Positions 1-46,277 of a stretch of DNA of 46,277 nucleotides are shown here, one piece after another. The stretch lies in assembly GCA_014361055.1 (NCBI GenBank), contig JACIWI010000016.1:1-46277 (forward strand), given 5' to 3'. The first letter of the stretch is position 1. Each line of letters begins with the position of its first letter. Origin of the DNA: Candidatus Bipolaricaulota bacterium (GTDB lineage Bacteria > Bipolaricaulota > Bipolaricaulia > Bipolaricaulales > Bipolaricaulaceae). Made by a program: the position numbers and the translations under genes. The notes below the pieces were generated by a model, which saw only the letters and a program-made list of their open reading frames with translations, did not search any database and was not told where the DNA came from.

Positions 1-11
1 AGGACATTGTA

Positions 12-26
12 GGGGCCGAAGGCCCC
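12..26. terminator. Short GC hairpin at window start
   Basis: GGGGCC and GGCCCC form a 6-bp stem with a GAA loop. It may end a gene that lies outside the window. No T-run follows, so the terminator role is only a guess. Confidence 0.3.
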
Positions 27-113
27 GAGCGCCAAGTTTCCGTGCTGGATCGTTGTGTGGATTGCTTGCCCCAGGGGCCGTGGTACCATGGGGTTGTGGC
101 GGAACACGGGCGG

Positions 114-323
114 ATGGTCATCGTGGCCAGCTTTGGCCGACCGGTAGATGCACATTTGGCGCGGATGGAGCTCGAGGCGGAGGGGATCCAGGCGTTCATC
201 CTCGACGAGCACGCGATCTCCGCAAACCCGTTCTACGCCCCGGCCCTGGGCGGGGTGAAGGTGGCGGTGCGGGAGGAGGACGCGGCTCGGGCGCGGGCGA
301 TCCTGGGGAAGGAACCGGGGTGA
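114..323 (+). CDS. DUF2007 family small protein
   Basis: A 69-residue protein beginning MVIVASFGRPVDAHLARMEL. The pattern of a short beta strand, an AHLAR helix, an EGI..F turn, a central Gly/Pro-rich loop and an EEDAARARAIL helix matches DUF2007 (putative signal-transducing, PII-like fold). The ATG at 114 was chosen because family members begin just before the 'VASF' strand. In-frame GTG codons lie upstream (42, 96), but the residues they add do not look like the family. The stop overlaps the GTG start of the zinc transporter gene by two bases, so the two are probably co-translated. Function in the family is unknown. Confidence 0.7.
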   Translation: MVIVASFGRPVDAHLARMELEAEGIQAFILDEHAISANPFYAPALGGVKVAVREEDAARARAILGKEPG

Positions 324-1063
324 GCCCGCTCGCCTCAGGGGCGCTGGCGTCGCTGGCGGCCGGGCTCGCCACCGGGATCGGGGCCCTCCCGGTGCTCTTG
401 CGGTGGAAACCGTCCCCGAAACTGTTCGACGGGATGCTCGGGTTCGCGGCGGGGGTGATGCTGGCGGCCACGTTCTTTTCGCTCCTCCTCCCCGCGGTCG
501 AGGCCGGAGGACCGTGGCGGGCGCTCGTGGGCTTCCTCGCCGGGGTGGGGCTGCTCGTGGCCGCGGATCGGCTCACGCCGCACCTCCACTTCCCCGGCGG
601 GGGGGAAGGGCCGTCGAGCCGGCTCCGCAAGATCTGGCTGTTCGCGCTGGCCATCACCATCCACAACTTCCCGGAAGGGCTGGCGGTGGGAGTCGCGTTC
701 GGAGGCGGGGACATCGCGGCTGCCCTTTCCCTCACGGTAGGGATTGCCCTCCAGAACATGCCCGAGGGGCTGGCCGTGGCCCTGCCCCTGGTCGGCGAGG
801 GCTATTCACGTGGGCGAGCCCTCTTCTACGCGACGATGACCGGATTGGCCGAGCCCCTCGCCGGAACACTTGGGGCGGTGGCGGTGGTCGAGGCCGCCGG
901 CCTCCTCCCCTATGGGCTGGCGTTCGCGGCCGGGGCGATGCTGTACGTGATCTCCGACGAGATCATCCCCGAGTCCCACCGCCGAGGACACGAGTTCTGG
1001 GCCACGGGGGGCTTGGTGCTCGGGTTTGCCGTGATGATGCTCCTCGACACCCTGCTCGGCTGA
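320..1063 (+). CDS. ZIP family divalent metal transporter (ZupT-like)
   Basis: A 247-residue polytopic membrane protein with about eight hydrophobic segments. It carries the two ZIP hallmark motifs, HNFPEG in the fourth segment (near residue 115) and QNMPEG in the fifth (near residue 146), which form the metal site for Zn2+, Fe2+ or similar ions. The loop between segments 3 and 4 is short (HLHFPGGGEG) with two histidines, as in bacterial ZupT-type proteins. The start is a GTG whose last two bases are the first two of the upstream TGA, so translation is coupled to the DUF2007 gene. It ends two bases before the convergent NYN gene. Metal specificity cannot be read from sequence. Confidence 0.85.
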   Translation: MSPLASGALASLAAGLATGIGALPVLLRWKPSPKLFDGMLGFAAGVMLAATFFSLLLPAVEAGGPWRALVGFLAGVGLLVAADRLTPHLHFPGGGEGPSSRLRKIWLFALAITIHNFPEGLAVGVAFGGGDIAAALSLTVGIALQNMPEGLAVALPLVGEGYSRGRALFYATMTGLAEPLAGTLGAVAVVEAAGLLPYGLAFAAGAMLYVISDEIIPESHRRGHEFWATGGLVLGFAVMMLLDTLLG

Positions 1064-1065
1064 GC

Positions 1066-1593
1066 TCAGCCCGTCGCCGCGGGCTCGTGGTTGAACCGGG
1101 GCAGGATGACCCCTGGGACCTCGTCCAGGTTCTGGTAGTGGTCTGAAGCCCGGATCAGCTCCACCGAAGTCGATCCACGACCGGGGCCGAGGACGGTCAC
1201 CCGCTTCCCTTGGCGGCTGAGGAAGTCCACCAGGGCCACGAAGTCCGAATCTCCGGTCACCAGCACCATCTCGTGCACGAGAGGGGCCAAGTTCACCGCC
1301 TCCAGCACGAGCTCGGTGTCCATGTTTGCCTTCATGCCCCCATCGGCATGCTCCCGCACCGGCTTGATCAGCACCCGGAACCCCATGAACGACAGGGCAT
1401 CCACCAACCTCATCCGGCGCTCATCGTCCCGCCGATAGGGGATGAACGCGAGGAACTTCACCTCGCGCTCATCCAGGCCGTGCTGGTTGAGGATGTATTC
1501 CTTGAGCGCATCGTACCGGACCTCGCTACCCTGCCGCTCGAACGTCTCTTGGATGTTCTGCACATCCACAAGCACTGCTACCCGAAGTTTCAT
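1066..1593 (-). CDS. NYN domain (PIN-like) putative RNase, LabA/DUF88 family
   Basis: A 175-residue protein that is essentially one NYN domain. The conserved acidic residues of the PIN-like active site are visible: Asp in VLVDVQNI near the N-terminus, Asp in MDTELVLEAV mid-protein, and both Asp in TGDSDF. These usually bind Mg2+ in RNases of this fold. The C-terminal part has the family's GKRVTVLGPG strand and the S..L..ASD..Q.L segment. The gene is monocistronic on the minus strand. An AAGG lies just upstream of the ATG as a weak ribosome site. Substrate unknown. Confidence 0.82.
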   Translation of the reverse strand: MKLRVAVLVDVQNIQETFERQGSEVRYDALKEYILNQHGLDEREVKFLAFIPYRRDDERRMRLVDALSFMGFRVLIKPVREHADGGMKANMDTELVLEAVNLAPLVHEMVLVTGDSDFVALVDFLSRQGKRVTVLGPGRGSTSVELIRASDHYQNLDEVPGVILPRFNHEPAATG

Positions 1594-1734
1594 GCCTTCA
1601 TCACGCTCAGGGGAGAATAGGTATTTGGTTCAAAGCATTCCCACAGCTGAGCCAGCAAGAAGAAATTCTAGCTTCCCCGGATGAAAATCGCAAGGCGCCA
1701 CAGCCCGCGGCGGGTTCGCGTATGATCCTGGGCG

Positions 1735-1742
1735 AAAGGAGG
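1735..1742 (+). promoter_or_regulatory. Ribosome binding site fixing the YjbQ-like start
   Basis: AAAGGAGG sits 6 bases before the GTG at 1749. This favours that GTG over the ATG at 1722, which lies upstream of the site. TATGAT at 1721-1726 could be a -10 box, but no convincing -35 is present. Confidence 0.6.
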
Positions 1743-1748
1743 ACTGAG

Positions 1749-2120
1749 GTGCTGGAGACGCTCAGGATCAGGACGGAGAAGAGAGAACAGGCGGTGGACG
1801 TTACGGAGGACATCCAGCGGGTGGTCGCCGCGTCGCGCATCCGCGAAGGGTTCATCATCATTTATGTCCCCCACGACGCGGCTGCGGTCAGCATCCACCG
1901 AACCCTGGCCGAGGAGGACGCCCCGAAGCTGGACCGGATGCTGGACGCGGTCAACCCCGATCAGGAGGTACCCCAGTACACCAAGGCCGCGTTCGTCGCC
2001 CCTACCGAGGTCGGGGTGATCAAGGACGGGCGGATGGTGTTGGGGGACGACCAGCGCGTGTACTTCTACGAGTTCGACGGACCGCAAGATCGGCAGCTCT
2101 TCGTGTACGTGGGCAAGTAA
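1749..2120 (+). CDS. YjbQ/UPF0047 family protein, divergent
   Basis: A 123-residue protein with the YjbQ (UPF0047) outline: an N-terminal strand LRIRTEKREQAVDVTEDIQ, a VPHDAAAVSIH segment in place of the usual HTTA-type motif, and a C-terminal VYFYEFDGP that is diagnostic for the family. Canonical members carry a GN-AHAHLKA block with histidines between these; here that stretch is shortened to YTKAAFVAPTEVG and has no histidine. The family has been linked to thiamin phosphate synthase activity and metal binding. Loss of the His block suggests altered or lost catalysis. Start chosen from the AAAGGAGG site. Confidence 0.72.
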   Translation: MLETLRIRTEKREQAVDVTEDIQRVVAASRIREGFIIIYVPHDAAAVSIHRTLAEEDAPKLDRMLDAVNPDQEVPQYTKAAFVAPTEVGVIKDGRMVLGDDQRVYFYEFDGPQDRQLFVYVGK

Positions 2121-2149
2121 CGGCCGACGGCCTCTCTGGCGACGTGGTG

Positions 2150-2179
2150 TTGACGGAGGTCCAGCAAGAAAGGTAACAT
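2150..2179 (+). promoter_or_regulatory. Promoter for the tRNA-Asn/tRNA-Ile pair
   Basis: TTGACG (2150-2155), an 18-bp spacer and TAACAT (2174-2179), ending 10 bases before the first tRNA nucleotide. Confidence 0.55.
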
Positions 2180-2189
2180 ACGCTCGTAC

Positions 2190-2265
2190 TCCCCGGTAGC
2201 TCAGTTGGCAGAGCAGCCGGCTGTTAACCGGCGGGCCGGAGGTTCGAGTCCTCCCCGGGGAGCCA
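2190..2265 (+). tRNA. tRNA-Asn (GTT)
   Basis: A 76-nt cloverleaf. Acceptor TCCCCGG pairs with CCGGGGA. D arm GCTC/GAGC, anticodon stem GCCGG/CCGGC around the loop CTGTTAA (anticodon GTT), T arm GGAGG-TTCGAGT-CCTCC. Discriminator G and an encoded CCA (2263-2265) are present. Confidence 0.97.
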
Positions 2266-2339
2266 GGGTCCGTAGCTCAGGTGGCCAGAGCGCACGCCTG
2301 ATAAGCGTGAGGTCCCTGGTTCGACTCCAGGCGGGCCCA
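2266..2339 (+). tRNA. tRNA-Ile (GAT)
   Basis: A 74-nt cloverleaf starting at the base right after the CCA of tRNA-Asn. Acceptor GGGTCCG pairs with CGGGCCC (one T-G pair), anticodon stem CACGC/GCGTG around CTGATAA (anticodon GAT), T arm CCTGG-TTCGACT-CCAGG, discriminator A. No CCA is encoded; TTTTCG follows. The convergent HAD gene stops 8 bases downstream. Confidence 0.96.
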
Positions 2340-2347
2340 TTTTCGTT

Positions 2348-3100
2348 TCATCCGAGGGTCAGCGCGGTGAGGTCGGGGAGGACGAGGTCTGCCACCGGCG
2401 CGAGCTCCTCGGGGTAGCCCAATCCGGTGAGCACGCCGACCGTCAGGCGACAACCCGCTTCTCGGCCGGCCAAGAGGTCGCCCACCGTGTCCCCTACCAT
2501 CACCCCCTGCTCGGGGAGGATCCCCAGCGCCCGGCACGCCGCCAATACCGGCTCCGGCGCCGGCTTCCGCACTGCGCATACGTCCACGCCGATCACGGCG
2601 TCCACGAGATCTGTCCAACCCAGCGCCGCCAGGTGCCGCCGGGCGGCCGAAGCGGTGTCGTGGGTCACCACCGCCGTGCGGCCACCGTAGCGACGGATGG
2701 CGCGCAAGATGGCGTCCGCCCCCGGGGTCGGCCGGATGTACCGCTCAAACGGGAACTCTTCGTCCACCTCGCGGAACACCCGCTCAACAAGGGCGCGAGC
2801 CTCCTCCAGGCCTCCACCGCACGCTTCGCTCAGGTAGTGAGCGGTGGCGGCCTCGGCATCACACCGGGGGAGGGGGATGATCCCTTGGTTGGTCACTCCC
2901 GGCCGCGCCGGATCCAGACCCATGAACCGCAGCAGGGCCTCTGTCTCGGGTCCGGTCAGGTCCAGCCGCACCGCCAGCCTCTGTGCCCGTTCCCGCATCA
3001 CCTCAAGCCAGTGGTCGAACGCGAGGAGGGTCCCGTCCTTGTCGAACAGGAACCCGGATCCGGAAAAACGACGTCCGGCCGCGGAAAACCGCACGGACAT
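2348..3100 (-). CDS. HAD superfamily phosphatase (phosphoglycolate phosphatase-like)
   Basis: A 250-residue haloacid dehalogenase hydrolase. Motif I is FLFDKDGTL near residue 18 (nucleophile Asp and second Asp of DxDGT), a helical cap follows (about residues 30-120), motif II is the VVTHDT strand, a Lys lies in CAVRKPAPEPV, and motif IV is MVGDTVGDLLAGREAG. The fold and GDT..D..AG loop match the phosphoglycolate phosphatase/Gph branch, but the substrate cannot be assigned. A TAACAT -10 box ends 6 bases before the ATG and no ribosome site is present, so the mRNA is probably leaderless. The gene converges on the tRNAs. Confidence 0.85.
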   Translation of the reverse strand: MSVRFSAAGRRFSGSGFLFDKDGTLLAFDHWLEVMRERAQRLAVRLDLTGPETEALLRFMGLDPARPGVTNQGIIPLPRCDAEAATAHYLSEACGGGLEEARALVERVFREVDEEFPFERYIRPTPGADAILRAIRRYGGRTAVVTHDTASAARRHLAALGWTDLVDAVIGVDVCAVRKPAPEPVLAACRALGILPEQGVMVGDTVGDLLAGREAGCRLTVGVLTGLGYPEELAPVADLVLPDLTALTLG

Positions 3101-3106
3101 GGGCCG

Positions 3107-3134
3107 ATGTTACCTCGCCCCATGGTAGGGACAA
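3107..3134 (-). promoter_or_regulatory. Promoter of the HAD phosphatase gene
   Basis: On the minus strand: TTGTCC (3134-3129), 16-bp spacer, TAACAT (3112-3107). The ATG follows after only 6 bases (CGGCCC), which places the start codon at the expected +1. Confidence 0.5.
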
Positions 3135-3198
3135 GGTCCCCGGCCTTAGGGAACCGGGTCACCATGCGCCCATTCCCGAGCGGGTATCCTCCGCGTCC

Positions 3199-4206
3199 AT
3201 GAGGCACCGGCTCCCGCTCCGAACGCTGATCGTCGTCGCCGGGTTGCTCGGGGTCTGCATTCCGGGGCAGTCACCCATGAGTCCATCCCCGGCGGCGCTT
3301 CCGTCTCCGGCCAGCTTTCACGGTCGCCGTGGGGTGTACCTCACCGCCTATGCCGCCGCCCAGCCGGGGTTCCTCGAGGAGACGCTCGACCACCTGGCGC
3401 GGTTCGGCTTGGACACGGTGGTGATCGACGTCAAGAACAACCAGGGCGAGGTGTGCTACCCCTCCCAGGTGGACCTGGCCCACCGCATCGGCGCGGTGAA
3501 GCCGTTGCTGGACCTTCCCGCAGTGGTCCGGGCGGTGCACGCCCGGGGCATGTATGCCATCGCCCGACAGGTCGTGTTCTACGATCCCCTCCTCGCCCGT
3601 CACCTCGGCTCATCCACCGCCCCGTGGGTGTTGCCCACGGTGGAGGCGGCGGTGGAGTACAACCTGGCGATCGCCGGGGAGGTGGAGCGGGCGGGGTTCG
3701 ATGAGCTCCAGTTCGACTACATCCGGTTCCCGGACGATGGCCCCATCGGACCGGACTACTCCGCCCGGTGCGTGGCGGTGGAGGCGTTCTTGGCTCACGC
3801 CCGGTCCAGGCTCGATCTGCCCCTGTCGGTGGACGTGTACGGCCGGGTGATGTGGCCGTGGAACGCCCGCCGCATCGACCCCATCGGCCAACACCTGGAG
3901 GGCATGGCCGGGCTCGTGGACGTGGTGTCGCCGATGCTCTACCCATCCCATTTTGTCGAGCAAGAGCTCAAGAACGACCCCTACGGCACCGTGCGGCGAA
4001 CCATGGACCATGGGCTGGCCCGGGTGAAGGCCCCGCTGCGCCCGTTCCTGCAGGCGTTCGCCATGGCCATCCCGCCCGGGATGACCCTCGCCGAGTACAT
4101 CGTGGCCCAGGTCCGGGCGGCGGAGGAGACAGGGGCGGACGGTTATCTGTTCTGGAATCCCCGCTCCGACTACGCCGCGCTCTGGGAGGCGCTGGGGTCG
4201 CGGTAG
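3199..4206 (+). CDS. DUF4015 putative glycoside hydrolase, exported
   Basis: A 335-residue protein with a hydrophobic N-terminal segment (TLIVVAGLLGVC, residues 9-20) that could be a signal peptide or anchor, then a Ser/Pro-rich linker, then a TIM-barrel domain of the DUF4015 family (putative glycosyl hydrolase). Family landmarks: GVYLTAYAA, TVVIDVKNNQGEV, ARQVVFYDPLLA, the DELQFDYIRFPDDG block with candidate acidic catalytic residues, SVDVYGR and VSPMLYPSH. The Cys in GLLGVC has Val at -1, so it is not a good lipobox. ATG 3199 was chosen because it directly precedes the hydrophobic segment. A TATCCT box (3185-3190) lies 8 bases before it with no ribosome site, suggesting a leaderless mRNA. 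Substrate unknown. Confidence 0.8.
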   Translation: MRHRLPLRTLIVVAGLLGVCIPGQSPMSPSPAALPSPASFHGRRGVYLTAYAAAQPGFLEETLDHLARFGLDTVVIDVKNNQGEVCYPSQVDLAHRIGAVKPLLDLPAVVRAVHARGMYAIARQVVFYDPLLARHLGSSTAPWVLPTVEAAVEYNLAIAGEVERAGFDELQFDYIRFPDDGPIGPDYSARCVAVEAFLAHARSRLDLPLSVDVYGRVMWPWNARRIDPIGQHLEGMAGLVDVVSPMLYPSHFVEQELKNDPYGTVRRTMDHGLARVKAPLRPFLQAFAMAIPPGMTLAEYIVAQVRAAEETGADGYLFWNPRSDYAALWEALGSR

Positions 4207-4212
4207 CCGGAT

Positions 4213-4241
4213 TTGTCCAACCCATTTCCCCGGCCTAAACT
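4213..4241 (+). promoter_or_regulatory. Candidate promoter of the proline-linker protein gene
   Basis: TTGTCC (4213-4218), 17-bp spacer, TAAACT (4236-4241). AAAGGGGG (4248-4255) lies just before the GTG at 4260. Confidence 0.45.
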
Positions 4242-4259
4242 AAGGTCAAAGGGGGCAGG

Positions 4260-5315
4260 GTGCGAAGAATAGGGTTGGCGGCGGTTGCGGTTCTGTTGAC
4301 TTTGCGTGCCTTTGGGGGCGAGCTCTTCCCCGAGTCCTTCACCTGCACCGGTGAGGCCTCTGCCGGGTTGTGCTGGCTGTCCGATGTCCGCCTGTACGCC
4401 ACGGCTACCTGGCGCTTCACCGGCGTTTCCGGTGGGAACTGGACCTTGGTCCTCGAGGGCGTGGCGGCTGATCCCTGCGCCGACTGCGAGCTTGGCCGGG
4501 ATCTGTACGTCCGGGTCTACTACTCCGAGGGGATTCCGCCCTGGCAGTGGCAGGATGTCCTTCTGCGCAACGTGGATCTGGCCGGGCCCAATGGGTACAC
4601 GGTGCGGGCGGAGATCCCGATCCAGGTGAGGGGGCCCGATCTCTCCGTCATGGTGAAGAGATTGGTCCTCTGCGACCCCCGGGTTGGGTTCACTGGGGCC
4701 TCCGCCCGGCTGGTGCTCCCCGCCGTCCCCGTGGTGGAGCCCCCTCCTCCTCCCCCGCCGCCCGTGGTGGAACCTTCTCCTCCTCCCGTAGTGGAGCCTC
4801 CTCCCCCCGAGGTGTGCTTGATCGGGATGACCTTCTCCTGTGCTCCGGCCGACCTTGCCGCCTCCTGCGCCCCGGACCTGGACCTTGAAGCCGTGGCCCG
4901 GGACCCCCTCCCCGAGACCTTCGGTCCCGGTGCAGACGTGGTCCTCCTTGGTCCCGGCCACTACAGCGGGGAATTCCTCGGCCCCACGGACTTCCAGGAC
5001 TGGTATCGGATCAGGGTGGAGTTCACCGAGGCCGCCGTGGTGTACCTCCGGACCATCTCCCCGAACCTCGTGGTGGACGTATACCTCGTCCACGACCCCT
5101 GCGGGACCGACCTCGCCGTGTGCCGGGACGTCCAGGGCGCCACCGCCCTCGCCGTCCCCTGCCACGAGGAGCACCGGTGCGAGACGATCCCGAGCGAAGG
5201 AGAGGGGGTGTGCTTCCGCAGCGGGGCCTGCAACCTCTACGTCCGGATCGTCCGGAAGGCCGGGGAGGGGCCGTACCTCCTCTCCGTCCTCCCGGCGGGC
5301 TTCCTTGCCCGTTGA
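4260..5315 (+). CDS. Secreted Cys-rich protein with proline linker and PPC-like domain
   Basis: A 351-residue protein with GTG start and N-terminal signal peptide (RRIGLAAVAVLLTLRAFGG). An N-terminal beta-rich domain (about 22-155) with several Cys is joined by a proline-rich linker (about 158-182, VVEPPPPP-type repeats) to a C-terminal domain with the outline of bacterial pre-peptidase C-terminal (PPC) modules: GPGHYSGEFLGPTDFQDWYRI, VVDVYLVHDP and YVRIVRKAGEGPYLLSV. The C-terminal domain contains many Cys, unusual for PPC domains and consistent with disulfides outside the cell. No enzyme motif seen. The stop overlaps the TTG start of the DUF429 gene. Confidence 0.7.
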   Translation: MRRIGLAAVAVLLTLRAFGGELFPESFTCTGEASAGLCWLSDVRLYATATWRFTGVSGGNWTLVLEGVAADPCADCELGRDLYVRVYYSEGIPPWQWQDVLLRNVDLAGPNGYTVRAEIPIQVRGPDLSVMVKRLVLCDPRVGFTGASARLVLPAVPVVEPPPPPPPPVVEPSPPPVVEPPPPEVCLIGMTFSCAPADLAASCAPDLDLEAVARDPLPETFGPGADVVLLGPGHYSGEFLGPTDFQDWYRIRVEFTEAAVVYLRTISPNLVVDVYLVHDPCGTDLAVCRDVQGATALAVPCHEEHRCETIPSEGEGVCFRSGACNLYVRIVRKAGEGPYLLSVLPAGFLAR

Positions 5316-6085
5316 GGTTCATCGGGGTAGATCTGGCCTGGTCTTCGGCGAACCCCACCGCGGCCGTGGCCCTGGAGTGGGATGGCCACACGGCCAAGCC
5401 CGTGGGGTGGCCATCGGCCCTTGGGGATGACGCGGAGGTCGTGAGGTTCGTGGCGGAGGCCGCGGGCCGTGGGCCGGCCCTGGTGGCCGTGGATGCCCCC
5501 CTCGTCGTGCCCAACGAGCTCGGGGCGAGGCCCTGCGACCGCGAGCTTTCCCAGACCTATCGGCGAGCCAAGGCCCAGGCCTATCCCGCCAACCGCCGGA
5601 GGCTCCATCCGGTGAGGGGGGAAGCGCTCGTGGCTACCCTGGAGGCCTTGGGGTTCGTCCACGACCCTAACGTGGTGGCCCGCGAGCCGGTGCGCCAGGT
5701 GGTGGAGGTTTTCCCCCATCCCGCGGCGGTGGAGCTCTTTGGGCTCACCGAGATCCTCAGGTACAAGGCCCGATCGGACCGGCCCCTCCCCCTCCGGTGG
5801 GGGGAGCTTCGGCGTTACCAGAACCTCCTCCGCTCCCTCCGGGAGGCCGAGCCACGGCTAGAGGCGGAGGCGATCCTGAAAGAGGACCCCACTGGGCTTC
5901 GGGGAAAGGCCCTGAAGGCCCGCGAGGACCTCCTCGACGCCCTCTTCTGCGCCTACATCGCCCTCCACCTCTGGTACTGGGGGGAGGCCGGTTACCGTCG
6001 CTTCGGGGACCTTGCCACAGGGTACATCCTGGTTCCGATGCGGCCGGGGCTTACTGACCGAGGTACTCCCGCTGGGCTGGGGTGA
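5312..6085 (+). CDS. DUF429 family protein (predicted nuclease-like)
   Basis: A 257-residue protein with RNase H-like features of DUF429: FIGVDLAWS at the very start, ALVAVDAPL in the middle, a long Arg-rich segment, VVEVFPHPAA, and a C-terminal REDLLDALFCAYIALHLW helix typical of the family. The TTG at 5312 overlaps the upstream TGA (TTGA) and puts the conserved strand right at the N-terminus; no ATG is available nearby. The 3' end overlaps the convergent ahcY stop by 35 bases. Role unknown; the acidic residues suggest metal-dependent phosphodiester chemistry, but this is only family inference. Confidence 0.75.
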   Translation: MRFIGVDLAWSSANPTAAVALEWDGHTAKPVGWPSALGDDAEVVRFVAEAAGRGPALVAVDAPLVVPNELGARPCDRELSQTYRRAKAQAYPANRRRLHPVRGEALVATLEALGFVHDPNVVAREPVRQVVEVFPHPAAVELFGLTEILRYKARSDRPLPLRWGELRRYQNLLRSLREAEPRLEAEAILKEDPTGLRGKALKAREDLLDALFCAYIALHLWYWGEAGYRRFGDLATGYILVPMRPGLTDRGTPAGLG

Positions 6086-7280
6086 GCTCGTCGATGCGCG
6101 CCCCGCGGCTCGTGAGGAACAGGCGCGCCACCTCCTCGTCTACCTCCGCGGGCACGGGATACACCTGAGGCACAAGGCCTTCGCCCCGTTGGACCAGCCA
6201 GCGCAGGGAGAGGAGCTGGAGGGCAAACGAGAGGTCCATGATCTCCACGGGGTGCCCGTCCCCGGCCACGAGGTTCACGAGCCTCCCCCGGGCGAGAAGG
6301 TACACCCGCTTTCCGTTGGGGAGCCGGAACTCCTCCACGTGCTCCCTCACCCTCCTCCCCTCCGCCCGCTCCCGGAGCGCTCGCACGTCGATCTCCACGT
6401 CGAAGTGGCCGGCGTTGGCGAGGAAGAGCCCGTCCTTGGCGTCCTGGAGGTCGTCCCAGGTCACCACGTCCCGACAGCCGGTGGCGGTGATCACGAAGTC
6501 GGCGTGGGCGATGGCCTCCCGCAGCGGGGCCACGGAGAACCCGTCCATCACCGCCTCCGCCGCCCGTACTGGATCCACCTCGGCCACCACCACCTCCGCC
6601 CCGAGCCCCCGTGCCCGGAGGGCAATCCCCTTCCCGCACCAGCCGTAGCCCACCACGAGCACGGTCTTTCCGGCAAGGAGGAGGTTCGTGGCCCGCATTA
6701 CCGCGTCCCACACGGATTGGCCCGTCCCGTAGCGGTTGTCGAAGAGCTGCTTCATCTGGGCGTCGTTCACCGCCACCGCCGGGAACCGCAGGCGCCCTTC
6801 CTTGGCGAGCTTGCGCAGGCGGACGACCCCGGTCGTGGTCTCCTCGCATACTCCGATCACCGCATCCCCCAGGTGCCGTTCCTCCTCGTGGAGGAGGAGC
6901 GAGAGGTCGCCGCCGTCGTCCAGCACGAGGTGGGGGTGGATGGCCAGCACCTGCCGCAGGAACCGGTGGTAGTCCTCCTCGGTGGCCTCGCCCCGGGCGT
7001 ACACCGGCATCTCCTCGGCCAGGGCCTGAGCCACGTCGTCCTTGGCCGAGAGGGGGTTGGAGCTGGTCACGGCCAGATCCCCCCCGAGCGCCTTGAGGGC
7101 CAACGCCAGCCGGGCCGTCTTCGCCTCGAGGTGGATGCTCATGGCGATCCTGAGCCCAGAGAACGGGCGCTCCGGGCGCAACCGTTCCTCCAGCGCCCCC
7201 ACCACCGGCATGTGCGCCCGCACCCAGGCGATCCGCTCCTTCCCCTGCGCCACCAGATCTCGTCTCGTCATCGCGGCCAT
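6051..7280 (-). CDS. ahcY: S-adenosylhomocysteine hydrolase
   Basis: A 409-residue adenosylhomocysteinase: reversible hydrolysis of S-adenosylhomocysteine to adenosine and homocysteine, recycling the product of methyl transfer. The N-terminal substrate domain has MSIHLEAKTA, SSNPLSAKDDVA and LDDGGDL; the central Rossmann domain binds NAD through VVGYGWCGKG, followed by VAEVDPVRAAEAVMDGF; the C-terminus has NAGHFDVEID and LVNLVAGDGHPVEIMD. The WCGKG loop and short length resemble thermophile enzymes. A reading frame continues far upstream, but homology starts here at two ATGs (7280, 7271). TATACC (7300-7295) lies 14 bases before the first and no ribosome site is seen. The EamA and patatin genes lie directly upstream on the same strand. 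Confidence 0.95.
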   Translation of the reverse strand: MAAMTRRDLVAQGKERIAWVRAHMPVVGALEERLRPERPFSGLRIAMSIHLEAKTARLALALKALGGDLAVTSSNPLSAKDDVAQALAEEMPVYARGEATEEDYHRFLRQVLAIHPHLVLDDGGDLSLLLHEEERHLGDAVIGVCEETTTGVVRLRKLAKEGRLRFPAVAVNDAQMKQLFDNRYGTGQSVWDAVMRATNLLLAGKTVLVVGYGWCGKGIALRARGLGAEVVVAEVDPVRAAEAVMDGFSVAPLREAIAHADFVITATGCRDVVTWDDLQDAKDGLFLANAGHFDVEIDVRALRERAEGRRVREHVEEFRLPNGKRVYLLARGRLVNLVAGDGHPVEIMDLSFALQLLSLRWLVQRGEGLVPQVYPVPAEVDEEVARLFLTSRGARIDELTPAQREYLGQ

Positions 7281-7309
7281 GGACGGATGGTACGGGTATA
7301 TCCCGTCCC

Positions 7310-8155
7310 TCACAACCGCACCGCGCGCAGGGCGCGGAACGTGCCGAGGAGGACCAGGGCGATGCCCACCCCCTGAACCGGTCCAGGACCCTCCCCGAAC
7401 ACGAGGTACGCCCACAGGGTAGCCCCGACCGGCTCGCCGAGGATGGCCACCGCCACCGCCGCCGCTGGCAGCCGCCGCAGGGCCCAGTTCAGGCTGGTGT
7501 GGCCGAGGAGCTGGGGACCCAGGGCGAGGAGGACGATCCACCTCCACTCGCCCCCCGGGGGGAGGAAGGCGCCGCTGGCCGCGCTGGCGCCGAGGAGGAG
7601 CACCGCCGCCGCGCCGTAGCCCATGGTCACGTACGGAAGCAGGGTTCCGTGCAGGCGCGCCCGCCGGCCCACGAGGAGGTACGCGGACGCGGCCACCGCC
7701 CCGAGCAGGGCGAGGAGGTTCCCGAGCAGGGCCTCCCGCCCCAGGGCGAGGTCCCCCCACCCGATGAGAAGGCCCCCGGCAACGGACAGGACGATCCCCT
7801 GCCACAGGCCCGGCGACGGCCGCTCCCCAAGGACCAGGGAAAGGAGCCCCACGAAGATGGGGTTGGTGGTGACCAGGGCCACCGAGCTGGCCACCGTGGT
7901 GAGGCGGAGGGACGCGATCCACAGGACGAAGTGCACGGCGAGGAACGCCCCGGCCAGGATCGCCAATCGGATCCCACGGGGGGTGAGCTGGGCCCGACGC
8001 GGCCAGGCCCAGGGAACGAGGACGAGGGCGGCCAAGGCCATCCGCCACGCGGCCACGGTCACCGCCGGGGCAGAGGTCAGGCGGATGAGGATGGCGGCGA
8101 AGGACAGGGCCACCACCCCCACGGCGAGGACCAGCGGGGTCATGGCCCGGGGCAT
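7310..8155 (-). CDS. EamA/DMT superfamily transporter
   Basis: A 281-residue integral membrane protein with about ten transmembrane helices in two homologous halves (two EamA domains). Landmarks are ILIRLTSAPAVTVAAWRM in helix 1-2 of the first repeat, LTTVASSVALVTTNPIFVGLLS, LGHTSLNWALRRLPAAAVAVAILGEPVGATLWAYLVFGE in the second. The duplicated 'xxxEP(V/x)' helix end is typical. These proteins move metabolites or amino acids; no substrate can be inferred. The gene starts two bases after the patatin stop and ends 30 bases before ahcY, so the three probably form an operon. Confidence 0.88.
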   Translation of the reverse strand: MPRAMTPLVLAVGVVALSFAAILIRLTSAPAVTVAAWRMALAALVLVPWAWPRRAQLTPRGIRLAILAGAFLAVHFVLWIASLRLTTVASSVALVTTNPIFVGLLSLVLGERPSPGLWQGIVLSVAGGLLIGWGDLALGREALLGNLLALLGAVAASAYLLVGRRARLHGTLLPYVTMGYGAAAVLLLGASAASGAFLPPGGEWRWIVLLALGPQLLGHTSLNWALRRLPAAAVAVAILGEPVGATLWAYLVFGEGPGPVQGVGIALVLLGTFRALRAVRL

Positions 8156-8157
8156 GG

Positions 8158-8940
8158 TCAGGCGGAGAGGAGGGTACGGATCTGGGGGAGGGCCGCCTGC
8201 GCGGCCCGGTAGCCGATCTCGGCCCCGGCCCCGACGTCCACGTAGGTCGGGGCCCGCTCGGTGAAGTCCGGGACGATGAGCACCTCCGGCCGGAGCACCT
8301 CCGCCTCAAGGTGGGCGATGCGCTTCTGGAAGATGGTGGCCATCTGGAACAGCACCGTGAACACGTTGATCCGGGCGAGGCGCTTTTCCTCAGGGGGCAC
8401 CAACACGTCCACCGCTACCACCACCTCCGCCCCTAAGGTGCGGACCGCATCCACCGGGAGGGGATGGGCCACCCCACCGTCGATGAACGTACGGCCGTCG
8501 AGCTCGACGGGGACGAACAAACCTGGAACAGAAATGGAGGCCTGGATCGCGTCCACGAGGGGGCCCCGATCGATGGCCACCGGTTGCCCCGAATGGAGGT
8601 CCGCGGCCACGGCCACGAACGGAAGGGAGAGCTCCTCGATGCGCCGATCACCGATCATGGCCTGAAGCGCCCGCCGCAGCTCTCCCCCCGACGACCAGCC
8701 TCGCCAAGGGAAGGTGGGGAGGAGGAACCGAGCGGCCTGGGTGAACCCCATCTCTTGCCAGAAGCGGGCGATCTCCGGGAGGGGTATCCCGGCGGCGAAC
8801 AGGCCCCCCACGTAGGCGCCCACGCTCGTCCCGGCGATGGCGGAGATGGGAAGCCCCGCGTCCACCAGGGCCTGGATCACTCCGACATGGGCGATGCCCC
8901 GCGGGCCACCCGCGCTCAGCGCCAGGCCCAGCCGTTTCAT
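8158..8940 (-). CDS. Patatin-like phospholipase (RssA-type)
   Basis: A 260-residue patatin domain protein. The oxyanion hole is the SAGGPRGIAHVG loop (residues 9-20), the nucleophile is Ser39 in GTSVG, and the catalytic Asp is in FIDGGVAHPLP. The length and arrangement fit the single-domain RssA/YchK branch of bacterial patatins, serine acyl hydrolases acting on lipids. No signal peptide, so cytosolic or membrane-peripheral. First gene of a patatin - EamA - ahcY minus-strand run. A GC hairpin ending the ferredoxin gene lies just before its start. No clear ribosome site is seen upstream. Confidence 0.88.
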   Translation of the reverse strand: MKRLGLALSAGGPRGIAHVGVIQALVDAGLPISAIAGTSVGAYVGGLFAAGIPLPEIARFWQEMGFTQAARFLLPTFPWRGWSSGGELRRALQAMIGDRRIEELSLPFVAVAADLHSGQPVAIDRGPLVDAIQASISVPGLFVPVELDGRTFIDGGVAHPLPVDAVRTLGAEVVVAVDVLVPPEEKRLARINVFTVLFQMATIFQKRIAHLEAEVLRPEVLIVPDFTERAPTYVDVGAGAEIGYRAAQAALPQIRTLLSA

Positions 8941-8953
8941 CGGCGAAAGCGAT

Positions 8954-8984
8954 GGGGCGGGCCCGAGGAGGGAAAGCCCGCCCC
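8954..8984 (-). terminator. Hairpin terminator after the ferredoxin gene
   Basis: Nine-base arms GGGGCGGGC (8954-8962) and GCCCGCCCC (8976-8984) around a 13-base loop, 11 bases after the ferredoxin stop. The following minus-strand sequence has only a weak T content. Confidence 0.55.
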
Positions 8985-8995
8985 TTCACTTGTCC

Positions 8996-9175
8996 CTAGC
9001 GGCTGATGGCCCCGACTGGGCACTGGTCGATGGCCTCGTCCACGCACGGGAGCGACTGATCTGCCCCCTCGATCATGTGAGAGTAGCCGTCGTCGCCGAT
9101 CTCGAACACGTCGGGGCAAACCTGGGCACAAAGCCCGCATCCGGTGCATAAGTCCTGATCGACCTTTATGGCCAT
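8996..9175 (-). CDS. Single-cluster [4Fe-4S] ferredoxin
   Basis: A 59-residue ferredoxin beginning MAIKVDQDLCTGCGLC. Cys10, Cys13, Cys16 and Cys52 (in QCPVGAI) are placed to hold one [4Fe-4S] cluster, while Cys20 and Cys44 match the pair that can form a disulfide in Thermotoga/Desulfovibrio-type one-cluster ferredoxins. Overall layout is close to the Thermotoga ferredoxin as I remember it. AAGGAGG lies 4-5 bases before the ATG. It is a likely low-potential electron carrier for the hydrogenase encoded from 13.5 kb, though nothing in the sequence proves that pairing. Gene is monocistronic with its own promoter and terminator. Confidence 0.93.
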   Translation of the reverse strand: MAIKVDQDLCTGCGLCAQVCPDVFEIGDDGYSHMIEGADQSLPCVDEAIDQCPVGAISR

Positions 9176-9196
9176 GGCACCTCCTTAGCAGGGGGA

Positions 9197-9225
9197 ACTA
9201 TAGCATGGTCCCCGGACAGGGTCCA
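9197..9225 (-). promoter_or_regulatory. Promoter of the ferredoxin gene
   Basis: Minus strand TGGACC (9225-9220), 17-bp spacer, TATAGT (9202-9197). The leader is about 15 bases and contains the AAGGAGG site. Confidence 0.55.
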
Positions 9226-9290
9226 CAGCAGGCGTGGCCCTGTCGAGGCCGTTGTCGCGCCAAGGCATTGGACCCCAAAAGAAGCCCCAC

Positions 9291-9318
9291 TTGCCGGCCA
9301 TGCCCCCGCCGCTATAGT
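9291..9318 (+). promoter_or_regulatory. Promoter of the TatT-like gene
   Basis: TTGCCG (9291-9296), 16-bp spacer, TATAGT (9313-9318). Divergent from the ferredoxin promoter with an identical -10 box. Confidence 0.6.
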
Positions 9319-9351
9319 AGAGGCAATTCTTCCTTGTGGAGGTGATGGACG

Positions 9352-10203
9352 GTGCGTACGTTCGGCACCGTGTGTTTGGCGTTGTTCGTGGGCCTGTGGG
9401 CCCCGGTCTGGGCTCAGTCCGTGGCGGAGCTCGTGGCCCAGGCGGATGCCCTGTTCCAGGAGGTGTGGCTCACCCAGTACACGCCGCTGGCGGCCGCGGG
9501 GCTCAAGACCAAGCTGGAGACGGCGATCGACCTCTACAAGCGGGCGCTCGCCCAGGACGCGGGTAACATCCACGTCCTCAACATGCTCGCCCGTTCCTGC
9601 TACACCCTGGCCGACGTGTTCCTCACCAAGGACAGCGACAAGCAGGCCGCGCACGCGATCGGACAGGAGTACGGAGAGCAATCCCTGAAGCTGAACGCCG
9701 ATCCCCAGTGCGTACGGGACTGGAAAGGAGACGGGTTCATGGCCGCGGTACGTGCCTCTACGGACATCGAGGCCCTGTACTGGACCTACGCCAACTGGGC
9801 GCGCAAGGTCGAGCTCGGCGGATGGGGGGAGCTCATCGCCGCCGCCCTCCGTGGCGACGACAAGAAGCTGATGGCCCTCATGGAGCGGTGTGTGGAGCTC
9901 GACCGGGCGTACCTCTCCGGCGGGCCCCTGCGCGCCCTCGGCGGCTACTGGGCCAAGCACCCGTTCAGCAAGGACTACGACAAGACCAAAGCCCTGCTGG
10001 AGGAGGCCGTCGCCCACTACCCCGACTACCTGGAGAACCAGATCTTCTACGTCCAGTACTACCTGATCCCCAAAGAACAGTGGGCCAAGGCCCGGGAGGA
10101 GCTGCAAAAGGTGATCGATGCCCCGGTCGGGGCGTTCCCCCTGTACAACGGGCTCGCCAAGGTGAAGGCGGTGGATCTCCTCGGCCAAGTCCAAGGGAAG
10201 TGA
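9352..10203 (+). CDS. Exported helical-repeat protein, TRAP transporter TatT component-like
   Basis: A 283-residue protein with a cleavable signal peptide (about residues 1-21, ending WAPVWA before QSVAE) and an all-helical, TPR-like body. Blocks such as AIDLYKRALAQDAGN, IEALYWTYANWARKV, CVELDRAYLSGGPLRALGGYWAKHP and AKAREELQKVIDAPVG resemble the TatT (TRAP-associated T-component) family, periplasmic trimers of TPR-like repeats. GTG 9352 is fixed by GGAGGTGAT 5 bases upstream. No TRAP permease lies nearby, so its partner is elsewhere or different. Two hairpins follow the stop. Confidence 0.72.
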   Translation: MRTFGTVCLALFVGLWAPVWAQSVAELVAQADALFQEVWLTQYTPLAAAGLKTKLETAIDLYKRALAQDAGNIHVLNMLARSCYTLADVFLTKDSDKQAAHAIGQEYGEQSLKLNADPQCVRDWKGDGFMAAVRASTDIEALYWTYANWARKVELGGWGELIAAALRGDDKKLMALMERCVELDRAYLSGGPLRALGGYWAKHPFSKDYDKTKALLEEAVAHYPDYLENQIFYVQYYLIPKEQWAKAREELQKVIDAPVGAFPLYNGLAKVKAVDLLGQVQGK

Positions 10204-10291
10204 TGGGCACCTGCACCGCTTAGAAAGTTCAGTGCCCACGGCGTAGCCCCGCTCCAGGACCTCGGCATCGGGGTGCGTTTGGAGCGGGGCT
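10204..10291 (+). terminator. Two tandem hairpins after the TatT-like gene
   Basis: First stem TGGGCAC (10204-10210) with GTGCCCA (10232-10238). Second stem is twelve perfect pairs, AGCCCCGCTCCA (10245-10256) with TGGAGCGGGGCT (10280-10291), around a 23-base loop. There is no T-run. The second could be a terminator or a regulatory hairpin close to the apgM promoter. Confidence 0.5.
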
Positions 10292-10295
10292 CCTG

Positions 10296-10324
10296 TTGAC
10301 CCCAAGCGACGGGGCCGGTAGCCT
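10296..10324 (+). promoter_or_regulatory. Promoter of the apgM-hydrogenase operon
   Basis: TTGACC (10296-10301), 17-bp spacer, TAGCCT (10319-10324). It is followed by GAGGAGG before the ATG at 10346. No other clear promoter was found inside the following 13.7 kb, but weak internal ones cannot be excluded. Confidence 0.55.
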
Positions 10325-10345
10325 TGCCTCGCGAGGAGGTCGGGG

Positions 10346-11578
10346 ATGAAGGCAATTCTGATCATCGCAGACGGGCTGGGCGGCCGGCCTACCGACTGCG
10401 GGGGGGCGACGTGCCTGGAGCGCGCGGCCACTCCAAATCTGGACGAGCTGGCCGCCCGTGGGGCACTGGGGCTCATGGATCCCATCGCCCCCGGGGTGCG
10501 GCCAGGCTCGGATACGGCCCACCTTTCCATCTTCGGATATGACCCGCATCAGGCCTATACCGGCCGCGGGGCGTTCGAGGCCCTGGGGATCGGGATGGAC
10601 GTCCGGCCAGGGGACGTGTGCTTCCGCGCCAACTTCGCCACCGTGGAGGAGACGAAGGACGGCCTGATCGTGCGAGACCGGCGGGCCGGGCGGCTCTCCG
10701 AGGGGGCGGAGCTGGCGAAGGCCTTAAGCTCCGTCCGCCTCGACGACCTCGGGGTAGACGCGTTTTTCCAGGCGTCCACCGAACACCGGGGGGCGCTGGT
10801 CCTGCGCGGGAATGGCCTTTCGGCCGCGGTCTCGGACACCGACCCCCACGCGGTGGGAGCCCCGGTGGCCGAGGCCCACGCCCTAACCGACGACCCGGCC
10901 GCCCGCCGGACAGCGGAGGCCCTGAACGCGTTCAGCCACCGCGCCCATGCCGTGCTCCGGGACCACCCGGTGAACCGGCGCCGCCTGAGCCAAGGCCAGC
11001 CCCCGGCCAACGCCCTCCTCCTGCGGGGGGCGGCGGTGATGCCCCACCTTGTGCCGATCACCGAGGAATACGGGATCCGCGGGGTCTGCATCGCCGGGGG
11101 GGCCCTGTACAAGGGGGTGGCCCGGGCGGCTGGCCTGGAGGTGCTGAGCGTCCCCGGGGTGACCGGCGACCTCAGGACCGACCTCCGGGCCAAGGCCCGC
11201 GCCGCCGCCCAGGCCCAGGTCGAGTTCGTGTTCGTACACATCAAGGGCACCGACAACGCCGCCCACGACGGGGACGCCGAAACGAAGCGGGAATTCATCG
11301 AACGCATCGACCGCGAGTTCTTCGGGGAACTGCTGGACGGCGTTTCTCTTTCCGAGACGCATATCTGTTTCTCCGGGGACCACACCACCCCTCCGCAGGT
11401 TCGGGAGCACACCGCCGACCCGGTGCCCGTGCTGTTCGTAGGACCGGCGGTCCGCCCGGACCGGACCCGATCGTTCGGGGAGCGGGCGGCCGGGGAGGGG
11501 GGCCTGGGACGATTCTCCGGGCGGCTGGTGCCCCAGCTCCTTGGCTACTGCGATCTCGGCCCCAAGTTCGGGGCGTGA
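10346..11578 (+). CDS. apgM: Cofactor-independent phosphoglycerate mutase, archaeal type
   Basis: A 410-residue member of the alkaline phosphatase superfamily, ApgM branch: interconverts 3- and 2-phosphoglycerate in glycolysis/gluconeogenesis without 2,3-bisphosphoglycerate. Metal and catalytic motifs are ADGLGGRPT (Asp9), ATPNLDELA, PGSDTAHLSIFGYDP with the nucleophilic Ser54, YTGRGAFEALG, FVHIKGTDNAAHDGD and FSGDHTTP. This type is common in archaea and some thermophilic bacteria. First gene of the long operon; the next start lies 10 bases after its stop. A glycolytic enzyme heading a hydrogenase operon is unusual and may tie both to central carbon flux. Confidence 0.93.
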   Translation: MKAILIIADGLGGRPTDCGGATCLERAATPNLDELAARGALGLMDPIAPGVRPGSDTAHLSIFGYDPHQAYTGRGAFEALGIGMDVRPGDVCFRANFATVEETKDGLIVRDRRAGRLSEGAELAKALSSVRLDDLGVDAFFQASTEHRGALVLRGNGLSAAVSDTDPHAVGAPVAEAHALTDDPAARRTAEALNAFSHRAHAVLRDHPVNRRRLSQGQPPANALLLRGAAVMPHLVPITEEYGIRGVCIAGGALYKGVARAAGLEVLSVPGVTGDLRTDLRAKARAAAQAQVEFVFVHIKGTDNAAHDGDAETKREFIERIDREFFGELLDGVSLSETHICFSGDHTTPPQVREHTADPVPVLFVGPAVRPDRTRSFGERAAGEGGLGRFSGRLVPQLLGYCDLGPKFGA

Positions 11579-11588
11579 GGAGGAGCCC

Positions 11589-11984
11589 GTGAAGCTGCAA
11601 GCGTTGGCCGAACTCGTCGGGGCGCGGTTCCTGACCGGGGCCGACCAGGGGGAGCGCGAGGTCACCCGGGCGTTCGCCGCCGATCTCCTGTCGGACGTGT
11701 TGGCCATGGTCCGCGAGGAGGGGGTGCTCCTCATCACCGGCACGGTGACCCCGCAGGTGGTGCGGGTGGCGGAGGTGATGAACATGGGGGCGATCCTGTT
11801 CGTGCGGGGGAAGCTGCCCACTCCGGCCACGGTGGAGTACGCCGCCGGTGCCGGCGTCCCCCTCCTGGCCACGGGGAAGATCATGTACGAGACCTGCGGG
11901 ATCCTCTACCAGCATGGGGTCCTCCCGGCGAAGCGCAAGGGCCTGCCCATGGACCATGTCCCCCCCAATCCCGCCCATCCATAA
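11589..11984 (+). CDS. DRTGG domain protein 1
   Basis: A 131-residue single DRTGG domain (the domain found in HPr kinase-related and phosphotransacetylase-related proteins, thought to bind a small ligand). Landmarks are FAADLLSDVLAMV, LLITGTVTPQVVRVAEVMNMGAILFV and VPLLATGKIMYETCGIL. GTG 11589 follows GAGGAG. In many anaerobes two DRTGG proteins, an RsbW-like ATPase and a PHP protein precede electron-bifurcating [FeFe] hydrogenase genes; the same order occurs here before a [NiFe] enzyme. The ATPase gene begins inside its 3' end, 29 bases overlapping. Ligand unknown. Confidence 0.8.
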   Translation: MKLQALAELVGARFLTGADQGEREVTRAFAADLLSDVLAMVREEGVLLITGTVTPQVVRVAEVMNMGAILFVRGKLPTPATVEYAAGAGVPLLATGKIMYETCGILYQHGVLPAKRKGLPMDHVPPNPAHP

Positions 11985-12432
11985 GCGGATCTTCCTCGTG
12001 GCCGCGGGGGACCTGGAGGGGGCGGGGTCGGTGTCCACCGCAGTCCGCCGGACGCTCCGGGAGCTGGGGGTGGAGCCGGACGTGGTCAAGCGGGCTGGCA
12101 TCGTGTGCTTCGAGGGCGAGATGAACATGGTCCTGTTCTCCCAGGGGGGGCGAATCATCCTCATCGTGCGCGAGGATCGGGTGGAGCTCCTGTTCTCCGA
12201 CCGGGGCCCAGGGATCGCCAACATCGACCTCGCTCGGCAACCCGGGTACTCCACCGCCCCGGATTGGGCCCGCGAGCTGGGTTTTGGCTCCGGCCTGGGC
12301 ATCCCCAACATGGAGCAGAACTCCGACCGGTTCGAGATCCACTCCCGGGTCGGGGAGGGCACGGTCATCCGATCCACCATCCTAAGGGGGGTACATGACG
12401 ATACAGGCGATCGTGGAGGAGCTCGGGCTTGA
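11956..12432 (+). CDS. RsbW/anti-sigma-like GHKL ATPase
   Basis: A 158-residue HATPase_c protein. The N box is FEGEMNMVLF (near residue 45), G1 is SDRGPGI, and G2 is GFGSGLGIPNM, so the ATP site is intact. No dimerisation/His-phosphotransfer domain is present, as in anti-sigma factors and serine kinases of the SpoIIAB/RsbW type. The start ATG at 11956 lies inside the DRTGG1 gene and the stop lies inside DRTGG2 (38 bases), so three genes are tightly coupled. Partner and target unknown; context suggests control of the hydrogenase or redox sensing. Confidence 0.8.
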   Translation: MSPPIPPIHKRIFLVAAGDLEGAGSVSTAVRRTLRELGVEPDVVKRAGIVCFEGEMNMVLFSQGGRIILIVREDRVELLFSDRGPGIANIDLARQPGYSTAPDWARELGFGSGLGIPNMEQNSDRFEIHSRVGEGTVIRSTILRGVHDDTGDRGGARA

Positions 12433-12727
12433 GGCGTTAGTGGCTGCTGACCTCGCCCGGGAGGTGCGCGGTGGGTACTGTTCGGACCTCCTGTCCGACG
12501 TCCTCGCCCATGCCAAGGCCGGGGACTTGTGGATCACCCACCAGCGGCACCTGAACGTGGTGGCGGTGGCGAAGCTCCGGGAACTGAGCGGGGTCATCTG
12601 CGTACGCGGCCTTGCGCCGGGGCCGGACGTGATCTCCCGCGCGGCAGACGAGAAGATAAACCTGCTCTTGACCTCCGAGGACGCGTTCGAGGTCGCCGGG
12701 AGGCTCCATCGGCTCCTCCACCCATGA
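12395..12727 (+). CDS. DRTGG domain protein 2
   Basis: A 110-residue single DRTGG domain, closer to the family consensus than the first copy: YCSDLLSDVLAHAKAGDLWIT, HLNVVAVAKLRELSGVICVRG and INLLLTSEDAFEVAGRLHRLL. AAGGGGGT lies 2-9 bases before the ATG. The stop overlaps the PHP start (ATGA). Two unequal DRTGG proteins flanking an ATPase suggest a small ligand-sensing complex, but no member of this arrangement has a function I can state from evidence. Confidence 0.82.
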   Translation: MTIQAIVEELGLEALVAADLAREVRGGYCSDLLSDVLAHAKAGDLWITHQRHLNVVAVAKLRELSGVICVRGLAPGPDVISRAADEKINLLLTSEDAFEVAGRLHRLLHP

Positions 12728-13482
12728 GGTGGTTCCGGGCTGACCTCCACATCCATTCCGTCCTGTCCCCCTGCGCCTCCCTCGCGATGTCCCCGCGACG
12801 CATCGTGGCCGAGGCCCGCCGGGCCGGACTTGATCTCATCGCCGTCTGCGACCACAATGCCGGCGAGAACGGGCGGTACGTGCGGCGCCTCGCCGGTGGC
12901 ACTCCGGCTGTGCTGATGGGCATGGAGATCCAGACCGAGGAAGAGGTCGAGCTCCTGGCGTACTTCGCCGACGAGGAGAGCTGTATCCTCCTCCAGGAGG
13001 AATTGTACCAGTACCTTCCCGACATCCCTTGTCGGCCTGACCTCTTTGGAGACCAATTGGTGGTGAACGCGGAGGACGAGATCGTGCGTCAGGTCCCCCA
13101 CCTTCTCCTCGCCCCGGTGGCGTTGCCCCTCGCCGAGGTGGTGCGCCGGGTGGAGTTGGTGGGCGGCCTGGCCATCCCGGCGCATGTGGACCGCGTCCCC
13201 GGTGGCCTCCTCGCCGTGCTCGGCCTGTTCCCGGAGGGGGAGTGGCCGTGGGCGGTGGAGATCGCGCCCTGGACCTCCCTCGCCGCCGCGTGGGCCGCCT
13301 GGCCTGCCCTCCGCGGGCGCCCGATCTTTCGGGCGTCCGACGCCCACATCCCGGAGGAGATCGGCCGAGCCTGGACCGAGCTCCTCCTTGCCGAGCCCTC
13401 GCTGGCAGAACTGCGGGCCGCGGTGCGCGGGGAGGAGGGGCGGGCGGTCCGGCCCGGTCCGGAAGCGAAGGAGGACGGTTGA
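12724..13482 (+). CDS. PHP domain phosphoesterase
   Basis: A 252-residue polymerase/histidinol-phosphatase (PHP) domain protein. Metal-site motifs are DLHIHSVLSPCA (residues 7-18), IAVCDHNAGEN, LMGMEIQTEEEVELLAYF, AIPAHVDRV and FRASDAHIPEEIG. These place His and Asp residues for a trinuclear metal site that hydrolyses phosphoesters. Such a PHP gene is a standard member of the DRTGG/ATPase/hydrogenase neighbourhood in anaerobes; its substrate is not known. Its start overlaps the DRTGG2 stop, and hydC1 begins within or right after its stop codon. Confidence 0.87.
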   Translation: MRWFRADLHIHSVLSPCASLAMSPRRIVAEARRAGLDLIAVCDHNAGENGRYVRRLAGGTPAVLMGMEIQTEEEVELLAYFADEESCILLQEELYQYLPDIPCRPDLFGDQLVVNAEDEIVRQVPHLLLAPVALPLAEVVRRVELVGGLAIPAHVDRVPGGLLAVLGLFPEGEWPWAVEIAPWTSLAAAWAAWPALRGRPIFRASDAHIPEEIGRAWTELLLAEPSLAELRAAVRGEEGRAVRPGPEAKEDG

Positions 13483-13484
13483 CG

Positions 13485-13952
13485 GTGGAGATCGAAGCGC
13501 GGGTCGCTGAACTGGTGAAGCCGTACGCGGGAAAGCGTTCCGAGCTCATCCAGGCCCTGCACCGGGTGCAGAGCGAGCTCGGACACATCCCCAAGGCGGC
13601 GCAGGCCGTGGTGGCGGAGGCGTTGGGCGTTCCCCCCTCCCAGGTGACCGGGGTCGTCTCGTTCTACCACTTCTTCCGCACCGCCCCGGCCGGCCAGCAC
13701 ACGGTGCGCCTGTGTCTGGGGACGGCGTGCCACGTGCGGGGCGCGGAACGGGTGCTCAAGGCGATCCAGGAGGAGTTGGGGGTCGGCCTCGGCGCGACCT
13801 CGGCCGACGGCATGTTCACCGTCGAGGGCGTGCGGTGCCTCGGGGCGTGTGGCCTGGCCCCGGTGATGATGGTGGACGATGAGGTGTACGGGCGGCTCGA
13901 CCCGAAGCGGGTGAAGCGGATCCTCCGCGAGGTCGGAAAGGATGGGGGATGA
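13485..13952 (+). CDS. hydC: HydC/NuoE-type [2Fe-2S] hydrogenase subunit, copy 1
   Basis: A 155-residue NuoE-like protein: an N-terminal four-helix part (AELVKPYAGKRSELIQALHRVQSELG begins it) and a thioredoxin-like domain binding one [2Fe-2S] cluster through Cys77, Cys82, Cys118 and Cys122. In HydABC-type hydrogenases it sits beside HydB and passes electrons near the FMN. GTG 13485 is preferred (GAAGGAGG about 10 bases upstream); TTG 13479, which overlaps the PHP stop as TTGA, is an alternative. It lies apart from both hydB genes, next to the GHKL ATPase, as in [FeFe] loci. Confidence 0.88.
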   Translation: MEIEARVAELVKPYAGKRSELIQALHRVQSELGHIPKAAQAVVAEALGVPPSQVTGVVSFYHFFRTAPAGQHTVRLCLGTACHVRGAERVLKAIQEELGVGLGATSADGMFTVEGVRCLGACGLAPVMMVDDEVYGRLDPKRVKRILREVGKDGG

Positions 13953-14500
13953 TCGAGGACCTGGCGATGCACCTCGCTGATCTCCTCGCGAACTCGTTCC
14001 GGGCCGGGGCCCGGCGCATCGAGGTCGGGCTGCGCCGCCGCGGCGGCGACCTCGTCCTCGAGGTGGCCGACGACGGGGCCGGCATCCCCGAAGGCGAGCT
14101 GGGGAAGGTGTGCGACCCGTTTTACACCACCAAGCCCCGGGCCAAGATCGGCCTCGGCCTCCCTCTCCTCGTCCAGACGGCGGAGGAGGTGGGCGGGGAG
14201 TGCCGGGTGGAGTCCGGCCCAGGGCAGGGGACGCGGGTCGCGGCGCGCCTCCCCTGGGACCACCCTGACCGGCCGCCCCTGGGGGACCTCGTGGGAACCC
14301 TCGTGCCGCTGATCGCCGCCAGCCCAGGGGTTGAGTTCTGCGTCGAGCTCAGCGATGATCGGGAGACGTGGCGGCTGTCGACCCGCGAGGTCCGTGAGCG
14401 CATCGGGGACGTGCCCTTGACCCACCCCGACGTGCTTTTCTTTTTGGAGCGCTCTCTGCAGGAGGGCATGGACCGCGTGGGGCTGAAGGAGGAGCGATGA
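13949..14500 (+). CDS. GHKL ATPase (histidine kinase-like ATP-binding protein)
   Basis: A 183-residue protein whose first about 110 residues form a HATPase_c domain: N box LADLLANSFRAGA, G1 ADDGAGIPEGEL, F box DPFYTTK, G2 KIGLGLPLLV, and GPGQGTRV. There is no His-containing dimerisation domain. The C-terminal 70 residues (ending in an LERSLQEGMDRV helix) look specific to this group. It is the second ATPase of the operon and is placed between hydC1 and the ferredoxin-like gene, the same place as in [FeFe] hydrogenase loci. Start overlaps the hydC1 stop (ATGA). Confidence 0.8.
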   Translation: MIEDLAMHLADLLANSFRAGARRIEVGLRRRGGDLVLEVADDGAGIPEGELGKVCDPFYTTKPRAKIGLGLPLLVQTAEEVGGECRVESGPGQGTRVAARLPWDHPDRPPLGDLVGTLVPLIAASPGVEFCVELSDDRETWRLSTREVRERIGDVPLTHPDVLFFLERSLQEGMDRVGLKEER

Positions 14501-14865
14501 AGCTTGAGGACCTACGCAAGATCCGCGAGCGGGCGGAGGCGGAGCTGCGGCTCCGGGGTGGGGCGGCCCGGGTGAAGATCGTGGTCGGGATGGGCACCTC
14601 GGGCATCGCCGCCGGGGCCCGCCAGGTGCTGCGGGCGATCCTGGACGAGGTCTCCCGCCGCAACCTCCGGGACGTGGTGGTCACCCAGACCGGGGAGAAG
14701 GGGTTGAGCGCCCAGGAGCCGATCGTCGAGGTCCATGAGCCGGACAGGATCACGATCTACGGCGAGGTGGACGAGGCCACGGCGCGGCGGATCGTGGTCG
14801 AACACGCGGTCAACGGTCGCCCGCTCGCCGACCACGTGGTGGAGGTGCGGGAGGTGACGCGGTGA
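14497..14865 (+). CDS. Thioredoxin-fold ferredoxin homologue lacking all cysteines
   Basis: A 122-residue protein of the thioredoxin-like [2Fe-2S] ferredoxin family that lies between the GHKL ATPase and hydA in hydrogenase loci. The skeleton is intact: KIVVGMGTSGIAAGAR, VVVTQTG and EPIVEV. The positions that normally hold cluster cysteines (GTC-G and TGCIGMC in homologues as I remember them) read GTSG and TGEKGLSA, and the whole protein contains no Cys. It therefore cannot bind a [2Fe-2S] cluster in the usual way. It may serve as a structural or regulatory subunit. Start and stop both overlap neighbouring genes (ATGA, GTGA), so it is kept in the operon. Confidence 0.82.
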   Translation: MKLEDLRKIRERAEAELRLRGGAARVKIVVGMGTSGIAAGARQVLRAILDEVSRRNLRDVVVTQTGEKGLSAQEPIVEVHEPDRITIYGEVDEATARRIVVEHAVNGRPLADHVVEVREVTR

Positions 14866-15569
14866 TCACCCTGCGCATCGATGACATACCCGTACAGGCC
14901 GAACCCGACCAGACCATCCTCGACGCGGCCAAGGCCGCCGGGATCCGCATCCCCACCCTGTGCCACCTTCCGGGCCTCTCCCCGGTGGGGGCGTGCCGGC
15001 TGTGCCTGGTGGAGATCAGGAACTGGAACGGAAAGCTCGTCCCGGCCTGCGCGACCCCTGTCCAAGAGGGGTTGGACGTGGTGGCCAATTCCGACCGCCT
15101 GCGGGAGCTCAGGCGCACGATCCTCGAGCTCCTGTTCGCCGAGCGCAACCACATCTGCGCCTTCTGTGTCGCAAACGGGCACTGTGAGCTCCAGGATCTC
15201 GCCGCGGAGCTCGGGATGGACCACGTGCGCTTCCCGTACCGGTTCCCGCCCCTGCCCCTCGACGCGAGCCACCCGAAATTTGGCATCGACCACAACCGGT
15301 GCATCCTGTGCGGCCGTTGCGTGCGGGCCTGCTCCGAGGTGGAAGGGGCGATGACGTGGGGGTTCGCCGGGAGGGGGATCTTCACCCTGATCGAGGCCGA
15401 CCTCGGCGACCCGTGGGGGGACGCCAAGACATGCACCGGCTGCGGGAAATGCGTCCAGGCTTGCCCTACCGGGGCGCTGTTCGAGAAGGGGCGGGCCACG
15501 GGCGAGCAGGAGAAGCGCCCGGCGATCGTGGCCGCCCTGACGGAAAGGAGGCCGCGTGCCCAAGGTTAG
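14862..15569 (+). CDS. hydA: HydA-type iron-sulfur subunit (NuoG N-terminus/HoxU-like)
   Basis: A 235-residue electron-relay subunit with four predicted clusters. A [2Fe-2S] domain uses Cys34, Cys45, Cys48 and Cys63; a His-ligated [4Fe-4S] uses His97, Cys99, Cys102 and Cys108; and two ferredoxin-type [4Fe-4S] sites use Cys147/150/153 with Cys201 and Cys191/194/197 with Cys157. It lacks the H-cluster domain of [FeFe] HydA, so catalysis must come from HydSL encoded next. This is the arrangement of HydABCSL and of HoxU. Starts at GTG overlapping the previous stop. Confidence 0.92.
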
Positions 15570-16083
15570 GGTGGCCACGGCGTGGTTCTCCGGTTGTTCC
15601 GGGTGCCACATGTCGTTTTTGGACCTGGACGAGCGGCTGTTGGAATTCGCGGGCAAGGCGGAACTCGTCTATTCGCCGATCGTGGACATAAAGGAGTTCC
15701 CCGACGACGTCGACGTGACCCTGATCGAAGGGGCGGTGGGCACGAGCGAACACCTCCATCTCCTTGCGGAGATCAGGAGGAAATCAAGGCTCCTCGTGGC
15801 GTTCGGGGACTGCGCGGTCACCGGGAACGTCCCGTCCCTGCGCAACCCGATCCCGCGGGAGGAGGTGCTGCATGCGGTGTACGGGGACGGCAGCGTCCCT
15901 GGCCTGGAGGGGGGCGAGGTCCCCAAGCTCCTTCCCCAGGCCCTGCCGCTGCATGCGGTGGTCCGGGTGGATCATTTCCTCCCCGGCTGTCCCCCGCCCC
16001 CGGACCGGATTTGGAAGTTCCTGCGCCAGCTCCTCGCCGGGAAAGAACCCGAGCTCGCCCGGGAGGACCTCCGTTTCGGGTGA
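15556..16083 (+). CDS. hydS: [NiFe] hydrogenase small subunit
   Basis: A 175-residue small subunit of the short cytoplasmic type (HoxY-like, no Tat signal). Cys14 and Cys17 in [13 protein letters not shown], Cys86 in FGDCAVTGN and Cys145 in PGCPPPP are placed for the single proximal [4Fe-4S] cluster that accepts electrons from the NiFe site. No Cys for medial or distal clusters is present, so electrons must leave through HydA. GTG 15556 is preceded by GAAAGGAGG and lies 14 bases inside the 3' end of hydA. Confidence 0.93.
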
Positions 16084-16094
16084 AGGGGGTGACG

Positions 16095-17519
16095 GTGAAG
16101 GAAATCAAGGTACCGGTAACCAGGATCGAGGGCCACGGGCTGATCACCCTCCGCCTCGACCGGGGCGGGAAGGTGGCCGCGGCCAAGTTCCACGTCACCG
16201 AGGCCCGCGGGTTCGAACGGTTCTGCCAGGGCCGCACGGTATGGGAGATGCCGGGGATCACCGCCCGCATCTGCGGGATCTGCCCGGTGTCCCATCTGTT
16301 GTGCTCGGCCAAGGCCGGGGACGCCATCCTCGCCGTGCGCCCGCCGCGCCCGGCGGAGGTGCTCCGGCGCCTGATGAACCTGGGCCAGTTCATCCAATCC
16401 CACGCCCTGTCGTTCTTCCACCTTTCCTCCCCAGACCTCCTCTTGGGGTGGGACGCCGATCCCAAGGGCCGCAACGTGTTTGGCCTGGCCCAGGCCCATC
16501 CTCAGCTTGCGCTGGACGGGATCCGCCTGCGCGCGTTCGGGCAGGAGATCATCGCCGCATTGGGGGAGAAGCGCGTCCATCCGGCATGGGCGGTGCCCGG
16601 TGGGGTGCGCCAGCCCCTGTCCCCCGAGGCCCGCGACCGGCTGGCGGCCAAGGTTCCCGAGGCCCGGCGCATCGCCCAGGACGCCCTCGCCCTGTACGAG
16701 GCGCGCCTCCCCGAGTGGGGCGAAGAGATCGAGACGTTCGGGAACTTTCCCAGCCTCTTCATGGCCCTGGTGGCCTCCGATGGGACATGGGAGCACCATG
16801 CGGGGCGGATCCGGTTCGTGGATGCGGACCGCCGAGTCGTCGCCGACGGCCTCGATCCGGCGCGCTACCCCGAGTACATCGGGGAGGCGGTGGAGGGCTG
16901 GTCCTACCTCAAGTTCCCGTACTTCCAAGATGCCGGGTATCCGGAAGGGCTGTACCGCGTGGGGCCCTTGAGCCGGCTCAACTGCTGCGATCGCATGGGG
17001 ACGCCCCTCGCCGATGAGGCCCTCGCCAGATTTCGCGCCCAGGCCGACGGGAAGGCGGTGACCTCGTCGTTCCATTACCACTACGCCCGTTTGATCGAAA
17101 CCCTCGCCGCGGTGGAACAGGTGGCGAGGCTCCTTGAGGATCCGGAGGTTCTCTCGCCCCGGGTGCGGGCCGAAGCGGGGATCAACGAGCTCGAGGGGGT
17201 GGGCGTGCACGAGGCCCCGCGGGGGACCCTGTTCCACCACTATTGGGTGGACGAGCACGGGGTCATCCAGCGGGTCAACCTGATCGTGTCCACCGGGCAC
17301 AACAACCTGGCCATGAACCGGACGGTGGCCCAGATCGCCGCGCGGTACCTGACCGGACGCAAGGTGAGCGACGGGCTCCTCAACCGCCTGGAGGGGGGGA
17401 TCCGCGCCTACGACCCGTGTCTGTCCTGCTCGGTACACGCCGTGGGGCGGATGCCGCTCCGGGTGGTCCTCGTGGGGCCGACCGGCGAGGTGTTGGACGA
17501 AAGGACGCGGGACGCATGA
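16095..17519 (+). CDS. hydL: [NiFe] hydrogenase large (catalytic) subunit
   Basis: A 474-residue catalytic subunit. The L1 motif RICGIC gives Cys60 and Cys63, and the L2 motif DPCLSCSVH gives Cys442 and Cys445; these four bind the NiFe(CN)2CO centre. After His448 come 26 residues (from AVGRMPL), a HoxH-like C-terminal extension expected to be removed by a maturation protease, encoded next. N-terminal VTRIEGHG is typical. Sequence around L2 resembles group 3 (bidirectional, NAD(P)-linked) enzymes. GTG 16095 was chosen from the AAGGGGG site (16083-16089); GTG 16080 and 16089 are alternatives. Confidence 0.94.
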
Positions 17520-17944
17520 TCCTCGTGATCGGGCTCGGCCATCCCCTCCGTCGGGATGACGGGGTCGGGCTGTGGGTGGCCAGCCGCCTCCAGGGGGTCG
17601 AGGGGCTGAAGGTGCTGGGGACGCAGGAGCTCGTGCCGGAGCTCATCCCCCAGGTGGCGGTGGCAGACCTCGTGATCTTCGTGGACGCCCGGATCGGGTC
17701 CGGCCCGGTGCGCTGGGAACCCGTCCACCCCGGGCACCGGCCCGCGCTCACCCACACCTTCACCCCACCGGGCCTCCTCGCTTGGGCGGAGCACCTGTTC
17801 GGCCGGGCTCCGGAGGCGTGGCTGGTTACCGTCCCCGCCCGCGACCTCGCCTTCGGCGAGGGGCTGTCCCCGCGCACGCGCCGGGCGGCGGAGGCGCTTC
17901 TGGGGCGGCTGCGGGCCTACCTCGGCCGAGAGGAGGGGGCGTGA
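17516..17944 (+). CDS. Hydrogenase maturation protease (HycI/HoxW family)
   Basis: A 142-residue nickel-dependent endopeptidase that trims the C-terminus of the large subunit once nickel is inserted. The N-terminal [15 protein letters not shown] matches the family GxGNxLxxDDGxG motif with Asn replaced by His; [12 protein letters not shown] and VIFVDARI supply the acidic metal-binding residues (Glu and Asp). A His in [13 protein letters not shown] fits the third ligand. Starts on an ATGA overlap with hydL, so enzyme and substrate are co-translated. The HydL extension after DPCLSCSVH is its predicted target. Confidence 0.9.
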
Positions 17945-19731
17945 GGCGCCTTGAAGTCCTGATTTGCTCGGGAACCGCTTGTCAATCCTCGGGAGGCCTC
18001 CACGTGAAGCGGGCCCTGCTCCAGGCCCTGGCCGATCACGGCCTGGCAAGCGAGGTCCAGCTGGTGGAGACAGGATGCATGGGGCCGTGCGAGCTGGGGC
18101 CGGTGCTCCTCGTGTACCCGGAGGGCACCTTCTACGTCCGGGTCCGCCCCGAGGACGCCGCGGAGATCGTGGTCGAGCACTTCCTGAAAGGGCGGCCGGT
18201 ACGGCGGCTCCTGTGGACGGAAGGGGCGCCTCCCCCCCGGGAGATCCCGTTCTTCGCCCGCCAGAAGAAGCTGGTGCTCGCCAACTCCGGGGTCATCGAC
18301 CCGGAGAGGATCGAGGAGTACATCGCCGTCGGGGGCTACGAGGCCCTCGGCCGGGCCCTGACCCAGATGACGCCGGAGCAGGTCATCGCCGAGGTCCGGC
18401 GGTCCGGCCTCCGGGGCCGGGGCGGGGCCGGGTTCCCCACCGGGGCCAAATGGGAGGCGGTGCGGGCCGCCCCGGGGACCCCGAAGTACGTGATCTGCAA
18501 CGCCGACGAGGGCGATCCGGGAGCGTTCATGGACCGGGCCGTGCTCGAAGGGGATCCCCACAGCGTGCTTGAAGGGATGGCCATCGCCGCCTACGCGGTG
18601 GGGGCCAACCACGGTTACATCTACGTGCGCGCCGAGTACCCGCTGGCCGTGAGGCGCCTCGAGGTGGCGATCGCCCAGGCCCGGAAGCTGGGCGTCCTCG
18701 GGGAGCGCATTTTCGACGCCGACTTCTCGTTCGACATCGAGCTCCGGATGGGGGCGGGCGCGTTCGTGTGCGGCGAGGAGACGGCGCTCATCGCGTCCAT
18801 CGAGGGCCGTCGCGGTGAGCCACGGCCGCGCCCGCCGTACCCGGCCACGTCCGGGCTGTGGGGCAAACCCACGTTGATCAACAACGTCGAGACCTACGCG
18901 AGCGTCCGCCACATCATCCTGAACGGGGCGGACTGGTTTGCCCAGATCGGCACCGCCGGGAGCAAGGGGACCAAGGTGTTCGCCCTCGCCGGCAAGGTCC
19001 GGAACACCGGCCTCGTCGAGGTGCCGATGGGGATCACCCTCCGGGAGCTGATCTTCGACATCGGCGGCGGGGTCCCTGCGGGACGAGCGTTCAAGGCGGT
19101 CCAGATCGGGGGGCCGTCCGGGGGGTGCCTTCCGGCATCCCTCCTCGACGTGCCGGTGGACTACGACTCGCTCCGGGAACACGGGGCGATCATGGGCTCC
19201 GGGGGCCTGATCGTCCTCGACGATTCGGCGTGCATGGTGAACGTGGCCAAGTTCTTCCTGGAGTTCACCGCCGATGAGTCCTGCGGGAAATGCATCCCAT
19301 GCCGGGTGGGGACGCGGATGATGCTCGGGATCCTCGACCGGATCACCCGGGGCGAGGGAGACGAGGAGGACCTCCGACGGCTTGTGGAGATCGGGGAGAT
19401 GGTGCGGGCTGCCTCCCTGTGTGGCCTCGGGCAGACCGCACCCAACCCGGTCCTCTCCACCCTCCGCTACTTCGAGGACGAGTACCGGGCCCACATCCAC
19501 GAGCGGGCCTGCCCGGCGGGCGTGTGCCCAGACCTCGTCCACTACGCGATCCTGGCCGAGCGGTGCCGGGCTTGCGACGCCTGCCGGCGGGCCTGTCCCA
19601 CCGGGGCTGCCCAGGGGACCCCCGGGCAGCCGCCGTACCGGATCGTGGATTCCCTGTGCATCCGGTGCGGGGCGTGTTTGGAGGCCTGCCCGTTCGGGGC
19701 GGTGGAGAAGCGGCCCGGTCAAAGGGGGTGA
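17941..19731 (+). CDS. hydB: HydB/NuoF-type flavin subunit with ferredoxin domains, copy 1
   Basis: A 596-residue protein. Residues 1-85: thioredoxin-like [2Fe-2S] domain with Cys9, Cys14, Cys46 and Cys50. Residues about 115-470: FMN/NAD(H)-binding NuoF core with [23 protein letters not shown] and [12 protein letters not shown], then SLBB and the [4Fe-4S] motif [13 protein letters not shown] with the later CGLGQ cysteine. The last about 60 residues carry two ferredoxin motifs ([12 protein letters not shown] and [12 protein letters not shown]). This is the complete bifurcating-type HydB architecture. GTG start overlaps the protease stop. Confidence 0.93.
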
Positions 19732-19733
19732 CG

Positions 19734-20192
19734 GTGGACAAGGAAACGATCATCGGCCAGTATCCGCGGTCTCCGGATTGCCTCCTTTCCATCCTCCACG
19801 ACCTCCAGGAGGCGAACCCGGAGAACTACCTGACCGAGGACGACCTGGCGCTCGTCGCAGCCCACGTAGGGCTTCCGCTCTCGGCGGTTCACGACGCGGT
19901 GACGTTCTACTCCATGTTCAGTCTCCGTCCCCGTGGCCGCCACATCATCCGCCTGTGCGCGTCCCCGAACTGCCATCTCGCCGGGGCGTGGTCGGCCCTC
20001 GCGGAGCTGCGGACGCTCCTCGGGGTGGACGTGGGCGGGACCACGCCCGACGGCCTATTCACCCTCGAGCTCACGAGCTGCCTCGGGGTCTGTGGGGTGG
20101 CTCCGGTGATGATGGTGGACGATGAGGTGGTGGGGAACCTCACCCCGGACAAGGTTCGTCAGACGATCGCGCGGTATCGGGAGGCGGGATGA
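19734..20192 (+). CDS. hydC: HydC/NuoE-type [2Fe-2S] subunit, copy 2
   Basis: A 152-residue NuoE homologue with Cys75, Cys80, Cys116 and Cys120 for one [2Fe-2S] cluster. It differs from copy 1 through most of its length but keeps VAPVMMVDDEV near the end, where copy 1 has LAPVMMVDDEV. Start GTG 19734 follows AAAGGGGG by 5 bases; another GTG at 19728 overlaps the hydB1 stop. It is sandwiched between the two hydB genes and may serve either one. Confidence 0.9.
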   Translation: MDKETIIGQYPRSPDCLLSILHDLQEANPENYLTEDDLALVAAHVGLPLSAVHDAVTFYSMFSLRPRGRHIIRLCASPNCHLAGAWSALAELRTLLGVDVGGTTPDGLFTLELTSCLGVCGVAPVMMVDDEVVGNLTPDKVRQTIARYREAG

Positions 20193-21811
20193 AGATCGCC
20201 AGGGCCCACGTGCTCGTTGGTGTGGACGACGAGGCGCGCCTCGCCGGTGTGGACGAGGTGCTGGCCGTCCTGCGGGGGGCGATCGCCGAGCTCGGCCTGG
20301 AGGGCGAGGTCCGGGTGGTGGAGACCGGAACCCTCGGCATTTCCGGTCGCGGGGTGGCGATCGCCGTGTACCCGGATGGGGTGTACTACGCCGGGGTGAC
20401 CCCGGCCGACGCCCGGACCATCGCCGAGGAGCACCTTTGGAAAGGGCGGCCGGTCGAGCGGCTGCGCCTGCCCACCGCGGCCCCGGTGGCCCGGCCCGGG
20501 GAGATCCTCGGCCGCCAGACCCGGGTGGTGCTCGCCAACTGTGGGGTCATCGATCCGGAGGAGATCGACGAGTACATCGCCGTCGGCGGCTACGAGGCCC
20601 TGGCCCGGGCGGTGACGGAGATGACCCCGGAGGCGGTCATCGACGAGGTCAAGCGGTCCGGCCTCCGCGGCCGGGGCGGGGCCGGGTTCCCCACCGGGGT
20701 CAAATGGTCGGCGGTGCGCCTGGCCTCGGGCCCGGAGAAGTACGTGATCTGCAACGCCGACGAGGGCGAGCCAGGCACGTTCAAGGACCGGCTGATCCTG
20801 GAGGGCGATCCGCATAAGCTCATCGAGGCGATGGCCATCGCCGCGTACGCGGTGGGCGCCCGGACGGGCATCGTCTATGTGCGCGGGGAGTACAAGCTCT
20901 CCATCGCCCGGATCAGCCGGGCCATCGCCCAGGCCCGGGAGTACGGGCTCCTCGGCCCGCGGATCCTCGACACCGCCTTCTCGTTCGACATCGAGGTCCG
21001 GCCGGGGGCCGGGGCGTACGTGTGCGGGGAGGAGACGGCCCTCATCGAGTCTCTGGAGGGCAAGCGCGGCTGGCCCCGGATCCGCCCGCCCTACCCGGTG
21101 ACCCACGGCTTGTGGGGAAAGCCGACGGTGGTGAACAACGTGGAGACGCTCGCCAACGTCCCCGAGATCCTCCGGCGGGGGGCGGCGTGGTACCGGACGC
21201 TCGGCACCCCCACCTGCCCGGGGACGAAGGTGTACACGATCCTCGGACACGTGCGGTTCCCCGGCCTCGTGGAGGTCCCGATGGGGACCCCGCTGCGGAC
21301 GCTCGTCTACGAGCTCGGCGGTGGGCTCCCCGAGGGGCGGGCGCTCAAGGGGTTGCTCATCGGCGGGGCGGCGGGAGCGTTTCTCCCCCCGGCAGCCCTG
21401 GATGTGCGCATGGATTTCGACTCGCTTGCGGAGCGGGCGGCGGTCCTGGGATCGGGGGCGATCCTGGTCATGGACGAGACGACGTGCATCGTGGACATGC
21501 TCGGGAGCGTCCTCCGGTTCTTCCGCCACGAATCGTGCGGCCAGTGCGTCCCCTGCCGGGCAGGGACGGACGCGCTGGTGCGGCTGATGGCGGCCCTCCA
21601 AGCCGGGGAGGGGGGCGAGCGGATCCTGTCGCAGATGGTGGAGATCGTGGACGCGATGCGGCTCGCTTCCCTATGCCCCCTGGGCCAGTCGGTGGCCCTT
21701 CCCGTGTGCACCGCAGTGGATGGATTCCGGGACGAGTTCCTCGCCCATGCCCGGGGAAACCCATGCCCGCGGTGCTGGGCCAACGCCCATCCCCGTGAGG
21801 GGGCACCATGA
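20189..21811 (+). CDS. hydB: HydB/NuoF-type flavin subunit, copy 2, cluster-depleted
   Basis: A 540-residue NuoF homologue. The FMN/NAD core is intact ([40 protein letters not shown]) and so is the [4Fe-4S] site (ESCGQCVPCRAGT plus Cys in LCPLGQS). The N-terminal thioredoxin-like domain is present, but ETGTLGIS replaces ETGCMGPC of copy 1 and there is no Cys in the first 100 residues. The C-terminal two-cluster ferredoxin domain is missing; only a CPRC remnant remains near the end. The NADEGEPGTFKDR loop resembles NuoF/HoxF rather than HydB1 (GDPGAFMDR), so it may use a different nucleotide or role. ATGA overlaps join it to hydC2 and to the next gene. Confidence 0.9.
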   Translation: MKIARAHVLVGVDDEARLAGVDEVLAVLRGAIAELGLEGEVRVVETGTLGISGRGVAIAVYPDGVYYAGVTPADARTIAEEHLWKGRPVERLRLPTAAPVARPGEILGRQTRVVLANCGVIDPEEIDEYIAVGGYEALARAVTEMTPEAVIDEVKRSGLRGRGGAGFPTGVKWSAVRLASGPEKYVICNADEGEPGTFKDRLILEGDPHKLIEAMAIAAYAVGARTGIVYVRGEYKLSIARISRAIAQAREYGLLGPRILDTAFSFDIEVRPGAGAYVCGEETALIESLEGKRGWPRIRPPYPVTHGLWGKPTVVNNVETLANVPEILRRGAAWYRTLGTPTCPGTKVYTILGHVRFPGLVEVPMGTPLRTLVYELGGGLPEGRALKGLLIGGAAGAFLPPAALDVRMDFDSLAERAAVLGSGAILVMDETTCIVDMLGSVLRFFRHESCGQCVPCRAGTDALVRLMAALQAGEGGERILSQMVEIVDAMRLASLCPLGQSVALPVCTAVDGFRDEFLAHARGNPCPRCWANAHPREGAP

Positions 21812-23136
21812 AGCTCACCTTTGCCGGGGCAGCGGGCACGGTCACGGGGTCCTGCTTCCATCTTGAGGCGGGCGGGACCCGGCTTTTGGTGGACTGCGGG
21901 ATGTTCCAGGGGCTGCCGGAGCTTGAGGCCCGGAACCTCGCGCCGTTCCCGTTCGATCCGGCCAAGGTGGACTGGCTCTTCCTCACCCACGGCCACCTCG
22001 ACCACCTGGGGCTGATCCCCCGTCTTGTCCGGGAGGGGTTCCGCGGCCGCGGCGTGTGCACCGTGCCGACCCGGGACATCGCCCACGTCATGCTCATGGA
22101 CGCCGCGAGGATCCAGGAGGAGGAAGGGGAGGCCGCCCTGTACACGGCCGCCGACGCCCTGGCTGCCCTGGATCGGTTCGTGGTCCAGATAGAGTACGGG
22201 GAGGAACTGGAGCTTGGGGCGGGGATCACGGTTCGGTTCCACGACGCCGGCCACATCCTGGGAGCGGCGTCCGTGGAGGTCCGGGCCGAGGGTAAGACGG
22301 TCGTGTTTTCCGGCGACCTCGGCAACCGGGGCAAGCCCCTGGTCACCGACCCCGCCTATCCGCCCAAAGCCGACGTGTTGGTGCTCGAGTCCACCTACGG
22401 CGATCGCCACCACCCGCCCTTTGAGGAGTCGGTGGAGGAGCTCCGGCGGGCGATCGTGGACACCCTGGCCGCCGGGGGCAACGTGGTCATCCCCTCGTTC
22501 GCCCTGGAGCGGACCCAGGAGGTGCTGTACATCCTGTTCCATCTGTGGCGGGAGCGGAAGATCCCGGAGTGCCGCATCTACCTGGACTCCCCCCTCGCCA
22601 CCCATGCCACCCGCATCTTCGAGCGGTACACGGAGCGCTTCCCCAGCCCGGCGCGGAAGCTGTTCCGCAAAAAGCGCGACCCGTTCGACTTCGAGCTCCT
22701 CGAGTACACGCTCACCAAGAAAGATTCGAAGCGCATCTCCGAGGAGCGAGGGGTGATCATCATCGCCGGCTCGGGGATGTGCACCGGCGGGCGGGTCCTC
22801 TACCACCTGCGGGACAACCTCCCCCGGCCGGAGTCGGCAATCGTGTTCGTCGGGTTCCAAGCGATGGGGACGCTGGGGAGGGAGATCGTGGACGGGGCGT
22901 CGAGGGTGGAGGTGTTGGGGTCGGTGGTGCCGGTGCGGGCGTCCATCTGGCGGATCGAGGGCCTGTCTGCCCACGCGGATCAGCCGATCCTGGTGGACTG
23001 GGCGCTGCACGCCGATCCGGGGCAGGTGTTCCTGGTGCACGGGGAGGAGCCGGCGCTGGCGGCGTTGGCGGAGCGCCTGTCCGCCCACGGCTACGCGGCC
23101 CGCATCCCGGCGTGGCATGAGGCGGTCGTCCTATGA
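21808..23136 (+). CDS. Metallo-beta-lactamase/beta-CASP RNase (CPSF73-like)
   Basis: A 442-residue cytosolic nuclease-type protein. The zinc motif is LTHGHLDHLG (near residues 68-77); further metal ligands are HDAGHILGA and SGDLG. The beta-CASP insert follows, and the family motifs GSGMCTGGR and LSAHADQ close the active site. Relatives process or degrade RNA. Encoded with overlapping ATGA junctions on both sides at the end of the hydrogenase operon; a link to hydrogenase function is not evident, and it may simply be co-transcribed. Confidence 0.88.
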   Translation: MKLTFAGAAGTVTGSCFHLEAGGTRLLVDCGMFQGLPELEARNLAPFPFDPAKVDWLFLTHGHLDHLGLIPRLVREGFRGRGVCTVPTRDIAHVMLMDAARIQEEEGEAALYTAADALAALDRFVVQIEYGEELELGAGITVRFHDAGHILGAASVEVRAEGKTVVFSGDLGNRGKPLVTDPAYPPKADVLVLESTYGDRHHPPFEESVEELRRAIVDTLAAGGNVVIPSFALERTQEVLYILFHLWRERKIPECRIYLDSPLATHATRIFERYTERFPSPARKLFRKKRDPFDFELLEYTLTKKDSKRISEERGVIIIAGSGMCTGGRVLYHLRDNLPRPESAIVFVGFQAMGTLGREIVDGASRVEVLGSVVPVRASIWRIEGLSAHADQPILVDWALHADPGQVFLVHGEEPALAALAERLSAHGYAARIPAWHEAVVL

Positions 23137-24065
23137 AGATCGCGGTCCTGGGCAGCCTGAACATGGATCTGGTGGTGGAGGTGGACCATCTCCCCCGGCC
23201 GGGAGAGACGGTGCTCGGCCACGGCCTGGCCCGCTACCCCGGGGGCAAAGGGAACAACCAGGCCATCGCCGCCGCGCGCCTTGGGGCGGAGGTGCACCTG
23301 TTCGGGCGGGTGGGGAAGGATGCGTTCGGGGACGAGCTCCTGGCCGTGGCCCGGGACGCCGGGGTGGACGTGTCGGCGGTGGAGCAGGTGGACGGGGAGG
23401 CCACGGGCATATCCATGATCATGGTCGGCCCGAACGGCCAGAACATGATCGCCTACGCCCCGGGGGCCAACGGCCGCGTGGCCGAGGCGTACGTGACGGG
23501 TGCCCTTCCGCGCCTCGCGGAGGCCGACGCGATCCTGGTCCAGCTGGAGATCCCTCTCTCTGCGGTGGCCGCCCTGCTCCACGGGCTCCCCCCCGAGCGG
23601 CCGCTGGTGATCTTGGACCCCGCCCCGGCCCAAGACCTGACCGCGCTTCCCCTGCGCCGGGTGGACTTCTTGACCCCCAACCGGGAGGAGTTCGCCGTCC
23701 TGACCGGTTGGTCGGCGAGCGGGGTGACCGAGGCCGGGCGGGCTGGCCAAGCCCTGCTCGACCTGGGCGTACGGCATTTGGTGGTCACCGCCGACGCGGA
23801 CGGGGCGTTCCTCGTGGAGCGGGGCGGGGCGACCCGGTTCCCCGCTTACCCGGTGGAAGTGGTGGACGCCACCGGGGCCGGGGACGCGTTCAACGCGGCG
23901 CTGGCGGTGAAGTTGGCCGCCGGCCGGGGGCCGTACGAGGCGATCGGGTTCGCCAACGCCGTGGCCGCCCTCGCCGTGACCCGGCGGGGCGCCGTCCCGG
24001 CCCTCCCCACCCTGGCCGAGGTCCAGGCGTTCCTGAGCCGCCGTCGATCCCCGGCCCTCGGTTGA
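23133..24065 (+). CDS. rbsK: Ribokinase (PfkB family)
   Basis: A 310-residue sugar kinase: phosphorylates D-ribose (or a similar furanose) with ATP. Residues 1-45 have the substrate signature VLGSLNMDLVVEVDHLPRPGE and YPGGKGNNQAIAAARLGA; NREE supplies the Mg2+/phosphate motif; VVDATGAGDAFNAAL contains the anion hole and catalytic Asp. Full family length. Last gene of the operon. Its TGA stop (24063-24065) lies inside the -35 box of the next promoter. No ribose transporter is next to it. Confidence 0.88.
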   Translation: MKIAVLGSLNMDLVVEVDHLPRPGETVLGHGLARYPGGKGNNQAIAAARLGAEVHLFGRVGKDAFGDELLAVARDAGVDVSAVEQVDGEATGISMIMVGPNGQNMIAYAPGANGRVAEAYVTGALPRLAEADAILVQLEIPLSAVAALLHGLPPERPLVILDPAPAQDLTALPLRRVDFLTPNREEFAVLTGWSASGVTEAGRAGQALLDLGVRHLVVTADADGAFLVERGGATRFPAYPVEVVDATGAGDAFNAALAVKLAAGRGPYEAIGFANAVAALAVTRRGAVPALPTLAEVQAFLSRRRSPALG

Positions 24066-24090
24066 CAGGCGGGTCGGGACCCCGTATAGT
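24062..24090 (+). promoter_or_regulatory. Strong promoter before the asnA leader
   Basis: TTGACA (24062-24067), 17-bp spacer, TATAGT (24085-24090), the closest match to consensus in the window. The predicted +1 coincides with the ATG of the leader ORF at 24098. Confidence 0.75.
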
Positions 24091-24097
24091 CGCGGCC

Positions 24098-24181
24098 ATG
24101 GCTGGGGTGATCGCGATGAGCATCGTGGTACGGAAGGTCCTTCCCCCCTTGGGGCCCGTCAACGCCCCGGCCGGGGCGTAA
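24098..24181 (+). CDS. Putative 27-residue leader peptide upstream of asnA
   Basis: The ORF starts 8 bases after a near-consensus -10 box and ends in TAA. Its peptide begins MAGVIAMSIVVRK and ends GPVNAPAGA, rich in Val/Ile/Ala, with one Asn codon near the end. The last codons (24163-24178) are a perfect 16-base palindrome, CGCCCCGG followed by CCGGGGCG, that can form a hairpin just before the stop. Another stem, CCACGGC/GCCGTGG (24231-24247), lies closer to asnA. The layout suggests attenuation, but the codon content does not clearly point to an amino acid. Confidence 0.4.
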   Translation: MAGVIAMSIVVRKVLPPLGPVNAPAGA

Positions 24182-24247
24182 GTCCATTCCTTAATCCAGC
24201 GCGGTTCGGACTCAGGCTGAACGGTTGATCCCACGGCTATGCCGTGG
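24163..24247 (+). promoter_or_regulatory. Leader hairpins upstream of asnA
   Basis: Perfect 16-base palindrome at 24163-24178 and a 7-bp stem with TAT loop at 24231-24247. The asnA ribosome site AAGGGGG (24264-24270) follows. No T-box sequence and no recognised riboswitch core was found. Confidence 0.4.
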
Positions 24248-24274
24248 CGTCTGGCGTTTGCCCAAGGGGGCACC

Positions 24275-25174
24275 ATGAACGATGTACGGCAAGTTGCGGT
24301 TCTCAAGATCACGAGCGAGGTGTTGTCGGCCGCCCGGGCGTTCTTGGCCCGGGAGGGGTTTCTGGAGCTCCTGCCGGTGATCCTGGCCCCGGTGACCGAT
24401 CCCCTCCACCACGCCACCGAGCGGGCAGTGGTGGCCGCCTACGGCCAGGAGTGGCACCTCACCCGGAGTATGATCTTCCACAAACAGGCCGCGGTACGGG
24501 TCTGGGACAAGATCTTCTGCTTCTCGCCCAACGTGCGGCTGGAGCCGCCGGAGCGGGCGGGGACCGGCCGGCACCTGTTCGAGTTCGTCCAGCTCGACCT
24601 CGAGGTGCGCGGGGCCGATCGGGATGCGGTGATCGCCCTCGGGGAAAGGCTCCTCGTCCATGTGGTGGAGCAGGTGCGCGACCGGTGCCGGCCGGCGTTG
24701 GCGGCCCTTGGCCGCGAGCTCCCCACGCTCCGGCCCCCATTCCCCCGCGTGACGTGGCGGGAAGCGGCGGCTCGCTACGGCTCCAACTTCGAGGAGCGGT
24801 TGAGCGCGGAGAGCGAGGGGCCGGTGTGGGTGGTGGACTTCCCGGGGGAGGCCCGGGAGTTCTACGACCGGGAGGACCCAGCCCGGCCCGGGATTCTTGT
24901 GGACATGGACCTCCTCTACCCCGATGGGTTCGGGGAGGCCCTGTCCGGTGGAGAACGGGAACACGAGGCGGATCGGATCCGCCGACGGATCCTGGCCCAA
25001 GGGCTCCCCCCGGCGGCCTACGCCCCGCTCCTCGCCCTGGCCGAGGAGGGGCTTCCGCCCTCGGCGGGCTTTGGGATCGGCGTCGAGCGGCTGGTGCGGT
25101 TCCTGGGGGGTCTCTCCCACGTGGGGGAGGTACGGCTGTTTCCGCGGGTCCCGGGGGTGCACGCCGTGCTGTGA
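24275..25174 (+). CDS. asnA: Asparagine synthetase A, archaeal type (class II aaRS-like)
   Basis: A 299-residue class II aminoacyl-tRNA synthetase-like catalytic domain without an anticodon-binding domain. It closely follows the archaeal AsnA of Pyrococcus as I remember it: LLPVILAPVTDPL, LTRSMIFHKQ, IFCFSPNVRLEP, RHLFEFVQLDLEV, REFYDRED, GFGEALSGGERE and the motif 3 GFGIGVERLVRFLGG. These make asparagine from aspartate, ammonia and ATP. ATG 24275 is chosen from AAGGGGG 4 bases upstream and because homology starts there. A truncated Asp/AsnRS paralogue is the alternative reading. Confidence 0.85.
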   Translation: MNDVRQVAVLKITSEVLSAARAFLAREGFLELLPVILAPVTDPLHHATERAVVAAYGQEWHLTRSMIFHKQAAVRVWDKIFCFSPNVRLEPPERAGTGRHLFEFVQLDLEVRGADRDAVIALGERLLVHVVEQVRDRCRPALAALGRELPTLRPPFPRVTWREAAARYGSNFEERLSAESEGPVWVVDFPGEAREFYDREDPARPGILVDMDLLYPDGFGEALSGGEREHEADRIRRRILAQGLPPAAYAPLLALAEEGLPPSAGFGIGVERLVRFLGGLSHVGEVRLFPRVPGVHAVL

Positions 25175-25183
25175 TGGGCACCG

Positions 25184-25205
25184 GGGGCCGGCCGACGCCG
25201 GCCCC
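25184..25205. terminator. Bidirectional hairpin between asnA and the GGDEF gene
   Basis: GGGGCCGGC (25184-25192) and GCCGGCCCC (25197-25205) with a CGAC loop: nine GC-rich pairs between convergent genes, touching the stop codon of the GGDEF gene. Confidence 0.7.
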
Positions 25206-27580
25206 TATCCCGGATGGCCGAGGCGGTACCCCTTGTCCAGGTACATCCGGTGGTCGGCCTCCTCCAGCACGTCCTCCACCCGCCGGCCGTCCGCGGGCCG
25301 CCACACGCTCATCCCCACCGAGATCCCAATCTCGAAGTCAAAGCCGCTTGATTCGCTCCACTCTCGGACGGCCTCCCGCAGCCGGGCCACCACCTCCTCC
25401 GCCCGGCCGCCCGTCTCCGGCATGAGCACCATGAACTCGTCCCCACCGTAGCGGAACACCATGTCCGCCGAGCGCACGTTCTTCACGAGGAGGTCGGAAA
25501 TCTCGCGCAGGACCTCGTCTCCCCTCTTGTGGCCGAACCGGTTGTTCACGGTGCGGAAGTGGTCAAGGTCCAGCATGAGGAAGGTCAGCGGATGGCCGTA
25601 GCGTCGGGATCGCTCCAGCTCTCGCTCGATGACCTCGGTGAGGTACCGGCGGTTGTAGAGGCCGGTGAGCGGATCGTGGATGGCGATCTGCTTGAGCTCC
25701 TCCCGCGTACGCAGGACGTCGATGGCCACCGCCAGCAGGGACGCCACCGTACTCAGGAACTCCTGATCCTCGATGCGGAACCGATTCCTCACCGTGCTCT
25801 CGATGTTCAGGACCCCGATGAGCTCGGGGCCAAGCTGGATGGGGACGGCCAGCTCCGAACGGACGTCCGGGTGGCCGATCACGTAGCGGGGGTCGTGGGC
25901 CACGTCGTTGATCAGGGCCGGCTCCCGGTGCTCGACCACCCACCCGATGATCCCCTGATCCAGGGGGAACCGGTGGCCGACGCCGAACCGGCGGCCGGGG
26001 AGGGAGCTGTCCGCGGCGGCGACCAGAAGGCCATCCCCGTCCGCGAGGAGGACCATGCCGTACTCATAACGGAGCTCCCGCTTCAGGATGTCCAGAACCC
26101 CCTGCACCAGCTCGTTCAAGGTCGGGTAGCGTGTGAGTTCCTGGGCGATCCGGAACGCCCCGCGCAGCCATTCCTTATGGCGGCGGAGCTCCTCTAACTC
26201 CGCTGCCCGCTCCACCGCCACCGCCGCGAGGTCCGCGAACACCTCCAGCGGCTCGAGCATCCCCAGGGTCGGGGCGCGGGGGGTGGTGGGGTCGTCCACG
26301 GAGATGTGGCCGATGATCCCGCGCTTCCCTCGCAAGGGGATGAACAGGAAATCGTCGGGGTGCCAACCGTCCTGGCTGGCCCGGCCGGGGATCCCCACGG
26401 TGGGCTCCCACGGCACCTCATCATGGGGGATGTAGTAAGAACAACTGATCCGGAACCGCTCATGGAATGCGGCCTGGCGGTGCTGCGGGGAGAGCCCCCC
26501 TTGGGCGAGGAGCTCCCGTTCCTCGGCCGGGGTCAGGCCGGCGGAGTACACCTGGACCACCGGCCCAGCGAGCGGGGGCTCGGCGGTGAGGTCGTACAAC
26601 GACACCGCCGCCCGTTGGAACGGAGAGTGATCCACGATCGCCTGGGCGACCCGGCGCAGGATGTGGCCCACGTCCCCCGCCGCCAAGATCTCCCCGGCCA
26701 CCTCGAGGAGGCTCTTGCGCAGCCGCTCCGCCTCCGCCTCCCAGGTGACGTCGTGGAGGATGCCCTGAACGGCTGGCTGGCCCCCGTACGTGATGCGCTG
26801 GGCGAAGACCTCTACGTGAGCGATGCTTCCGTCCTTGCGCAGCCCGCGGAACCGGTACGAGGGCGGAGCAGTCTCACCGCGCAACCGCCGGGCCAGGCTC
26901 TCGCGGACCCGTTCCCGATCCTCGGGGTGCACGAGTTCCAGAGGATCCCGACCGAGGAGCTCCTCCTTGGCGTACCCGGACATCCGGCAGAACCCGGCGT
27001 TTACGTAGGCGAGACGCCCGTCCTGGACCACGTAGATCCCCACGAATTCGTTCTCCACGAGGAACTTATGCCGTTCGAGGAGCTCCATCGCCTCACGGTG
27101 GGCCTCGGCCTGGCCTAGGGCCAGCCCGAACTGGACCACGGCTGCCTCGAGGAGCACAAGCTCCTTCGGGGTGAGGTTGCGCCCGGACCGATGCCCCACC
27201 GCCAGCACCCCAAGCGGCGACCCCTTGGCGATGAGGGGGAAATACACGGCGTGCTTGATCCCCTCCCTGATGGCGTGGGGCGAGGCGAAACCGTCGGTGG
27301 CGATGGGGTTCCCGGTGCGGACCACCTGGCCGAGGATGGGGTGGTCCTTGGGGTGGCGCGCCGCGGCCCGGGCGAACTCGGGGGAAAGACCGCGCTGGGC
27401 GACCAGGACGAACTCCTCCCCCTGGAGGAGGTACACCGCGCCGAGGTCAAGCCCGAGGGCGGGAAGGAGCTCCGCCAGGGCCTCCCCGGCGAGCTCCGCG
27501 GGCTCTAGAGTGCGGGTCAACGCCCGACCGACAGCGGCTAGGGTGGCCAATTCTTCGTTCCCGTTCACGTTCTCTGGCAT
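25205..27580 (-). CDS. Diguanylate cyclase with GAF-PAS-GAF-GAF sensor array
   Basis: A 791-residue cytosolic sensor protein. Approximate layout: GAF 12-165, PAS 170-285 (ENEFVGIYVVQDGRLAYVNAG begins it, ending in GILHDVTW), GAF 295-455, GAF 470-625, GGDEF 630-785. The GGDEF active site is intact (FRYGGDEFMVL; HDPLTGLYNRRYL; LDLDHFRTVNNRFGH), and RSAD five residues before GGDEF is a complete RxxD inhibitory site, so feedback by c-di-GMP is expected. No transmembrane segment. An in-frame ATG lies 75 bases upstream (27655), but a TTGACA/GACAAT promoter lies between, so 27580 is preferred. No EAL or effector gene is nearby. Confidence 0.9.
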   Translation of the reverse strand: MPENVNGNEELATLAAVGRALTRTLEPAELAGEALAELLPALGLDLGAVYLLQGEEFVLVAQRGLSPEFARAAARHPKDHPILGQVVRTGNPIATDGFASPHAIREGIKHAVYFPLIAKGSPLGVLAVGHRSGRNLTPKELVLLEAAVVQFGLALGQAEAHREAMELLERHKFLVENEFVGIYVVQDGRLAYVNAGFCRMSGYAKEELLGRDPLELVHPEDRERVRESLARRLRGETAPPSYRFRGLRKDGSIAHVEVFAQRITYGGQPAVQGILHDVTWEAEAERLRKSLLEVAGEILAAGDVGHILRRVAQAIVDHSPFQRAAVSLYDLTAEPPLAGPVVQVYSAGLTPAEERELLAQGGLSPQHRQAAFHERFRISCSYYIPHDEVPWEPTVGIPGRASQDGWHPDDFLFIPLRGKRGIIGHISVDDPTTPRAPTLGMLEPLEVFADLAAVAVERAAELEELRRHKEWLRGAFRIAQELTRYPTLNELVQGVLDILKRELRYEYGMVLLADGDGLLVAAADSSLPGRRFGVGHRFPLDQGIIGWVVEHREPALINDVAHDPRYVIGHPDVRSELAVPIQLGPELIGVLNIESTVRNRFRIEDQEFLSTVASLLAVAIDVLRTREELKQIAIHDPLTGLYNRRYLTEVIERELERSRRYGHPLTFLMLDLDHFRTVNNRFGHKRGDEVLREISDLLVKNVRSADMVFRYGGDEFMVLMPETGGRAEEVVARLREAVREWSESSGFDFEIGISVGMSVWRPADGRRVEDVLEEADHRMYLDKGYRLGHPG

Positions 27581-27619
27581 CTCCCTCTCGATCCCCCTGT
27601 CGTCAAGTCGGATGCGGTG

Positions 27620-27649
27620 ATTGTCATGAAATCGTCCTCGCGTTGTCAA
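27620..27649 (-). promoter_or_regulatory. Promoter of the GGDEF gene
   Basis: Minus strand TTGACA (27649-27644), 18-bp spacer, GACAAT (27625-27620), about 40 bases before the chosen ATG. Confidence 0.5.
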
Positions 27650-27824
27650 ATCCATGGGGGGACGGTTGCCGACGCGAGAGCTGCCACGCGCCGCCCTCCG
27701 GGACGGTCGGCACGCCAGGTTCCCCCCTGCGATCCCTTCGTGGGGGTGCGCGGGCGGGAAAGCCGCGTCTTGTGCGCCAGCGAGGGGACGAGGGGAGAAG
27801 TTGCTTAGGAATTTGAGCCCGCAA

Positions 27825-27840
27825 TTTCGTGTTAACGAAA
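27825..27840. repeat. Inverted repeat TTTCGT-GTTA-ACGAAA
   Basis: Six-base perfect arms around GTTA in an AT-rich noncoding stretch. Could be an operator; no promoter was recognised next to it. Confidence 0.4.
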
Positions 27841-28010
27841 CAGGAGTGATCTTGAGCGCAAAACACCCCGTCTTGGACCGAGATGTGCACCAGGGACTGG
27901 ACGGGACTTCTCAGGTCATCGAGGCCTGGATGAGGAACAGGAGAAAACGCACGCCATGCATTCCTATGATACCGTCAGCTCGTACGTGATCGTGCTTTCT
28001 CTGTGATGGA

Positions 28011-28039
28011 AGCTAAACAAGATTGGCTTTTTTTTAGCT
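28011..28039. repeat. Inverted repeat with T-tract upstream of the Rrf2 gene
   Basis: AGCTAAA (28011-28017) and TTTAGCT (28033-28039) with a run of eight T (28028-28035) in between. AAGC/GCTT followed by the T-run also allows a small terminator-like hairpin on the plus strand. Confidence 0.4.
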
Positions 28040-28073
28040 AATGGTTAATCCTCCGTACGCCGACCCGTCAGAC

Positions 28074-28101
28074 TTGACATAAGTGTGCACCCGCATATAG
28101 T
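28074..28101 (+). promoter_or_regulatory. Promoter of the Rrf2 gene with overlapping short palindromes
   Basis: TTGACA (28074-28079), 16-bp spacer, TATAGT (28096-28101). ACTT-GACAT-AAGT covers the -35 box, and TTAT-G-ATAA lies just after the -10. These small palindromes could be autoregulatory sites. Confidence 0.65.
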
Positions 28102-28145
28102 ATTATGATAAGTGGTGAGTTTGACAACCGTATGGAGGGCTGATC

Positions 28146-28601
28146 ATGATCATCAGCAATCGGCTGGGCTATGGAGTGCGGATTCTGTATGACCTCGCGA
28201 CGACTCCGAACCGCTACCGCTCGGCGCGGGAGCTTGCGGAGGACTACCACGTGGCTGAGGCGTTCATCCGCCGGATCCTTATGGACCTCCGGCGGGCAGG
28301 GGTGGTGACCGCGCAGAAGGGCCGCACCGGAGGGTATGTGTTGGGCCACGATCCCCAGGCGATCAAGTTGGGGCAAGTGGTCAAGGCCCTGGAGGCGGAA
28401 ACGCCGGCGCTGGTGTACGGGCGGGCGCGGGGCGGGGGATACCTCATGGACCAGGGTTGCCCTACGTTCCCATTTTGGAAGAACCTAGAGGTGCGGTTCG
28501 TCCAAGAGCTCACCCAGAGCACCCTTGCCGACGTGATGGAGCTCGTGGGGGGCCAGAAGGCCAAACAGCAGCCCAAGCCGCGGCGGCGAACCCGGCGCTG
28601 A
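28146..28601 (+). CDS. Rrf2 family transcription regulator
   Basis: A 151-residue winged-helix regulator. The N-terminus MIISNRLGYGVRILYDLA and the wing GVVTAQKGRTGGYVLG are classic Rrf2 features, with the recognition helix in VAEAFIRRILMDLRRAG. IscR-type members use three clustered Cys for an Fe-S cluster; here only one Cys (in QGCPTFPFW) is present, so cluster sensing of that type is unlikely. The C-terminal tail is basic (KQQPKPRRRTRR). GGAGGG lies 7 bases before the ATG. The suf operon nearby is a plausible target, but binding is not shown by sequence. Confidence 0.9.
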   Translation: MIISNRLGYGVRILYDLATTPNRYRSARELAEDYHVAEAFIRRILMDLRRAGVVTAQKGRTGGYVLGHDPQAIKLGQVVKALEAETPALVYGRARGGGYLMDQGCPTFPFWKNLEVRFVQELTQSTLADVMELVGGQKAKQQPKPRRRTRR

Positions 28602-28619
28602 CTCACCGTTCCCGTTGAT

Positions 28620-28644
28620 CGCCTCCGTCCGTGGAGCGGAGGCG
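28620..28644 (+). terminator. Hairpin after the Rrf2 gene
   Basis: CGCCTCCG (28620-28627) and CGGAGGCG (28637-28644), 9-base loop, 18 bases after the stop. No T-run. Confidence 0.5.
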
Positions 28645-28752
28645 TGGCGGGGCCACTGCGGAGGGCGCGCGGTTCCAACGGTAGACTTCCGCGCACAGCC
28701 GTTTCCTCCAACATCTGTTCTGAGATCCTATGCCGGCAACACAGGTCCCGGA

Positions 28753-29937
28753 CTAAAAGACGAGGATGAAGCCAAGCAGCGGGCCGCGGCGGGAGTGCCA
28801 GGCCAGGTACGCCCGCCACCCCTCGGCGGCCGGGCCAAGCCCCACGCCCCACGTGGACCGAACCGCCACCTCCGTCTCTGGCTCGATGTCCACCAAGGGA
28901 AGGGCCCCCGGCGGCGTCCACTCCGGGATCCACGCCATCTCCTGGAGGGAAAGGCCGGCCAGGAGGAGGAACCCGCCCCTGCCGACGGAGAACCAGCCGG
29001 CGAGGTACGCCTCCACCTCCGGCCCCCAGGGGATGAGGCCTCCGGGGCCGGGGAGGGTCAGGTCCGGACGGCGGGGTGGCGCCCGCAGGGAAATCCCGAA
29101 CCCGAGGACATCACCCCACGCCTCCACCGCGAGCGAGCCCAACCCCACGGCGACCCCGAGGCCGGGGCGCGGGGCCGCGTCCGACGGGGGCCAAAGCGGC
29201 TCCGGCTTGGACGGGGCACGGGCCAGGATCACCGTCAGTTCTACCTCTTCACCGTCGGCCACGGTGAGGTCCACGGTGCGGGCTTGGTAGCCCTCCTTCT
29301 CCACGCGGAGGATCACCCTTCCCGGGGCCACCGTGGCCGCCAAGGGGGACGGGCCCAGGTAGTTCCCGCTCGCCCACACCGCCGCCCCGGGCGGGTCGGT
29401 GTCCACCCTCAGCGTGGCCTTGGGCCGGTAGACGCGAAACCGGGTCCACGCCGCCCCCCAACTTCCCATCACGAGCTCGCGGAGGTGGTGGGCGAACGCG
29501 GCCGGATCGGTGAACGACAGGAACGGGACTTCCTCGAACGCTTTGGCCTCGTAGAACGGCAAGGGCTGGTCGGTGGCGATGAGCTCGAGGTACTCCATCC
29601 CCTCCGGCTCGGTCACCCGCAGCACCCATCCTGACGTGGGCAGCACGTGCTCCCCGCCTGGGAACCGGGGATCCTGGAGGAACCGGTTGGGCACGAGCAA
29701 CGTCGCCTTCCCGCCGGGCCGCACGTCGTAGAGGTACACGTAGGCATCCTGGGACAGGGTGAACTGCACCTGCAGCCTCTCCCCAGGGGCGTACGTGTCC
29801 TTGTCCGTGCGCAGCGTCACCGCAATCCCTGGCTCCTCGGGGCCCGGGATCAGTCCCTGGGGGAGCATCGGCTCCTCCCCGTGACCGATGGAGAGGACGC
29901 CGGTCAGCATCAGGAGAACCAGCCACCGGGCCCTCAT
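28753..29937 (-). CDS. Secreted DUF4384 + PEGA domain protein
   Basis: A 394-residue exported protein with signal peptide (RARWLVLLMLTGVLSIGHG). Residues about 35-130 form a DUF4384 domain (YAPGERLQVQFTLSQDAYVYLYDV; TLLVPN; ATDQPLPF), residues about 170-240 a PEGA domain (LRVDTDPPGAAVWASGNYLG, VILRVEKEGYQ), followed by a beta-rich C-terminal part with repeating Gly/Leu strands ending in GFILVF, which could be an outer-membrane or surface barrel-like tail. AAGGAGGGAGG precedes the ATG, which overlaps the sufU stop (ATGA). Probably cell-envelope; its position at the end of the suf operon is unexplained. Confidence 0.78.
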   Translation of the reverse strand: MRARWLVLLMLTGVLSIGHGEEPMLPQGLIPGPEEPGIAVTLRTDKDTYAPGERLQVQFTLSQDAYVYLYDVRPGGKATLLVPNRFLQDPRFPGGEHVLPTSGWVLRVTEPEGMEYLELIATDQPLPFYEAKAFEEVPFLSFTDPAAFAHHLRELVMGSWGAAWTRFRVYRPKATLRVDTDPPGAAVWASGNYLGPSPLAATVAPGRVILRVEKEGYQARTVDLTVADGEEVELTVILARAPSKPEPLWPPSDAAPRPGLGVAVGLGSLAVEAWGDVLGFGISLRAPPRRPDLTLPGPGGLIPWGPEVEAYLAGWFSVGRGGFLLLAGLSLQEMAWIPEWTPPGALPLVDIEPETEVAVRSTWGVGLGPAAEGWRAYLAWHSRRGPLLGFILVF

Positions 29938-30311
29938 CGGCCTCCCTCCTTCGGTGCCTGGGCAAGGGCCTTGCGCAGGGCGCGGAGGGGGAGGACGGCA
30001 CACGAGAGCCGGGTCCTGATCACCCCGCCCAGCGCGGACAAGAGGTCATCGTCCTTCACCGCGGCGACATCCGCCACCGGCCGCCCCTGGATCATCTCCG
30101 TGAGGAGCGAAGAGGCGGCCTGGGAGATCGCGCACCCCTGGCCGTCAAACCGAACGTCCTCCACCTTGCCATCCCGGAGCTTGAGCTCCAGCCGCACCAC
30201 GTCCCCGCACAGGGGGTTGGCCTCCACCCCGACCATGTCCGGGTTGACAAGGCGTCCCTTGTTGCGGGGATGCCGCCAGTGGTCCAGGATCACCTCTTCG
30301 TACGGGCTCAC
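29934..30311 (-). CDS. sufU: SufU-type Fe-S scaffold/sulfur acceptor
   Basis: A 125-residue NifU_N/IscU fold protein. Three conserved Cys lie in ANPLCGDVV, FDGQGCAISQAASSLL and RLSCAVLPLRALRKAL, with Asp in CGD, which is the SufU/IscU metal-site set. SufU in SUF systems lacking SufE accepts sulfur from SufS. GTG 30311 overlaps the sufS stop as GTGA, and a MILD-like start (SPYEEVILDHWRHPRN) is typical of the family. The stop overlaps the next ATG. Confidence 0.92.
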   Translation of the reverse strand: MSPYEEVILDHWRHPRNKGRLVNPDMVGVEANPLCGDVVRLELKLRDGKVEDVRFDGQGCAISQAASSLLTEMIQGRPVADVAAVKDDDLLSALGGVIRTRLSCAVLPLRALRKALAQAPKEGGR

Positions 30312-31525
30312 GCGAGCGCCTCCCAGGCCCGGTCCACGGCGGCGAGGAACGCCGCCACCTCCTCGCCGGTGTTGTAGACGTAGAACGAGGCCCGGCACGT
30401 GGCTGGGACCCCCAGCCGCCGATGGAGGGGCTGAGCGCAGTGGTGGCCGGCGCGGATGGCGATCCCTTCCTCGTCGAGGAGGGTGGCCACATCGTGGGGA
30501 TGGATCCCGTCGACGCTGAACGCGACGAGCGCCCCCCGGGCCGCCGGGTCGAGCGGGCCGTACACGGTCACGTAGGGCCGGTCCAGCAGCCCCGCCAAGG
30601 CCAGGGAGGTGAGCTCCCGGCCGTGGCGGCGCACCTCGTCCATGCCGATCCCCTGAAGGTAGTCCACTGCCGCCCCGAGGCCCACGGCTTGGGCGATAGG
30701 CGGGGTGCCGGCCTCGAACTTGGCCGGCGGATCGGCCCACGTCGCCCGGTCGAGGGAGACCTCGCGGATCATCTCTCCGCCGGTCAGGAACGGGGGCAGC
30801 TCTGCGAGGAGCTCCGCCCTTCCCCACAGGGCTCCGATCCCGGTGGGACCGAGCATCTTGTGTCCGGAGAACGCCACGAGGTCAGCCCCAAGCTCCCCTA
30901 CCCTCAGGGGCATGTGGGGCACGGACTGGGCCGCGTCCACCACCACCACGGCCCCCACCGCGTGCGCCGCTGCCGCGATCTCCGGGATCGGGTTCACCGT
31001 GCCCAGTACGTTCGACACGTGGGCCACCGCCACTGCCTTCGTCCGCGGGGATAGCTTCTGCCGGAAGTCGTCCCAGTCGAGCTCTCCGCCGGGGGTGACG
31101 GCCACCGCACGGACCCGGGCGCCGCGGCGGCGGGCCATCTCCTGCCAGGGAATCAGGTTGGCATGGTGTTCCATCTCCGTGACCAGGACCTCGTCCTCCG
31201 GCCCGACCCGCGCCTCCCCCACCGCGTACGCGGCCAGGTTCAGGGCCTCAGTGGTGCCGCGGGTGAAGATCACCTCCTCCGGAATGGCCCCGATGAGTGC
31301 GGCCACCTTGGCCCGTGCCTCCTCGTAGAGATCGGTGGCCGCGGCGGAAAGCCGATACACCCCGCGGCGCACGTTGGCGTTCGCTTCCCGATAGAAGCGG
31401 GCCTCGGCCTCCACCACCGCCTCCGGCTTGTGGCTGGTGGCCGCGGAATCCAGGTAGATCAGGGGGCGGTCGCCCACCGCCCTGCGGAGGATGGGGAAGT
31501 CGGCGCGGACTGTTGCGTCCATCAT
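30308..31525 (-). CDS. sufS: Cysteine desulfurase SufS
   Basis: A 405-residue class V PLP enzyme that takes sulfur from cysteine for Fe-S assembly. YLDSAATSHKP near the start, TRGTTEALNL, HHANLIPWQ, VVDAAQSVPH and the PLP lysine in AFSGHKMLGP are all present; the catalytic Cys is in PATCRASFYVYN. Two ATGs (31525, 31522) are possible; the first overlaps the sufB stop. Middle of the sufC-sufB-sufS-sufU run. Confidence 0.95.
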   Translation of the reverse strand: MMDATVRADFPILRRAVGDRPLIYLDSAATSHKPEAVVEAEARFYREANANVRRGVYRLSAAATDLYEEARAKVAALIGAIPEEVIFTRGTTEALNLAAYAVGEARVGPEDEVLVTEMEHHANLIPWQEMARRRGARVRAVAVTPGGELDWDDFRQKLSPRTKAVAVAHVSNVLGTVNPIPEIAAAAHAVGAVVVVDAAQSVPHMPLRVGELGADLVAFSGHKMLGPTGIGALWGRAELLAELPPFLTGGEMIREVSLDRATWADPPAKFEAGTPPIAQAVGLGAAVDYLQGIGMDEVRRHGRELTSLALAGLLDRPYVTVYGPLDPAARGALVAFSVDGIHPHDVATLLDEEGIAIRAGHHCAQPLHRRLGVPATCRASFYVYNTGEEVAAFLAAVDRAWEALA

Positions 31526-32856
31526 CCGGTCCCTCCAGCCAAGCTCATCTCCAGGATCCGCCGCAGCTCCACCGTGTACTCAACGGGGATCTCCTTGAGG
31601 ATCGGGGACACGAACCCGTTCACGATCAGGGTCATCGCCTCTGCCTCGGAAAGCCCCCGCGACATGAGGTAGAACAGGGCTTCCTGGGACACACGACCCA
31701 CGGTGGCCTCGTGCCCCAGCTCCACGTCGTCGTTCTCCGCGTTCAGGGTAGGGATGGTCTCCGTGCGCGCATCCGGGGTCAGGAGGAGGGTCGAGCACTC
31801 CACGTGGGCCTTGGCCCCCCGGGCATCGGGGGCCACGTACACCGTGCCCCGGAATACGGCCTTGGCGTTTCCCTGGACCACCGACCGGGACACGAGGCGA
31901 GAGGTCGTCCCCGGGGCCCGGTGCAGGGCCCGCGCCCCACCGTCCAGCCACTGCCCTTCCTGGGCGAACGCGAACGACAGGTTCTCCGTGCGCGCCCCCT
32001 CCCCAAGGAGCACCGTGGTGGGGTAGAGCATGGTCACTTTGCTCCCCAGCGATCCGGACACCCAGTCCACCGCCGCTCCGGCAGAGGCAAGGGCCCGCTT
32101 GTTGTTCAGGTTGTACACGTTCTTTGACCAGTTCTGGATTGTGGTGAACCGGACCCGGGACCCCTCTTTCGCGAAGATCTCCACCATCCCCGAGTGGAGG
32201 GCCATCCGGGAGTAGCGGGGAGCGGAGCAGCCTTCCACGTAATGTACGGAGGAACCGGGTTCGGCCACGATCAGGGTGTGCTCGAACTGGCCCACCGCTT
32301 CCGTCTGCATCCGGTAGTAAGCCTGGAGGGGAATGGCCACCTCCACCCCGCGCGGGACCCAGATAAACGTGCCCCCGCTCCACACCGCCCCGTGCAGGGC
32401 GGCGAACTTGTTGTCCTCCGGGGGGATCGCCTTCATAAAGTAGTCCTGAACCCATGGGTATTCCCGCACCGCCTTGTCCATGCTCGTGAACACGACCCCC
32501 TGGGCGCGCACCTCCTCCAGGATGGAGCGGTACACCACCTCCGAGTCCACCTGGGCCCCGAGGCCTGCGAGCGCCCGCTGCTCCGCCTCTGGCAGGCCCA
32601 ACGCCTGGAACGTGTGCCGGAGCTCCTCTGGCAGGTCCTCCCACCGCTCCACCGGCGCCACCGGGCGGGCGTAGTACTCGAGCTCTGCGAGGTTCAGCTC
32701 CGCGAGGCTTGGGCCGAACCGGGGCATGGGAAGCTTCCGAAAGGCTGCCAGGCACCGCAGCCGGTGTTCCCGCATCCACCGGGGCTCCCCCTTCTCCCCG
32801 GACAGGCGCTGCACGAACTCTCGGGTAAGGCCCTTGGCCACGGCCTTCTCGCTCAC
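31522..32856 (-). CDS. sufB: Fe-S assembly scaffold SufB
   Basis: A 444-residue SufB: a scaffold on which clusters are built with the SufC ATPase. The SufB-type N-terminus GEKGEPRWMREHRLRCLAAFRKLPMP and the beta-helix core (VPPEDNKFAAL-like IPPEDNKFAALHGAVWSGG, YVEGCSAPRYS, TTIQNWSKNVYNLNNKRA, ECSTLLLTPDARTETIP, GHEATVGRVSQEALFYLMSRGL) are all present. No sufD is in the cluster, so a SufB homodimer-type complex (SufBC) is likely. GTG 32856 overlaps the sufC stop. Confidence 0.94.
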   Translation of the reverse strand: MSEKAVAKGLTREFVQRLSGEKGEPRWMREHRLRCLAAFRKLPMPRFGPSLAELNLAELEYYARPVAPVERWEDLPEELRHTFQALGLPEAEQRALAGLGAQVDSEVVYRSILEEVRAQGVVFTSMDKAVREYPWVQDYFMKAIPPEDNKFAALHGAVWSGGTFIWVPRGVEVAIPLQAYYRMQTEAVGQFEHTLIVAEPGSSVHYVEGCSAPRYSRMALHSGMVEIFAKEGSRVRFTTIQNWSKNVYNLNNKRALASAGAAVDWVSGSLGSKVTMLYPTTVLLGEGARTENLSFAFAQEGQWLDGGARALHRAPGTTSRLVSRSVVQGNAKAVFRGTVYVAPDARGAKAHVECSTLLLTPDARTETIPTLNAENDDVELGHEATVGRVSQEALFYLMSRGLSEAEAMTLIVNGFVSPILKEIPVEYTVELRRILEMSLAGGTG

Positions 32857-33575
32857 CCTCGCACCACCTCGAATCCTTCTTCCCCGATGCGTTCTGCGAG
32901 CTCCGCCCCCCCGCGGCGAACGATCCGCCCCTGGTCGAGCACGAACACCTCCGCTGGCGGCACGTGGTCGAGGACGCGCGGGTAGTGGGTGACGATCAGC
33001 ACCGCCGTGCCGCCCGCGGCGAGCTCCCGGATCGCGTCGGCGATGAAGCGCAGGGCGTCCACGTCCACCCCGGAGTCCGGCTCGTCGAGGAGGGCCACCT
33101 TGGGCCGCAGGAGATACACCTGCAAGAGCTCGGCCCGCTTCTTCTCCCCGCCGGAAAAGCCCACGTTCAGCTCCCGATCGTCGAACCCGTCCATGCGCAG
33201 GCGGGCCAATGCTTGCGGGTACGCCTTCTGGAACTCGCAGAACGCGATGCACCGCTCCCCGCACGCCAGGCGCAGGAACTCCCGGAGCCTGACCCCGTCC
33301 ACCTCCGGCGGGTACTGGAACGCGATGAGGAGCCCCTTCCGCGCCCGCTCGTGGGGAGGCAAGGCGAGGAGATCCTCCCCGTCGAGGAGGGCCCGCCCGC
33401 GGGTCACGCGGTAGGAGGGATGGCCGGCCAGCGCCATGACCAGGGTGGACTTCCCCGACCCGTTGGGCCCCATCAGGGCGTGGACCCGGCCCGCCGAAAG
33501 CTCGAGGTCCACGCCGTGCAGGATGGGCTGGTCGGCCACGGACACGTGCAGATCTTCCACTGTCAGCACAGCCAT
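32853..33575 (-). CDS. sufC: Fe-S assembly ATPase SufC
   Basis: A 240-residue ABC ATPase: Walker A MGPNGSGKST, Q-loop FQYPPEVDG, signature GFSGGEKKRAELLQ, Walker B VALLDEPDSGVDVDAL, H-loop VTHYPR. The EPDSGVD variation is characteristic of SufC. First gene of the suf operon. ATG 33575 begins 7 bases after a TAGCCT -10 box with no ribosome site, so translation is probably leaderless; an in-frame ATG at 33620 lies upstream of that promoter. Divergent from gatB. Confidence 0.93.
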   Translation of the reverse strand: MAVLTVEDLHVSVADQPILHGVDLELSAGRVHALMGPNGSGKSTLVMALAGHPSYRVTRGRALLDGEDLLALPPHERARKGLLIAFQYPPEVDGVRLREFLRLACGERCIAFCEFQKAYPQALARLRMDGFDDRELNVGFSGGEKKRAELLQVYLLRPKVALLDEPDSGVDVDALRFIADAIRELAAGGTAVLIVTHYPRVLDHVPPAEVFVLDQGRIVRRGGAELAERIGEEGFEVVRG

Positions 33576-33582
33576 ACGGAGG

Positions 33583-33611
33583 AGGCTACCCCTGGGACCC
33601 CGTTTCCGCAA
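33583..33611 (-). promoter_or_regulatory. Promoter of the suf operon
   Basis: Minus strand TTGCGG (33611-33606), 17-bp spacer, TAGCCT (33588-33583). A second TTGCG lies 9 bases further upstream in direct repeat. TAGCCT is the same -10 as in front of apgM. Confidence 0.45.
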
Positions 33612-33669
33612 GAGGCGCAACCTTTCCCATCGCCGGTCGGCTGTGGTGGGCCGGAGCCGGCCGGTCCGG

Positions 33670-33675
33670 TATACT
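33670..33675 (+). promoter_or_regulatory. -10 box of gatB
   Basis: TATACT, 11 bases before the GTG at 33687 and 5 before an in-frame TTG. No good -35 and no ribosome site. Confidence 0.45.
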
Positions 33676-33686
33676 TTCTATTGCTC

Positions 33687-35090
33687 GTGGAAACGGTCAT
33701 CGGCCTTGAGATCCATGTCCAGCTCACCACCCGCACGAAGCTGTTCTGCGCGTGCCGGGCCGACTACTTCGCGGCCCCGCCCAACACCCTGACCTGTCCG
33801 GTGTGCCTGGGGCTGCCCGGGGCGCTTCCAGTCCTGAACCGCTGCGCGGTGGAGCTGGCGTTGCGGATTGCCCTCGCCCTGGACGCCGAGGTCCAGCCTC
33901 AGTCCCTGTTCGAACGCAAGAACTACTTCTATCCCGACCTCCCCAAGGGCTACCAGATCACCCACCACGCGCACCCTCTGGCGTTGGGCGGGCGGTTCAC
34001 GTTCGCCGTGGACGGGGAGCTCCACACCGTGCGGCTGCGCCAGGTGCACCTGGAGGAGGACGCGGGCAAGCTCGTCCACATTCCGGACGGGGCACTGGTG
34101 GACCTCAACCGGTGTGGGGTGCCCCTGGTGGAGATCGTGACCGAACCCGACTTCCGGTCCCCGAAGGAGGCGCGAGCGTTCCTCATGGACCTACGGACCC
34201 TCCTCCGCCACCTCGGGGCGTCCACCGCGGACATGGAGAAGGGGGCCCTCCGCTGCGACGCCAACCTGTCCCTGACCGAGAACGGGCGGACGGGCACCCG
34301 CAGCGAGATCAAGAACCTGAACTCTTTCCGGGCCGTGGAGCGGGCCCTCGCCGCCGCCGCGGCCCTCCACCGGGACCTCCTCGCCCGCGGGGAGGAGATC
34401 CACCAGGTGACGTTCGGCTGGGATGACCAGGAAGAAAGGCTGGTCCTCCAACGGACGAAGGAGGAGGCCCACGACTACCGGTACTTCCCCGACCCCGACC
34501 TCGTCCCCCTCGCGATCGGCCCGGAGTGGCTGGAGGCGGTGCGGGCGGGGATGCCCGAGCTCCCCCGGGCCCGGGCCGAACGGTGGGCGCGGGCGTACGG
34601 GCTCCCCGCGCGGGATGCGGAGGTCCTCCTCGTCGAGCCGGCCCTCGCCGACTACTACGACGAGGTGGCCAAGTCCGTGCCCGACCCGCATGACGCGGCA
34701 GGATGGGTCCTCTCGGAGCTTCGCCAGTTCTGGACCGGAGAGGAACCGCCGGTCCCCGCCCGTGACCTTGCCCTGCTCATCGGCCGGGTCCAGACGGGGG
34801 AGATCTCCCGGGCCAGCGCCAAGGCGGTCCTGGAGGAGGCGGCGACCTCCGGGAAACCGATCGCTGAGGTGCTCGCCGGCCGCGATCTTTCCCAGATAAA
34901 GGGCGAGCAGGACTTGCGCCGGCTGGCGGAGGAGGTCCTCGCCGCCCATCCCCAGGCCGTGGCCGACTTCGGCGCCGGCAAGGTTCAAGCCCTGGGGTTC
35001 CTGGTCGGGCAGGCGATGCGCAAGGCGGGCGGGCGGGCCGACGCCAAGAAGCTCACCGAGATCCTGCGCGCCCTCCTCGCCCAGGGCTAG
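33687..35090 (+). CDS. gatB: Asp-tRNA(Asn)/Glu-tRNA(Gln) amidotransferase subunit B
   Basis: A 467-residue GatB: kinase/aminotransfer subunit that converts misacylated Asp-tRNA(Asn) or Glu-tRNA(Gln). N-terminal VIGLEIHVQLTTRTKLFCAC, zinc Cys in CAC and TCPVCLGLPGALP, then NYFYPDLPKGYQI, HLEEDAGKL, DLNRCGVPLVEIVTEPD, MEKGALRCDANLSL and KNLNSF. The C-terminal YqeY-like domain (SRASAKAVLEE, VADFGAGKVQALGFLVGQAM) is full. GatA and GatC are not in the window. The start is read as GTG. The gene shares its last bases with the stop of the convergent binding-protein gene: one CTAG gives both stops. Confidence 0.94.
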   Translation: METVIGLEIHVQLTTRTKLFCACRADYFAAPPNTLTCPVCLGLPGALPVLNRCAVELALRIALALDAEVQPQSLFERKNYFYPDLPKGYQITHHAHPLALGGRFTFAVDGELHTVRLRQVHLEEDAGKLVHIPDGALVDLNRCGVPLVEIVTEPDFRSPKEARAFLMDLRTLLRHLGASTADMEKGALRCDANLSLTENGRTGTRSEIKNLNSFRAVERALAAAAALHRDLLARGEEIHQVTFGWDDQEERLVLQRTKEEAHDYRYFPDPDLVPLAIGPEWLEAVRAGMPELPRARAERWARAYGLPARDAEVLLVEPALADYYDEVAKSVPDPHDAAGWVLSELRQFWTGEEPPVPARDLALLIGRVQTGEISRASAKAVLEEAATSGKPIAEVLAGRDLSQIKGEQDLRRLAEEVLAAHPQAVADFGAGKVQALGFLVGQAMRKAGGRADAKKLTEILRALLAQG

Positions 35091-36019
35091 GGCAGGAGTT
35101 CTCCGGCGTACAGCTCCTCGAGGGGGAATGCCCGCGGGATCAGGCCGTTCGCGATCAGGTAATCCTGCATTGCCGCCCATCGCGCGGGGTCGCTGTGGCG
35201 GGCGCCGGTGGCATAGAGAGGAAGGGTGGCGGCGAACGAGCGGCGGGTGAGTTCCCCCTCGAGGTCGGGGAACGCGGCCACAAACGCGGCGAACGCCTCG
35301 TCCGGGTGCTCGCGGGCAAACGAGATCCCTTCTGCCAGAGCGGCGAGGAACGCCCGCACCGCCCCCGGCCGCTCCTGGAGGAGGGCGGGATGGGCCACCA
35401 CCACGAGCTCGTACGTGTCGGGAACCCCGTACTCCTCCTGGGGGAAGAACACGGGGGCGCGGCCGAGAAGCTCCACTGCGAGGAGCTCGTAGTTGCGGAA
35501 CGCGCCGATGGCGTCCACACGGTGAGAAAGGAGGGCGAGCAGTGTGTTCATGCCCACATACACGAGCTCGTACTCACCAGGGCTTACCCCGACGGCGCCG
35601 AGCATCGTCCGCCACAGCACCGGCTCCAGGGGCTCGAGCGCGTACCCGATGCGACGACCGCGCAGGTCGGAGAGCGCCTCCACGCCGTATTCCCTCAGGC
35701 TGAGGAGCCCCCCCAGAGCCCCGTCGATCAAGGCCCCGACGGCGACGAGCGGGAGCCCGGCCCCCTTGGCGATGAGGAAGTTGATCTGCGGGGTGAGGGC
35801 GAGGTCCACCGCCCGCGCCGCGGCGAGCTTGGCCGGATCGCTTGGATCGGCGGGGGGCACCAGGTCCACCTCCACCCCGGCCGCGGCGAACAACCCCCGC
35901 GCTTGGGCTGTGTACAGGGGGACATGGTTCGGGTTCGGGTAGAAGTCGAGCATCACCCGGAGCGGCGCGGCACTGCCGACGACACAAGCCACGACGAGGA
36001 CGCACCACACCCGCTTCAT
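35087..36019 (-). CDS. ABC substrate-binding protein, ThiY/NMT1-THI5 type
   Basis: A 310-residue periplasmic binding protein. Residues 1-18 are a hydrophobic export signal; VVAC (residues 9-12) could be a short lipobox. LDFYPNPNHVPLYTAQARGLFAAAGVEVDL and PADPSDPAKLAAARAVDLAL are typical of thiamin-pyrimidine precursor binding proteins (ThiY). Cargo is probably a thiamin precursor or related pyrimidine, but nitrate/sulfonate-type relatives cannot be excluded. AGGAG lies 6 bases before ATG 36019, which overlaps the permease stop. Confidence 0.82.
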   Translation of the reverse strand: MKRVWCVLVVACVVGSAAPLRVMLDFYPNPNHVPLYTAQARGLFAAAGVEVDLVPPADPSDPAKLAAARAVDLALTPQINFLIAKGAGLPLVAVGALIDGALGGLLSLREYGVEALSDLRGRRIGYALEPLEPVLWRTMLGAVGVSPGEYELVYVGMNTLLALLSHRVDAIGAFRNYELLAVELLGRAPVFFPQEEYGVPDTYELVVVAHPALLQERPGAVRAFLAALAEGISFAREHPDEAFAAFVAAFPDLEGELTRRSFAATLPLYATGARHSDPARWAAMQDYLIANGLIPRAFPLEELYAGELLP

Positions 36020-36801
36020 CGCCATCTCCTGTGAGTGTACCGTTCGGCGATCCCCGGCCGCCACCTGAGGAGCCACCGCTCGGCCAGGGCCACCCCTGAA
36101 AACAGGCCCACTCCCAGCAACGTCAGGGCAAGGATCGCCGCGAACACCCGGTCCACCCGCAGGAGGGCATTGGCCTGGATCATGAGGTACCCCAGGCCGC
36201 GCCGGCCTCCGATCCACTCCCCGATGATCGCCCCGGCGAGGGCGAGCGTGGCCCCGACCTTGAGCCCGGATAGGAGGAACGGAAGGCTCGCCGGCAGCCG
36301 CACGAGGAGGAACACCTGGCGCTCCCGTGCCCCGAGGGACCGCAGGAGGTCCACCAGGTCCCCGCCCACCGCGCGGAGCCCGTCCATCACGTTGACGGCG
36401 ATGGGAAAGAACGCGATCAGCGCGGCCACGATGACCTTGGGCCAGATCCCGTACCCAAACCACAGCACGAGCAAGGGGGCGATGGCGAACACCGGGACCA
36501 TCTGGGACGCCACGATGAACGGGTACAAGGCCCGCCCCACCGGCGGCAGGTAGAAGCCGGCCAGGGCCACCCCCACTCCGGCCACCACCCCGAGAGCCAG
36601 CCCGAGAGCGACCTCAGCCATGGTCGCCGCGGCGTGGGAGAGGAGGAGCGGGAGGTCGGCGAAGAACGTGACGAGGATCCGGGTCGGCGGGGGCAGGATG
36701 TACGGGGGAACACCGGCCACCCGTACCCCGACCTCCCACAGGATGAGCACGAGGGCCAGGAGCACCGCGCTTCCAGCAAGTTCCGCAATCCGCTTACCCA
36801 T
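36016..36801 (-). CDS. ABC permease, ThiX/SsuC type
   Basis: A 261-residue inner-membrane permease with six to seven transmembrane helices and the BPD cytoplasmic loop (LLRSLGARERQVFLLVRLPASLPFLLSGL), the contact site for the ATPase. The IIGEWIGGRRGLGYLM block is common to ThiX/SsuC/TauC permeases. Overlaps the ATPase gene at its start by 8 bases and the binding-protein gene at its end, so a complete importer is encoded. Confidence 0.88.
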   Translation of the reverse strand: MGKRIAELAGSAVLLALVLILWEVGVRVAGVPPYILPPPTRILVTFFADLPLLLSHAAATMAEVALGLALGVVAGVGVALAGFYLPPVGRALYPFIVASQMVPVFAIAPLLVLWFGYGIWPKVIVAALIAFFPIAVNVMDGLRAVGGDLVDLLRSLGARERQVFLLVRLPASLPFLLSGLKVGATLALAGAIIGEWIGGRRGLGYLMIQANALLRVDRVFAAILALTLLGVGLFSGVALAERWLLRWRPGIAERYTHRRWR

Positions 36802-37600
36802 CGCTCTCCAAGTGCGTCAAAACCTGGGCCTTGAGCCCGACCACCTCTCCTGAGGTGCGGTCGCGGGGGCGGGGAAGGTCCACGGGGAGCTCTGCCACCA
36901 CCCGCGCCGGCCGCGGCGAAAGCACGTAGATCCGGTCGGAGAGGAGGGCCGCCTCCTCCACGTCGTGGGTCACGAACAGCACCGTCTTCCCCAGCGCCTC
37001 CCACACCTCGGCCAGCCACTCCTGCAGCGCGGCTCGGGTCAGGGCGTCCAGGGCCCCCAACGGCTCGTCGAGGAGGAGCACGTCCCGGTGGCTCATGAAG
37101 GTGCGGATCAGGGCGAGCCGTTGGCGCATCCCACCGGACAGCTCGTGCGGGTAGGCCCCCTCGAACCCGGCCAGGCCGAACCGGTGGAACAGGTCCCGGG
37201 CCGCGGCGCGCGCCGCGGCCCGGGACCTCCCGTCCACTTCCGCGGCCAGGATCGCGTTTCCCAGGGCATCGCGCCACGGAAGCAACGTGTCGGCCTGCGG
37301 CATGTACGTCACCTTGCCCAGTGGATCCACCGGCTGGCCGGCGAGGAGCACCTCCCCCTCGGCCGGCCGCAGGAGCCCGGCCGCCACCTTGAGGAGCGTG
37401 GTCTTCCCGCACCCGGACGGGCCGATGAGGGTGGCCCAGCCGCCCGGGGGCACGGCAAGGGAAACCCCGGCGAGGACCGGAAGCAGCCCCGCGAGGAGGG
37501 GATAGGCGAACGCTATGCCCCGAAGCTCCAGCGCCGGGACGTCCTGTTCCACTGCGCTAGCGGCGCGGGGGCACGAAGTGGTCCCGACACCGCGGCTCAT
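36794..37600 (-). CDS. ABC ATPase, ThiZ/SsuB type
   Basis: An ABC ATPase of up to 268 residues: Walker A GPSGCGKTTLL, Q-loop YMPQADTLLPW, signature LSGGMRQRLALIR, Walker B VLLLDEPLGALD, H-loop THDVEEA. Coupled to the permease and binding protein. Two starts are possible: ATG 37600, overlapping tdk by 44 bases, or GTG 37552, just after the tdk stop, which would give 252 residues beginning close to the conserved ALELRGIAFAYP strand. Neither has a clear ribosome site. Confidence 0.88.
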   Translation of the reverse strand: MSRGVGTTSCPRAASAVEQDVPALELRGIAFAYPLLAGLLPVLAGVSLAVPPGGWATLIGPSGCGKTTLLKVAAGLLRPAEGEVLLAGQPVDPLGKVTYMPQADTLLPWRDALGNAILAAEVDGRSRAAARAAARDLFHRFGLAGFEGAYPHELSGGMRQRLALIRTFMSHRDVLLLDEPLGALDALTRAALQEWLAEVWEALGKTVLFVTHDVEEAALLSDRIYVLSPRPARVVAELPVDLPRPRDRTSGEVVGLKAQVLTHLESDG

Positions 37601-38165
37601 AGGACACCGTAGCGTCGGAGTTTGTCCCCGACGCTAGCCCTCCGATGAGGATCTCTGGGCCATCCGTAACTGGGAGGCCTGCGACCAGCCGTTGGGAGCG
37701 GGTGGCCGGGGCGCCGCAGGCCGCGCACACCGCGGTGAGCTTCACCACCTCGTCCGCCAGGGCCAGGAGCTCCGGCATGGGCCCGAATGGCTCGCCGCGG
37801 AAGTTGAGGTCCAACCCGGCCACGATCACCCGCTTTCCCCGCGCCACCAGGGACTCGCACAGCGCGGGGAACTCGGGACCGAAGAAGTGGGCCTCGTCGA
37901 ACGCAAACACGTCCGTGATCCGTAATCCGTGATCGGTGACCAGTTCCTGAAACCGCCTGGGGCAAACGGCTGTCGGGAGCCGGTGACAGGGAAGCGACCG
38001 GCCATAGTGGGTGACCACCTCCTCCGCCGCGTAGCGGGTGTCCAACTCCGGCTTGAGGACGAGCACCCGCTTCCGGGCGATCCGGGCCCGTTCCACCCGC
38101 CGGAGGAGCTCCTCCGTCTTCCCCGAGAACATGCAGCCCGTCACCGCTTCGAGTCGTCCTGGCAT
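37557..38165 (-). CDS. tdk: Thymidine kinase (type II)
   Basis: A 202-residue thymidine kinase that salvages thymidine with ATP. P-loop TGCMFSGKTEEL (residues 9-20), FDEAHFF with the catalytic Glu, GLDLNFRGEPFG, and zinc Cys in CAACGAPATRSQR and CRDHF. Between the CPRRFQEL helix and the DVFAFDEAHF strand lies TDHGLRIT, encoded by three tandem 7-bp repeats (37913-37933), an in-frame insertion of seven codons. First gene of the tdk-ATPase-permease-binding protein run. Only about 10 bases of leader and no ribosome site. Confidence 0.93.
   Translation of the reverse strand: MPGRLEAVTGCMFSGKTEELLRRVERARIARKRVLVLKPELDTRYAAEEVVTHYGRSLPCHRLPTAVCPRRFQELVTDHGLRITDVFAFDEAHFFGPEFPALCESLVARGKRVIVAGLDLNFRGEPFGPMPELLALADEVVKLTAVCAACGAPATRSQRLVAGLPVTDGPEILIGGLASGTNSDATVSYEPRCRDHFVPPRR
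37913..37933. repeat. Three tandem 7-bp repeats inside tdk
   Basis: On the minus strand the unit is ATCACGG, ATTACGG, ATCACGG. Three units equal 21 bases, so the frame is kept. A related array lies at 39179-39206. Confidence 0.7.
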
Positions 38166-38182
38166 GGCTAGATCGGTTTGCC

Positions 38183-38211
38183 AGTTTAGCGGTTCAGGGG
38201 GTGAACCGCAA
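38183..38211 (-). promoter_or_regulatory. Promoter of the tdk-thi-type operon
   Basis: Minus strand TTGCGG (38211-38206), 17-bp spacer, TAAACT (38188-38183). Its spacer is filled by a palindrome. Confidence 0.6.
38189..38209. promoter_or_regulatory. Palindromic candidate operator in the tdk promoter
   Basis: Perfect 8-base arms GCGGTTCA (38189-38196) and TGAACCGC (38202-38209) around GGGGG. It overlaps the -35 box and abuts the -10 box of tdk, an ideal repressor position. Confidence 0.6.
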
Positions 38212-38249
38212 AGCAGTCAGCTGGCAAATTGGGCTGGCGAGGACCGGAG

Positions 38250-38278
38250 TTGCCGGTGGTCCGCCGTGGGGGTAAGGT
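38250..38278 (+). promoter_or_regulatory. Promoter of the sugar importer operon
   Basis: TTGCCG (38250-38255), 17-bp spacer, TAAGGT (38273-38278). GTG 38284 and ATG 38293 follow closely. Confidence 0.45.
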
Positions 38279-38292
38279 ACATCGTGGGCGCA

Positions 38293-39159
38293 ATGGTGGT
38301 AAATCGTCCGCATGGGGTGTTGGCCGTGGATGCCATTCGTGTGCGTCGGGCAGGGTGGCAGCTTCTCGTGTACGCGGTGCTCCTGGCGGTGGCGGCGGTG
38401 ATGGTCCTCCCGTTCTTGTGGATGGTCTCGACCTCCCTCAAGACCCTCATCGAGGCGTTGCGCTTTCCTCCCACGTGGATCCCAGAGCCCGCCCGATGGG
38501 AGAACTACCTTGCGGCGTGGAACGCAGCCCCGTTCGGCCGCTACTTTTTCAACTCCTTCTTCATCGCCATCGCCACCACGATCGGGGAGGTGACCATCAC
38601 CGCGCTTGCGGGCTACGCGTTTGCCAAGATGAACTTCCTTGGAAAGAACGTGTTGTTCATGCTCCTCCTCGGGACGCTTATGATCCCCGGCCAGATGCTC
38701 CTGGTACCCAACTTCATCACGATCAAGCGCTTGGGGTGGTACAATACGTACTGGGCGCTCATCATCCCCTGGATCGCCTCCGTGTTCTCGATCTTCCTCC
38801 TCCGCCAGTTCTTCCGTACGATCCCGGACGAGTTCTGGGACTCCGCCCGGATCGATGGATGTTCGCGGCTGCGGTACCTGGCCCAGGTGGTGGCGCCGCT
38901 TTCCCGGCCAGCACTGGCTACGGTGGCCCTGTTCAACTTCGTCGGCTCTTGGAACGCGTTCCTATGGGTGCTCGTGATGACGGACAAGGTGGAGCTCCGG
39001 ACGGTTCCGGTAGGACTGCGGTACTTCATGATGGAGATGGGAACTGACTATCCGCTCCTTATGGCGGCCGCGACCATGGCCATCGTCCCCATCCTGATCC
39101 TGTTCTTCTTCGCCCAGCGCCAGTTCATCCAAGGGATCGCCCGCACCGGGCTCAAGTGA
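38293..39159 (+). CDS. Carbohydrate ABC permease, MalG/UgpE type
   Basis: A 288-residue permease with six transmembrane helices. PFLWMVSTSLK after helix 1, the periplasmic FNSFFIAIATT region, TLMIPGQMLLVPNF and the EAA loop DSARIDGCSRLRYLAQVVAPLSRPALATV (about residues 185-213) are typical of the second sugar permease. ATG 38293 is used; GTG 38284 in the same frame lies 5 bases after the -10 box and may be the true leaderless start. The other permease and the binding protein follow; no ATPase gene is present, so a shared MsmK/MalK-type ATPase is expected. Confidence 0.88.
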   Translation: MVVNRPHGVLAVDAIRVRRAGWQLLVYAVLLAVAAVMVLPFLWMVSTSLKTLIEALRFPPTWIPEPARWENYLAAWNAAPFGRYFFNSFFIAIATTIGEVTITALAGYAFAKMNFLGKNVLFMLLLGTLMIPGQMLLVPNFITIKRLGWYNTYWALIIPWIASVFSIFLLRQFFRTIPDEFWDSARIDGCSRLRYLAQVVAPLSRPALATVALFNFVGSWNAFLWVLVMTDKVELRTVPVGLRYFMMEMGTDYPLLMAAATMAIVPILILFFFAQRQFIQGIARTGLK

Positions 39160-39178
39160 AGGGGGGTGAGAGCAGGGG

Positions 39179-39206
39179 AAAACGGTTCACGGATAACGGT
39201 TTACGG
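39179..39206. repeat. Four tandem 7-bp repeats before the sugar-binding protein gene
   Basis: Units AAAACGG, TTCACGG, ATAACGG and TTTACGG, sharing an NNNACGG core with the array inside tdk. It lies in the 75-base gap between the permease and binding-protein genes. Confidence 0.65.
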
Positions 39207-39216
39207 ATCATGAGTG

Positions 39217-39226
39217 AAAAGGAGGT
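39217..39226 (+). promoter_or_regulatory. Strong ribosome binding site of the sugar-binding protein
   Basis: AAAAGGAGGT ends 8 bases before ATG 39235 and fixes the start immediately before the signal peptide. Confidence 0.75.
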
Positions 39227-39234
39227 GCGGTTTT

Positions 39235-40449
39235 ATGCGGAAGAAGTTCTTGCTGATTGTGCTGTTGTCGACGCTTCTCGTGGGAGCGACGGCGATGGCC
39301 CAGGTCACGATCACGTTTTGGCACGCCATGGGCAAGGCCCATGCCCCAGCACTGGAGAAGTTGACCCAGGACTTCATGGCCAAGAACCCGGGGATCAAGG
39401 TGGAACTCATTTACCAAGGGGGCTACGGGGCCCTGTCCCAAAAGCTCATCGCCGCGGTAGCCGCCGGTGAACCCCCGACCATCGCCCAGCAGTACGAGAA
39501 CTGGACTACCCAGTGGCTGGACGGGCTCGTGGACCTCGGCCGGTACCTGCCTCCGGAAGTGATCGCCGACATCCATCCCCGGCATCTGCAGCTGTTCGAA
39601 GGGCGCCTGGTGACGGTCCCGTTCAACAAGTCCATTCTTGTCCTCTACTACCGGCCCGACCTCGTCCCCGTCCCCCCCACGACGTGGGAGGAGTTCCTCT
39701 CGCTGGCCTGTGCGCTTACCGTTGACTTGGACGGGGATGGGAAGATCGACCGCTGGGGGACGGGCCTCAGGCCCCCGAACCCCGAGATCTTCCTTGCCTT
39801 TCTCGCCCAGAACGAAGGCTCGATCCTGTCCGACGACTGGACCCAGGTCACGATTAACGATACCAAGGGCCTGGAGACGGCGGAGTTCGTCGCCAAGCTC
39901 GCCAAGTGCGCCCTCGTCCAGGGCGGGTACCTCTCTGATCCGTTTGGGCTTGGGCAGATCGCGATGTTCGTGGACACTTCAGCCGGGTACCCCTACAACC
40001 TCGACGCCGCCAAGCGGGGCGGGTTCCCGATGGCCGTGGCCCCCGTGCCTTGTCGCAAGACCTGCGCGTCCATGATCCAGGGCACGAACCTCGCCATCTT
40101 CGCCATGAACCAGACCGAGGAGCAGATCCAGGCCGCGGCCAAGTACATTGCGTTCCTCCTAGAACCGGAAAACACCGCATACTGGGCGAAAGAGACCGGG
40201 TACCTCCCGGTGACCATCTCCGGGTTCGAGAGCGCCAGTTGGCAGGCCTTCATCGCCGAGCGCCCGGAGCAGAGGGTCATGACGGAGCAGTTCATGGTTG
40301 GGGGGTTCGGGCAGCTTCTCCACCCCAACTACTGGGACATGCGAGAGGCGCTGATCACCTACTACGAGCTCCTCCTGCGTGAGGAGAAGGCACCGAAAGC
40401 GGTGCTCGATGAGCTGGCAGCCGAGCTCCAGGCCCTCATCTCGAAGTAG
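39235..40449 (+). CDS. Extracellular sugar-binding protein of an ABC importer
   Basis: A 404-residue family 1 solute-binding protein with signal peptide (RKKFLLIVLLSTLLVGATAMA, cleavage before QVTITFWH). Typical stretches: ITFWHAMGKAHAPALEKLTQDF, NPGIKVELIYQGGYGALSQKLIAA, VPFNKSILVLYYRPDLV and an Asp-rich DLDGDGKIDRWG segment of calcium-site type. UgpB/maltodextrin-type relatives bind glycerol-phosphate esters or oligosaccharides; cargo not determinable. Lies between the two permease genes, with a palindrome right after the stop. Confidence 0.9.
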   Translation: MRKKFLLIVLLSTLLVGATAMAQVTITFWHAMGKAHAPALEKLTQDFMAKNPGIKVELIYQGGYGALSQKLIAAVAAGEPPTIAQQYENWTTQWLDGLVDLGRYLPPEVIADIHPRHLQLFEGRLVTVPFNKSILVLYYRPDLVPVPPTTWEEFLSLACALTVDLDGDGKIDRWGTGLRPPNPEIFLAFLAQNEGSILSDDWTQVTINDTKGLETAEFVAKLAKCALVQGGYLSDPFGLGQIAMFVDTSAGYPYNLDAAKRGGFPMAVAPVPCRKTCASMIQGTNLAIFAMNQTEEQIQAAAKYIAFLLEPENTAYWAKETGYLPVTISGFESASWQAFIAERPEQRVMTEQFMVGGFGQLLHPNYWDMREALITYYELLLREEKAPKAVLDELAAELQALISK

Positions 40450-40456
40450 CGGATCG

Positions 40457-40482
40457 CGGGGGGAGGGGATCCCCTCCCCCCG
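40457..40482 (+). terminator. Perfect 26-base palindrome after the binding-protein gene
   Basis: Thirteen-base arms (40457-40469 and 40470-40482) of G-runs and C-runs, centred on GATC, followed by GTTCCTTGTT. Probably a partial terminator or mRNA-stabilising stem that lets the binding protein be made in excess over the second permease. Confidence 0.7.
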
Positions 40483-40497
40483 TTCCTTGTTCCAGCG

Positions 40498-41430
40498 ATG
40501 AGGATCCCTCACGAGTGGCGCCGCCGCAGCTTTTGGGTCGAGACGGCCCAGGCCTACCTCTTCCTCCTCCCCGCGCTCCTCGTCATCGGCGTGTTCACGT
40601 TCTACCCGTTTGTGAACGCATTCGTGCTTTCAACGCAAAGGGTTTCCCTGGTCAAAATGGTGGATGGACAGCGCATCCCGTTCTACCGGGAGCCCGTGGG
40701 GATGGCGAACTTCCAAGCTCTCCTGCGCGACCGTGACTTCGGGAGGGCCCTCGTCCAGACCTCGGTCTACGTAGGGATAACGGTGCCGGTGACCTTGATC
40801 TTGGCGCTGGCGCTCGCCACCTTTCTCAACAAGGGCCTGCGCCTCCGTCCATTTTTCCGCCTCGCCGCATTCCTCCCCTACATCACCCCAGTGGTGGCAA
40901 TCTCCCTCGTCTGGCAATGGATTTACCACACGGACTATGGCCTCCTCAACTACTTCCTCGGGTTCCTTGGGGTGCGTCCGATCAACTGGCTCAACGACCC
41001 GCGGTGGACGCTTCCGGCGGTGATCATCCTGAACGTGTGGCGCTACGTGGGGTACCAGGCCATCATCCTCCTTGCGGGGATGCAGTCGATTGACAAGGAG
41101 TACTACGATGCAGCGACAGTGGACGGGGCCAGCGGCCTTCGGGCATGGTGGCACGTCACCGTGCCTCTCCTCACGCCCCAGATCTTCTTCGTGTTCATCA
41201 TCGGCCTCATTGGCTCGTTCAAGGTGTTCGAAGAGATCATGATCCTGTTCCAAGGCCCCGGCCCGCTTAAATCGGGGCTCACCATGGTCTATTACATCTT
41301 CAACCAGGGATTTGAGCGGTTCAAGTTTGGCCAAGCCGCGGCTGCTTCAGTAATCCTGTTCGCGATCATCTTTGCGCTGTCGCTGTTCCAGCTCACCGTG
41401 ACCCAACGGCGGGTGCACTATGAACGGTAG
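40498..41430 (+). CDS. Carbohydrate ABC permease, MalF/UgpA type
   Basis: A 310-residue permease with six transmembrane helices: AYLFLLPALLVIGVFTFYPF in helix 1, the RLAAFLPYITPVVAISLVWQWIY segment, and the EAA loop DAATVDGASGLRAWWHVTVPLLTPQIFFVF (about residues 203-232). Forms the membrane pore with the MalG-type protein encoded first in this operon. The nuclease gene starts 11 bases before its stop. Confidence 0.88.
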   Translation: MRIPHEWRRRSFWVETAQAYLFLLPALLVIGVFTFYPFVNAFVLSTQRVSLVKMVDGQRIPFYREPVGMANFQALLRDRDFGRALVQTSVYVGITVPVTLILALALATFLNKGLRLRPFFRLAAFLPYITPVVAISLVWQWIYHTDYGLLNYFLGFLGVRPINWLNDPRWTLPAVIILNVWRYVGYQAIILLAGMQSIDKEYYDAATVDGASGLRAWWHVTVPLLTPQIFFVFIIGLIGSFKVFEEIMILFQGPGPLKSGLTMVYYIFNQGFERFKFGQAAAASVILFAIIFALSLFQLTVTQRRVHYER

Positions 41431-42190
41431 GCGTTGGGTGTGCCTCGCGGCGATCCTGGCCGGGGTTATAGGGGTGGCCCAGCCTCCGCCGGACGCACTG
41501 GTGGTGCGCATCGGCTACGTGGTGGACGGGGATACCGCCGTGGTCTCGAAATCCGGGGTTTACCTGCGGTACCTTGGGATCAACGCCCCTGAGGAGGGAG
41601 AGCCGTTCTACTACGCGGCCAAGGCCGCAAACCGTGACCTCGTGTGGCGGCGGGACGTGTACCTCGAGTTCGGGCCCGAGCGCTACGACGCCTACGGGCG
41701 GCTGCTGGCGTACTTGTGGGTGGAAAAAGACGGGCAGTGGGTCCTGGTCAACGAGGAACTCCTGCGCCGGGGACTGGCCCGGCTTCTCGTGCTCTGGCCC
41801 AAGGAAGATCGACACTACGAGCGGCTCCGGCGCGCCCAGACCCTGGCCCAGGTGGAGAAGCTCGGGCTGTGGAGCGCATTCCCTGACCCGATGGACCTAT
41901 CCGAGGTTGAGGGGAGGATCGTTGAGTGCATCTTGCAGGCGGTGACGGTGGGGTTCACCGTGGGGCGGGTCGAGGAGAGCGAGGATGGCTGGACCGTATG
42001 GGCCGCGGATAGCCGGTATGGGTTTCACGCCGTGGTGGCCCAGGAGGCCTCCTTATCCATCCCGTCTCCGCCCAAGCTCATCGGCCACAGGATAGCCGTC
42101 ACCGGGCAACTGGAGTGGCCGGATTTCCAGGCCGGGCCGCGGATCTGGGTCGGGTACCCCGAACAGCTACAGCTCCTGGGCGCTGGTTAG
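41420..42190 (+). CDS. Secreted thermonuclease-like (SNase) protein
   Basis: A 256-residue exported protein with signal peptide (RRWVCLAAILAGVIGVAQ). The SNase fold spans about residues 28-160: GYVVDGDTAVV with the Ca2+-binding Asp, VYLRYLGINAPEEGEP with the catalytic Arg/Asn region, and RYDAYGRLLAYLWV. The C-terminal about 95 residues form a further beta-rich domain of unknown kind (ITGQLEWPDF-like VTGQLEWPDF). Starts inside the second permease gene, so it belongs to the sugar importer operon; a role in using extracellular DNA or its sugar is possible but unproven. Confidence 0.83.
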   Translation: MNGRRWVCLAAILAGVIGVAQPPPDALVVRIGYVVDGDTAVVSKSGVYLRYLGINAPEEGEPFYYAAKAANRDLVWRRDVYLEFGPERYDAYGRLLAYLWVEKDGQWVLVNEELLRRGLARLLVLWPKEDRHYERLRRAQTLAQVEKLGLWSAFPDPMDLSEVEGRIVECILQAVTVGFTVGRVEESEDGWTVWAADSRYGFHAVVAQEASLSIPSPPKLIGHRIAVTGQLEWPDFQAGPRIWVGYPEQLQLLGAG

Positions 42191-42220
42191 CCGGAAATTG
42201 GACTGGGAACGGCCTTTGTC

Positions 42221-42297
42221 TGGTCGGAGCGACCGGATTTGAACCGGTGACCTCTGGCCCCCCATGCCAGCGCGCTGCCAGGCTGCGCTACGCTCCG
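42221..42297 (-). tRNA. tRNA-Pro (GGG)
   Basis: A 77-nt cloverleaf on the minus strand. Acceptor CGGAGCG pairs with CGCTCCG; anticodon stem CTGGC/GCCAG around ATGGGGG (anticodon GGG); T arm ACCGG-TTCAAAT-CCGGT; discriminator A and encoded CCA (42223-42221). Confidence 0.95.
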
Positions 42298-42306
42298 TGC
42301 TCAGCG

Positions 42307-42335
42307 ATACTACACCCCGACCCCTGGCCTGCCAA
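42307..42335 (-). promoter_or_regulatory. Promoter of tRNA-Pro
   Basis: Minus strand TTGGCA (42335-42330), 17-bp spacer, TAGTAT (42312-42307), ending 9 bases before the tRNA. Confidence 0.65.
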
Positions 42336-42341
42336 CCCCAG

Positions 42342-42370
42342 TTGACATGGGGAGGGCGAATCACTAGAAT
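42342..42370 (+). promoter_or_regulatory. Promoter of the HEAT-like gene and peptide-binding protein
   Basis: TTGACA (42342-42347), 17-bp spacer, TAGAAT (42365-42370). Its -35 is only 6 bases from that of the divergent tRNA-Pro promoter. Confidence 0.75.
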
Positions 42371-42418
42371 ACGGTTTGAAACTTAAATCCTGAGAAGGAG
42401 GTGAGGGACAGACGAAAC

Positions 42419-42463
42419 GTGTGGCTTGGTTGCGTCGGGGTAACCCATGGGTGGTTCAGGTAA
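42419..42463 (+). other. Possible 14-codon upstream ORF behind a strong Shine-Dalgarno
   Basis: AAGGAGGTGAG (42395-42405) has no start codon at normal distance. GTG 42419, 13 bases later, would give VWLGCVGVTHGWFR and stop at TAA 42461-42463, which overlaps the ribosome site of the following gene. Weak evidence; an alternative GTG at 42421 would extend the HEAT-like protein by 18 residues. Confidence 0.25.
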
Positions 42464-42474
42464 GGAGGGGGTTG

Positions 42475-43260
42475 ATGACGAAAGCAGTGGGGTGTTTGCT
42501 GGCATTGTTGGTCACGGTTCCCGTGCTGGCTGGGTACAGCGTCGCCGATCTCGAGCGGATCGCGGCCAAGGACGTCGTGCCCGAGATCCGCATGGCCGCC
42601 GGTTACGCCCTGGTCAGCTACTACGAGGCCACGAAGACCGAGGCCGAGCTCCTCGTCCTGATCGAGAAGGGGGAGTCGGAGGCCATCCGCATGGCTGCCG
42701 GGTTGGCGCTGAGCAAGCTGTGGATCGGTGCCGGGAAGACCAAGGTCTTCCTGATGAACGAGATCACGGAGAACGGCTCCGCTCTGGTGCGGGGGGCGGC
42801 AGTGCCCGCGCTCCTCGACTTCCTCATCGCCAACAACGCGACCTCTCTCGAGTTCTTGTACACGAAGGGCGCCTCCGAGGAACTCCAGTACGCCGCGGCC
42901 AAGGCCTACTTCCAGAAACAGCGCGCCAACTTCGATCGGGCGAAGCTCGAGGCCATCTGCAAGGACGACACGGCCTCGGCCGGGTACCGCAAGGCGGCGG
43001 CGGAGTTCCTTGCCGGCCACTACCTGTTCCCGCCGACGACCGCCCTATCCCGGGCCGAGTTGGAGAAGCAGGCCCTCGAGGGCGAGAACGAGTACCTCCG
43101 CTACGCGGCGGCCTATGCCCTGGTGAACCTCCTCGTGTCCGACTCCGCGACCGACCTGCACAAGAAGGTCGCGTCGTTCTTCCTCGACCCGAAGCTGAGC
43201 GCGGAGTACAAATGGGCCTACGCCTGGACCCTGGGCGCCAAGTGGGCGGCGGGCCTGTGA
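42475..43260 (+). CDS. Exported HEAT-like repeat protein
   Basis: A 261-residue protein with signal peptide (TKAVGCLLALLVTVPVLAG) and alpha-helical HEAT-like repeats. Repeated motifs are VPEIRMAAGYALVSYY, SEAIRMAAGLALSKLW, SALVRGAAVPALLDFL, SEELQYAAAKAYF and NEYLRYAAAYALVNLL, about 35-40 residues apart. No catalytic motif. AAGGAGGGGG precedes ATG 42475. It lies 29 bases upstream of the peptide-binding protein gene and shares its promoter, so it may be a periplasmic partner of that importer. Confidence 0.75.
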   Translation: MTKAVGCLLALLVTVPVLAGYSVADLERIAAKDVVPEIRMAAGYALVSYYEATKTEAELLVLIEKGESEAIRMAAGLALSKLWIGAGKTKVFLMNEITENGSALVRGAAVPALLDFLIANNATSLEFLYTKGASEELQYAAAKAYFQKQRANFDRAKLEAICKDDTASAGYRKAAAEFLAGHYLFPPTTALSRAELEKQALEGENEYLRYAAAYALVNLLVSDSATDLHKKVASFFLDPKLSAEYKWAYAWTLGAKWAAGL

Positions 43261-43289
43261 ACGAGACTAGCCAGTAGGAGGTGGATGGG

Positions 43290-45047
43290 ATGAAAAAGAT
43301 CCTGTGGATTGGTTTGTTGGCAGCGTTGATGGCGGGGACAGCCATCGCCCAGGAGTACAAGGTGGTGCCCTTCGGCCAGGGGGATTGGGCGAACCTCACC
43401 TCAGGGCAGTACGGAGGGTACCTCGTGCTCGGGTCGCTCGACAACCCGAAGACGTTCAACTACCACATCGCCCAGGAGACCTCGTCCACGGACATCTGTG
43501 GCATGTTCCACGCGGGCCTCACCGAGGTCAACCCGATCACCGATAAGGTGGAGCCGGGGCTCGCCAAGTCCTGGGACATCTCCGCGGACGGCCTCACCAT
43601 TACGTTCCACCTGCGCCAGGGGCTGAAGTGGTCCGACGGGGCGCCGTTCACCGCCGACGACGTGATCTTCACGTTCAAGGGCGTCATCTACAACGACGAC
43701 GTGCGCACCGACTACCGCGACGTCCTCCCCGAGGGGATGACGGTGGAGAAGGTGGACGACTATACGGTCGTGTTCACCATCCCCGAGCCGTTCCGGCCGT
43801 TCCTGCGCGAGATCGGCGGGGCCATCTACCCGGCCCACAAGCTCCAGGACCTGTCGCGGGTGTACAACCCCGACGCCGACCCTGAGGCGCTGAACCGGGT
43901 GTGGGGCGTGGACGCCAAGCCCGAGGACATCGTGGGCATGGGGCCGTTCATGCTCAAGGAGTTCATCCCGGATCAGCTCGTGGTCATCGTGCGCAACCCC
44001 AACTACTGGAAGGTGGATCCCAAGGGGAATCGGCTCCCCTACCTCGACGGCATCAAGTACGTGATCGCCTTCTCGCAGGACACGATCATGCTCAAGTTCC
44101 GGAACGGCGAGCTCGACGTGTACGCACCGCGGCCGGAGGACCTGGCGACCCTGATCGCGGAGAAGACCCAGAAGGGGTTCGAGGTCCGCATCGATCCGAC
44201 CAAGCCGCTCACCGGCACCACCTGGATCGTGTTCAACCAGGACTGCCCCAACGAGGCCCTCAAGACCTACTTCAGCATGCTCGACTTCCGCAAGGCCATG
44301 GCCCACCTCGTGGACAAGAAGTCCATCATCGACAACGTGTACCTGGGCCTGGGCGTGCCCCAGTGGAGCCCGGTGACCATGCTGTCCCCGTTCTACACCG
44401 AGGACGTGCCGAAGTACGAGTACGACCTAGGGAAGGCCGCTGAGCTCCTGGACAAGATCGGCCTCGTGGACCGGAACGGCGACGGATGGCGGGATCTGCC
44501 CGACGGGACCACGTTCGAGTTCGAGCTCCAGACCAACGCCGGGAACACGATCCGCGAGCAAATCTGTCAGATCTTCGCCGCCGACGCGGCCAAGATCGGG
44601 ATCAAGGTCAACTTCAACCCGATCTCGTTCAACGCCCTGGTGACCAAGCTCCTCGGCGGCCAGTACGAGGCAGTGCTCCTCGGGCTCACCGGCAGCTCCG
44701 AGCCCCACGGCGGGGCCAACGTGTACACGTCCTGCGGTGGCCTCCACTTCTGGAAGTACTCGGACTGCGAGGACCCGACCCCGATCGCCAAGCGCATCGA
44801 CGAGCTGTTCGACCTCGGCGTGAAGACGTACGACTTCGACGAGGCCTACGGCTACTACGCGGAGTACCAGAGGCTGTTCGCCGAGAACCTCGACCTCATC
44901 TTCACGGTGAACATGGTGTTCCGCTATGCCCTCTACCAGAACCTCCAGAACACGGCGGAGTTCAGCCCGCTGCAGGGGGTGTTGGGGTTCGCTGAGTACA
45001 TGTGGAAAGCGAACCCGAAGATGGTCGGCAACCGGGTCGTGGGCTGA
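43290..45047 (+). CDS. Family 5 (peptide/oligosaccharide) ABC substrate-binding protein
   Basis: A 585-residue solute-binding protein with signal peptide (KKILWIGLLAALMAGTAIA, cleavage before QEYK). The family 5 signature TDKVEPGLAKSWDIS..GLTITFHLRQGLKWSDGAPFTADDVIFTF is present (about residues 85-130), as are YPAHKL, GMGPFMLKEFIPDQ and RNPNYWK. Cargo could be oligopeptides or, as in Thermotoga, oligosaccharides. Start at ATG 43290 from AGGAGG 7 bases upstream. OppB- and OppC-type permeases follow. Confidence 0.9.
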   Translation: MKKILWIGLLAALMAGTAIAQEYKVVPFGQGDWANLTSGQYGGYLVLGSLDNPKTFNYHIAQETSSTDICGMFHAGLTEVNPITDKVEPGLAKSWDISADGLTITFHLRQGLKWSDGAPFTADDVIFTFKGVIYNDDVRTDYRDVLPEGMTVEKVDDYTVVFTIPEPFRPFLREIGGAIYPAHKLQDLSRVYNPDADPEALNRVWGVDAKPEDIVGMGPFMLKEFIPDQLVVIVRNPNYWKVDPKGNRLPYLDGIKYVIAFSQDTIMLKFRNGELDVYAPRPEDLATLIAEKTQKGFEVRIDPTKPLTGTTWIVFNQDCPNEALKTYFSMLDFRKAMAHLVDKKSIIDNVYLGLGVPQWSPVTMLSPFYTEDVPKYEYDLGKAAELLDKIGLVDRNGDGWRDLPDGTTFEFELQTNAGNTIREQICQIFAADAAKIGIKVNFNPISFNALVTKLLGGQYEAVLLGLTGSSEPHGGANVYTSCGGLHFWKYSDCEDPTPIAKRIDELFDLGVKTYDFDEAYGYYAEYQRLFAENLDLIFTVNMVFRYALYQNLQNTAEFSPLQGVLGFAEYMWKANPKMVGNRVVG

Positions 45048-45068
45048 GCTCATTTCCCGGAAGAGGCG

Positions 45069-45094
45069 GAGGGGCGATCTTGCGGTCGCCCCTC
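45069..45094 (+). terminator. Hairpin terminator after the peptide-binding protein gene
   Basis: GAGGGGCGA (45069-45077) pairs with TCGCCCCTC (45086-45094), 8-base loop, followed by a T-rich stretch TCTATTTCTATACT. The loop contains the -35 box of the next promoter. Confidence 0.7.
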
Positions 45095-45108
45095 TCTATT
45101 TCTATACT
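45080..45108 (+). promoter_or_regulatory. Promoter of the OppB-type permease gene
   Basis: TTGCGG (45080-45085), 17-bp spacer, TATACT (45103-45108). ATG 45120 follows after 11 bases with no ribosome site. Confidence 0.6.
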
Positions 45109-45119
45109 ACGGCTTTGCC

Positions 45120-46109
45120 ATGGTCGGCTACGTCGTCCGGCGCTTCCTATACATGGTACCGGTGCTGGTTATCGTGTCCCTGATCAGCTTTTTCGTCATC
45201 CAGCTCATGCCCGGCAACTTCACCACCGCCTTCAAGCTCAACCCCCGGTTCAGCAAGGAGGAGATCGCCCGCCTCGAGGCCCGCTATGGCCTGGACAGGC
45301 CGTCCTACGTCCGTTACTGGAAGTGGATCACCGGCATCATCACCCGGGGGGACTTCGGCTACTCCATGGAGACGCAACAGTCGGCGTTCGACGCCTTGTT
45401 CAAGGGGCGCATCGGGTGGACCCTCCTCACCTCGTTCGGGACCCTCATCTTCACCTGGGTCCTGGCCATCCCCATCGGCATCTACTCCGCGGTACGCCAG
45501 TACTCCATCGGGGACTACACGCTGACCTTCTTCGGGTTCCTGGGCCTATCCATCCCCAACTTCTTCTTTGCCCTGGTGCTGATCTGGTTCCTGGTGTCGG
45601 TGCTGAACGTGGGGGCCAAGGGGCTTGGGGTGGGCGGACTGTTCGACGTGCAGTACATCAATGCCCCGTGGAGCTGGGCGAAGTTCGTCAACTTCATGTG
45701 GCACCTGTGGCCGGTGTTGGTGGTGGTGGGGACGGCGGGCATGGCCAGCCTCATCCGGTACATGCGGGGGCAGCTCCTGGACACGCTGTCCCAGCAGTAC
45801 GTCCTCACCGCCCGAGCGAAGGGCCTTCAGGAACGGGTGGTGATCTGGAAGCACGCGGTGCGCAACGCCATCAACCCCCTCATCACCATGCTCGGCATGT
45901 CCCTGCCGGATCTGTTCGCCGGGGCGTTCTTCGCTGCCATCATCCTCGGCCTCCCCACGGTGGAACGCGCGTTCTGGAACGCCCTCCAGCGCCAGGACGA
46001 GTACGTGATCATGTCCGGGCTCCTGTTCTTCGCGTTCCTCCTCCAGGTGGGGAACCTGCTGGGGGACATCATGCTCGCGTGGGTGGACCCGCGGATCCGC
46101 TATGACTGA
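45120..46109 (+). CDS. OppB/DppB-type ABC permease
   Basis: A 329-residue permease with six transmembrane helices: N-terminal VGYVVRRFLYMVPVLVIVSLISFF, EEIARLEARYGLDRPSYVRYWKWI and GDFGYSME periplasmic signature, and the EAA loop YVLTARAKGLQERVVIWKHAVRNAINPLIT (about 225-255). This is the first of the two OppBC pore subunits. It appears to be transcribed from its own promoter within the terminator of the binding-protein gene. Confidence 0.92.
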   Translation: MVGYVVRRFLYMVPVLVIVSLISFFVIQLMPGNFTTAFKLNPRFSKEEIARLEARYGLDRPSYVRYWKWITGIITRGDFGYSMETQQSAFDALFKGRIGWTLLTSFGTLIFTWVLAIPIGIYSAVRQYSIGDYTLTFFGFLGLSIPNFFFALVLIWFLVSVLNVGAKGLGVGGLFDVQYINAPWSWAKFVNFMWHLWPVLVVVGTAGMASLIRYMRGQLLDTLSQQYVLTARAKGLQERVVIWKHAVRNAINPLITMLGMSLPDLFAGAFFAAIILGLPTVERAFWNALQRQDEYVIMSGLLFFAFLLQVGNLLGDIMLAWVDPRIRYD

Positions 46110-46277
46110 AGTTCACGAAAAACCGGAGCAAACCGAGGAAGAAAAGGGCGTCAGCCAGTGGAGACTCGCATGGCGCCGGTTCCGGCGGCACAAGGTGGGA
46201 CGGATCGGGGCCGCGATCGTGGCCCTTCTCTTTCTGATTTTGATCTTCGCCGAGTTCATCGCCCCCTATCCCCACAC
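46102..46277 (+). CDS. OppC/DppC-type ABC permease, partial (window end)
   Basis: At least 58 residues, cut by the window. It begins MTEVHEKPEQTEEEKG, then WRLAWRRFRRHKVGRIGAAIVALLF, the typical OppC N-terminus with a basic stretch before transmembrane helix 1, and FAEFIAPYPH. ATG 46102 lies inside the 3' end of the OppB gene (8-base overlap). Confidence 0.85.
   Translation, partial: MTEVHEKPEQTEEEKGVSQWRLAWRRFRRHKVGRIGAAIVALLFLILIFAEFIAPYPH

Follow-up and report, generated by a model that had tools for sequence, protein, structure and literature searches.

A DRTGG, GHKL ATPase and PHP gene module associated with bifurcating NAD(H)/ferredoxin enzymes

A module of five genes, encoding two DRTGG-domain proteins, two GHKL ATPases and a PHP phosphoesterase, is associated with bifurcating enzymes in distantly related bacteria. 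Judging from the gene neighbourhoods, its partner is the NAD(H)/ferredoxin node and not hydrogenase as such. We propose, at roughly even odds, that the five genes constitute one accessory signal-transduction unit of NAD(H)/ferredoxin enzymes, namely BfuABC/HydABC and, in some Clostridia, Rnf. The module was studied in a 46,277-nucleotide stretch of DNA from a Candidatus Bipolaricaulota bacterium, referred to below as the window.

Results

All genes of the locus are located on the forward strand. The first gene, DRTGG1 (11589..11984), has a GTG start and encodes a 131-aa protein (PF07085, 25.1 bits; cut-off 25.2). This gene is followed by the gene for a 158-aa SpoIIAB/RsbW/RsbT-like GHKL ATPase, a probable Ser/Thr kinase (11956..12432; TIGR01925 spIIAB, 3.4e-12), by DRTGG2, which encodes a 110-aa stand-alone DRTGG-domain protein (12395..12727; PF07085, 6.5e-7), and by the gene for a 252-aa putative PHP metal-dependent phosphoesterase (12724..13482; PF13263, 1.8e-8; PF02811, 3.9e-4). 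The fifth member encodes a 183-aa GHKL ATPase, the "HisK" of HydABCSL operons (13949..14500; PF02518, 1.2e-17). The profile matches bear out the first-pass annotation, which had recognised five genes with DRTGG, PHP and two kinds of ATPase domains. The nested overlaps of up to 38 bases that it reported are likewise present: 29 nt between DRTGG1 and the first ATPase gene, 38 nt between the latter and DRTGG2, and 4 nt between DRTGG2 and the PHP gene (ATGA, with the PHP ATG over the DRTGG2 stop). The gene order was also read correctly, but the genes are not contiguous: the gene for the [2Fe-2S] thioredoxin-like hydrogenase subunit NuoE/HydC (BfuC; 13479..13952; PF01257, 1.4e-52), which lies between the PHP and GHKL genes, had been missed. 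In most other lineages the PHP and GHKL genes are adjacent, matching the order implied by that annotation.

The module genes and those of a HydABCSL-type [NiFe] hydrogenase are tightly packed into a single operon, which continues unbroken to approximately position 21811. The GHKL gene is followed by the genes for HydD, a small ferredoxin-like accessory protein (14497..14865; weak match to NF041612, 2.6e-5), HydA (BfuA), a short NuoG-type Fe-S subunit without an H-cluster domain (14862..15569; PF13510, PF10588, Fer4), the [NiFe] hydrogenase small subunit HydS (15556..16083; PF01058, 7.1e-28) and the large subunit HydL (16089..17519; PF00374, 2.4e-32). Further downstream are HydP (17516..17944), which gave no match in the Pfam search and is predicted to be a hydrogenase maturation endopeptidase from its position and reading frame, the FMN/NAD(H) subunit HydB (BfuB) with a C-terminal ferredoxin domain (17941..19731; PF01512, 1.4e-48; PF10589, 1.9e-33; Fer4), NuoE2 and NuoF2. 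By its gene content the hydrogenase is assigned to the HydABCSL type and is predicted to be bifurcating on that ground. The HydABCSL operon of Acetomicrobium mobile (PMC8880783, PMC9304861) shares with the window the genes for HydA, B, C, S and L as well as HydD, HydP and HisK, all of which lie in one operon here; its hisK corresponds to the GHKL gene and its hydD to the gene at 14497..14865. The published list of the A. mobile operon does not contain the DRTGG, RsbT-like and PHP genes, whereas the window has these four upstream of HydC and, in addition, a second NuoE/NuoF pair.

The same gene order is found in about 27 related genomes at approximately 53–98% identity. Outside these relatives, 63 PHP matches were obtained from more than 12 bacterial phyla, and 53 of the 63 are accompanied by the complete set of DRTGG, RsbT/W-like ATPase, DRTGG, PHP and GHKL genes. 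The preserved order in the relatives, together with the recurrence of most of the set in other phyla, shows that the arrangement is not due to chance.

The first-pass annotation had claimed that the set recurs beside hydrogenases and had suggested a survey of genome co-occurrence. The module proved to occur mostly together with bifurcating enzymes: BfuB (HydB) is encoded on the same stretch in 50 of the 53 complete distant copies. In one phylum sample BfuB is present in 77/77 module genomes compared with 88/123 module-less genomes, and in Bipolaricaulota in 45/45 compared with 32/55. At least 53 of 78 module copies in the phylum sample, and at least 33 of 46 in Bipolaricaulota, lie within 15 kb of BfuB. 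The reverse does not hold, as many genomes with BfuB are module-less (88/165 and 32/77, respectively). The recurrence is therefore upheld, while specificity for hydrogenase is not. The Bfu partners of the module include FeFe, NiFe, molybdopterin formate-dehydrogenase (Fdh) and Nfn-fusion types, and in some Clostridia the module is found near rnfCDGEAB or rex. HydD, encoded in 68 loci, is a neighbour common to module and Bfu operons. Some copies are isolated or lie beside other genes (L186), and one adjoins a Prismane/Hcp gene (L187). Since enzyme partners and neighbours vary, NAD(H)/ferredoxin is the constant factor among them.

Profile and structure comparisons assign the DRTGG fold to both DRTGG proteins of the window. 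The DRTGG1 profile matches the DRTGG structures 2ioj and 3l2b, which are also the closest structures to the AF2 model of DRTGG2 (pLDDT 98). The residues D32-L33-x-S35 of DRTGG1 are invariant in 30/30 orthologues, and D31, L32, L33, S34, V36, W46, T48, H52 and N54 of DRTGG2 in 31/31. The canonical TGGDR-type motif was not found in either window protein, where TGTVTPQ and THQRHLN stand instead. A P-loop-DRTGG protein encoded in the same genome retains TGGDRTD. The module proteins resemble in fold the DRTGG domains of AF1212, CBS-pyrophosphatase and the HPr kinase N-terminus (TMq 0.82 to 2ioj; 0.73 to 3l2b and 1ko7), but they are stand-alone and paired, their TGGDR motif is replaced, and they carry a module-specific invariant DLxS. 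A STAS-like kinase substrate by fold was considered and rejected: Foldseek returned DRTGG, HPrK and ligase domains, with no STAS domain among the 50 matches listed.

The product of the gene at 11956..12432 is probably a SpoIIAB-like Ser/Thr kinase, as its profile matches SpoIIAB structures, the nearest solved relatives, at 3e-13, and the catalytic residues Glu53 and Asn57 are invariant in 32/32 sequences. The conserved Glu/Asn N-box is shared with the partner-switching proteins SpoIIAB, RsbW and RsbT. In contrast to those systems, the module has DRTGG and PHP proteins in the places of the STAS antagonist, PP2C phosphatase and sigma factor; no STAS, PP2C, sigma-factor or DNA-binding gene was found in the window module or in the conserved set of the distant loci. 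In the second ATPase (13949..14500) the residues H8, D11, N15, D41 and G43 are conserved. Pfam matched only HATPase_c families and no HisKA/DHp domain in this protein, and no cognate response regulator is encoded between positions 10346 and 21811; by sequence it would not qualify as a two-component histidine kinase. An anti-phage function was discarded, PADLOC giving no meaningful match (MzaB, 4e-4, GHKL alone).

The PHP protein is predicted to be a phosphoesterase with the PHP fold and the full set of metal ligands, H8, H10, D42, H43, E67, H153, D205 and H207, all of which are invariant. The structures nearest to its AF2 model (pLDDT 95) are EndoQ, TM0559 and RNase AM. With these and with nucleoside bisphosphate phosphatase it has the fold and all metal ligands in common, but identity is only 16–18%, and the module PHP is fused to GHKL in three genomes (L169, L170, L175). 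It lies nearer to nucleic-acid and nucleotide enzymes than to the CpsB/YwqE phosphatases, and a CpsB/YwqE-type protein-Tyr phosphatase was rejected on the weak match (E 0.088). The partial distance correlation is highest for the PHP–HisK pair (0.44) and is 0.03 for HisK–HydB. The fusions and this correlation disfavour the GHKL protein being a hydrogenase accessory unrelated to the other four. HisK is nevertheless also part of an operon for which none of the other four genes is described (PMC8880783). In L100/L103 the PHP gene is preceded by a 643-aa gene that was considered as a further fusion, but its product reads as an unrelated membrane protein.

An extra module gene, present in 32 of the 63 distant loci, encodes a degenerate FeFe-hydrogenase-like Fe-S protein of about 450 aa, in which the Cys residues of positions L1, L2 and L3 are retained. 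Such Cys positions are likewise kept by Nar1-type Fe-S carriers. In L064 the Fe-S domain forms a fusion with HisKA-HATPase, and in L152 with an MCP domain. This protein is a likely input protein in many lineages. The gene is absent from the window operon, and no PF02906 match was found in the 92%-complete genome; the first-pass annotation could not have noticed it, because the window's lineage lacks it. An excerpt of PMC3561251, citing Calusinska et al., describes putative sensory [FeFe] hydrogenases (M2e and M2f) that, together with kinases, are encoded upstream of trimeric bifurcating hydrogenases, and links such sensory hydrogenases and kinases to them by inferred regulation. The Fe-S gene and kinases of the module fit this neighbourhood, e.g. 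Cthe_0335 and Athe_1292. The cluster description in that excerpt does not include the DRTGG pair or PHP, and the window has no sensory hydrogenase; relative to the excerpt, the present analysis adds the linkage to NiFe, Fdh, Nfn, Rnf and Rex.

Discussion

The comparisons establish the association itself: a conserved gene set with intact active-site residues, its linkage to the redox enzymes, the PHP–GHKL fusions, and the DRTGG and PHP folds. The chemistry outlined next is inferred from these. In the signal-transduction unit that we propose, the SpoIIAB/RsbT-like ATPase would act as a protein kinase on both DRTGG proteins or be gated by them. The DRTGG proteins may be phosphorylated near the invariant DLxS, or may have a small molecule, most likely a nucleotide, as ligand, or both. 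The PHP protein and the second GHKL ATPase would then remove the phosphate or destroy the nucleotide and thereby reset the system. The output may be an adjustment of the neighbouring redox enzyme, more likely post-translational than transcriptional, because genes for DNA-binding, sigma or STAS proteins are absent from the module. In the window's lineage, which lacks the FeFe-like protein, the signal would have to enter through the DRTGG proteins, the GHKL proteins or the enzyme itself. Several observations count against the proposal: the DRTGG fold differs from STAS, which leaves SpoIIAB-type kinases without their classical substrate; the position of PHP near nucleic-acid and nucleotide enzymes weakens a role as phosphoprotein phosphatase; and some module copies are isolated or have other neighbours (L186, L187). 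The redox switch on hydrogenase suggested by the first-pass annotation survives in part: the components suit a phospho- or nucleotide-based switch, but control would not be hydrogenase-specific, since loci with Fdh- and Nfn-type Bfu, rnf and rex carry the module too.

An unlikely alternative is that the GHKL proteins, HydD, PHP and the FeFe-like protein build or repair Bfu-type Fe-S clusters as chaperones and not as sensors. For HisK and HydD, Feng et al. consider a role in maturation possible besides one in regulation (PMC8880783), the partners (Bfu, Rnf, Hcp-like) are rich in Fe-S, and the FeFe-like protein has the Cys residues described above. However, its fusions to a kinase and an MCP domain are typical of sensors, the SpoIIAB-like member has intact kinase residues, and BfuB occurs in many module-less genomes. 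Moreover, the active A. mobile enzyme has only HisK, HydD and HydP as listed extra operon genes (PMC8880783).

We give a still smaller chance to a nucleotide second messenger, in which DRTGG would bind an adenine (di)nucleotide, PHP would hydrolyse it, and the GHKL proteins would be ATP-gated transducers and not kinases. DRTGG lies within the adenine-nucleotide-regulated part of CBS-pyrophosphatases (3l2b), and among the structures closest to PHP are RNase AM, an AMP-bound amidohydrolase-class enzyme (2yb1) and BAD_1165. In CBS-pyrophosphatases, however, the nucleotide is bound by CBS and not by DRTGG; the module has no synthase gene, and both DRTGG proteins have lost the canonical motif. It is improbable that the SpoIIAB-like kinase controls an unlinked sigma/anti-sigma pair, so that the module would act on transcription, jointly with Rex in loci where rex is adjacent. 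The SpoIIAB-family match, the proximity of rex to the module in L154, L155 and L157 and the binding of Rex upstream of the five-gene Hyd operon of A. bescii (PMC6391272) and of its orthologue in C. thermocellum (PMC8457756) fit this reading, but the conserved set has no STAS, PP2C, sigma-factor or DNA-binding gene, and the known transcriptional control is already explained by Rex.

Searches of the open-access literature on DRTGG proteins in connection with hydrogenases, on PHP proteins in connection with bifurcation, and on the T. maritima and C. thermocellum loci gave no description of the full module. The module looks like an undescribed control unit of anaerobic energy metabolism. More tentatively than the signal-transduction unit itself, we suggest a widespread system in which DRTGG receptors replace the STAS partners of a SpoIIAB/RsbT-like kinase and PHP–GHKL resets it; such a system would set Bfu/Rnf activity and thereby control the NADH/ferredoxin balance of anaerobes directly.

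The energy that fermenters, acetogens and syntrophs have to spend depends on bifurcating enzymes and Rnf, yet apart from Rex little is known about how the activity of these enzymes is controlled. A. bescii and C. thermocellum, anaerobes for which genetics is established, offer a way to test the role of the module, which also bears on H2 and ethanol yields. If the proposal is correct, this five- or six-gene unit, which lies next to Bfu enzymes of differing third substrates and next to Rnf, would regulate the NADH/ferredoxin node in a general way.

Operon organization in the window

The draft genome holding the window (1.56 Mb, 92% complete) has Bipolaricaulota/Acetothermia MAGs as its nearest named relatives. 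From 10346 to approximately 21811 on the + strand, the genes abut or overlap in a single run without breaks, in the order ApgM, DRTGG1, SpoIIAB-like ATPase, DRTGG2, PHP, NuoE/HydC, GHKL, HydD, HydA, HydS, HydL, HydP, HydB, NuoE2 and NuoF2. Consensus scans revealed no promoter-like site inside this run, and terminator-like sites occur there at the chance rate. The five proteins named in the first-pass annotation, two DRTGG proteins, an RsbW-like ATPase, a PHP phosphoesterase and a GHKL ATPase, are all encoded here, and the nested overlaps of up to 38 bases which it reported correspond to 29, 38 and 4 nt at the first three junctions of the module. What had been overlooked is that PHP and GHKL are separated by the NuoE/HydC gene.

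The ApgM gene, which encodes an archaeal-type phosphoglycerate mutase (10346-11578, + strand), ends 10 bp upstream of DRTGG1, and it is found upstream of DRTGG1 in nearly all close relatives whose contig reaches far enough. Given this spacing and the kept position, the glycolytic gene may share the operon. The second NuoE/NuoF pair, NuoE2/NuoF2 (19719-21811, + strand), lacks the C-terminal ferredoxin domain; it directly follows HydB, a position kept in most close relatives. Its end is overlapped by a beta-CASP metallo-beta-lactamase gene (21808-23136; PF10996, PF07521). A protein that looks similar to the latter is also encoded near the module copy in locus L187.

By gene content, the hydrogenase of the window belongs with the bifurcating [NiFe] enzymes of HydABCSL type known from A. 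mobile. The A. mobile operon includes HydD, HydP and HisK, for which its authors assume maturation and/or regulatory roles, and its HisK is described without the other four module genes (PMC8880783). Judged by position and family, the GHKL gene of the window is taken to be the A. mobile-type HisK, and it thus links the hydrogenase unit to the module.

Conservation and cohesion of the gene set

A search with the PHP protein within the same phylum gave matches, mostly strong, in 48 of 100 genomes, and the fetched loci display the fixed order DRTGG1-ATPase-DRTGG2-PHP-NuoE-GHKL-HydD-HydA. When the PHP alignment was made into a profile and run more widely against GTDB genomes, it yielded 80 loci from Bipolaricaulota, Aminicenantes, WOR-3, KSB1, Hydrothermota, Bacteroidota, Deltaproteobacteria, Firmicutes, Spirochaetes, Cloacimonadota, Ignavibacteria, Armatimonadetes, Dehalococcoidia and others. 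Once the close relatives of the window were left out, 63 distant loci remained. The ATPase is present in 55 of these, two DRTGG genes in 54 and GHKL in 61; the full set beside PHP occurs in 53/63, BfuB, the HydB-type core gene, likewise in 53/63, and the full set together with BfuB in 50/63, several of the loci falling short of this running out at a contig edge.

PHP and GHKL are naturally fused into a single polypeptide in three genomes (L169:11972-13276, L170:11869-13167 and L175:4090-5367). In an exploratory distance-matrix comparison of 42 loci, uncorrected for shared history, the highest partial correlation was that of PHP and GHKL (0.44), and that of GHKL and BfuB was 0.03.

As a further member of the set, 32 of the 63 distant loci include a gene for an Fe-S protein of about 450 aa, which in most cases stands between the ATPase gene and DRTGG2. 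The protein combines a pair of [4Fe-4S] ferredoxin motifs with a degenerate FeFe-hydrogenase domain (PF02906, 9e-22), and its C-terminal part carries an FeS motif (PF04060). In L064 this set of domains occurs fused to HisKA-HATPase, and in L152 to an MCP (chemotaxis) signalling domain. According to PMC3561251, putative sensory hydrogenases usually lie upstream of trimeric bifurcating hydrogenases, often with a histidine/serine kinase between, and by neighbourhood the Fe-S gene fits this description. None of 17 close relatives of the window has such a gene inside the module, and the genome of the window, at 92% completeness, gave no PF02906 match. Variant clusters in L152, L156 and L162 combine a SpoIIAB-like ATPase with one or more FeFe-hydrogenase-like proteins, with DRTGG and PHP undetected; in L152 an OmpR-type response regulator stands beside a histidine kinase.

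Active sites and folds

The catalytic residues of the module enzymes are intact. In the SpoIIAB-like ATPase, Glu53, Asn57 and the G-boxes are kept in 32/32 sequences, and its profile matches the structures of SpoIIAB (3e-13) and RsbW (2.5e-4); its GYSTA motif is reminiscent of RsbT. All metal-ligand residues of PHP are kept. The PHP model (pLDDT 95) is nearest to EndoQ, TM0559, RNase AM and a nucleoside-bisphosphate-phosphatase-type enzyme, at 15-18% identity throughout. The DRTGG2 model (pLDDT 98) has the DRTGG fold (2ioj, TMq 0.82), with no STAS fold among the matches listed. Both DRTGG1 and DRTGG2 have lost the TGGDR motif; a separate P-loop-DRTGG protein of the same genome (L001:213-1322) retains the canonical TGGDRTD motif. 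In both proteins an invariant DLxS opens a helix that comes after a strand, and a conserved Thr closes the adjacent strand, where DRTGG2 also has conserved His and Asn. From the alignments and the DRTGG2 model, these residues would form part of the lining of the pocket in which folds of this kind usually bind ligands. AF1212 carries Gln at the Ser position of DLxS in the profile alignment.

Partner enzymes of the module

The best partner of the module is the BfuABC core and not hydrogenase. By motif, HydA with a canonical H-cluster was found in 24 distant loci having BfuB. At other module loci HydA is accompanied by HydS/HydL, in L097, L113 and L102 it is a molybdopterin (formate-dehydrogenase-type) protein, and in L053 BfuB is fused to an Nfn-type Pyr_redox unit. 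Among 200 genomes evenly drawn from one phylum and centred on a Peptococcaceae genome, the module ATPase occurs in 77, called across a clean gap (at least 168 bits versus about 45-58 bits for other matches). BfuB is present in 77/77 module genomes versus 88/123 without the module (Fisher p ~9e-9, uncorrected for relatedness), and at least 53 of 78 module copies lie within 15 kb of it. The regions around the remaining 25 copies were classed by reading gene content: seven more copies belong to a Bfu operon, rnf genes are close to six and rex is close to three, one breaks off at HydD where the contig stops, and the other eight are truncated, variant or ambiguous. The identities of rnfC, rnfD and rex were verified on representative loci. 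In Bipolaricaulota, BfuB is present in 45/45 module genomes versus 32/55 without the module, with at least 33 of 46 copies within 15 kb. The module is rare in the Bacteroidota sample (5/248), and all five fetched stretches contain a BfuB-type gene. One copy lies among housekeeping genes (L186) and another adjoins a Prismane (hybrid-cluster-type) gene (L187). The co-occurrence survey therefore found the module in the company of bifurcating enzymes rather than mostly without them or hydrogenase. The proposed recurrence beside hydrogenases holds as a conserved, BfuB-linked set, the partners being NAD(H)/ferredoxin enzymes and not hydrogenase as such.

The gene rex, for the NADH/NAD+-sensing repressor, is found near the GHKL end of the module in L154, L155 and L157.

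Proposed role of the module

Earlier papers have already pointed out kinases and sensory hydrogenases in the vicinity of bifurcating hydrogenases, as well as HisK/HydD in HydABCSL. In the open-access papers searched we found no description of the DRTGG-ATPase-DRTGG-PHP-GHKL module, nor an account of its spread beyond hydrogenases and its link to Rnf and Rex. Because the search was confined to open-access papers, the module is regarded as undescribed provisionally.

We propose that the SpoIIAB-like kinase would act on the DRTGG proteins or be gated by them, that PHP-GHKL may serve as a reset unit and that the output would be directed at the adjacent enzyme. The main rival explanation, a role in Fe-S maturation, is made less probable by the sensor-type fusions of the FeFe-hydrogenase-like protein and by the many genomes with BfuB but without the module. 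The conserved set contains no DNA-binding, sigma or STAS gene, and Rex control of the Hyd operon has been published for A. bescii (PMC6391272) and C. thermocellum (PMC8457756); a post-translational role of the module is therefore more economical than another transcriptional one, and we prefer it. In L149, L163 and L167 the module directly precedes rnf genes, as do partial sets in L148 and L168. This position before rnf suggests shared control of the Rnf and Bfu enzymes.
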